Source: Ruminiclostridium sp.
GTDB taxonomy: Bacteria; Bacillota; Clostridia; Oscillospirales; Ruminococcaceae
Assembly: GCA_017635095.1 (NCBI GenBank)
Contig: JAGBMA010000023.1
Coordinates: 1 to 34,060 of the forward strand
Direction: 5' to 3'
Length of the DNA: 34,060 bases
The notes beneath the pieces were generated by a model, which was not told the DNA's origin, searched no databases, and saw only the letters and a program-made list of their open reading frames with translations. The position numbers and the translations under genes are program-made. Positions 1 through 34,060 of the stretch are shown piece by piece. Each line of letters starts with the position of its first letter. Position 1 is the first letter of the stretch.

Positions 1-6
1 ATTTGA

Positions 7-112
7 GAGAAAAAGAGCTAGCCACGCCGTCTACTGCGTCAAACCTCCTAACCGGGCGCCAGCCCGGCTTCGTCGGCTTTCCTTGTATCCGACGCAGCTA
101 TCTCATTTTCTC
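7..112. repeat. Large imperfect palindrome / structured leader upstream of plsX
   Basis: Positions 7-22 and 97-112 are complementary at 14 of 16 positions. Nested inside are a perfect 7-bp match, CTGCGTC (34-40) with GACGCAG (91-97), and a perfect 6-bp hairpin CCGGGC (52-57)/GCCCGG (62-67) with a 4-nt loop. The whole folds as one cruciform or hairpin of about 105 nt that ends some 80 bp before plsX. It could be a terminator of an upstream gene, a dispersed palindromic repeat or a leader RNA. No known riboswitch consensus was recognised and no clear promoter was seen between it and plsX. Confidence 0.6.
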
Positions 113-193
113 TTTTCAAAGCGGTTTTTAGAGGTACCCATCTGTAATCTCTCACGTCTTAAAACCATTCACATATCTTGAAAGGATAAAACT

Positions 194-1222
194 ATGAGAA
201 TCGCAATTGACGCATTCGGCGGCGATAATGCCCCGGACGAAGTAATAAAAGGCGCAGCTCTCGCTGTAAAAGAGTACGCGGATCATAACGTGGAAGTGAT
301 ACTCACCGGTGACGAGAAAAAGATCAACGAGCGTATAGCTGCACTCGGCATATCCCGTGACCGCATCACCGTTGAAAATGCAGACGGCGTTATCCGCATA
401 GAGGACAACGCTATGGATATACGCAAGGAAAAAGCCAACTGCTCAATGGGACGTGCTTTTGGTCTCGTTAATGAGGGCAGAGCCGACGCCTTCGTGAGTG
501 CGGGAAGCACCGCAGCCATAGTTGCAGGCGGTACACTCGTTGCAGGCAGGCTCAAAGGCGTAAAGCGCCCCTCGCTCGTTCCGATAATGCCTTCGATAAG
601 CGGTCAGTACCTGCTCCTCGACGGCGGCGCGAACCTCGAATGCAGACCCGAGATGCTGCTCCAGTTCGGCATAATGGGTTCGATCTATACCAGGGAACTC
701 ATGGGGATAGAAAAGCCACGCGTCGGGCTGCTCAACATAGGCGCGGAGGAAGAAAAAGGACGTGAGCTTGAGCACGGCGCTTTTGAGCTGCTCAAAAAGT
801 CCGGTCTCAACTTTATCGGCAATGTTGAAGCCCGCGATGTGCCCCTCGGTGCGGTAGATGTCCTCGTCACAGACGGATTTACCGGAAACGTGTATCTGAA
901 AGCGGTCGAAGGTATGGGCAAATTCATGAAGAAAGCCATGAAAGAGACGATCTTCGGAAGCGGAATGTCAAAGATAGGTGCAGTCTTCGCAATGGGCGGG
1001 ATCAAGAAGATCTCAAAACAGATGGATTACCGCGAGGTAGGCGGTTCGCCGCTTCTGGGTTCCGCAAAGCCCGTGTTCAAGGCTCACGGATCGAGCGACG
1101 CACTCGCGTTCAAGAATGCGATAAGACAGGCAAACAGCTTCGCGGAACAGAATGTAAATGCAAAGATAGCCGAGGCGCTCGCCGCATTTTCGGCTGCAAA
1201 CAAAGGAGGATCGGAACAGTGA
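194..1222 (+). CDS. plsX: Phosphate acyltransferase PlsX
   Basis: Full-length PlsX (342 aa). It converts acyl-ACP to acyl-phosphate, the acyl donor for PlsY in the first step of bacterial phospholipid synthesis, and is a peripheral membrane enzyme. The N-terminus IAIDAFGGDNAPDE is the family signature, followed by the glycine- and alanine-rich stretch SAGSTAAIVAGG (about residues 101-112) and the late motif VTDGFTGNVYLK. The ATG is preceded by GAAAGGA at a good distance. The stop codon overlaps the rnc start. In many Firmicutes acpP sits between plsX and rnc; here it is absent, so acyl carrier protein must be encoded elsewhere. The position upstream of rnc-smc-ftsY supports the call. Confidence 0.96.
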   Translation: MRIAIDAFGGDNAPDEVIKGAALAVKEYADHNVEVILTGDEKKINERIAALGISRDRITVENADGVIRIEDNAMDIRKEKANCSMGRAFGLVNEGRADAFVSAGSTAAIVAGGTLVAGRLKGVKRPSLVPIMPSISGQYLLLDGGANLECRPEMLLQFGIMGSIYTRELMGIEKPRVGLLNIGAEEEKGRELEHGAFELLKKSGLNFIGNVEARDVPLGAVDVLVTDGFTGNVYLKAVEGMGKFMKKAMKETIFGSGMSKIGAVFAMGGIKKISKQMDYREVGGSPLLGSAKPVFKAHGSSDALAFKNAIRQANSFAEQNVNAKIAEALAAFSAANKGGSEQ

Positions 1223-1893
1223 CCGATCTTGAAAACAGGATAGGATATAAGTTCACCAACCGCGCTTACCTTGAGAAAGCACTCACTCACTCGTCCTTCG
1301 TAAACGGCAAGCAGAACAGCAACGAACGCCTTGAATTCCTCGGCGACAGCGTTCTTTCCGTCGTTGTGTCGAAGCACCTTTTCGAGCTTCTCGACGTGCC
1401 GGAGGGCAGACTTACCAAGATACGCGCAAAACTCGTCTGTGAGGACACGCTTTACATATTCGCAAAGCGCATATCTCTCGGCGAAAGCATAAAGCTCGGC
1501 AAGGGCGAGGAAAGCACAGGCGGACGCGACAGAAAATCAATTCTCGCGGACGCATTTGAAGCGCTCATAGCCGCGATATATCTGGACGGCGGACTCGAAA
1601 GCGCGCGTACATTCGTGCTCGGCTTCATGCCGCCCCTTGAAACACTCAAAAACGACAAGCTCATAATCGGCGACTACAAGACGAGTCTTCAGGAGGTAGT
1701 CCAGCAGAACCCCGAGGAGCACATAGAATACGAGATCTGCGGCGAGACCGGCGCGGCTCATTGCCGTGTATTCACCGCCCACGTCCTGCTGAACGGTCAG
1801 GTCATAGGTACCGGCTCAGGCAAGAGCAAGAAGGAAGCCGAGCAGGCTGCCGCAAAAGAGGCGCTGAGCCTTATGGGTTATGAGACAAACTAA
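1219..1893 (+). CDS. rnc: Ribonuclease III
   Basis: A 224-aa double-strand-specific endoribonuclease for rRNA processing and turnover of structured RNA. The N-terminal catalytic domain carries the signature NERLEFLGDSVL (residues 35-46), with acidic metal ligands E39 and D43, and a second acidic motif DAFEALIAAIYLDGG. A double-stranded RNA-binding domain occupies about residues 150-224, ending in the typical SGKSKKEAEQAAAKEAL helix. The start is GTG, overlapping the plsX stop by 4 bp and placed 8-9 nt after a strong AAAGGAGGA, which indicates translational coupling. Its 3' end overlaps the next gene by 14 bp. Confidence 0.96.
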   Translation: MTDLENRIGYKFTNRAYLEKALTHSSFVNGKQNSNERLEFLGDSVLSVVVSKHLFELLDVPEGRLTKIRAKLVCEDTLYIFAKRISLGESIKLGKGEESTGGRDRKSILADAFEALIAAIYLDGGLESARTFVLGFMPPLETLKNDKLIIGDYKTSLQEVVQQNPEEHIEYEICGETGAAHCRVFTAHVLLNGQVIGTGSGKSKKEAEQAAAKEALSLMGYETN

Positions 1894-2881
1894 CATATCC
1901 GTGTTCGTGCCGCACATCGGCTGCCCTCACCGCTGCACGTTCTGTGACCAGCGCACGATCAGCGGCGAGGCTCATGCTCCGACGCCGGAAGAGGTGGAAA
2001 GGACGCTTTGTGACCAGCTCCCCTCGCTCCGCGCCCGGGGAATAAAGGCTGAGATCGCGTTCTTCGGCGGCAGCTTCACCGGCATAGACCGCACATACAT
2101 GACTGCCCTGCTCGATACCGCGAACGCTTTTGTGCAGTCCGCTCCCGATGTTTACACCGGAATACGCTGCTCCACCCGTCCGGATCTCATAGACGATGAT
2201 ATCCTCGATATCCTGTGCAGCCGCGGAATGACTGCCGTGGAGCTCGGCGCTCAGTCCATGAACGACGAGGTGCTGAAGCTCAACGAGCGGGGACATTCGT
2301 CAGCCGATGTCGAACGTGCATCTTCACTCATAAAGGCGCGGGGGCTTTCCCTCGGGCTCCAGATGATGACCGGGCTTTACGGCGACAGACCGGAGTACTG
2401 CATCGAAACGGCGCGGCGCTTCATTAGTCTCGGTGCCGATACGGTACGCATCTACCCGACGGTTATCCTCGCGGGAACAAAGCTCGGAGAGCTGTACAAA
2501 AGCGGAGAGTACCGTACATTCTCCGAAGAGACGACCGTTAATCTCTGCGCCGGGCTGCTGAGAATGTTCGATGAAGCCGGGATCCCTGTGATACGGCTCG
2601 GGCTCCACGCCAGCAGAGATGTGGAAGAAAAGATGCTTGGGGGCGTGTATCACCCCGCACTCCGTGAGCTGTGTGAAAGCAGGATCTTCTATGAGGATAT
2701 GCTTGCGGATATGCAGTGCAGGGGAGACTGCAGAAAATTCATAGTATATACCGACCCGTCAAATATCAGCAAAGTGGTCGGGCAGAAGAAAGAAAACAAA
2801 GTCAGACTTCATGAAAACGGTTTCGACTTTATCATAAAAACAGAAAAAGGAACAAGACTAAGGATAGAAAATGCATTTTAA
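1880..2881 (+). CDS. Elp3-like radical SAM protein
   Basis: A 333-aa radical SAM enzyme. The N-terminal CPHRCTFC holds the three cysteines (C15, C19, C22) that bind the 4Fe-4S cluster, followed by the SAM-binding FFGGSFTG motif and later barrel motifs (GAQSMND, GLQMMTGLYGD). It resembles the radical SAM half of Elp3, but no C-terminal acetyltransferase domain is visible; the last 90 or so residues are a short domain of unknown role. Clostridial genomes often carry such a protein between rnc and smc, which fits here. It overlaps rnc by 14 bp and smc by 11 bp. The substrate is unknown; a tRNA modification role is a guess from Elp3 homology. Confidence 0.85.
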   Translation: MRQTNISVFVPHIGCPHRCTFCDQRTISGEAHAPTPEEVERTLCDQLPSLRARGIKAEIAFFGGSFTGIDRTYMTALLDTANAFVQSAPDVYTGIRCSTRPDLIDDDILDILCSRGMTAVELGAQSMNDEVLKLNERGHSSADVERASSLIKARGLSLGLQMMTGLYGDRPEYCIETARRFISLGADTVRIYPTVILAGTKLGELYKSGEYRTFSEETTVNLCAGLLRMFDEAGIPVIRLGLHASRDVEEKMLGGVYHPALRELCESRIFYEDMLADMQCRGDCRKFIVYTDPSNISKVVGQKKENKVRLHENGFDFIIKTEKGTRLRIENAF

Positions 2882-5800
2882 AACACTTGAAATACAAGGC
2901 TTCAAGTCCTTTGCGGACAAGACCGTCCTCGACTTCGACACGAAGATGACGGCTGTTGTCGGGAGCAACGGTAACGGCAAGAGCAACATAAGCGATGCCC
3001 TCCGCTGGGTAATGGGCGAGCAGGGCGCAAAGACCCTGCGCGGCGACAAGATGGAAGATGTCATCTTCCACGGCACCGTCACCCGTAAGCAGATGGGTTT
3101 TGCAAAAGTCGCGCTCACCATTGACAACGCCGACCGTGCCCTGCGTGTGGATACCGACGAGGTTGTCATAACCCGTAAGCTCTACCGCACCGGCGAGAGC
3201 GAATACCTGATAAACGGCGAGAAATGCAGGCTCAAGGATATCCAGGAACTTCTCATGGGCACAGGTCTCGGACGTGAGGGCTACTCGATTATCGGACAGG
3301 GTCGTGTCGCGGAGATAGTCAATGCAAAGGGAAGCCAGCGCCGTGAGATCTTCGAGGAGGCTGCGGGAGTTTCAAAATTCCTGCATCAGAAGGCGGACGC
3401 AGAGCGCGAGCTGCAGAGAGCGGAAGCAAACTACCTCCGCCTGAAAGACACCGAGACCCAGCTCGGGGAACGTGTTCCCGTGCTCCAGCGCCAGTCCGAG
3501 AAAGCTATAAAAGCCAAGGGGCTCATCGAGCGCGAAAAGAGCATCGAGATCTCGGTCACTGCAGCCGAGCTCGAAAAAATCGAAAGAGACATGACCGAGA
3601 TCGAGAACTCCGTCCTTGAGAACCAGGGTCAGTGTGAGCACTTCGACCGCGAGATACAGGAACTTGAGAACGAGAGCGAGTCTCTCTCCATAAAAAAAGG
3701 TCAGTATGCCGCTCAGCTCGATGACCTGCGTAGAAGTTCCGAGGCTGTCCGCGACGCTATCGCGGAAGCGGACAAGCAGATCGCCGTCCTGGAAAATGAG
3801 ATCAAGCACAACGAAGAACGCATCAGAGATATAGAAAAACGCCGCGAGGAAAGCCGCCGCAGTGCGGGCGAGTTCACTGCGCAGATCGGCGGACTTGAAA
3901 AGCAGGCCGACGCAAAACGCCGCGAGTGTGAAAAGATAACCGCGGAAATGGAAGATCTCCGCTTGAAGCTCGAATCTGCGGACGAGAGCGATAAGGAGCT
4001 TGACGGCGAGTACAAAAAGCTGGACAGCGAGACCGCAGCTCTTTACGCAAAACTCACCGAAGCGCGGCTCACGATCCAGCAGGCGGAAAAGACCAGATCC
4101 GATATTGCAGAGCGGCTCGAATCCGATACACAGAGCATAGACGATCGTGAGAAGGCTGCCGAAGAACACCGGGCAAGACGCAGAAAGCTGAACGATGAGC
4201 TTGAAGAGCTCACCGAAGAAAGATCGGAGCTTGAAAACAAGCTCGGCGGCTACAACAAGCTCTATGAGAACAAGAACGCAAAGCTCACCGAGAGCCGCAC
4301 CGCCTATGAGCAGCTCCGCCGCAGCTTCGACGGAAAACGCCAGCGCCTTGAAGTCCTCTCCGATGTCGAGAAGAACATGGTCGGATATTTCTCCAGCGTC
4401 AAGGCTGTGATGAACGCAAAAAAGACCGGCCAGCTCGGCGGTATCCATGGCACCGTCGCCGATCTCATCTCCGTAGGAAAGAAATATGCAGCCGCTATTG
4501 AGACTGCACTCGGAAATGCGCTGCAAAACATCATCGTTGACAACGAAGAGACCGCGAAACGCTGCATCAAGTTCTTAAAGGACTCCAACGGCGGACGTGC
4601 AACATTCTACCCCATAACCTCCGTCAAGGGAAGTCTCCTGAACCAGAACGGACTCGACAATGAGGACGGTTTCGAGGGGATAGCGTCGGAGCTTGTGGAC
4701 TGCGACGAAAAGTATCGTGAGATCATAAGTTCGGTGCTCGGAAGGACGGCTGTGGTGGATGACCTTAACTCCGCCACCCGTATAGCGAAGAAATACGGGT
4801 TCCGTTTCCGCATCATCACCCTCGACGGTCAGATAATAAATGCAGGCGGTTCATTCACCGGAGGCTCCCTCAAAGAAACAAGCGGCATAATCTCCCGTAA
4901 GCAGGAGATCGACACCCTTGAAACTGAGATCGCTTCGCTTTCCGACAAGATAAAAACATCTCAGTCCGATTATCAGGCTCTCTCCGCAGAGGTAAACAAA
5001 ATGAGCATCGAGATCGAGGGCTTCACCGAACGTCTCAATGTCATAAAGCAGGAAGAAGCCCGTCTGAATGCCGAGATAAACGGTATAAGGGATCTTATCC
5101 GCCAGTCCGAGGAACAGCAGGATAACGCGGAGCTCATAATTCAGAAGAGCCGGAAGCAGCTTGCCGAACAGGATGATATCATAAAAACTGCCAACGAGAG
5201 CGTAGAGACCCTCGGAAAGCAGATCGCAGATAACGAAGAAAAGCTGAAAGCAGCCGGCGAGAAGCTCGAAAAGGCGAATTCCGCACGAAGTGAGACTGCC
5301 GATAAAATATCCGAGCTGAATATTGCCCGCCTTACCACCGAAAAGGATATCGAAAACCTTATGGCGCAGAAGGCCGAGGCCGAGCGTGCAAGAGACGCAG
5401 CCGCGGGCAGCGGCGAAGTCTTCGACCGCGAGACCGCCGAGGTAAAGGCATCTACCTCCGAGCTGCAAAAACAGATCGCGGATAAAAAGAACGAGATCGA
5501 AGATGCCAACAAGCGCTACGGCGATACCGGCAGCGCGATCAATGAACTCATACAGAAAGAAAACAACTGTGAGAAGCGCATAAGTGAGCTTGCAAAGGAA
5601 GTACGCGAGAAGAGCTCCGATAAGGAGAAGTTCTCTAACGCTCTTGCAGCCGCGGCAGAGAAAAAAGCCTCCGTTGAACGCGACAGCGAAAAGCTCCGCA
5701 TCTCCCTCTGGGACAAGTACGAACTTACCGTAAGCGAGGCAAAGACCATGGCGGAGAAGCTCGATGATCTTGCAGCCGCAAGAAAGGAGCTTGCCGACCT

Positions 5801-6437
5801 GCGCCGCCAGATCTCCGCTCTCGGAAGCATCAACTTTGCCGCCATAGAAGAGTACGAGGAAGTCAAAGCTCAGTTCGACGCTCTTTCCGTCCAGCTCCGC
5901 GACGTTGAGAAATCAAAGGACGAGCTCGAAAAGCTCATCAATAACCTCACCGCCGACATCAAAGCGCGCTTCCTCTCCAGCTTCAACGATATCAACGAAA
6001 AATTCAGCGCCATTTTCAAGGAAGTCTTCGGCGGCGGCGAAGCTCATCTCGAACTCATCGACCCCGAAAACGTCCTCGAAAGCGGCATCGAAATATTCGC
6101 CGCTCCCCCCGGCAAGCTCATCAAGAACCTTATCTCCCTTTCCGGCGGCGAGCAGACCATGGTCGCTATCACGATCTACTTCGCCATACTTCTGCACCGC
6201 CCCACGCCCTTCTGTATGCTCGACGAAGTCGATGCCGCACTCGATGAGATAAATGTAGTCAAATACGTAACATATCTCAAACGCTTCTGCACCAATACCC
6301 AGCTCATGATAATCACTCACCGCCGCGGTACCATCGAAGGCTGTGATGTGCTCTACGGAGTTTTCATGCAGGAAAGGGGCGTCTCCCGCCTTATCCACCA
6401 GGAGCTTATCGACGATATGGAGCTTGAACTGGACTGA
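2871..6437 (+). CDS. smc: Chromosome segregation protein SMC
   Basis: Full-length SMC ATPase (1188 aa), the core of the condensin that with ScpA and ScpB compacts and resolves the chromosome. The N-terminal head has Walker [10 protein letters not shown] (residues 31-39; the usual form is GPNGSGKSN) and the QGRVAEI Q-loop region. Long coiled coils run from about 170 to 500 and 680 to 1000. The hinge starts near 520 with [13 protein letters not shown]. The C-terminal head has the ABC signature LSGGEQ and Walker [14 protein letters not shown]. The start codon lies inside the 3' end of the radical SAM gene, so translation is probably coupled. Length and domain order are normal. Confidence 0.97.
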
Positions 6438-6441
6438 ACTC

Positions 6442-6607
6442 TGCGGCTTCAGCCGCAAAGCCCTCCCCTTGAGGGGAGGTGGCACGGCGCAGCCGTGACG
6501 GAGGGGTCGGCGCGAGCGAAGGCGTAAGCCGGAGCGAGCGTGACCGCGATATTGCGCTGTGCGCAATATCGCAGCGAAAACGGCAGCCTTCTGGCAAGCC
6601 GTTTTCG
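6442..6607. repeat. Cluster of five hairpins between smc and ftsY
   Basis: Five palindromes follow the smc stop codon: TGCGGC-TTCA-GCCGCA (6442-6457), CCTCCCC-TTGA-GGGGAGG (6462-6479), CACGGC-GCA-GCCGTG (6483-6497), a perfect 12-bp stem with a 3-nt loop (6546-6572) and a 10-bp stem CGAAAACGGC/GCCGTTTTCG (6575-6607). There are no T-tracts, so they do not look like intrinsic terminators. They resemble extragenic palindromic repeat clusters inserted in an operon, and could stabilise or process the smc-ftsY transcript. No protein-coding content is evident. Confidence 0.7.
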
Positions 6608-6637
6608 CCCGGACCGGAACAAACGAAAGGATACCAA

Positions 6638-7600
6638 ATGGGATTTTTTGACAAACTGAAAGAGGGTCTGAAAAAGACGAAGGACAGCTTCGTCGCGAAA
6701 GTGAACACCCTCGTCAACTCGTTCACGAAAATAGATGAGGACTTTTTCGAGGAGCTTGAAGAAACGCTTATCCTCTCCGATATCGGAGCTGTGACAGCCG
6801 AAAATATCTGCACCCGGCTCCGTGCGGAGGTCAAGCGTACAGGCACCACCGAGACAAATGCCGTCAAAGGGCTCCTCAAAGGGATAGTTGCGGATATGCT
6901 CCGCGGAGATAATTCCCTCATGCTTGACACAAAGCCCTCTGCTATCCTCGTCATAGGAGTGAACGGAGCAGGCAAGACCACTACGATAGGCAAGCTTGCC
7001 GCCAATCTCAGACGCGACGGAAAAAAAGTCATCGTTGCTGCAGCCGACACGTTCCGCGCCGCCGCTATCGACCAGCTGAACGTCTGGACCGACAGAGCGG
7101 GGGTTGACATTATAAAACACGCCGAAGGCTCGGATCCCGCAGCGGTGGTCTTCGATGCCTGCACAGCCGCAAAGGCGAGAAATGCCGACGTACTCATAAT
7201 CGACACTGCGGGAAGACTTCACAATAAGAAGAACCTCATGGACGAGCTCAGAAAGATCTCCGGCATCGTGAATAAACAGCTTCCTGACTGCTCGCTCGAA
7301 ACTCTGCTTGTGCTCGATGCAACCACCGGTCAGAACGCGGTAAACCAGGCGCGGCTCTTCAAGGAAGTCTGCGAAATAACGGGTATCGTGCTCACAAAGC
7401 TTGACGGTACCGCCAAAGGCGGCATAATCCTGCCGATAAAGGACGAACTCGGCATTCCCGTGAAGCTTGTCGGGGTGGGCGAAAAGATAGATGATCTCCA
7501 GAATTTCGTTCCCGAGGACTACGCTGAGATACTGTTCGCGGAGGACGGAAAGGATAAAGAAGAAGCAACAGACGAATACGAACAAGAGGAAAACGAATAA
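6638..7600 (+). CDS. ftsY: Signal recognition particle receptor FtsY
   Basis: A 320-aa SRP-receptor GTPase that docks ribosome-SRP complexes at the membrane. The start chosen is the ATG giving [15 protein letters not shown], 7 nt after GAAAGG; upstream in-frame codons fall in the palindromic repeat cluster and are not part of the protein. It has an N domain (about 1-95), the GTPase P-loop GVNGAGKTT (107-115), DTFRAAA (137-143), DTAGR (189-193) and the guanine-specificity motif TKLDG (253-257), followed by the GxGEKxxDL closing motif. The acidic N-terminal A domain found in E. coli is missing, as usual in Firmicutes. The acidic C-terminal tail ([19 protein letters not shown]) is lineage-specific. 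Confidence 0.96.
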
Positions 7601-7601
7601 G

Positions 7602-8189
7602 ATGAAACTTGTAATTGCAACAAACAATCAGGGCAAAGTACGCGAGATAAAGGAGATGCTCGAACCCCTCGGCTACGAGCCTGTTTCGCTCAGAGATGCG
7701 GGAATAGACATCGAAGTCGTTGAGGACGGCGAAACTTTCGCGGAGAACGCGCATAAAAAAGCCGCTGCAGTGTACGAAATATGTCATTGTCCGGTGATAG
7801 CCGACGACAGCGGACTTGAGGTGGATTTTCTCGGCGGCGCTCCCGGTATCTACTCCGCCCGCTACGCCGGTGAGAATGCAACGGACGAACAGCGTATAAA
7901 CAAAATACTGTCCGAGCTCGAAGGTGTTGATATGAGTATGAGAACAGCCCGTTTTGTATGCTCGATATACTGCATTCTCGACGACGAGACCGAGTACAGC
8001 GTCCGCGGTACCCTTGAAGGGCATATAGGCACAGAGCCTCTCGGCAGCAACGGCTTCGGATATGATCCGATATTCATGGTAGATGAGGAAACGAGCGTGG
8101 CTATGCTTTCCGCAGAGGAGAAAAACCGCATCAGTCACCGCGCGTCCGCGATAAAACAGCTCACCGATATTCTTTCGGAAAATAAATGA
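7602..8189 (+). CDS. rdgB: RdgB/HAM1 non-canonical purine NTP pyrophosphatase
   Basis: A 195-aa enzyme that hydrolyses dITP, ITP and XTP to the monophosphates and so keeps deaminated purines out of DNA and RNA. It begins LVIATNNQGKVREIKEML, the family N-terminal signature. VIADDSGLEVDFLGGAPG holds the conserved acidic residues, FGYDPIF the nucleotide-binding motif, and EEKNRISHRASA the C-terminal signature. The chosen ATG lies 1 nt after the ftsY stop, with AAGAGGA upstream inside ftsY. Length is normal. Close packing indicates co-transcription with ftsY. Confidence 0.95.
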   Translation: MKLVIATNNQGKVREIKEMLEPLGYEPVSLRDAGIDIEVVEDGETFAENAHKKAAAVYEICHCPVIADDSGLEVDFLGGAPGIYSARYAGENATDEQRINKILSELEGVDMSMRTARFVCSIYCILDDETEYSVRGTLEGHIGTEPLGSNGFGYDPIFMVDEETSVAMLSAEEKNRISHRASAIKQLTDILSENK

Positions 8190-8205
8190 TCAGGAGGAAA
8201 AACAG

Positions 8206-8523
8206 ATGAACAAGATAGTAACAAGCTTAGTATCAAAGAAGGCTGCGGAAGCTGCAGCAGAAGCGGTAGGCAATATCAGACAGATCGCAGAAGAGGAAGT
8301 GGTCATGAGCAGAAAGATGTTCGCTCTTGAGATCGCTGTTGCAGCTCTCGGCGGCATCGTGCTCGGTATGTTCCTTTCTCCCCGCAAGAACGTATCCTAT
8401 AAGATCGCCAGCGAGAACCACGACATCGGCGGCGGAAGCGACAGCGATGAAGATTACGGCTTCGACGACATCTGCGAAGATGACGAGGACGACAGGAAAA
8501 AGGGAAAGATCATCAAGTTTTAA
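8206..8523 (+). CDS. Small single-pass membrane protein with acidic tail, unknown function
   Basis: A 105-aa protein not recognised as a named family. Residues 1-40 form a lysine/alanine-rich amphipathic helix (KKAAEAAAEAVGNIRQIAEEE). About 43-60 (ALEIAVAALGGIVLGMFL) is one probable transmembrane segment followed by SPRKN, and the rest is highly acidic (SDSDEDYGFDDICEDDEDD) with a basic end KKGKIIKF. A strong AGGAGG lies upstream of its ATG. It sits between rdgB and yhbY with short gaps, so it is co-transcribed. The positive-inside rule is ambiguous, and orientation and function cannot be given. Confidence 0.75.
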   Translation: MNKIVTSLVSKKAAEAAAEAVGNIRQIAEEEVVMSRKMFALEIAVAALGGIVLGMFLSPRKNVSYKIASENHDIGGGSDSDEDYGFDDICEDDEDDRKKGKIIKF

Positions 8524-8533
8524 GGAGAAGGCT

Positions 8534-8830
8534 ATGACAGGAAAAGAACGCGCAAAGCTCCGCGCTCTCGCAAACACATACGACACTATCCTCTACGTCG
8601 GAAAAAACGGCATCGGCGACGATGTCGTGAAGCAGGCCGACGACGCGCTCACCGCAAGAGAGATGATAAAGGGAAAGGTGCACGAGACCTGTGAACTGTC
8701 TCCCCGTGAAGTCTGCACGATACTGTGCGAAAAGCTCGGCGCCGAGCCTGTGCAGGTAATCGGTACCAAGTTCGTGATGTACAGACAGAACAAGGATCCC
8801 GAGAAGCGTGTGGTGTTCATAGATGAGTAA
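8534..8830 (+). CDS. yhbY: YhbY family RNA-binding protein (CRM domain)
   Basis: A 98-aa single CRM-domain protein linked in the family to assembly of the large ribosomal subunit. It starts MTGKERAKLRALANTYDT, and the GKNGI loop (VGKNGIGDD) matches the conserved GxxG RNA-binding loop of the CRM fold. The ATG is 6 nt after AAGGAGAAGG. Longer in-frame extensions upstream overlap the preceding gene and are rejected. It overlaps nadD by 8 bp. The yhbY-nadD-yqeK-rsfS order is the standard Firmicutes arrangement. Confidence 0.92.
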   Translation: MTGKERAKLRALANTYDTILYVGKNGIGDDVVKQADDALTAREMIKGKVHETCELSPREVCTILCEKLGAEPVQVIGTKFVMYRQNKDPEKRVVFIDE

Positions 8831-9413
8831 GGTAGGTATCTTCGGCGGCGCATTCGATCCGCCCCACACCGGACATACGGAGCTTGCGTCAGCCGCGAAA
8901 AAAGAGCTGAAGCTTGCGGAGATGCTCATAATACCCACCGGCGAACCGCCGCATAAAAGCGGCTGCCGCACAGCATTCGCCGACAGGGAGAAAATGGCGG
9001 AACTCGCGTTCCCGGCTTCCGAGGGCTTCATCGTTTCCGACATAGAAAAAAAGCTCGGCGGAAAGAGCTTTACCATAAACACTATCCGCGCTCTAAGGGA
9101 CATATACCCCGCAAAAACCGAGTTTTACCTGCTTATCGGTGGTGACCAGCTCTTCACTATCGAAAAGTGGTTCCGCTATGAGGCTCTTCTCAAGGAATGC
9201 CGCGTTTGTGCAGTTACCCGGGACGGAGTCGATTACGCGGATATGCAGGAGTACGCCAATGAGCTCGGACGGGTGAAAGTGCTCAATCTTCCGATACCTG
9301 CGGTGTCATCGTCGGAAGTCCGCGGAAAGATAGCTGCGGGCGAAGATGTGAGCGGTCTTGTGCCGGACCCGGTTCTGCAGTACATCAATGACAGGGGGCT
9401 TTACCGTGGCTGA
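8823..9413 (+). CDS. nadD: Nicotinate-nucleotide adenylyltransferase
   Basis: A 196-aa enzyme that transfers AMP from ATP to nicotinate mononucleotide, giving deamido-NAD, the substrate of NadE (a nadE gene is found at 18538 in this window). The nucleotidyltransferase signature GGAFDPPHTGH is at residues 8-18, PTGEPPHK in the substrate-binding region, and the C-terminal ISSTxIR-like motif appears as VSSSEVRGKIAAG. It overlaps yhbY by 8 bp at its start and yqeK at its end, indicating tight operon packing. Confidence 0.95.
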   Translation: MSKVGIFGGAFDPPHTGHTELASAAKKELKLAEMLIIPTGEPPHKSGCRTAFADREKMAELAFPASEGFIVSDIEKKLGGKSFTINTIRALRDIYPAKTEFYLLIGGDQLFTIEKWFRYEALLKECRVCAVTRDGVDYADMQEYANELGRVKVLNLPIPAVSSSEVRGKIAAGEDVSGLVPDPVLQYINDRGLYRG

Positions 9414-9975
9414 CGAATACAAGGATATGATACGCGGCATGATGGGGAAGAAGCGGTACATACACAGCTGCAATGTTGCGGATATGTGTGTGAAGCTCGC
9501 GGAGATCCACGGCGGCGATGTAAAAAAAGCCTACACTGCCGGGATACTGCATGACTGCCGCAAGGAAGCCGAGGCGGAAGTCCAGCGCCGTGAGATGATG
9601 GCGAGCGGCTACAAAGTCGATCCCGCCGAGCTTGCGTCAAAAAGCACATGGCACGGGGTAGCGGCGGCATATTATCTGCGCGAAGAGCTCGGCATAGACG
9701 ATGAGGATATCCTGAACGCTGTGCGCTATCACACTGTGGCACGGGCGGCAATGTCAAAGCTTGAGAAGATCGTCTATCTCGGGGATCTTGTGTCGGCGGA
9801 GCGGGATTTCCCCGATGTGGAGAAGTACCGCGCATACGCCATGAAAGACCTGGACGACGGAATGTACAGGGCGCTCAAATGGTCGGTGCAGAACCTCTCC
9901 GCCAACGACAAGAAGATACCTGTCTCGACTATAGAAGCATTCAACTACTACATGGACAAACGCACAAAGAAATAA
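9406..9975 (+). CDS. yqeK: YqeK family HD-domain hydrolase
   Basis: A 189-aa HD-domain phosphohydrolase; family members act as symmetrical diadenosine tetraphosphate (Ap4A) hydrolases. HSCNVADM holds the first histidine, GILHDCRKEA the HD pair, and HTVARAAMSKLEKIVYLGDLVS the later His and Asp. The likely start is GTG at 9406, 8-9 nt after AGGGGG and overlapping the nadD stop. The next ATGs (9427 onward) would remove little of the domain. A longer start at 9358 is unlikely because it lies deep inside nadD. It sits between nadD and rsfS as in most Firmicutes. Confidence 0.93.
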   Translation: MADEYKDMIRGMMGKKRYIHSCNVADMCVKLAEIHGGDVKKAYTAGILHDCRKEAEAEVQRREMMASGYKVDPAELASKSTWHGVAAAYYLREELGIDDEDILNAVRYHTVARAAMSKLEKIVYLGDLVSAERDFPDVEKYRAYAMKDLDDGMYRALKWSVQNLSANDKKIPVSTIEAFNYYMDKRTKK

Positions 9976-9985
9976 GGAGAAATAT

Positions 9986-10336
9986 ATGACCGATATTGAA
10001 GAAGTAAAGATAGCAGTCAAGGCTCTTGATTCAAAAAAAGCCGGCAACATCAGAGTTATCCGCATCGGCGACATCACCGTGCTTGCAAACTATTTTGTCA
10101 TCGCCGAGGGAACCAGCTCGACCCAGGTAAAAGCGCTTGCGGACGAGGTCGAGTTTAAAATGGGCGAGGCGGGTATCCAGCCTAAATGCTCCATAAATCA
10201 GCAGGGGACAAACTGGATAACCATTGACTACATCGACGTAGTGGTACACGTTTTCCTCAATGAGACACGCGAGTTCTACGGTCTTGAAAAGCTCTGGGCA
10301 GACGGTACCGACGAGACGGATAAGTTCATTCAGTGA
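9986..10336 (+). CDS. rsfS: Ribosome silencing factor RsfS
   Basis: A 116-aa RsfS/Iojap-family protein that binds uL14 on the large ribosomal subunit and blocks joining to the small subunit under starvation. The motifs VIAEGTSSTQVKALADEV, GTNWITIDYIDVVVHVF and REFYGLEKLWAD are all characteristic. The start codon is preceded by AAGGAGAAAT. It is the last gene of the long plus-strand cluster; a 230-bp gap with a new promoter follows. No convincing intrinsic terminator follows it; only a widely spaced 8-bp inverted repeat (CTGCATTT near 10350 with AAATGCAG near 10417) was seen. Confidence 0.95.
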   Translation: MTDIEEVKIAVKALDSKKAGNIRVIRIGDITVLANYFVIAEGTSSTQVKALADEVEFKMGEAGIQPKCSINQQGTNWITIDYIDVVVHVFLNETREFYGLEKLWADGTDETDKFIQ

Positions 10337-10442
10337 CCGTCCGAAACGTAAGATCGGCTGCATTTATTAGGTATTATGCAATACGCTTTATACTGAAAGT
10401 TGTCAGTTATGCCGAAAAAATGCAGATATTACAAAAAAATGC

Positions 10443-10471
10443 TTGACAAAAATTGTAATTTAATGTATAAT
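10443..10471 (+). promoter_or_regulatory. Consensus sigma-A promoter for rpsU
   Basis: The -35 box TTGACA (10443-10448) and the -10 box TATAAT (10466-10471) are separated by exactly 17 bp, a perfect match to the housekeeping promoter. It drives rpsU and probably the following yqeG gene cluster. The resulting leader of about 90 nt contains a small hairpin, TGCC-GTAA-GGCA (10538-10549), directly before the ribosome binding site AGGGAGGG, which could influence rpsU translation. Confidence 0.9.
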
Positions 10472-10566
10472 CATTCGTGGGTGTGATTGTAACACTTAAT
10501 TTTGTTATCATTACTTAGTTTTTGATATATCATCCTGTGCCGTAAGGCAAAGGGAGGGAAAATTCG

Positions 10567-10743
10567 ATGGCAGAAATACGTCTTGGTAAGAACGAGTCGC
10601 TCGATACAGCCTTAAAGCGTTTCAAGCGTTCGTGCGCAAGAGACGGCGTACTTGCTGAAGTTCGCAAAAGAGAGCATTACGAAAAGCCTTCTGTGAAGCG
10701 TAAGAAGAAGTCCGAAGCTGCACGCAAGCGCAAGTTCAAGTAA
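10567..10743 (+). CDS. rpsU: Small ribosomal subunit protein bS21
   Basis: A short gene of 58 codons reading [19 protein letters not shown] and ending in a basic tail [13 protein letters not shown]. The [17 protein letters not shown] region is the bS21 signature, and length and charge are typical. bS21 binds the platform of the 30S subunit near the anti-Shine-Dalgarno helix. A strong AGGGAGGG precedes the ATG and a consensus promoter lies about 95 bp upstream. A hairpin follows the stop codon. Firmicutes often keep rpsU near yqeY or yqeG-like genes. Confidence 0.96.
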
Positions 10744-10761
10744 TGCAAATTACACAGAAAT

Positions 10762-10796
10762 TTAAGCGGGTTCGGATAGAGTCCGCTTAATTTATT
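10762..10796 (+). terminator. Probable weak terminator/attenuator after rpsU
   Basis: TTAAGCGG (10762-10769) pairs with CCGCTTAA (10783-10790) around a 13-nt loop and is followed by the T-rich TTTATT. The stem is modest, so partial read-through into yqeG is likely; no separate promoter was seen for yqeG. Confidence 0.6.
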
Positions 10797-10813
10797 GCAA
10801 ATGGGTTGATACA

Positions 10814-11308
10814 ATGATATTCAAGCCCCGTTTCTGGGTGAAGAACGTGCTCAGCATCGACGAGTCATTTCTGAAAGAGCACGGAATAGATGCACTTATC
10901 CTCGACCTCGACAACACTTTGTCCATGCACGGCGACCCGGCCGCTGAACAGGGCATTCCGGAGTGGCTGGACAAAATGCGCGGTCTCGGCGTTAAGATGG
11001 CGGTCGTTTCAAACAACACCGAAAAGCGTGTTGCGCCCCTTGCCGCAAAGCTCGGGCTCGACTATACCGCCAACGGTGCAAAGCCGCTTACCTTCGGGCT
11101 CAACAGAGCGCTGAAAAAGCTCGGTACGAGCCGCGAAAGGACCGCGGTGGTCGGAGATCAGATCTTCACCGACGTAATGGGCGGCAACTTCGCGAAGATG
11201 CCGACTATACTTGTCGAGCCGTTTCACCTCGAAAAGGGTATCCTCTTCAAGCTGAAACGAGCGGCGGAAAGTCTCGTTTTCAAGCGGGATCTCAGCAGGC
11301 TTAAATAG
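10814..11308 (+). CDS. yqeG: YqeG family HAD IIIA-type phosphatase
   Basis: A 164-aa HAD-superfamily subfamily IIIA protein. Motif I is LILDLDNTLS, motif II VVSNN, and the distal motif GDQIFTDVMGGN carries the acidic residues. The first 25 residues (FKPRFWVKNVLSID) are typical of YqeG. It is a predicted phosphatase, and the physiological substrate is unknown to me. In Bacillus yqeG sits directly upstream of yqeH-aroE-nadD-yqeK-rsfS; here it is separated from that cluster by rpsU. The ribosome binding site is weak, which fits read-through from rpsU. Confidence 0.9.
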   Translation: MIFKPRFWVKNVLSIDESFLKEHGIDALILDLDNTLSMHGDPAAEQGIPEWLDKMRGLGVKMAVVSNNTEKRVAPLAAKLGLDYTANGAKPLTFGLNRALKKLGTSRERTAVVGDQIFTDVMGGNFAKMPTILVEPFHLEKGILFKLKRAAESLVFKRDLSRLK

Positions 11309-11351
11309 CTTATGCCCTCATCGGGCAATCAATTATCGGAAGGAACTTTCT

Positions 11352-12197
11352 ATGATCACTTTCGCACCGGGCGGTAATTCGGACAGCTTCGGGAAACGCA
11401 GGTTCCCGGAAGACCTCCCCGAATACCTCGCTTCAATGGGGCTCAACGGCTACGAGGTGGAATGCGGGCGCGGAGTGCGCATTTCCGCAAAGTCCTATGA
11501 GCTGCTCCCTAAACTCGCTGCCGACAACGGCATCTACCTGACGCTTCACACGCCGTATTTCATCTCTCTGTCAAGCGAGAAAGAGGAAACGCGCCTCAAA
11601 AGCGTCGATTACATTCTCGAAAGCGCCCGCGCTTCCCACAAGCTCGGGATAAGAAAAATGGTGGTGCATTCCGGCTCCTGCTCAAAGATGACGAGAGAAG
11701 AAGCCACCGCGCTTGCAAAAGACACCCTCACAAGAGCACAGAAGGCTCTCGACGATGAGGGGCTTTCCGAGATCATCATATGCCCCGAGACTATGGGCAA
11801 GATAAACCAGCTCGGTACGCTCTCAGAAGTGCTGGAGCTCTGCGGAGTTGACGAGCGGTTCCTGCCCTGCGTCGATTTCGGACACCTCAATGCACGCACT
11901 CTCGGCGGGATAAAGAGCGAGGCGGACTATGCCGCGATGCTCGATGAGATAGAGAACAAGCTCGGGCATGACCGGCTCAGGCACTTCCATGTGCATTTCA
12001 GCAAGATCATGTACACCGCAGGCGGCGAGAAGATGCATCTTACATTCGAGGACACCGAATACGGACCTCAGTACGAACCGCTTATGGAGCAGTTCGCAAA
12101 GCGCGGCCTTGAGCCGTCGATAGTCTGCGAGAGTTCGGGCACACAGGCCGAGGACGCTGCGGAGATGAAAAGATACTACGAGGGGCTTGCAAAATGA
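11352..12197 (+). CDS. Endonuclease IV-like TIM-barrel protein (AP endonuclease family 2)
   Basis: A 281-aa member of the endonuclease IV (Nfo) family. Metal-binding positions typical of the fold are visible: LHTPYF, VVHSGS, IICPETMGK, PCVDFGHLNAR and HFHVHFSK. Endonuclease IV cuts DNA at abasic sites using three zinc ions. The N-terminus (GGNSDSFGKRRFPEDLPEYL) differs from classical Nfo, and the sequence belongs to the deoxyribonuclease IV-like clostridial branch, so DNA repair activity is probable rather than certain. GGAAGGAAC precedes the ATG. The 3' end overlaps aroQ by 4 bp. A short hairpin TGCCC-TCATC-GGGCA lies just upstream. Confidence 0.85.
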   Translation: MITFAPGGNSDSFGKRRFPEDLPEYLASMGLNGYEVECGRGVRISAKSYELLPKLAADNGIYLTLHTPYFISLSSEKEETRLKSVDYILESARASHKLGIRKMVVHSGSCSKMTREEATALAKDTLTRAQKALDDEGLSEIIICPETMGKINQLGTLSEVLELCGVDERFLPCVDFGHLNARTLGGIKSEADYAAMLDEIENKLGHDRLRHFHVHFSKIMYTAGGEKMHLTFEDTEYGPQYEPLMEQFAKRGLEPSIVCESSGTQAEDAAEMKRYYEGLAK

Positions 12198-12616
12198 AGA
12201 TATTTGTGATAAACGGACCAAACCTTGATATGCTCGGGCTTCGGGAGCCGGAGATCTACGGCTCCGATACGCTCGAATCCATAAACCGGGAGCTGGCGGA
12301 GTACTGCGCTTCCGTGGGCGTTCAGCCTGAATTCTTTCAGTCCAACTCCGAGGGCGGTATCGTCGATATCATACACTCGGCGCGTGGAAAAGCAGACGGC
12401 ATCGTGCTCAACGCGGGGGCGTACACTCATTACAGCATCGCTATCCGCGACGCGATCTCGGCAGTGGAACTGCCCTGCGTCGAAGTGCACATGTCCAATG
12501 TGCACAAGCGCGAGGAATTCCGTCATAAGTCGGTGCTCTCGGCAGTCTGCACCGGCGTTATCTGCGGGTTCGGAAAGAAAGTTTACAGACTTGCGATAGA
12601 TGCACTCATACTCTGA
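12194..12616 (+). CDS. aroQ: Type II 3-dehydroquinate dehydratase
   Basis: A 140-aa shikimate-pathway enzyme that dehydrates 3-dehydroquinate to 3-dehydroshikimate. It shows NGPNLDMLG, then LREPEIYG with the catalytic tyrosine, FQSNSEGGIVD, the NAGAYTHYS substrate loop and EVHMSNVHKREEFR with the catalytic histidine. The ATG lies inside an ATGA overlap with the preceding gene. The order aroQ-aminopeptidase P-efp is common in Firmicutes. Length is normal for the dodecameric type II enzyme. Confidence 0.95.
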   Translation: MKIFVINGPNLDMLGLREPEIYGSDTLESINRELAEYCASVGVQPEFFQSNSEGGIVDIIHSARGKADGIVLNAGAYTHYSIAIRDAISAVELPCVEVHMSNVHKREEFRHKSVLSAVCTGVICGFGKKVYRLAIDALIL

Positions 12617-12631
12617 TAAAGGAGATACGAA

Positions 12632-13699
12632 ATGACACGAACAGACAGGATAGCCGCGGAGCTGAAGGATCCGTCCCATGCCGCCCTCATAACGAGCCCC
12701 GTTTCGAGACAGTATTCCACGGGCTTCCGCTCGTCGGCGGGGATAGTCTTTGTTACACGCGATAAGAGCTACTTTCTCATTGACGCGAGATACTACGAGC
12801 ACGCCGCACAGCAGGCTGACGGCGTTGAGGTACGGCTCCTTTCGGATATGCGCAAACAGCTCTGGTCGATCATCGAAGAGCATGGTATAAAAGTCATCTC
12901 TATAGAGAACAAGAGCGTGACCGTAAGCGAGCTTGAGGACTACAAGAAGCTCTTCAACCCCCTTATCGTCGATCAGTCCGGCTGGCTTTCGTCAACGCTC
13001 GAAAAAATGCGCATAATAAAGAGCCAGGAAGAGATACAGAAGATCGAGGCAGCACAGCGCATAGCGGAAGCGGCACTCGCAAAGCTCGTGACCAATATCC
13101 GTCCCGGTATGACCGAAAAACAGGTGGCTTCGGTGCTCGATTTCTATATGATGGATCTCGGAGCGGACGGCATTTCCTTTGAGACTATCGCGGCTTCGGG
13201 CATAAATTCCGCCTGCCCGCACGCAGTCCCCACAGATAAGCCTCTCCAGAACGGTGAGTTCCTTACCCTCGATTTCGGTGCAGTCGTTGACGGCTATCAT
13301 TCGGATATGACAAGGACTGTTGTTATCGGAAAGCCCGATGAGGAAATGACGAAGGTATATAACGCGGTATGGGGCGCACAGTCCGACGCTATGAAGGCAG
13401 TCCACGCAGATGTCACCGGAAAGCTCGTTGACAGCGTCGCAAGAAGCACCCTCGATGCGTGGGGATATGAGAAATACTTCACCCATGGCCTCGGTCACGG
13501 CGTAGGTCTCGAAATACATGAGGCACCCACCGTTTCCTCGAAGAGCCCGTTTACGCTCCATGAGGGAATGGTCATAACCATAGAGCCGGGTGTGTATATC
13601 CCGCACAAGTACGGCGTGCGCATAGAAGATATGGTAGTCGTTACTACCGACAGCTGCATAAACCTCACAAAAGCGCCCAAAACACTCATCTATATATGA
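12632..13699 (+). CDS. pepP: Xaa-Pro aminopeptidase (M24 family)
   Basis: A 355-aa creatinase/aminopeptidase P-type metallopeptidase that removes an N-terminal residue preceding proline. The N-terminal creatinase-like domain (1-125) contains DRIAAELKD and YFLIDARYYEHA. The catalytic pita-bread domain has the five metal ligands in LDFGAVVDGYHSDMTRT (two Asp), HGLGHGVGLEIHE (His), TIEPGVY (Glu) and GVRIEDMVVV (Glu). AAGGAGATAC precedes the ATG. Its position between aroQ and efp matches yqhT of Bacillus, and cytosolic peptide turnover is the likely role. Confidence 0.93.
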   Translation: MTRTDRIAAELKDPSHAALITSPVSRQYSTGFRSSAGIVFVTRDKSYFLIDARYYEHAAQQADGVEVRLLSDMRKQLWSIIEEHGIKVISIENKSVTVSELEDYKKLFNPLIVDQSGWLSSTLEKMRIIKSQEEIQKIEAAQRIAEAALAKLVTNIRPGMTEKQVASVLDFYMMDLGADGISFETIAASGINSACPHAVPTDKPLQNGEFLTLDFGAVVDGYHSDMTRTVVIGKPDEEMTKVYNAVWGAQSDAMKAVHADVTGKLVDSVARSTLDAWGYEKYFTHGLGHGVGLEIHEAPTVSSKSPFTLHEGMVITIEPGVYIPHKYGVRIEDMVVVTTDSCINLTKAPKTLIYI

Positions 13700-13774
13700 T
13701 GATACCAATTTGGCCGGCTTTGCCCGTGTTTTTTTCGGCAAAACGTTAAAATTTCTGAAAATTTGCAAAAACTA

Positions 13775-13803
13775 TTGCAATTCGGGAAAAAATATAGTAC
13801 AAT
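13775..13803 (+). promoter_or_regulatory. Sigma-A-type promoter for efp
   Basis: TTGCAA (13775-13780) and TACAAT (13798-13803) are spaced by 17 bp in an AT-rich stretch, about 60 bp before the efp start. A strong AAGGAGG (13847-13853) precedes the ATG. The promoter probably also serves the CD1247-like gene downstream. Confidence 0.75.
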
Positions 13804-13861
13804 ATATGAGATAATTATTGAGTAATTGCACATTCAAGGCTTTTACAAGGAGGATAAACCA

Positions 13862-14425
13862 ATGATAACAGCAGGCGATTTCAGAAACGGCATGACATTT
13901 GAAGAAGACGGCCAGGTAATGCAGGTCGTTGAGTTCCAGCACGTTAAGCCCGGTAAAGGCGCGGCTTTCGTAAGAACCAAGACCAAGAACGTTCTTACCG
14001 GTGCAGTCGTTGAAAAATCATACAACCCCACAGCTAAGTTCCCTACCGCTTTCATCGAGAGAAAGGATATGGAATACACATACGCAGACGGCGAGCTCTA
14101 TCACTTCATGGACAGCGAGACTTACGAGGACGTTCCGATCAACGCTGCGGAAGTAGGCGAAAACTTCAAGTTCGTTAAGGAAAACACAGTCTGCAAGGTG
14201 CTCTCCTATAAGGGCAAGGTGTTCGGCGTTGAGCCCCCCAACTTCGTTGAGCTCGAAGTTACCCAGACCGATCCCGGTTTCAAGGGTGATACTGCCACAA
14301 ACGCAACAAAGCCTGCTACACTTGAGACAGGCGCAGAGATCCGTGTTCCGCTCTTTATCGACATCGGCGACGTTATCCGTATCGACACAAGAACCGGTGA
14401 ATACATGGAGCGCGCTAACAAGTGA
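13862..14425 (+). CDS. efp: Translation elongation factor P
   Basis: EF-P (187 aa) enters the ribosomal E site and relieves stalling at polyproline stretches. The chosen start, [16 protein letters not shown], lies 8 nt after AAGGAGG; an upstream in-frame ATG has no such site. The KOW-like N-terminal domain carries the loop [12 protein letters not shown], whose tip lysine is the position modified in other bacteria. Two OB-fold domains follow, ending in the signature [18 protein letters not shown]. All three domains are intact. Confidence 0.97.
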
Positions 14426-14484
14426 CCTTAAGTCACGGTGTGACGAAAGAAAGAACAGCTTCTCCCTGCCACAGGCGGGGAGAA
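14422..14484 (+). other. Hairpins between efp and the CD1247-like gene
   Basis: GTGAC-CTTAA-GTCAC (14422-14436) spans the efp stop codon, and the same GTCAC can pair with GTGAC at 14440-14444, so two small hairpins compete. A stronger 11-bp stem TTCTCCCTGCC/GGCGGGGAGAA (14460-14484, one T-G wobble, loop ACA) follows, with no T-tract. It may attenuate or protect the efp message rather than terminate it; read-through to the next gene is likely. Confidence 0.5.
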
Positions 14485-14532
14485 AAGTATATGATGCCGG
14501 TCCCGCGCGGATCGGAAAGTGAGGTAATTATT

Positions 14533-14931
14533 ATGGAAAATATGACAATTGCCGAAAAAGTTTCCTATATCAAGGGTCTTGCAGAGGGTCTTAAACTCGA
14601 TACAAACACAAACGAGGGCAAGCTCCTCACAGCGATCATTGATGTTCTCGGCGATATCGCACTCAACATCGAGGATATAGACAGCGACCTTGCCGATCTT
14701 ACAGATGTTGTCGGTGACGTTGAGGACAGCCTCATGGATCTCGAAGACGAGGTTTACGGCGAGAGCGACGATGACGATGAGTTTGACGATGAAGAGGATA
14801 TGTACGAGATAACCTGTCCCAACTGCAATAACACAATAACCACCGATTTTGATGTTATCGCGGACGGAAGTCTCGAATGCCCCAACTGCGGCAGCACTAT
14901 CGAATTCGAACTCGACGACGAGGACGAATAA
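14533..14931 (+). CDS. CD1247-like protein with C-terminal zinc ribbon
   Basis: A 132-aa protein. The N-terminal half (AEKVSYIKGLAEGLKLD, then DVLGDIALNIEDIDSDLADL) is a helical domain of the kind annotated as CD1247 N-terminal in Clostridia. Residues about 70-90 are a run of acidic residues. The C-terminal part has two CPNC pairs (ITCPNCNN and LECPNCGS), which should bind one zinc ion. Function is unknown. A conserved position right after efp suggests a translation or RNA-related role, but this is inference. The ATG follows GTGAGGTAATT; the longer upstream frame from 14422 crosses the hairpins and is rejected. Confidence 0.85.
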   Translation: MENMTIAEKVSYIKGLAEGLKLDTNTNEGKLLTAIIDVLGDIALNIEDIDSDLADLTDVVGDVEDSLMDLEDEVYGESDDDDEFDDEEDMYEITCPNCNNTITTDFDVIADGSLECPNCGSTIEFELDDEDE

Positions 14932-14942
14932 GTCAGAAATGC

Positions 14943-14972
14943 ACAGTGAGCGGAAATTTGTCCGGTCACTGT
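14943..14972 (+). terminator. Hairpin terminator candidate after the CD1247-like gene
   Basis: ACAGTGAGCGGA (14943-14954) pairs with TCCGGTCACTGT (14961-14972) at 11 of 12 positions around AATTTG, just after the stop codon. The tail CCATTATATATT is AT-rich but has no T-run, so termination may be incomplete. The FMN riboswitch transcript begins a few tens of bases downstream. No promoter with well-spaced boxes was seen for it, so it may use a weak promoter in the AT-rich stretch 14973-14995. Confidence 0.5.
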
Positions 14973-15092
14973 CCATTATATATTCAATATCAAACAATTC
15001 TGTTTCGGGGCGGGGTGAGAATCCCCACCGGCGGTCAAAGTCCGCGAACGCTCGTATGAGCGCCGAACCGGTGGAACTCCGGTACCGACGGT

Positions 15093-15500
15093 AAACCGAA
15101 GCACCTATGGAAAGCTGCAAAAAGCAACATCATTCACGCGACCGGCTGCCGAACCGTGCAGAGCGGGAATACCGGATCATCTCCGAACCGGGGCAAAACC
15201 GCGGAGCCTGCACCCACTCCGGGTGAGGACGCAGAACGACAGGATGTTGTTGAGCAGCTCCCAAGAGCGCGTCAGGACGACGTGCCCGTAGGAGCTACGA
15301 AACTGCACGACACAGTTAAAGCAGCTCCCAAGAGCGCGTCAGGATGACGTGCCCGTAGGAGCTACGAAACTGCACGACGCAGTTAAAGCAGCTCCCAAGA
15401 GCGCGTCAGGATGACGCGCCCGTAGGAGCTACGAAACTGCACGACGCAGTTAAAGCAGCTCCCAAGAGCGCGTCAGGATGACGCGCCCATAGGAGCTGCG
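15093..15500 (+). other. RNA domain of about 400 nt inserted in the riboswitch P6 loop
   Basis: The insert has a unique part (about 15093-15253) and a tandem array (15254-15499). In the unique part CAACATC (15125-15131) pairs with GATGTTG (15243-15249), closing an inner region with GTGCAG (15156-15161)/CTGCAC (15208-15213) and CACCC-ACTCC-GGGTG (15211-15225). CCTATGG (15104-15110) is perfectly complementary to CCATAGG (15487-15493), which could close nearly the whole insert as one arm extending P6. No group I or II intron motifs, transposase or convincing coding sequence were recognised. Origin and role are unknown. Confidence 0.7.
15254..15499 (+). repeat. 67-bp tandem repeat, 3.7 copies, each a double hairpin
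   Basis: Copies start at 15254, 15321, 15388 and 15455 with an exact 67-bp period; the last is cut after 45 bp. Each unit contains an outer stem GCAGCTCC/GGAGCT(A or G)C, an inner stem GCGCGTC/GACG(T or C)GC, and then a second hairpin AACTGC-ACGAC-GCAGTT. Copies 1 and 2 carry GACGTGC and copies 3 and 4 GACGCGC, both of which pair with GCGCGTC. Copy 4 alone has GGAGCTGC, giving a perfect 8-bp outer stem. The array ends in GAAA, fused to the riboswitch 3' strand. Confidence 0.93.
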
Positions 15501-15547
15501 AAAGTCCGGATGAAAGAAACAAAAAGAGTACCAATAAAAAAGTACCG

Positions 15548-15577
15548 CCCCTTTGTCAAGCACAAAGGGGTCTTTTT
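15548..15577 (+). terminator. Intrinsic terminator of the ribU riboswitch
   Basis: CCCCTTTGT (15548-15556) and ACAAAGGGG (15562-15570) form a perfect 9-bp stem with a 5-nt loop, followed by TCTTTTT. It lies about 25 nt after the riboswitch P1 and 26 bp before ribU, the expected place for a ligand-controlled terminator. No obvious antiterminator partner was identified by eye. Confidence 0.93.
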
Positions 15578-15603
15578 GTTCCTCCGAAGAAAGGAGAAAA
15601 ACC

Positions 15604-16236
15604 ATGTCAGCAGAGACAAAAACAGCAAACAGACCAACTATCCGCACAGAGCGCGTGACCGGCGTGCGCTTCCTGACACTTACGGCGATACTGACCGCGA
15701 TCGCTGTGGTGCTGCAGTACCTTGAATTCCCGGTGCCGTTCTTCATTCCGCCGTTTGTGAAGTTCGACTTCTCCGACCTTCCCGCCATACTTGCGGCATT
15801 CCTTGTATCACCGGTCTCGGGAGTATCGGTGTGCCTGCTGAAGAACCTTATCCACCTTGCGGTATCCCAGTCCGCCGGCGTGGGCGAGCTGTGCAATTTC
15901 CTGCTGGGGGCGGTAATGGTGATACCCTCATGGGTCATCTACCGCGTAAAGCCCACAAAGCTCACGGCGCTCATCGCTATGATCGTGGGTTCGGCAATAG
16001 CTGCGGTGGTGAGCATCTTCATCAACTACTACATCACATACCCGTTCTATGAATCATTCATGCCGATTGACGCGATCATCGGCGAATATCAGAAGCTCAA
16101 CGGCGGTGTCGGCACCCTCTGGGACGCGCTGATATGGTTCAATATGCCTTTTACTTTCGTTAAGTTCATGATAGACTCCATTATCGTCTTTTTCATCTAC
16201 AAACCGCTTGCGAGAGCGATACGCAAGAAAGACTGA
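15604..16236 (+). CDS. ribU: Riboflavin ECF transporter substrate-binding subunit RibU
   Basis: A 210-aa membrane protein that captures riboflavin and delivers it together with the shared ECF energizing module (EcfA, EcfA', EcfT), which is not in this window. About six hydrophobic segments are visible. The family signature KFDFSDLPAILAAFLVSP lies near residues 52-69, followed by GVSVCLLKNLIHL. The start chosen is the ATG 8 nt after AAGGAGAAA; the ORF extends upstream into the terminator and is not used. The upstream FMN riboswitch independently supports the riboflavin assignment. No other rib genes are nearby. Confidence 0.95.
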   Translation: MSAETKTANRPTIRTERVTGVRFLTLTAILTAIAVVLQYLEFPVPFFIPPFVKFDFSDLPAILAAFLVSPVSGVSVCLLKNLIHLAVSQSAGVGELCNFLLGAVMVIPSWVIYRVKPTKLTALIAMIVGSAIAAVVSIFINYYITYPFYESFMPIDAIIGEYQKLNGGVGTLWDALIWFNMPFTFVKFMIDSIIVFFIYKPLARAIRKKD

Positions 16237-16294
16237 TGCAGGTTCAAGCGGCTCGTAATGATGTTGTAAAATTCGTGTTTTTGTTGCAAAAGAC

Positions 16295-16323
16295 TTGAAA
16301 TCTGTTAAAAATTATGATATAAT
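16295..16323 (+). promoter_or_regulatory. Sigma-A promoter for the REC-GGDEF-EAL operon
   Basis: TTGAAA (16295-16300) and TATAAT (16318-16323) are 17 bp apart. The start codon of the following gene is about 68 bp downstream, after GGAGGAACAACA. Confidence 0.85.
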
Positions 16324-16390
16324 ATTACTTGTATAATTGTGCATTTTTTCACAAACCTGTAAAATATATCAGTATCACGGAGGAACAACA

Positions 16391-18091
16391 ATGGCGGAAG
16401 CTGCAAGATTTGAGAGAGACGGGATAAAGAGACTTGTCCTGATCGTTGACGATGAACACGTCAACAGACGGCTGCTCGGAAAGATAATAGAGAAGGAGTA
16501 CGATGTTATCTACGCCGAGGACGGACAGGAGGCGCTCGACCTTATCAAGAAGCGTGAAAAGACGCTTTCAATGGTGCTTCTCGATCTTATTATGCCGAAA
16601 ATGGACGGATATGAGCTGCTGGCGCTGCTGCATGATGACCCGAACCTTTCAAGGATCCCCGTTATCGTGCTCACGTCCGAGCGCACCGCCGAGGTAAAGA
16701 GCCTGCAGCTCGGCGCGGCTGACTTCATTCCAAAGCCTTATGATATGCCGGAAGTCATTCTCGCAAGAGTAAGGCGCTCAATAGAACTCGCCGAGGATAA
16801 CAGCATCATCAGCGCTACCGAGAACGATACCCTCACGGGTCTTTATACCAAGGACTTCTTCTTCCAGCACGCAAGACGGCATGACCAGTATTATCCCGAG
16901 GCGGAAATGGACGCGCTTGTGCTCAATGTGAACCGATTCCACCTCATAAACGAGCTTCATGGACGGCTCTTCGGCGACAGCGTCATAACCTGCATCGCCG
17001 GACAGCTCAACCGTATCCTCGACTCAAACGACGGGATCGCCTGCCGGTGTGATGCAGATACGTTCTATATGTATATCTCTCATCAGGAGAATTATGAGGC
17101 GATGATGAACCAGATCGTCACGGCTCTTATCGAGCTTCTCGGACATCAGCGGATCAGCCTCAGAATGGGCGTTTATCAGCACTCCGATAAAAAGACCGAT
17201 ATCGAAGAGCGTTTCGACAGAGCCAACCTCGCCTGCAACTCCCTCAGGAGCAGCTATAAGACGAGCTTCACGATCTATGATGATGTGATGCACGAGAGAG
17301 AGCTCTACTCAGAGAAGCTTATCGGTGATATGGACACCGGAGTAGAACAGCGCCAGTTCAAGGTCTATTTCCAGCCCAAATACAACATCAAAGGCGATAC
17401 TCCCGTGCTTGCAAGCGCGGAGGCGCTCATACGCTGGGATCACCCGGAATACGGTCTTGTAGGTCCCGGAAGTTTCGTTCCGCTCTTCGAGAAGAACGGA
17501 CTTGTGCAGAAGCTCGACCACTACGTCTGGAAAGAGGCTGCGGCACAGATAAAACGCTGGAAAGACAAGTACGGCGTTACTATACCGATCTCGGTGAACG
17601 TTTCGAGAATAGATATTTATGACCCCGATCTCGAAAAGAAGCTCCTCGATATCGTGCATTCCAACGGGCTTGAACCGAACGAGTACCTGCTTGAGATAAC
17701 CGAGTCCGCTTATACGGATAATTCCGAGCAGATCATCGAAACAGTCAAGAAGCTGAGAGAAGACGGCTTCCGTGTGGAAATGGACGACTTCGGCGCAGGC
17801 TACTCGTCACTCAATATGCTGGCTGCGCTTCCGATAGACGCGCTGAAGCTCGATATGCTCTTCATCAGGAAGATCTGTGATGATGACAAGGATCTCAAAA
17901 TGGTCCAGCTCATGATAGATATTGCAGGATTCCTTAAAATACCGGTGATCGCAGAGGGCGTTGAGACAAGAGAACAGTATGAGCTGCTCAAAAAGCTCGG
18001 CTGTGACCTCATACAGGGTTACTACTTCTCGAAGCCAGTTCCGGAGGACGAGTTCAATAAGCTCATCGAAGAATCCCTCAACAACAACTGA
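16391..18091 (+). CDS. Response regulator with degenerate GGDEF and EAL domains (c-di-GMP phosphodiesterase)
   Basis: A 566-aa cytoplasmic protein. The receiver domain (about 14-130) has acidic D20/D21, phospho-acceptor D65 in LLDLIMP, T95 and K115. A GGDEF-like domain (about 145-300) has DADTF at 221-225 instead of GGDEF, so it should not make c-di-GMP. The EAL domain (about 310-560) has EAL at 344-346 (SAEALIRW), LEITES, MDDFGAGYSSL, LKLD, AEGVET and QGYYFSKP, all consistent with an active phosphodiesterase. Start: ATG 391 of this stretch after GGAGGAACAACA; earlier in-frame codons overlap the leader. It is followed 20 bp later by an HPt gene, suggesting phosphorelay control of c-di-GMP breakdown. 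Confidence 0.92.
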   Translation: MAEAARFERDGIKRLVLIVDDEHVNRRLLGKIIEKEYDVIYAEDGQEALDLIKKREKTLSMVLLDLIMPKMDGYELLALLHDDPNLSRIPVIVLTSERTAEVKSLQLGAADFIPKPYDMPEVILARVRRSIELAEDNSIISATENDTLTGLYTKDFFFQHARRHDQYYPEAEMDALVLNVNRFHLINELHGRLFGDSVITCIAGQLNRILDSNDGIACRCDADTFYMYISHQENYEAMMNQIVTALIELLGHQRISLRMGVYQHSDKKTDIEERFDRANLACNSLRSSYKTSFTIYDDVMHERELYSEKLIGDMDTGVEQRQFKVYFQPKYNIKGDTPVLASAEALIRWDHPEYGLVGPGSFVPLFEKNGLVQKLDHYVWKEAAAQIKRWKDKYGVTIPISVNVSRIDIYDPDLEKKLLDIVHSNGLEPNEYLLEITESAYTDNSEQIIETVKKLREDGFRVEMDDFGAGYSSLNMLAALPIDALKLDMLFIRKICDDDKDLKMVQLMIDIAGFLKIPVIAEGVETREQYELLKKLGCDLIQGYYFSKPVPEDEFNKLIEESLNNN

Positions 18092-18111
18092 TTTATTCAA
18101 GGAGAACGGTC

Positions 18112-18462
18112 ATGCTTACTATTGAAAATCTGAAAGCGTTCGGCGCGAATGTAACTGAGGGCGTTTCGAGATGCCTCAACGACGAATCGTTCTATATCGA
18201 CCTCGTCAAAAGCGTTATTCCTGACACAAGGCTCGACGAGCTTGAGCAGTACATAGCCGGAAAGGATCTCGATAAGGCGTTCGAGGTCGCGCACGCCCTC
18301 AAGGGTATGTACGGAAATATCTCGATCACGCCGATCTACGAGCCTGTCTGCGAAATGACGGAGCTTCTCCGTGAGCGCAAGGATACCGATTACAGCGCTC
18401 TTCTTGCGGAAGCCAAGGCGCAGAAAGAGAAGCTTGTGGAGCTTTACTACGAGCGCACATGA
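18112..18462 (+). CDS. Histidine phosphotransfer (HPt) domain protein
   Basis: A 116-aa single-domain HPt protein. The helix around EVAHALKGMYGN has the conserved H61-x-x-K64-G65, which accepts phosphate from one receiver domain and passes it to another. The surrounding four-helix bundle pattern and length are normal. AAGGAGAACGGTC precedes the ATG. It is probably co-transcribed with the REC-GGDEF-EAL gene 20 bp upstream, whose receiver domain is the most likely partner. No hybrid histidine kinase is present in the window. Confidence 0.88.
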   Translation: MLTIENLKAFGANVTEGVSRCLNDESFYIDLVKSVIPDTRLDELEQYIAGKDLDKAFEVAHALKGMYGNISITPIYEPVCEMTELLRERKDTDYSALLAEAKAQKEKLVELYYERT

Positions 18463-18489
18463 TGCGGCACAGAAAAAAGCTGGATCACG

Positions 18490-18524
18490 GCGGTTCCCGT
18501 TAATTCGGGAGCCGCTCGTTTATT
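18490..18524 (+). terminator. Weak terminator before nadE
   Basis: GCGGTTCCC (18490-18498) pairs with GGGAGCCGC (18507-18515) with one wobble and an 8-nt loop, followed by TCGTTTATT. The T-tract is poor. nadE starts right after it and has no separate promoter that I can see, so it may depend on read-through. Confidence 0.55.
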
Positions 18525-18537
18525 GAAAGGAGCAGTT

Positions 18538-20328
18538 ATGAAGGACGGTTTTGTAAAGGTCGGAGCTGTTGTTCCGGAGGTGCGCCCGGGGGACTGCGCG
18601 TTCAACGCGGGTAAGATCACAGAGTGTATCACAAAGGCGGCTTCGGAGGGTGTCCGGCTGATCGTGCTGCCGGAGCTTTGTGTTGCCGGCTGCACCTGCG
18701 GCGACCTGTTCCTGCAGGGGTCACTGCTCAACAGCGCTCAGCAGGCGATTAAAAAGATCGTGGCTGAGACCGCCCGCTTTGATATCGTATGTGCAGTCGG
18801 TGCTCCGCTTCGCCTTAACGGAAGAGTGCACAACTGCGGGGTGGTCTTCACCGGCGGCGAGATCATCGGCATTGTTCCCAAACGCGGTTTAAAAGCCGAT
18901 GAACAGCGTTATTTCTCAGCAGGAGAACGCTCCTGCCGCTTTGTATGCAGGGATATTCCCGACCTTGATTTCGAGGTGACCGTCGGAAGCGACAGACCGG
19001 TTTCCGGTGCGGATATCGTGCTGCAAATGACGGCAGAGCCGGAGATCGTGGGGCATGAACGCTATATCCGTGCTGCTGCTTCCGTTCTCTCATATGAGAA
19101 CCGCTGCATTCTCGTTTCCGCGGGCGCAGGCGCGGGCGAGAGCACGGCGGGTGCGGTTTATCCCGGTCGTGTCATGATCTATGAGAACGGCAGGGAACTG
19201 TTCGCGGGGAGCGGGCTTACCGGCTGCGAGAGCTGCACCGCTGACGCGGACGTCGGATATATCGCATATGAGCGTCGCAGACGAGGGGCTGTGCCAGCGG
19301 CGGACTGCAATATTATGGAGTTTACTTTAAGACCTGCCGCGACCGACCTCACCCGAAAGTTTTCTCAGACTCCGTTCGTTCCCCACGATGCGGAGGAGCT
19401 TGCAGAAAGATGCGAAACGGTGCTTCTGATACAGCAGAATGCCCTTAAAAAGCGCGCGGAGCATACGGCTGCACGAAATTTCGTTGTCGGTATTTCCGGC
19501 GGACTCGACAGCACCCTCGCCCTTATTGTAAGTCACAGGGTCGCTGCCGCCGTTCCGGATATCGGTGTCATAGCAGTGACCATGCCTTGCTTCGGCACCA
19601 CAGAACGCACGAAAGGGAATGCGGAGAAGCTGGCGGAACTTCTTGGGTCTTCGCTCAGGACGGTTGACATAACCGGGGCGGTAAACCAGCACTTCCGTGA
19701 TATCGGTCACGACCCGGAGCTGCACAACGCGGCGTTTGAGAATGCTCAGGCGCGGGAGCGCACCCAGGTACTCATGGATATCGCAAACGATACGAACGGG
19801 CTTGTGGTCGGCACGGGCGATATGTCCGAGCTGGCGCTGGGCTGGGCGACCTACGGCGGCGACCAGATGTCGATGTATGGTGTGAATGCGGGAGTACCGA
19901 AAACATTGATGCAGCGTATAGTTGAGCACTGTGCCGGAACTTGCGGGGAACCGGAGCTGGCGGCGGTGCTCCGCGATATAGTTGCCACACCGATAAGCCC
20001 GGAGCTTCTCCCCAGACAGAAGACCGAGGACAGTGTCGGACCCTATGAGCTGCACGATTTCTTCCTGTACCACATGATACGCCGCGGCAGCTCGCCGGCA
20101 AAGATATACCGTATCGCGCAGGAAGCGTTTGCGGGGAAGTATGACAGCGAGACGATCCTTAACTGGCTGAAAACGTTCTGCCGCCGCTTCTTCTCACAGC
20201 AGTTCAAGCGCTCCTGCTCCCCGGACAGCGCCCGGATAGGCACGGTGAGCCTTTCTCCCGCCGACTTCCGGCTTCCGTCGGATATCTGCGGCAGGCTCTG
20301 GCTCGAAGAAGCGGAGGGGCTGAAATGA
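18538..20328 (+). CDS. nadE: Glutamine-dependent-type NAD+ synthetase, glutaminase cysteine apparently lost
   Basis: A 596-aa protein with an N-terminal nitrilase-like glutaminase domain (about 5-275) and a C-terminal NAD synthetase domain (about 290-590). It should amidate deamido-NAD to NAD. The synthetase P-loop is VVGISGGLDSTLAL (S320 to S325), and GTGDMSELALGWATYGGDQM is strongly conserved. In the glutaminase domain E46 (LPELCVAGCTCGDLF) and K115 (IVPKRGLK) are in place, but where family members have CEDLW this one has VGSDRP, so the nucleophilic cysteine seems replaced by glycine near residue 150. It may use free ammonia. The ATG at 18538 follows GAAAGGAGC; a TTG 15 bp upstream is rejected. 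Confidence 0.92.
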   Translation: MKDGFVKVGAVVPEVRPGDCAFNAGKITECITKAASEGVRLIVLPELCVAGCTCGDLFLQGSLLNSAQQAIKKIVAETARFDIVCAVGAPLRLNGRVHNCGVVFTGGEIIGIVPKRGLKADEQRYFSAGERSCRFVCRDIPDLDFEVTVGSDRPVSGADIVLQMTAEPEIVGHERYIRAAASVLSYENRCILVSAGAGAGESTAGAVYPGRVMIYENGRELFAGSGLTGCESCTADADVGYIAYERRRRGAVPAADCNIMEFTLRPAATDLTRKFSQTPFVPHDAEELAERCETVLLIQQNALKKRAEHTAARNFVVGISGGLDSTLALIVSHRVAAAVPDIGVIAVTMPCFGTTERTKGNAEKLAELLGSSLRTVDITGAVNQHFRDIGHDPELHNAAFENAQARERTQVLMDIANDTNGLVVGTGDMSELALGWATYGGDQMSMYGVNAGVPKTLMQRIVEHCAGTCGEPELAAVLRDIVATPISPELLPRQKTEDSVGPYELHDFFLYHMIRRGSSPAKIYRIAQEAFAGKYDSETILNWLKTFCRRFFSQQFKRSCSPDSARIGTVSLSPADFRLPSDICGRLWLEEAEGLK

Positions 20329-20639
20329 ACACGTTTGAGCACATCTACGCGGTGGTGAGCACTATCCCCCGCGGGAAAGTCGCGTCTTACGGACAGGTGG
20401 CGCGGCTTGCGGGTAATCCCCGTATGTCGCGCATAGTAGGTTATGCTCTGCACGTCAACAAGAATCCGGGGCACGTTCCCTGTTACCGCGTGGTAAACCG
20501 GTTCGGCGAGGTTTCCTCCGCTTTTGCATTCGGCGGCGGCAACCGCCAGCGTGAGCTGCTCGAAGCGGACGGGGTTCAGTTCGACGAAAACGGCAGAGTG
20601 AAGAAAGAATACTTTATCGTAGTACATGATGAGTTGTGA
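20325..20639 (+). CDS. MGMT-like (alkyltransferase-like) DNA-binding protein
   Basis: A 104-aa protein matching the C-terminal DNA-binding domain of O6-alkylguanine-DNA alkyltransferase: IPRGKVASYGQVARLAG (helix-turn-helix with arginine finger region) and the active-site motif PCYRVVNRFGEVS (C53). True MGMT has PCHRV and the inactive ATL proteins usually PWHRV. Here the cysteine is kept but the histidine that activates it is tyrosine, so alkyl transfer is doubtful. Lesion recognition for nucleotide excision repair is the known ATL role and an alternative here. It overlaps nadE by 4 bp. Confidence 0.88.
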   Translation: MNTFEHIYAVVSTIPRGKVASYGQVARLAGNPRMSRIVGYALHVNKNPGHVPCYRVVNRFGEVSSAFAFGGGNRQRELLEADGVQFDENGRVKKEYFIVVHDEL

Positions 20640-20696
20640 TAATTGCTAAAATATTACAACATTTTTACAAAGATTTGTAGAATTTTCGGAATGTTA

Positions 20697-20725
20697 TTGC
20701 AATAAAAGCGCTTTAGGTGTATAAT
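20697..20725 (+). promoter_or_regulatory. Sigma-A promoter for araD
   Basis: TTGCAA (20697-20702) and TATAAT (20720-20725) are spaced by 17 bp, 65 bp before the araD start. The spacer contains AAAGCGCTTT, a perfect 10-bp palindrome (about 20705-20714), a plausible operator for a repressor. Confidence 0.85.
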
Positions 20726-20790
20726 AAGTGTGTGGTATTCTGCGGGGATCTCCGCTTTGATACACAATATACCATCAGCAGGAGGACGCA

Positions 20791-21840
20791 ATGTTAGAAG
20801 AACTCAAGGAACGTGTCTGCAAAGCCAATAAAATGCTCCGTGAAAGCGGACTTGTTATACTCACATGGGGAAATGTCTCGGCAATCGACAGAAAGACCGG
20901 ACTGGTGGTCATAAAGCCGTCCGCAGTGTCGTTTGAAGACCTCACTCCCGAGAAAATGGTGGTCGTGAACCTCGACGGAAGAGTTGTTGAGGGCGAATAC
21001 CGCCCCTCTTCAGATACGCCGACTCATCTTGCGCTTTATCAGGGGTTTGAGGAGATCAACTCTATCGTGCATACCCACTCCCGTTACGCCACAGTATGGG
21101 CGCAGGCGGGTCTTGATATTGTTGCATACGGCACGACCCACGCGGATTATTTCTATGGTGATGTGCCGTGCACTATGCCGCTTGACGATGATATGATCGA
21201 GAATGATTACGAGCGCAACACAGGATATGCGATCATAGATACTTTTGCAAGACGCAATCTCGGCTGTATGGAAGTGCCGGCCTGTCTTGTGGCACAGCAC
21301 GGTCCTTTCGTGTGGGCGGAGAGCCCCGAACAGGCTGTGGAGAATGCGATAGTTCTCGAAGAGATCGCACATATGGCTGTATTCAATACGAACTTCCAGT
21401 TCGGTCTTACCCGTATCAGCGACTCGCTTCTTGATAAGCATTATCTCAGGAAGCACGGCGAGAATGCATATTACGGCCAGACTTTCGGCAGCGTTCAGGC
21501 GCTTGATCCCGAGGCTGCAGCCGCAGCGGAAGCCGCCGCAGCTGCGGATATACAGATCGCGCCGAGCAATCACACGGTCGAGCTGAAGAACATCTCCGAG
21601 ATCGGCGAAGTTGCCCGTCCTGTTATCAACAAGCTTCCGAAGAAGGAAGAGGATGTGTTCAAGTTCGATGACAAGATCGCTGCTGATGCAGGCTCGGATA
21701 TGTCAGGCGACTTTGAGCTTACTCCCCTTGAGCCCGACGCAAAGGGTGACGATCTTCTCCCCTCGGAGCCCGATCCTGTCGGCATTCAGCCTGAGCCCGC
21801 TCCCGAGCCGCCTGCTGAACCCCTCGATTTCACGTTCTGA
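20791..21840 (+). CDS. araD: L-ribulose-5-phosphate 4-epimerase with long C-terminal extension
   Basis: Residues 1-231 are a complete AraD of the class II aldolase fold, interconverting L-ribulose 5-phosphate and D-xylulose 5-phosphate. LTWGNVSAIDR, SSDTPTH (D75), VHTHSRYATVWAQAG (zinc ligands H94 and H96), THADYFYG, H170 and the C-terminal LDKHYLRKHGENAYYGQ are all present. Normal AraD stops there. This protein continues for about 118 residues: an alanine-rich helix (PEAAAAAEAAAAA), then acidic and proline-rich sequence ending in PEPAPEPPAEPLDFTF. The extension is probably disordered and its role is unknown. No araA, araB or transporter is adjacent. Confidence 0.93.
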   Translation: MLEELKERVCKANKMLRESGLVILTWGNVSAIDRKTGLVVIKPSAVSFEDLTPEKMVVVNLDGRVVEGEYRPSSDTPTHLALYQGFEEINSIVHTHSRYATVWAQAGLDIVAYGTTHADYFYGDVPCTMPLDDDMIENDYERNTGYAIIDTFARRNLGCMEVPACLVAQHGPFVWAESPEQAVENAIVLEEIAHMAVFNTNFQFGLTRISDSLLDKHYLRKHGENAYYGQTFGSVQALDPEAAAAAEAAAAADIQIAPSNHTVELKNISEIGEVARPVINKLPKKEEDVFKFDDKIAADAGSDMSGDFELTPLEPDAKGDDLLPSEPDPVGIQPEPAPEPPAEPLDFTF

Positions 21841-21844
21841 GTAC

Positions 21845-22280
21845 CAGCGTGTCCGGCGCTTGTTGCCCTACGCGGGCAGCGTGTCCGGCGCTCACGCGCT
21901 GTCTTCGCAGACGGCGCTGGGGCTACGCGCCCCCGTCCCGCGGCAGGGCAAGCCCTGCACCCGTAGCTGCCGCGATTGAACCGTAAGTAATCATAAAGAC
22001 ATATAAAAACAGCAGACCCGATTGTTACGAGTCTGCTGTATCTTTTTTGTTGTGTAGAAACTGTCCCGTTTAGCGCGGCAGCTACTAAAGTTTTTTTGGA
22101 AAGAGAGAGGGGTCGAGGGGAGAGAGAAAAGCCTTTTTTTCTAAAAAAAGGTTTTCTCTCTCCCCCGCGGGGTGTGGGGCAGAGCCCCACACGCGCGTCC
22201 GCAGACGCGCTGAGGGTGCAGGGCGGAGCCCTGCCGGGGCGTGGGGCAGAGCCCTGCCGGGGCGTGGGGCGGAGCCCCAC
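21845..22280. repeat. Composite palindromic repeat block A between araD and mcp
   Basis: A 436-bp non-coding block. The left part (21845-21974) contains CAGCGTGTCCGGCGCT twice (21845-21860 and 21877-21892). The middle holds a terminator between 10-bp inverted repeats AGCTGCCGCG (21965-21974) and CGCGGCAGCT (22074-22083). The right part has a long hairpin (22117-22165: GGGGAGAGAGAAAA then T7, and A7 then TTTTCTCTCTCCCC, with one bulge) followed by short palindromes such as GTGGGGCAGAGCCCCAC and a 23-bp unit repeated twice, ending exactly at the mcp stop codon. The same block occurs inverted at 28375-28730. No gene is evident. Confidence 0.88.
22009..22049. terminator. Terminator in block A
   Basis: ACAGCAGAC (22009-22017) and GTCTGCTGT (22031-22039) form a perfect 9-bp stem followed by ATCTTTTTT on the plus strand. 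AAAAA precedes it, so it can also act on the minus strand. It would end the araD transcript and the opposing mcp transcript. Confidence 0.88.
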
Positions 22281-24227
22281 TTAGCTGTTGACTTTGAAGC
22301 GGGCGACCTGATCTTTAAGAATGCGGGACTGGCCGGAGAGCTCTTCACAGGAAGCCGCAGTCTCTTCCGCGGTGGCGGAGTTCATCTGAATTACCTGGGA
22401 GATCTGATCTACACCGGAAGTGATCTGGCGGATAGCGTCGTTCTGCTCGGCGCTTGCTTCGGCGATCTCACTGATGAGCTTGGCGGTCTCGGAAGACATC
22501 TGCTTGACTTCCTTCATGGATTCCTCGGTGGAGTATGCAAGCTTAGCGCCCTTGTCAACTGCCTCAATAGACGCGATTATGAGCGAAGATGTGCTCTTTG
22601 CGGCTTCGGCGGATTTGTTCGCGAGGTTGCGGACCTCGTCTGCAACAACTGCAAATCCCTTTCCCGCATCACCCGCGCGTGCTGCTTCAACAGCCGCGTT
22701 GAGCGCAAGTATGTTGGTCTGGAACGAGATGTCTTCGATAGCCTTGATGATCTTCTCTATCTCCTTTGATGTCTCGCTTATCTCGTTCATTGCGCCGACC
22801 ATGTTTCTTATCTCGGCGTCCTGATGATCCACCTTTTCTTCGGTCTGCTTCGAGAGCTGACCTGCACGCTGCGCGTTTTCTGCGGTGCTTGCGATCTGCG
22901 ACGATACCTCTGCTATTGTTGCGGAGATCTCCTCTATCGCCGATGCCTGCTTCGTGGTGCCGTCTGCAAGCGACTGAGAGCCTTCCGCCATCTGGTTCGA
23001 GCCGGTGAGTACCTCGTCAGACGACATATTCATGCGGCTCAGTGTCTCGCCGAGATCTTCCTCTATCTTGAGCATACTCGTTTTTATCGTTTCAAAATCG
23101 CCGGGGTATTTGACTGCAGGAGACTTTGTAAAGTCGCCGTCCGCCATGCTGTTGAGGATCCCGGAGATATCTCCGATGCAGTCGCTGAGTCCTTTCTTGC
23201 TGTATCTGAGCTTGCGGGCGAAGGTGCCGACTTCGTCGTTCTCGAACCAGTAGTCAACCGCTGTGGTGCTGAGCTGGCCGCGCTCCATTTCGTCTGCGAG
23301 TATCGTTACCTGCTGGATCGGCACGATCACTCGCTTCTTCGAGAAGATGAAGATGATGACACTGCTTACGACGATAAGCAGCAATGCTGTGCACATAGAT
23401 GCTATCGTGACGTGGAGAAACTCCTGGTCTGCGTCGGAGGAATCCGAACCTGCAAAATACGCGCCGACAACGCTGTTATTTATATCATACATGGGCTCGT
23501 AATTCACATAGTACGGCTTGCCGGATATGTTAGCCTGACCTTTATAGGGAGATTTGTTTGAAATTACCGTGTTTTTTACTGCATCTGACATGGGTGTGCC
23601 GACGAGGTCTGCGCCGAGGGTAGTGGCGTGGCGCAGCTCATTCTTGAAAATCGTGAGATCGCAGTCCGACATTGTTTTGACCGTTTCGAGCCAGGACGAA
23701 TCGGAGAGATCCATTCCCATAACGACTGCGCCTTTTACGCTGTCCTCGTTGATCGGTCCCGCGTAAATACAGAGCAGTGCGTCTCCGTCATCAACTATGC
23801 CGTGGACTACGGCGCCGTTTACGAAGAGGTTCGTGTCTATGGAGTTGAGGCGATAGCTGCCGCTCTTGAAAATAACGGAGCCGGTGCTGTCGATGACCGC
23901 CATGAAATCGCCGCCGTACTCGGCGTATTTGCTCCATTCGGAGGTGAAGAAGCCGCTGTCGGCGTTTACGAACGCTTTGAAGAAGTTCTTGTTCTCCGTG
24001 AGCATGATGTAGTCGTCCTCAAGGCTTTTTATATGGTCATCGAGTGTCTTTTTAAGGACAGACATTCCGACACTTGCGCGCTCGACGAGGATCCCGTCAT
24101 TATAATTGCGGAACATTATCATCGTTACAAGCGACGAGACGATCACCGTGATGATTATTGCGGCAACGAAAAGCGCAACTATTGCTACACCGAGTTTTTT
24201 CTTTTTATTTGAAGACTTTTTTGCCAT
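22281..24227 (-). CDS. Methyl-accepting chemotaxis protein
   Basis: A 648-aa transmembrane chemoreceptor. A lysine-rich N-terminus ([11 protein letters not shown]) precedes TM1 ([17 protein letters not shown]). An extracellular Cache-type sensing domain spans about residues 40-270, TM2 is [20 protein letters not shown], then HAMP regions and a signalling domain whose hairpin tip reads [37 protein letters not shown] (positions given in pieces: conserved E, AGE-like and VRNLA). It relays to CheA/CheW, not encoded here. The start chosen, ATG at 24227, follows GGGAG; the ORF extends 17 codons upstream into AT-rich leader. It has its own promoter. Ligand unknown. Confidence 0.93.
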
Positions 24228-24282
24228 TTTATGTATTCTCCCGTTGCAGAATATGTACCTTAATATGCAAAGATACATATTT

Positions 24283-24311
24283 AGAATACCACCTCATGCG
24301 GATTTTGTCAA
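24283..24311 (-). promoter_or_regulatory. Promoter for the chemoreceptor gene
   Basis: On the minus strand TTGACA (24311-24306) and TATTCT (24288-24283) are spaced by 17 bp, about 56 bp before the chosen mcp start. The promoter is divergent from the one at 24386-24414. Confidence 0.82.
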
Positions 24312-24385
24312 CAGACAGAGAAATTTTATCGCGTTATGAGGAATATTGACGAAATGCTCATTCGGGAAAAATTGCACAAAAAGTA

Positions 24386-24414
24386 GTGACAAAACATCTG
24401 AAATATGGTATAAT
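24386..24414 (+). promoter_or_regulatory. Promoter for the cytidylate-kinase-like gene
   Basis: GTGACA (24386-24391) and TATAAT (24409-24414) are 17 bp apart; the gene starts 54 bp downstream after AAGGAGGACACC. TTCGGGAAAAA and AATTGCACA lie just upstream of the -35 box and recur near other promoters in the window. Confidence 0.8.
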
Positions 24415-24467
24415 TGATACAGCACCGAAGATGCAGTCTCATAAACCGCATCAAAAAGGAGGACACC

Positions 24468-25067
24468 ATGAAAAAAACAGTCATTACCGTGTCAAGAGAA
24501 TACGGCTCGGGCGGACGGCTCATCGCGCGTAAGCTTGCGGACGAGCTCGGGATAGGCTTCTACGACGGCGAACTGCTTTCCCTTGTGGCTAAGGAGAGCG
24601 GATACACCGAGGAATTTGTGCGCCGCAACGACCAGAAAAAGACCCAGAGCCTTCTGTATCACCTCTATATAGGAAGTCAGATCCTTCCTGCGTCGGATAT
24701 GATATTTATTGCCCAGTCCCGCGTCATAAAGGATCTGTACAGCAAAGAGAGCTGCGTTATCGTGGGCAGATGCGCGGACTATGTGCTTAGGGACTGCCCG
24801 GACGTGATAAACGTGTTCATTACGGCTCCTCTTGAAAGCCGCATAGTGCGCGTCCGTGACGAATACGGCGAGATAGCCGAACCTGCAGACAACTATAAGG
24901 CATACCTTAATAAAAAGGACAAGAACCGTATCGCGTACTATAACTATTTTGCCGATGACGCGTGGGGAAAGGTCCAGACCTACGATATCTCAGTCAATTC
25001 CGACATAGGCATAGACAAGTCCGCAGACCTTATCGCCCGGTACATCAGAGCGAGGGTCGGGGAATGA
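24468..25067 (+). CDS. Cytidylate kinase-like family protein
   Basis: A 199-aa P-loop protein of the cytidylate kinase-like group. It begins KKTVITVSREYGSGGRLIA, the diagnostic nucleotide-binding start of this family, in which the loop ends SGGR rather than GKS/T. IGFYDGELL, VIVGRCADYVL and VINVFITAPLESRI follow, with a C-terminal YYNYFADDAWGK helix that resembles the kinase lid. A role in nucleotide phosphorylation is likely but the substrate is not established. AAGGAGGACACC places the start; earlier in-frame codons fall in the promoter. The stop overlaps the next gene (ATGA). Confidence 0.85.
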   Translation: MKKTVITVSREYGSGGRLIARKLADELGIGFYDGELLSLVAKESGYTEEFVRRNDQKKTQSLLYHLYIGSQILPASDMIFIAQSRVIKDLYSKESCVIVGRCADYVLRDCPDVINVFITAPLESRIVRVRDEYGEIAEPADNYKAYLNKKDKNRIAYYNYFADDAWGKVQTYDISVNSDIGIDKSADLIARYIRARVGE

Positions 25068-25735
25068 GCGTTGACCTTATCCGCCCGGATTTCACCGCCG
25101 CGGTGTTCGATCTCGACGGGACGCTCTTTGACTCAATGTGGTTCTGGAGCGGACTTGACGCAGCTTTCCTGAAAAAGCGCGGTATAGACGAAGTTCCGAA
25201 CGATTACCTGCTTGCCATAGCGCATCTCGGCGCTCTTGAGACCGCGATCTATACAAAGGAACGGTTCGGACTCGCCGACTCTCCGGAAGAGCTCATGGAG
25301 GAATGGCACGATGAGGCGGTGAGGTTCTACACCAACGATGTGCAGCTCAAAGACGGCGTGCTCGCTTACCTGAATATGCTGAGAGCGCGTGGGATAAAGC
25401 TCGGCGTCGCTACCGCAAGCAGCCCGGAACTCTATATGCCGGCGCTTCGGAGGCTCGGTATCGCGGAGCTTTTCTCTGCCTTCGCGGACGTGAACGAGTG
25501 CGCCCGGAAAAAGGGATTCCCGGACGTGTACGAGCTTGCCTGCAGCCGCATGGGCGCAGCGAAAGAGGATACCGTCGTGTTTGAGGACATATGTATCGCG
25601 GTCTGCGGTGCAAAAGACGGCGGTTTCCGCACTGTCGGAGTGTACGACAGCACCTCGGAGTGCGACAGGGAAAAGATAATCGCCAAAGCTGATGCGTTCA
25701 TCACAAATTTTGCCGATCTTATACAGCAGAATTGA
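25064..25735 (+). CDS. HAD-family phosphatase (beta-phosphoglucomutase-like)
   Basis: A 223-aa HAD hydrolase with an inserted helical cap (class C1). Motif I is VFDLDGTLFDS, motif II VATASSPE, motif III lysine lies in ARKKGFPDVYELA, and motif IV reads VFEDICIAVCGA. The cap region lies between about 25 and 95. It resembles beta-phosphoglucomutase and related sugar-phosphate phosphatases; the specific substrate cannot be read from sequence. It is co-transcribed with the kinase-like gene through an ATGA overlap. An upstream extension to 24962 would lie in the other gene and is rejected. Confidence 0.88.
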   Translation: MSVDLIRPDFTAAVFDLDGTLFDSMWFWSGLDAAFLKKRGIDEVPNDYLLAIAHLGALETAIYTKERFGLADSPEELMEEWHDEAVRFYTNDVQLKDGVLAYLNMLRARGIKLGVATASSPELYMPALRRLGIAELFSAFADVNECARKKGFPDVYELACSRMGAAKEDTVVFEDICIAVCGAKDGGFRTVGVYDSTSECDREKIIAKADAFITNFADLIQQN

Positions 25736-25849
25736 TAAAAATATAACGAAAATTCTCTTGATTGATGTGATAATTGCACATATAGCATTGAATTATTATG
25801 GGAAAAATCTACAAAAATTTGCAAATCGCAGTGTAAAGCTCAAAAACTG

Positions 25850-25878
25850 TTGAAATTATGACCCGTTTGTGGTATAAT
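25850..25878 (+). promoter_or_regulatory. Sigma-A promoter for glgP
   Basis: TTGAAA (25850-25855) and TATAAT (25873-25878) are 17 bp apart. The leader of about 55 nt carries a small hairpin GGCA-AGC-TGCC and a ribosome binding site AAAGGAAGGA. AATTGCACA is found at 25772-25780 upstream. The rest of the 203-bp gap holds nothing else recognisable. Confidence 0.85.
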
Positions 25879-25938
25879 TTATGTACATGTGGCAAAATAG
25901 GCAAGCTGCCGAATACCAAAGGAAGGATCTGATACGAT

Positions 25939-28335
25939 ATGAATTCACCTTTTACACCCGAGTATGTCAGCAAGAGGCTGAAGGAAACGCTGGAATATGA
26001 GTTCAGAACAGGACCCGCTGACGCTACAAGCACACAGATATACAAGGCGCTCTCAAAGTTCGTTGTCGAGCATCTCAAGGAAAAGCGCCATTCTTTCATG
26101 ACTAAGTGCAACTCCGTCGGCAAAAAACAGGTATATTACATCTCGATGGAATTCCTCATGGGACGTTCGCTCAAGACTTCGCTCTATAATATCGGGGCAA
26201 ATGAGGTCGTGGAAAAGGTACTCAAGGAGGAATACAAGATAAAGCCCGATGTCATTTATGACGAAGAGCCCGATGCGGGTCTCGGCAACGGAGGTCTCGG
26301 AAGACTTGCCGCCTGTTACCTGGACGGTCTTGCTACCTGCGCTTATCCTGCAACAGGTTACTCCCTGCTCTATGAGTACGGTATCTTCAAGCAGAAGATA
26401 ATCGACGGCTGGCAGACAGAACTCCCGGATAACTGGCTCCCCGGCGGAGAATCCTGGCTAAACAAGGTCGAGGACCAGGCGGTCGAGGTGCATTTCGACG
26501 GCGAAGTTCGCGAATACTGGGACAACGACTATCATCACGTTGACCACGTCAACTACAATACCGTTTACGCGGTTCCTTTCGATATGTACGTTTCCGGATA
26601 CGACAGCGACGGCGTTTCCAAGCTCCGTCTCTGGCAGGCGAAGAGTATGTCCTTCGACATGAGCGCCTTCAACTCCGGTGACTATATGAACGCGCTCGGA
26701 GCAAGCAATATCGCGCACTCCCTCACGAAGGTGCTCTACCCCAACGACAACCACCTCGAAGGCAAGGCGCTCCGCCTCCGTCAGCAGTACTTCATGTGCG
26801 CGGCTTCCATAGGCGATATAGTAATGCGCCATATGAATATCTACGGCACACTTGAGAATCTGCCCGACAAGGTAGCTATCCATGTCAACGATACTCACCC
26901 GACGCTTGCGATCCCCGAGCTTATGAGAATACTGCTCGATGACTGCGGTTACGACTGGAACAAGTCGTGGGATATCGTCTGCAGGACTTTTGCGTACACC
27001 AACCACACAGTCATGGCAGAAGCGCTTGAAAAGTGGGATCAGAACCTTATTCAGCGCATACTCCCCAGAATTTACGGTATAATCTGCGAGATCAACAGAC
27101 GCTACTGCGAGAAGCTCTCCGAGACGCTCCCCGACAACAAGGTAAGCGATATGTCGATCTTCCGCAACAACCAGATAAGAATGGCTACGCTCTGTGTTGC
27201 AGCTTCTCACTCCGTAAACGGCGTTTCCAAGCTTCACAGCGAGATCATCAAGGAAAGTGTTTTCCATGATGAGTACGAGCTTACCCCGTATAAGTTCACC
27301 AATGTGACAAACGGTATCGCGTACAGAAGGTGGCTGCTCCAGTCCAACCCGCGTCTCACGAAGCTCATTTCCGAGTGCATCGGCGACGGCTTCAAGAAGG
27401 ACGGCGGCGAGCTGAAGAAGCTGCGCCAGTTCGAGAATGACAGCGAGGTGCTCAGAAAGCTTGCCGAGATCAAGCACAAGAACAAGGAGGATTTTGCAAA
27501 ATACGTCCTCAACACTACCGGCACCAAGCTCAATACCGACAGCATCTTTGATGTGCAGGTAAAGAGACTGCACGAATACAAGCGTCAGCAGCTCAACGCA
27601 CTGAATATAATTGCAGATTTCAATTATCTCGTAAACAATCCCGACGCCGATTTCCAGCCCAAGACCTATATATTTGCATCTAAGGCTGCACCGGGTTATT
27701 ACATGGCAAAGCAGATCATCAAGCTTATCTGGTGCATAGGCGAGGAGCTCAAAAAGAACCCGAAGCTCGCCCAGAAGCTCAGTGTTGTATTCCTCGAAGA
27801 CTATCGTGTAACGCTCTCCGAGCTTCTTATGCCTGCAGCCGAGATATCCGAGCAGATATCTCTTGCAGGTACCGAAGCAAGCGGAACCGGCAACATGAAG
27901 CTCATGCTCAACGGTGCAGTCACCATGGGAACATATGACGGCGCGAACGTTGAGATCCACGAGCAGGTGGGCGATGATAATATCTTTATTTTCGGTATGT
28001 CCACTCCCGAGGTCGGAGTAATGAAGTCGAACGGATATTCGCCCGACGGCTACTATGACCGCAACGACGTTATCCGCGGAGCGATCGACGCTATGTACCG
28101 CGGCTTTAACGGCGCTACATTTGATGAGGTCGCAAACGCTATCCGCTACACCGACCAGTATATGTGTCTTGCAGACTTCGACAGCTACCGCGGTACTCAG
28201 GCAAAGGCTTCTCAGACCTACAAGGACGTTCTCAAGTGGAACAAGATGTCCCTTGCCAACATCGCCGGCTCCGGCATCTTCTCCGCCGACCGTGCTGTCA
28301 CCGATTACGCTAAGGACATCTGGCGCCTATATTGA
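25939..28335 (+). CDS. glgP: Glycogen/starch/alpha-glucan phosphorylase
   Basis: A 798-aa GT35 phosphorylase that releases glucose 1-phosphate from alpha-1,4-glucans. Visible family motifs are YYISMEFLMGRSL, DAGLGNGGLGRLAACYLD, YGLLYEYG-like GYSLLYEYGIFKQ, HVNDTHPTLAIPELMR and, near the C-terminus, the pyridoxal-phosphate site EASGTGNMKLMLNGA with the Schiff-base lysine. The N-terminal regulatory helix region is shorter than in mammalian enzymes, as in most bacteria. It is transcribed alone from its own promoter; no glgA, glgC or glgB is adjacent. It ends just before repeat block B, which holds its terminator. Confidence 0.96.
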   Translation: MNSPFTPEYVSKRLKETLEYEFRTGPADATSTQIYKALSKFVVEHLKEKRHSFMTKCNSVGKKQVYYISMEFLMGRSLKTSLYNIGANEVVEKVLKEEYKIKPDVIYDEEPDAGLGNGGLGRLAACYLDGLATCAYPATGYSLLYEYGIFKQKIIDGWQTELPDNWLPGGESWLNKVEDQAVEVHFDGEVREYWDNDYHHVDHVNYNTVYAVPFDMYVSGYDSDGVSKLRLWQAKSMSFDMSAFNSGDYMNALGASNIAHSLTKVLYPNDNHLEGKALRLRQQYFMCAASIGDIVMRHMNIYGTLENLPDKVAIHVNDTHPTLAIPELMRILLDDCGYDWNKSWDIVCRTFAYTNHTVMAEALEKWDQNLIQRILPRIYGIICEINRRYCEKLSETLPDNKVSDMSIFRNNQIRMATLCVAASHSVNGVSKLHSEIIKESVFHDEYELTPYKFTNVTNGIAYRRWLLQSNPRLTKLISECIGDGFKKDGGELKKLRQFENDSEVLRKLAEIKHKNKEDFAKYVLNTTGTKLNTDSIFDVQVKRLHEYKRQQLNALNIIADFNYLVNNPDADFQPKTYIFASKAAPGYYMAKQIIKLIWCIGEELKKNPKLAQKLSVVFLEDYRVTLSELLMPAAEISEQISLAGTEASGTGNMKLMLNGAVTMGTYDGANVEIHEQVGDDNIFIFGMSTPEVGVMKSNGYSPDGYYDRNDVIRGAIDAMYRGFNGATFDEVANAIRYTDQYMCLADFDSYRGTQAKASQTYKDVLKWNKMSLANIAGSGIFSADRAVTDYAKDIWRLY

Positions 28336-28374
28336 TCGCTTTTTCGCCCTACGCAGGCGGCGATACGGCGCTTT

Positions 28375-28730
28375 CGCGCGTGTGGGGCTCTGCCCCACAT
28401 CCCGCGGGGGAGAGAGAAAACCTTTTTTTGTAAAAAAAGGCTTTTCTCTCTCCCCTCGACCCCTCTCTCTTTCCAAAAAAACTTTAGTAGCTGCCGCGCT
28501 GAGTGAGACAGTAATCTGCGCATAACGTGAAAAACAGCAGACCCGTTACTTTCAGGTCTGCTGTTTTTATGTATGTTTATGATTTCTGTCAAGACTAATC
28601 GCGGCAGCTTCGGGTGCAGGTCTTGCCCTGCCGCCAGGCTCGGGGCGGCGTAAGCCCCGAAACGGTCTGTTAAGACGCGCGGGAGCGCCGGACACGGGGC
28701 GTGGGGCGTGGGGCGGAGCTCCACAGGCGG
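28375..28730. repeat. Composite palindromic repeat block B between glgP and the Re-citrate synthase gene
   Basis: An inverted copy of the block at 21845-22280. It has GTGGGGCTCTGCCCCAC, then the long hairpin (28407-28455) with the same GGGGAGAGAGAAAA and TTTTCTCTCTCCCC arms, then AGCTGCCGCG (28489-28498), a terminator, CGCGGCAGCT (28600-28609) and a right part with GGGTGCAGG and GAGCGCCGGACAC that matches the left part of block A reversed. It is better conserved around the hairpin than at the outer ends. The interval 28336-28374 shows nothing recognisable. Confidence 0.87.
28530..28569. terminator. Bidirectional terminator in block B
   Basis: AAAAACAGCAGACC (28530-28543) and GGTCTGCTGTTTTT (28555-28568) are perfect complements of 14 bp, giving A-tracts and T-tracts on both sides. 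It should terminate glgP on the plus strand and the Re-citrate synthase gene on the minus strand. The stem core is identical to that in block A. Confidence 0.92.
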
Positions 28731-28749
28731 GTGAGCGACGTACCGTCGC

Positions 28750-30132
28750 TCACCCGCGGAGCACGTCGTCGCCGCCGCAGAGGTGGATCTGCTCGATCAT
28801 CTCTTCGTCGCTGATGACGGTGACGCGGCCGGCTTCGTACTGAGCGTCGATCCATTCCTTGATCTTGGCTATGAACGGCTCCTTTTTGCTCACGGCACGC
28901 TCGGGCGGGAGCCGATAGTAATTGTTTATCCAAAGGGCAATGCCCGCAAGACCGGAAACGTTGCTTACTGCAACGAGCGGAGGGCGGCCGAGTATCGTCT
29001 CGGTGTCAAAAATATTGTATATCTCGGGGTCTTTAAGAAGCCCGTCCGCGTGAATGCCTGCACGGGTAAGGTTGAAGTTGCGGCCTACAAACGGGGTCAT
29101 AGGCGGGAGATCGTAGTTCGTCTCCTTTACAATATAGTCAGCGATCTCGGTGATTACGCGCGGATCCATGCCGCCGAAGTCACCGCGGAGCTGCGCATAC
29201 TCGAATACCATCGCTTCGAGCGGTACATTTCCCGTCCTCTCGCCTATGCCGAGAAGCGAGCAGTTCACAGCCTGCGCACCGTAAAGCCACGCGGTAGATG
29301 CATTTACCACGCCCTTGTAAAAATCGTTGTGACCGTGCCATTCAAGCATCTCGCAGGGTACGCCCGCGTAGTGCTGAAGACCGTAGATTATGCCGGAAAC
29401 GCTTCTCGGAAGTGCAACTCCCGGGTATGGTACGCCGTATCCCATTGTGTCGCAGGCACGGATCTTTATCGGTATGCCGCTCTTTTCGGAAAGCTCCATG
29501 AGGGCTGTTGCAAACGGCACCACAAATCCGTAGAAATCGGCACGGGTTATGTCCTCGAAGTGGCAGCGCGGCCGCAGTCCCGCTTCGATAGCATCGGAGA
29601 CTATGCCGATGTACTTGTCGAGAGCCTGCTTACGGGTGAGCCCCATTTTGTTGAAGATGTGGTAGTCCGAACAGCTCACAAGTATGCCTGTTTCTTTTAT
29701 GCCGATGTCACGGACAAGGGCAAAGTCCGACTTCGTTGCGCGGATCCATGTTGTGATCTCCGGAAACTCGTATCCGAGCTCCATGCAGCGTTCGAGTGCT
29801 TTTCTGTCCTTCTCCGAGTACACGAAAAACTCGGTCTGGCGGATTATCCCGTCCTTTCCGCCGAGCTTATGGAGAAGCTCGTAGATATGCACCATCTGAT
29901 CGGTGGTGTAGGGTGCACGGGACTGCTGGCCGTCGCGGAAAGTGGTGTCGGTGATATAGATCTTTTCCGGCATATTCATAGGTACGCGGCGGTAGTTGTA
30001 GGCTATCTTCGGCACCTCGGTGTATGGGAACATCTCACGGAAAAGCTCGGGCTCGGAAACGTCCTGGAGCTCGTACATATACGGATCCTGCTCAAGCAGG
30101 TAGCTCTTTTTGCTAAGCGTTATCTCTGACAT
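28750..30132 (-). CDS. DRE-TIM metallolyase, probable Re-citrate synthase
   Basis: A 460-aa member of the 2-isopropylmalate/homocitrate synthase superfamily. DTTFRDGQQSRAPY is the catalytic DRE-type motif, RCHFEDITRADFYGF and RACDTMGYGVPYPG are barrel motifs, EWHGHNDFYK supplies the two metal-binding histidines, and GIGERTGNVPLEAMV follows. The long conserved N-terminal lead and the overall pattern fit the Re-citrate synthases described in Clostridium kluyveri and related anaerobes, which condense acetyl-CoA and oxaloacetate. The C-terminal LeuA allosteric domain is absent, as expected. The second ATG is taken as start because it is 9 nt from GGAGA. Homocitrate synthase is the alternative. 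Confidence 0.75.
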   Translation of the reverse strand: MSEITLSKKSYLLEQDPYMYELQDVSEPELFREMFPYTEVPKIAYNYRRVPMNMPEKIYITDTTFRDGQQSRAPYTTDQMVHIYELLHKLGGKDGIIRQTEFFVYSEKDRKALERCMELGYEFPEITTWIRATKSDFALVRDIGIKETGILVSCSDYHIFNKMGLTRKQALDKYIGIVSDAIEAGLRPRCHFEDITRADFYGFVVPFATALMELSEKSGIPIKIRACDTMGYGVPYPGVALPRSVSGIIYGLQHYAGVPCEMLEWHGHNDFYKGVVNASTAWLYGAQAVNCSLLGIGERTGNVPLEAMVFEYAQLRGDFGGMDPRVITEIADYIVKETNYDLPPMTPFVGRNFNLTRAGIHADGLLKDPEIYNIFDTETILGRPPLVAVSNVSGLAGIALWINNYYRLPPERAVSKKEPFIAKIKEWIDAQYEAGRVTVISDEEMIEQIHLCGGDDVLRG

Positions 30133-30159
30133 CTTCATTTCTCTCCGTTTCAAACAATA

Positions 30160-30235
30160 TAGCTCATAAGACCGTGAGGTCTGAAATGCCGGTTTCCTGC
30201 ATTTCCGCGCTTACGGCCTACTGAAGCGTAAGACC
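30160..30235 (-). other. Structured leader of the Re-citrate synthase gene
   Basis: Between promoter and start codon the minus-strand transcript of about 100 nt can form three hairpins in a row: CTTACG/CGTAAG (30232-30210), GAAATG/CATTTC (30205-30183) and AGACC-TCAC-GGTCT (30182-30169). GGTCTTA occurs at both ends of the leader. It matches no riboswitch class that I recognise; it may be a cis-regulatory RNA. Confidence 0.45.
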
Positions 30236-30264
30236 ATTATATTACCGCAAAATCGTTTTGTCAA
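30236..30264 (-). promoter_or_regulatory. Consensus promoter for the Re-citrate synthase gene
   Basis: On the minus strand TTGACA (30264-30259) and TATAAT (30241-30236) are separated by 17 bp, a perfect consensus match. It implies strong, probably constitutive transcription modulated, if at all, in the leader. Confidence 0.92.
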
Positions 30265-30270
30265 CAAAAT

Positions 30271-30310
30271 AACGGGAAAATCGGCATTTTAAAGCCTTTT
30301 TCCCGTTTTT
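30271..30310. terminator. Terminator after the asparaginase operon
   Basis: AACGGGAAAA (30271-30280) and TTTTCCCGTT (30298-30307) are perfectly complementary, with an inner GGC/GCC extension. On the minus strand the stem is followed by ATTTTGTT and ends the holA-to-asparaginase operon just upstream of the next promoter; on the plus strand it has a TTTTT tail. Confidence 0.88.
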
Positions 30311-30338
30311 GCAGGATTAAACTGTCAAAGTTGCATAA

Positions 30339-31187
30339 TTACTGATTTGTGCTCAGCCACATCTCGACTGCGGCGCATTCCGTCGAGCGCTTGTCTGCAT
30401 CTACAGCGCCGGTGTCAAGAGCTCGTCTGCCGACTTCATATCTGCCGAGATCGGTGCCGCCGAGGCATGACGTGGTTATGATGACCGGCATGGTCTTTGA
30501 AAGTTCGGAGAGAACAAGCGTGATCTCATTGTCGGGAATACCGCCTGCGCCATAAGTCTCCATTACTATACCCGCTCTGTCCTGGGCAATCGCCATTATA
30601 TCAAGCCCGTAGGTGAAAGGCGTGAGACGAACTACTGCAGGGAAAAGGCCGTTGCGCGCGGGGAACCTGTACTTCTTCTTCGGAACGAAGCCGGAATAGC
30701 TGCGGAAAGCGTCCTTTTCCGAGCTGCTTACCTTGACGATATCGCCGCCGTTGATAATGCGGCCTGCAAACGAAAGGTGAACGCCCTTGTACTCACCCTC
30801 CGCCGCTATGCGCACAGCAGTCTCTATGTTCTGCTTGGCATCGCTGTCGTCCGCGTCGGGAGCAAGCATGGAGCCGGTAAGTATCACCGGCTTGTCTGTT
30901 TCGAGGGTGAATGCGAGAACCGCCCCGGTGTATGCCATTGTGTCTGTCCCGTGGAGAACAACGACACCGTCATAATCCGGAAGGCTTTCCGTTATCGTGT
31001 TGTAGAGCCTGCGCCAGTGTATGGGCATTATATCCGTGCTGTCTATCGAGAACAGGTCAAGGGCGGTGACCTCGATCCCGTCTATGGACGGCTTGAGCCT
31101 TTCGCCCACCAGAGTCGGTATAAGACCGAACGCGGAATTCATTCCCGCAACTGTACCGCCTGTAGTTATCATCAATACTTTTTTCAT
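30339..31187 (-). CDS. Asparaginase (type I/II family)
   Basis: A 282-aa L-asparaginase/glutaminase-fold protein, hydrolysing asparagine to aspartate and ammonia. The first catalytic threonine lies in MITTGGTVAG and the second in VVLHGTDTMAYT; ILTGSM and YGAGGIPD are also typical. It is about 40-50 residues shorter than many bacterial asparaginases, mostly in the C-terminal domain. There is no signal peptide, so it should be cytosolic. The start overlaps the upstream methyltransferase gene by 4 bp. It is the last gene of the holA operon. Confidence 0.9.
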   Translation of the reverse strand: MKKVLMITTGGTVAGMNSAFGLIPTLVGERLKPSIDGIEVTALDLFSIDSTDIMPIHWRRLYNTITESLPDYDGVVVLHGTDTMAYTGAVLAFTLETDKPVILTGSMLAPDADDSDAKQNIETAVRIAAEGEYKGVHLSFAGRIINGGDIVKVSSSEKDAFRSYSGFVPKKKYRFPARNGLFPAVVRLTPFTYGLDIMAIAQDRAGIVMETYGAGGIPDNEITLVLSELSKTMPVIITTSCLGGTDLGRYEVGRRALDTGAVDADKRSTECAAVEMWLSTNQ

Positions 31188-32188
31188 CTGAACAACCCCC
31201 CGTCAAAATATTTTTCCTGAAAATCTATAGATTTTATGATGTCCTCGTCAGAAATATCCGCGCCGTCCGGCGTCACTATCCATTTATCCTCAACATCGTT
31301 GTACCTGTGCCATACGGCGATCACCTTACCGGTGAAGTTCTCACGCGGCTCGTCAACTCCAAGCAGGTAGATATCCTGCTCCGCACCGTCGCCTGCATAT
31401 TCTCCTTCAACGAACCCGTAGTTCACGGGATATATCAGGTCGGGTATCCTCGGGTGTGCGGAACCGAGGGGACGGTCTATGCGCCCGCTCACCTGCCTGC
31501 CGATTATATCGGAAAAGTCCGGCTGTACATCGTCCTTTACCGCGTCAGCCTCCGCGAACCAGTGGGCACCGGTGGCGTTGTACAGCGGAGTTTTCAGTGT
31601 TTCCACATGACGTAGAACATTCACATCGAAATCTTTCAGCAGTTCCCTTATCCCGTCCTCATCAGTGAAGAAGTGAGGAATTCCGTCCTCGGGGCCTCCT
31701 ATGAAACGGAGAGTGTTTTCGTCGATGCGCTCGCCGTTCTGATTTAAATAATGCCATGCCTTCTTTGAACACAGGTCGAAGTAGATCTCTCCTCCCGGCC
31801 GCAGTACACGGTGTATCTCGCTCATTATCTGACGTATGCCCTCGGTGTCGGTGTGGGAAAGAACATGGTATGAGTATATGCAGTCAAAAGCGTTGTCCGC
31901 AAAGGGGAGCTGCTTCATATCTCCCACCACCGCACGGAAGTCCGTGCCGTTCTTTTTCTGCCACTCACGCAGGTTGTTCACACCGTATTCGGAAAGGTCG
32001 AGCGCAGTCACACTAAAGCCGTGAGCATCGAAGAATATCGAATGCCTACCCAGCCCACAGCCGAGATCAAGCAGCCTTTTTCTGCCCTCGCCGCGCCATT
32101 TCTCCGCGTAGTAGAAGCTTTCCTCGGAGGGTTTAAGCCATGTTTCACGCCGGATATTTTCCCAGTCCCATTCCTTGGATACTACCAT
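31184..32188 (-). CDS. SAM methyltransferase fused to an inorganic pyrophosphatase-like domain
   Basis: A 334-aa two-domain protein. Residues about 20-215 are a class I methyltransferase: RLLDLGCGLGRHSIFF (motif I), VTALDLSEYGV, GDMKQLPFADNAFDCIYSYHVL and HRVLRPGGEIYFDL. Residues about 226-329 match the short clostridial inorganic pyrophosphatase-like family: GRIDRPLGSAHPRIPD, YPVNYGFVEG, AGDGAEQDIYLLGVDEP and WHRYNDVEDKWIV. There is no stop or frameshift between them. A joint function is not evident; pyrophosphate is not a methyltransferase product. It starts 1 nt after the RNase M5-like gene ends and overlaps the asparaginase gene. Confidence 0.85.
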   Translation of the reverse strand: MVVSKEWDWENIRRETWLKPSEESFYYAEKWRGEGRKRLLDLGCGLGRHSIFFDAHGFSVTALDLSEYGVNNLREWQKKNGTDFRAVVGDMKQLPFADNAFDCIYSYHVLSHTDTEGIRQIMSEIHRVLRPGGEIYFDLCSKKAWHYLNQNGERIDENTLRFIGGPEDGIPHFFTDEDGIRELLKDFDVNVLRHVETLKTPLYNATGAHWFAEADAVKDDVQPDFSDIIGRQVSGRIDRPLGSAHPRIPDLIYPVNYGFVEGEYAGDGAEQDIYLLGVDEPRENFTGKVIAVWHRYNDVEDKWIVTPDGADISDEDIIKSIDFQEKYFDGGLFR

Positions 32189-32189
32189 A

Positions 32190-32792
32190 TCATTCTCCTT
32201 CTGAAGCCGCTTTCAGTGCGGCAGTATATTCTTCCTCGCTGTAAAGGGAGTTAAGGGCTTCGACCAGAGCCTTTGCCGTCATACGTTCCGGCAGCCCGAG
32301 CTTCGCACAGAGAGCCCGTCTGAGCTCCGCGCTGTTGTCACCACCGGAGAGACCGTCGTCGAAGAGCCTTTGTTTATCTATCCATGCGGGGCGCGGGGCG
32401 GAAGAACTCATCACTCCCGCGTCCTCGAAAGCCTTGCGCAGGGTACGGACATCTATGCCCTCAACGCCGAGTTTGCCCTCTTTGGAGGGTTTAGCCTTGC
32501 GGCGTTCCTTGCCGAAAACATCGGGTATATAGATATTTACCGCCCTGCCGGAACCTATGCAGCTTTTCAGAGAATTCCGTATCTGAAAACCTGCGCCGTC
32601 GCTGTCGGTGAGTATTATTATCCCCGTTTTTTCGGCGTATCTGCGTATCATGTCACGCTTTTTTCTGTTCTTATATATGCCGAAGCCGTCGGTGGTGATT
32701 ATGACGGCATCTACCACACTCTGCAGCTTTATCTTGTCGTATCTGCCCTCAACGATCACGGGCATATCGAGCTTTATCTTTTCGTCGTCCAT
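32190..32792 (-). CDS. RNase M5-like toprim protein (DUF4093)
   Basis: A 200-aa protein with an N-terminal toprim domain: VIVEGRYDKIKLQ has the catalytic glutamate and ILTDSDGAGFQIRN the DxD metal-binding pair. The C-terminal part (about 110-200) corresponds to the DUF4093 region found in ribonuclease M5, which matures 5S rRNA in Firmicutes. The usual M5 neighbour ksgA is not present; instead it follows holA by 6 bp. Maturation of 5S rRNA is likely, and a paralogous role is possible. Confidence 0.83.
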   Translation of the reverse strand: MDDEKIKLDMPVIVEGRYDKIKLQSVVDAVIITTDGFGIYKNRKKRDMIRRYAEKTGIIILTDSDGAGFQIRNSLKSCIGSGRAVNIYIPDVFGKERRKAKPSKEGKLGVEGIDVRTLRKAFEDAGVMSSSAPRPAWIDKQRLFDDGLSGGDNSAELRRALCAKLGLPERMTAKALVEALNSLYSEEEYTAALKAASEGE

Positions 32793-32798
32793 GCCGGT

Positions 32799-33848
32799 TC
32801 ACCCCGCTCTTTTTTCCCTGCAGATAAAGAGCTTTGTAACGGCTTCGTCGATAAGGACGCGGCTGCTCGTTCTGACGGATTTCAGCGCGATATCAGTCTC
32901 GGAAAGAAGGCTCACCGTTTCCCGCAGATAGGCTATTCCGAGACGTGCGGCTGCTGGGAAGATCTTGTTTGAGAAGACCCACGCCTTGCCGCCGTAATAT
33001 CCGAAGGACTGGGCGGCGGACTGGGCGTTCATGCCGCTGTTTTTGGCGAGTTTTGCGCAGTACATATCGAGGAATGTTCCCGCCAGAGCGTTCATTATAT
33101 TCACGGCGTTTATCTGCTGCTCAAACAGCTCATCGACGATACGGTAGGCTTCTGCGCGCTTGCCCGCGTTTATTGCATCGGCGAGGTCGAACACTTCGGC
33201 TTCGAGCTGTTTCGGAACGAGGGCGTCGATATCGGAGCGGGAAATTGTCCCGCCCTCTCCGACGTAGCTCATGAGTTTTGCGGTCTCGTCGCTTGCGGCG
33301 GACATACTTCCGCCCACCCGTTCCGTGAGCGCGAGAGCGTCATCGTAAGACATCACGATCCCGGATTTTGCAGCTTTTTTCACACAGAGCTCGGCTATTT
33401 TCGGCGCTTTCATGAGCTCGACGGAGCACACTGTACCTGCTTTTTCGACTGCGGCAATAAATTTTTTTGTACGGGCTTTTTTTTCGTCTATAGCTGTGTT
33501 GATGCAGTATATCAGCAGTATAGCGGAATCCGGCACATTTGCGACGATATCAAGGTAGCGCTTGTCATCGGACGAGAGCTTGTTTTCGGGGTCAAAGTCC
33601 TTTATGACAACTACCTTGACTTCGGAAAAAACGGGCAGAGTGTCAATGTAGTCCGCGAGCAGGTCGGGATCGGGACATCCGTCGAGACGCTGGAGATTAA
33701 AGTCGTTTGCATCATCGCCCACTGCTTTTTTTATTATTCTGTCGGCGTACATAGAGATGAGGAACGGCTCTTTTCCGTATATAAAATAGACGCGCGAAAG
33801 GTCTCCCGCCTTTATTGACGCGGAAAGCTTGTCTTCCGTCAGTTTCAT
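32799..33848 (-). CDS. holA: DNA polymerase III subunit delta
   Basis: A 349-aa clamp-loader subunit that opens the beta sliding clamp. VYFIYGKEPFLISMYADRI is the family N-terminal motif, PVFSEVKVVVIKDFDPENKL and DSAILLIYCINTAIDEKKA follow, and the C-terminal collar domain includes EVFDLADAINAGKRAEAYRIV. The chosen start, MKLTEDKL, is preceded by GGCGGTGA; an upstream extension runs into GC-rich repeat sequence and is rejected. It heads the minus-strand operon with the RNase M5-like, fusion and asparaginase genes. Confidence 0.93.
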   Translation of the reverse strand: MKLTEDKLSASIKAGDLSRVYFIYGKEPFLISMYADRIIKKAVGDDANDFNLQRLDGCPDPDLLADYIDTLPVFSEVKVVVIKDFDPENKLSSDDKRYLDIVANVPDSAILLIYCINTAIDEKKARTKKFIAAVEKAGTVCSVELMKAPKIAELCVKKAAKSGIVMSYDDALALTERVGGSMSAASDETAKLMSYVGEGGTISRSDIDALVPKQLEAEVFDLADAINAGKRAEAYRIVDELFEQQINAVNIMNALAGTFLDMYCAKLAKNSGMNAQSAAQSFGYYGGKAWVFSNKIFPAAARLGIAYLRETVSLLSETDIALKSVRTSSRVLIDEAVTKLFICREKRAG

Positions 33849-33877
33849 ACGATCACCGCCTATAATTCTCTGTATAT

Positions 33878-33906
33878 ATTTTACCACATCTCCCGCCAAA
33901 TTGCAA
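33878..33906 (-). promoter_or_regulatory. Promoter for the holA operon
   Basis: On the minus strand TTGCAA (33906-33901) and TAAAAT (33883-33878) are 17 bp apart, 30 bp before the holA start. An overlapping pair TTGGCG/TATACA, also with 17-bp spacing, is a weaker alternative. Confidence 0.7.
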
Positions 33907-33937
33907 CCACTTCGTAAATATTGCATACAAAATTGCA

Positions 33938-34060
33938 CCCTCAGCGCGTCTGCGGACGCGCGTGCGGGGCTCTGCCCCACACCCCGGCAGGGCTCCGCCC
34001 TGCACCCTCGGCGCGTCTGCGGACGCGCGTGTGGGGCTCTGCCCCACGCCCCGCGGGGGA
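33938..34060. repeat. GC-rich palindromic repeat at the right edge
   Basis: Two near-identical units each contain GCGCGTCTGCGGACGCGC followed by a GGGGCTCTGCCCC palindrome, with CAGGGCTCCGCCCTG between them. It is the reverse complement of the right part of block A (22165-22275) and probably continues beyond the window, since the last bases CCCCGCGGGGGA match the junction to the long hairpin in the other blocks. Confidence 0.85.

Follow-up and report, generated by a model that had tools for sequence, protein, structure and literature searches.

The closest described system is the FMN riboswitch (RFN element, RF00050), in whose aptamer P2-P6 and P3-P5 form almost identical domains, according to the part of PMC3764141 drawn on here. 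Riboswitches accept inserts at specific sites, as stated in the corresponding part of PMC2258182. A dispersed, structured, tandem module in variable number is known from the pneumococcal BOX element, and the excerpted text of the BOX study describes one such element that separates a pair of T-box riboswitches upstream of trp, both of which its authors think still function (Croucher et al., 2011, PMC3049150).

The locus analysed here lies in a window (the whole stretch of DNA, 34,060 nucleotides). With the FMN riboswitch it shares the core, P1 to P6, the terminator and the ribU context; it differs in L6, which is 410 nt long in the window and 2-3 nt in compact relatives. It resembles the inserts of PMC2258182 in being helical and in sitting where a loop tolerates it; P2, P3 and P5, and not P6, are named in the part of that paper used, whereas the window insert is in L6, far longer and composed of a dispersed repeat. 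BOX, as far as the excerpt goes, sits between two riboswitches but the window repeat sits inside an aptamer, and the two were compared by architecture. No earlier report of FMN-riboswitch inserts, of repeats in riboswitches or of like repeats was found in the open-licence literature, insofar as its text was accessible. The locus is a real, if rather unexpected, form of a known riboswitch, and the best explanation for it is a dispersed structured repeat in tolerated loops.

The features are given below. R1 denotes a covariance model built from nine riboswitch-resident units of the repeat, and G numbers denote genomes.

15001..15092, + strand: aptamer 5' half (P1 5' strand, P2, P3 with short L3, P4, P5, P6 5' strand); RF00050, 68.5 bits
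15093..15234, + strand: 5' part of the insert, not in the tandem array; 96% match to G010 over the first 26 nt
15235..15302, + strand: two-hairpin repeat unit 1, mostly within the array 15253-15503; R1 86.5 bits (unit in model)
15301..15369, + strand: two-hairpin repeat unit 2, in the array; R1 85.1 bits (unit in model)
15368..15436, + strand: two-hairpin repeat unit 3, in the array; R1 92.1 bits (unit in model)
15435..15503, + strand: two-hairpin repeat unit 4, in the array; R1 94.3 bits (unit in model)
15503..15521, + strand: aptamer 3' strand (AGTCC of L6/P6, GGATGAAAG, P1 3' strand GAAACA); exact match, unique in the window
15547..15577, + strand: intrinsic terminator with T tract; terminator prediction
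15604..16236, + strand: ribU, ECF transporter substrate component; PF12822, E 2.7e-31

Repeat units as drawn overlap their neighbours by 2 nt, and the final A of unit 4 is the first base of the aptamer 3' strand.

The RF00050 covariance model gave 68.5 bits at 14997-15110 against a gathering threshold of 66.2, the sole match in the genome of origin (3.8 Mb, 236 contigs, 98.29% complete). The threshold was passed although the 3' end was misplaced before the insert: 15093-15110 is a forced, false end at which five of eight P1 pairs are non-standard. The 3' strand AGTCCGGATGAAAG has a single exact occurrence in the window (15503-15516), and no rival within 2 mismatches of it was found window-wide, including close to 15092, where the earlier note had said that a better strand would count against its reading. 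Shuffled controls contained on average 0.25 matches at up to 2 mismatches (at least one in 23/100), the real match being exact. Since CCGACGGT terminates at 15092, the insert is 15093-15502, or 410 nt; a large P6-loop insert of about 400 nt had been claimed, and it is real. The usual gap was put too high at about 10 nt, as 2-3 nt separate CCGACGGT and AGTCC in compact relatives. Six P1 pairs are possible between TGTTTC (15001-15006) and GAAACA (15516-15521), and a terminator hairpin (15547-15571) with a T-rich tail and then ribU lie downstream; together with the exact and unique match, they uphold the distal strand as the likely partner. That all invariant 5' elements are present was nearly right: a single departure (T to C, in L5) was seen in the 60 columns conserved in compact relatives. 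The model score, the conserved core with P1, and the flavin-gene context with terminator place the locus in the FMN riboswitch class. Both the name ribU and the riboflavin specificity of the PF12822 gene are taken from that riboswitch context.

Independently of R1, a tandem array was found in the insert at 15253-15503, with a 67-nt period (units of 67-68 nt), 3.7 copies and 97% matches. The inserted structured RNA that had been supposed is therefore present as a tandem two-hairpin repeat of about 250 nt. Each unit consists of a small hairpin, usually with an ANGAY loop, and a larger one with an outer stem, an internal loop, a GC-rich inner stem and an ANGAY-like loop. Neither another known RNA nor a self-splicing intron exceeded its Rfam threshold in the insert, and FMN alone passed in the leader. 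The ends of the insert are complementary (15097-15110 to 15487-15500, 12 pairs and 2 mismatches), to a degree reached by only 2/500 shuffles with 30-nt ends and 7/500 with 36-nt ends; across all four long L6 inserts upstream of ribU, 0-12/500 shuffles were as good. The ends of the G016 insert are likewise complementary (3-4/500). A helix that closes the insert and prolongs P6 is only suggested, because it does not stand out in folding and its 5' arm can pair with several units. Two further short GC-rich tandem repeats, with 23-nt units, lie at 22221-22277 and 33967-34012 of the window.

Of the 71 genus genomes, 61 yielded RibU; leaders were examined at the 30 best loci, and 29 of them were parsed. 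Long L6 inserts upstream of ribU occur in the window (G000, 410 nt), G010 (146 nt), G061 (173 nt) and G108 (162 nt), so the comparison of ribU leaders proposed earlier yielded three same-genus species with the same arrangement and the aptamer core kept. In all three the AGTCCGGATG strand follows the insert, in the same place as in the window, and the number of full units varies, with one in G010 and four in the window as the extremes. RibU of these other species is 72-85% identical to that of the window. Deviations from the 60 conserved columns number 0 in G010, G061 and G108 and 1 in the window, and compact aptamers have 0 in 31/39, some of these columns having doubled as search anchors, which favours low counts. 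G061 and G108 score 58.3 and 58.6 bits with RF00050, under the gathering threshold. That the structure is an assembly artefact or chimera is scarcely credible: the assembly is fragmented into 236 contigs and may have collapsed some repeat copies, making their exact number uncertain, but the like architecture recurs in the three further genomes and three public contigs carry the same leaders.

Insertions were also found in L3. Among the 29 parsed leaders, L3 exceeds 40 nt in G066, G082, G081, G108 and G061. R1 scored 28.3, 37.9 and 48.3 bits on the L3 copies of G066, G082 and G081, and 81.5 bits in G108, whose unit belongs to the model; the 44-nt piece in G061 (16.6 bits, E 0.043) is a remnant at best. 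Clear copies are thus in L3 of four species, and G108 has them in both loops. Just upstream of the G108 riboswitch (L085 7799-7964) the repeat occurs twice more, once on each strand. With L3 and L6 removed, CGGT-AGTCCG flanks are read in both P3 and P6 of the window and several leaders.

Over 47 genus aptamers from 46 genomes, L6 is longer than 5 nt in eight. It is a plain 32-nt hairpin in G071. Other inserts were noted in L150 (G016, 113 nt), L148 (G019, 28 nt) and L149 (G022, 23 nt); those of G019 and G022 are plain hairpins, and the G016 genome is without R1 matches. In a survey of the class, an exact pattern with an L6 of 9 to 69 nt matched 16/391 genomes. The G157 match was a misread of P3 and was dropped, leaving 15/391; RF00050 scores exceed the cut-off in 13 of these, and the other two lack that confirmation. 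A hairpin is predicted for each of the 15 L6 sequences (-2.5 to -29.8 kcal/mol), and L6 is therefore a rare but recurring insertion site. The window insert is the longest observed there.

The repeat is not confined to riboswitches. R1 matched 24/71 genus genomes (E up to 0.01). There were 56 matches in the genome of origin: 8 are the array itself, read on both strands, and 48 lie in further places. When 197 genomes were sampled across the family and filtered more strictly (E up to 1e-5), three had matches: the genome of origin, one of the same genus, and a genome of another genus with one match. All seven species with resident copies are repeat-bearing, as against 21 of the 46 genomes with leaders examined (chance 0.0022), and the association holds within the 29 RibU leaders, 18 of them repeat-bearing (chance 0.020). 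In the genome of origin, 18 copies are identical over 66 nt. These share some flanking sequence (in many, from GCCCGGTTAGGAGG to AGAGGTTCCC) in different surroundings, for example L129, L138 and L145; they are often at contig ends, and L145 has an apparent inverted partner. The larger element carrying them may be a MITE. By a crude ORF call at 37 repeat loci, copies stand in either orientation relative to their neighbours; 20 loci are outside ORFs of at least 70 aa and 17 overlap one, mostly below 140 aa and possibly spurious, and the copy at L107 lies inside a 557-aa frame. Many copies, perhaps not all, are intergenic. Mobilisation by Y1/RAYT transposases was considered and rejected: PF01797 (E up to 1e-4) was found in 18/71 genomes and 5/24 repeat carriers (p 0.58), and at that threshold the genome of origin has none.

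Covariation was assessed in 62 R1 matches (56 distinct rows). Changes on both sides were found at 20/21 pairs, 95.8% of cells pair, and 0/500 shuffles reached any of five measures in this 56-row alignment, which was fitted to the model, a procedure that favours signal, and includes some antisense readings of arrays. In the nine resident units alone covariation is modest (5/21 pairs, a count reached by 38/500 shuffles). A scan of 20 loci with dispersed copies gave five tRNAs and nothing else, so no Rfam family was matched by the repeat in the loci scanned. TwoAYGGAY (RF01731) gave 0/71 genomes at E up to 0.1, yet control genomes gave no match either, and it was not reported in the leader at E up to 10.

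These data bear on whether the insert is an added functional domain, a second sensor or scaffold kept by selection because it affects the control of ribU. Species whose RibU is 72-85% identical to that of the window still have L6 units, double changes are seen at those 5/21 pairs among the nine resident units, and resident units form a group of their own. However, the number of units varies from 1 to 4, G107 and G074 are without an insert, the family is dispersed through genomes and found also in L3, and Rfam thresholds were passed only by FMN in the leader and tRNAs in the 20 dispersed-copy loci. We consider such a domain improbable, and the purpose-made sensor or scaffold of the earlier note is not borne out. 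A similarly small chance is given to a protein- or ligand-binding RNA module domesticated in both loops, which would provide two-input control of ribU tuned by array length.

The loops could also be CsrA sites, the array coupling ribU to CsrA or acting as a CsrB-like sponge. CsrB/RsmB RNA (RF00018) has repeated hairpins too, and CAGGAUG loops are the motif of that family. A hairpin-2 loop AGGAY is present in 7/7 L6 units compared; GGA is in hairpin 1 of 24/36 and hairpin 2 of 18/36 distinct dispersed units; a csrA gene is in 7/7 carriers; and the CsrB model gave 19.9 bits (E 0.0024) in the leader. That score is far from the gathering value of 71 bits, though, and the GGA loop is not kept across the repeat family: hairpin-1 GGA is in 2/7 L6 units, and in 0/4 L3 units at the aligned loop columns. 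Four genomes, all incomplete assemblies, have repeats and no csrA found, and over the 71 genomes repeats and csrA show no association (p 0.55). A CsrA-based role is very improbable.

The history of the resident copies was approached by comparing 11 of them (7 of 9 L6 units and 4 L3 units) with 42 sampled dispersed rows, the dispersed copies of most carriers being partly sampled. All 11 are nearer another resident than any dispersed row. The seven L6 units are 0.78-0.90 identical to the nearest resident, and identity to dispersed rows is at most 0.76 for any of the 11; the margin for the G066 L3 copy is slim (0.54 vs 0.50). An AGCA variant of the 3' internal loop is common to the L3 and L6 units of G108 and missing from the L6 units of other species; it also occurs in one dispersed copy and in L3 of G082. 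G107 is grouped with G108 on the RibU tree (98/94), as G074 is with G061 (100/99); both G107 and G074 have 2-3 nt at L6, without the repeat. The fewest changes are four for L6 and five for L3, with 12/27 inner branches unresolved, and a single old gain therefore needs several losses or transfer.

Those four L6 changes, and 5' insert flanks that differ in G061 and G108, would suit a history without shared ancestry, in which dispersed copies entered L6 four times independently. This is doubtful, given that residents are nearer each other than the sampled dispersed copies, that G000 and G010 have their 5' flank in common, and that the L3 and L6 units of G108 share the AGCA variant. An old gain with losses, or transfer, is the more probable course, fitting both the likeness among residents and the RibU tree better than four fresh insertions. 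From the directly observed dispersal, covariation and L3/L6 distribution of the repeat we infer a copying route and an order of gain and loss: the repeat may have entered the riboswitch in a common ancestor of several species, with probable copying from one of the loops L3 and L6 to the other, after which the array would have grown to four units in the window and been trimmed or lost in sister species. The short CGGT-AGTCCG flanks at both P3 and P6 could serve such copying between loops.

Folding of the whole leader was predicted with energy models that do not include FMN. The best ligand-free fold has neither P1 nor P6; pair probabilities in the free ensemble are 0.13-0.20 for P1 and 0.00 for P6, and the free energy is -232.7 against -228.3 kcal/mol with P1 and P6 forced. 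With both forced, the insert-end helix has a probability of about 0.12. Four independent large hairpins (-216.9) are worse than pairing between units. An alternative is that the array has broken or uncoupled the riboswitch, with ribU constitutive or read from another start: P6 is missing from free folding, L5 has its one departure, and the window gives the weakest RF00050 match over the cut-off in the set scanned (68.5 bits). All four carriers nevertheless retain the core, with 0-1 deviations, and strands for P1 as well as terminator-like hairpins can still be read in the sequence. No sigma-70-like promoter was found in 14850-15650, a weak point, as the region upstream of the riboswitch gave none either. 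On balance, a broken switch is unlikely.

A functional-looking FMN riboswitch with insertion-tolerant loops that host a tandem dispersed structured repeat is, in our judgement, the probable reading. Function, the mechanism of tolerance and the details of switching are what we infer here; sequence and core conservation are observed directly. L6 would be the symmetric counterpart of L3 because P2-P6 and P3-P5 are nearly identical, as the cited excerpt has it. The two loops appear pseudo-symmetric, with CGGT...AGTCCG flanks and each opposite a T-loop (L2, L5), and both may accept a helical insert provided that the partner-intercalating loop base and the closing pairs are retained. Since its units fold singly or with one another and its ends are able to pair, the insert could stand out from P6, and the distal 3' strand would still complete P6 and P1. 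Ligand-free folding predicts a possible antiterminator, 15518-15526 paired with the U tail at 15572-15580. As this pairing overlaps the P1 3' strand, a simple OFF switch is predicted: with FMN bound, P1 (15001-15006 with 15516-15521) would hold the GAAACA strand, 15518-15526 would be unable to pair with 15572-15580, and the terminator would work. The model is that of a switch that probably turns ribU off by terminating transcription.

Closely related aptamers of the genus form a natural series in which L6 ranges from 2 to 410 nt and L3 from 2 to 70 nt. Riboswitches with loop inserts are under-scored by model-based annotation, two carriers being below the Rfam threshold, and a covarying two-hairpin repeat family that matches no Rfam family in the scanned loci is pointed out. 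If the riboswitch is functional, it shows that an aptamer can house dispersed structured repeats.
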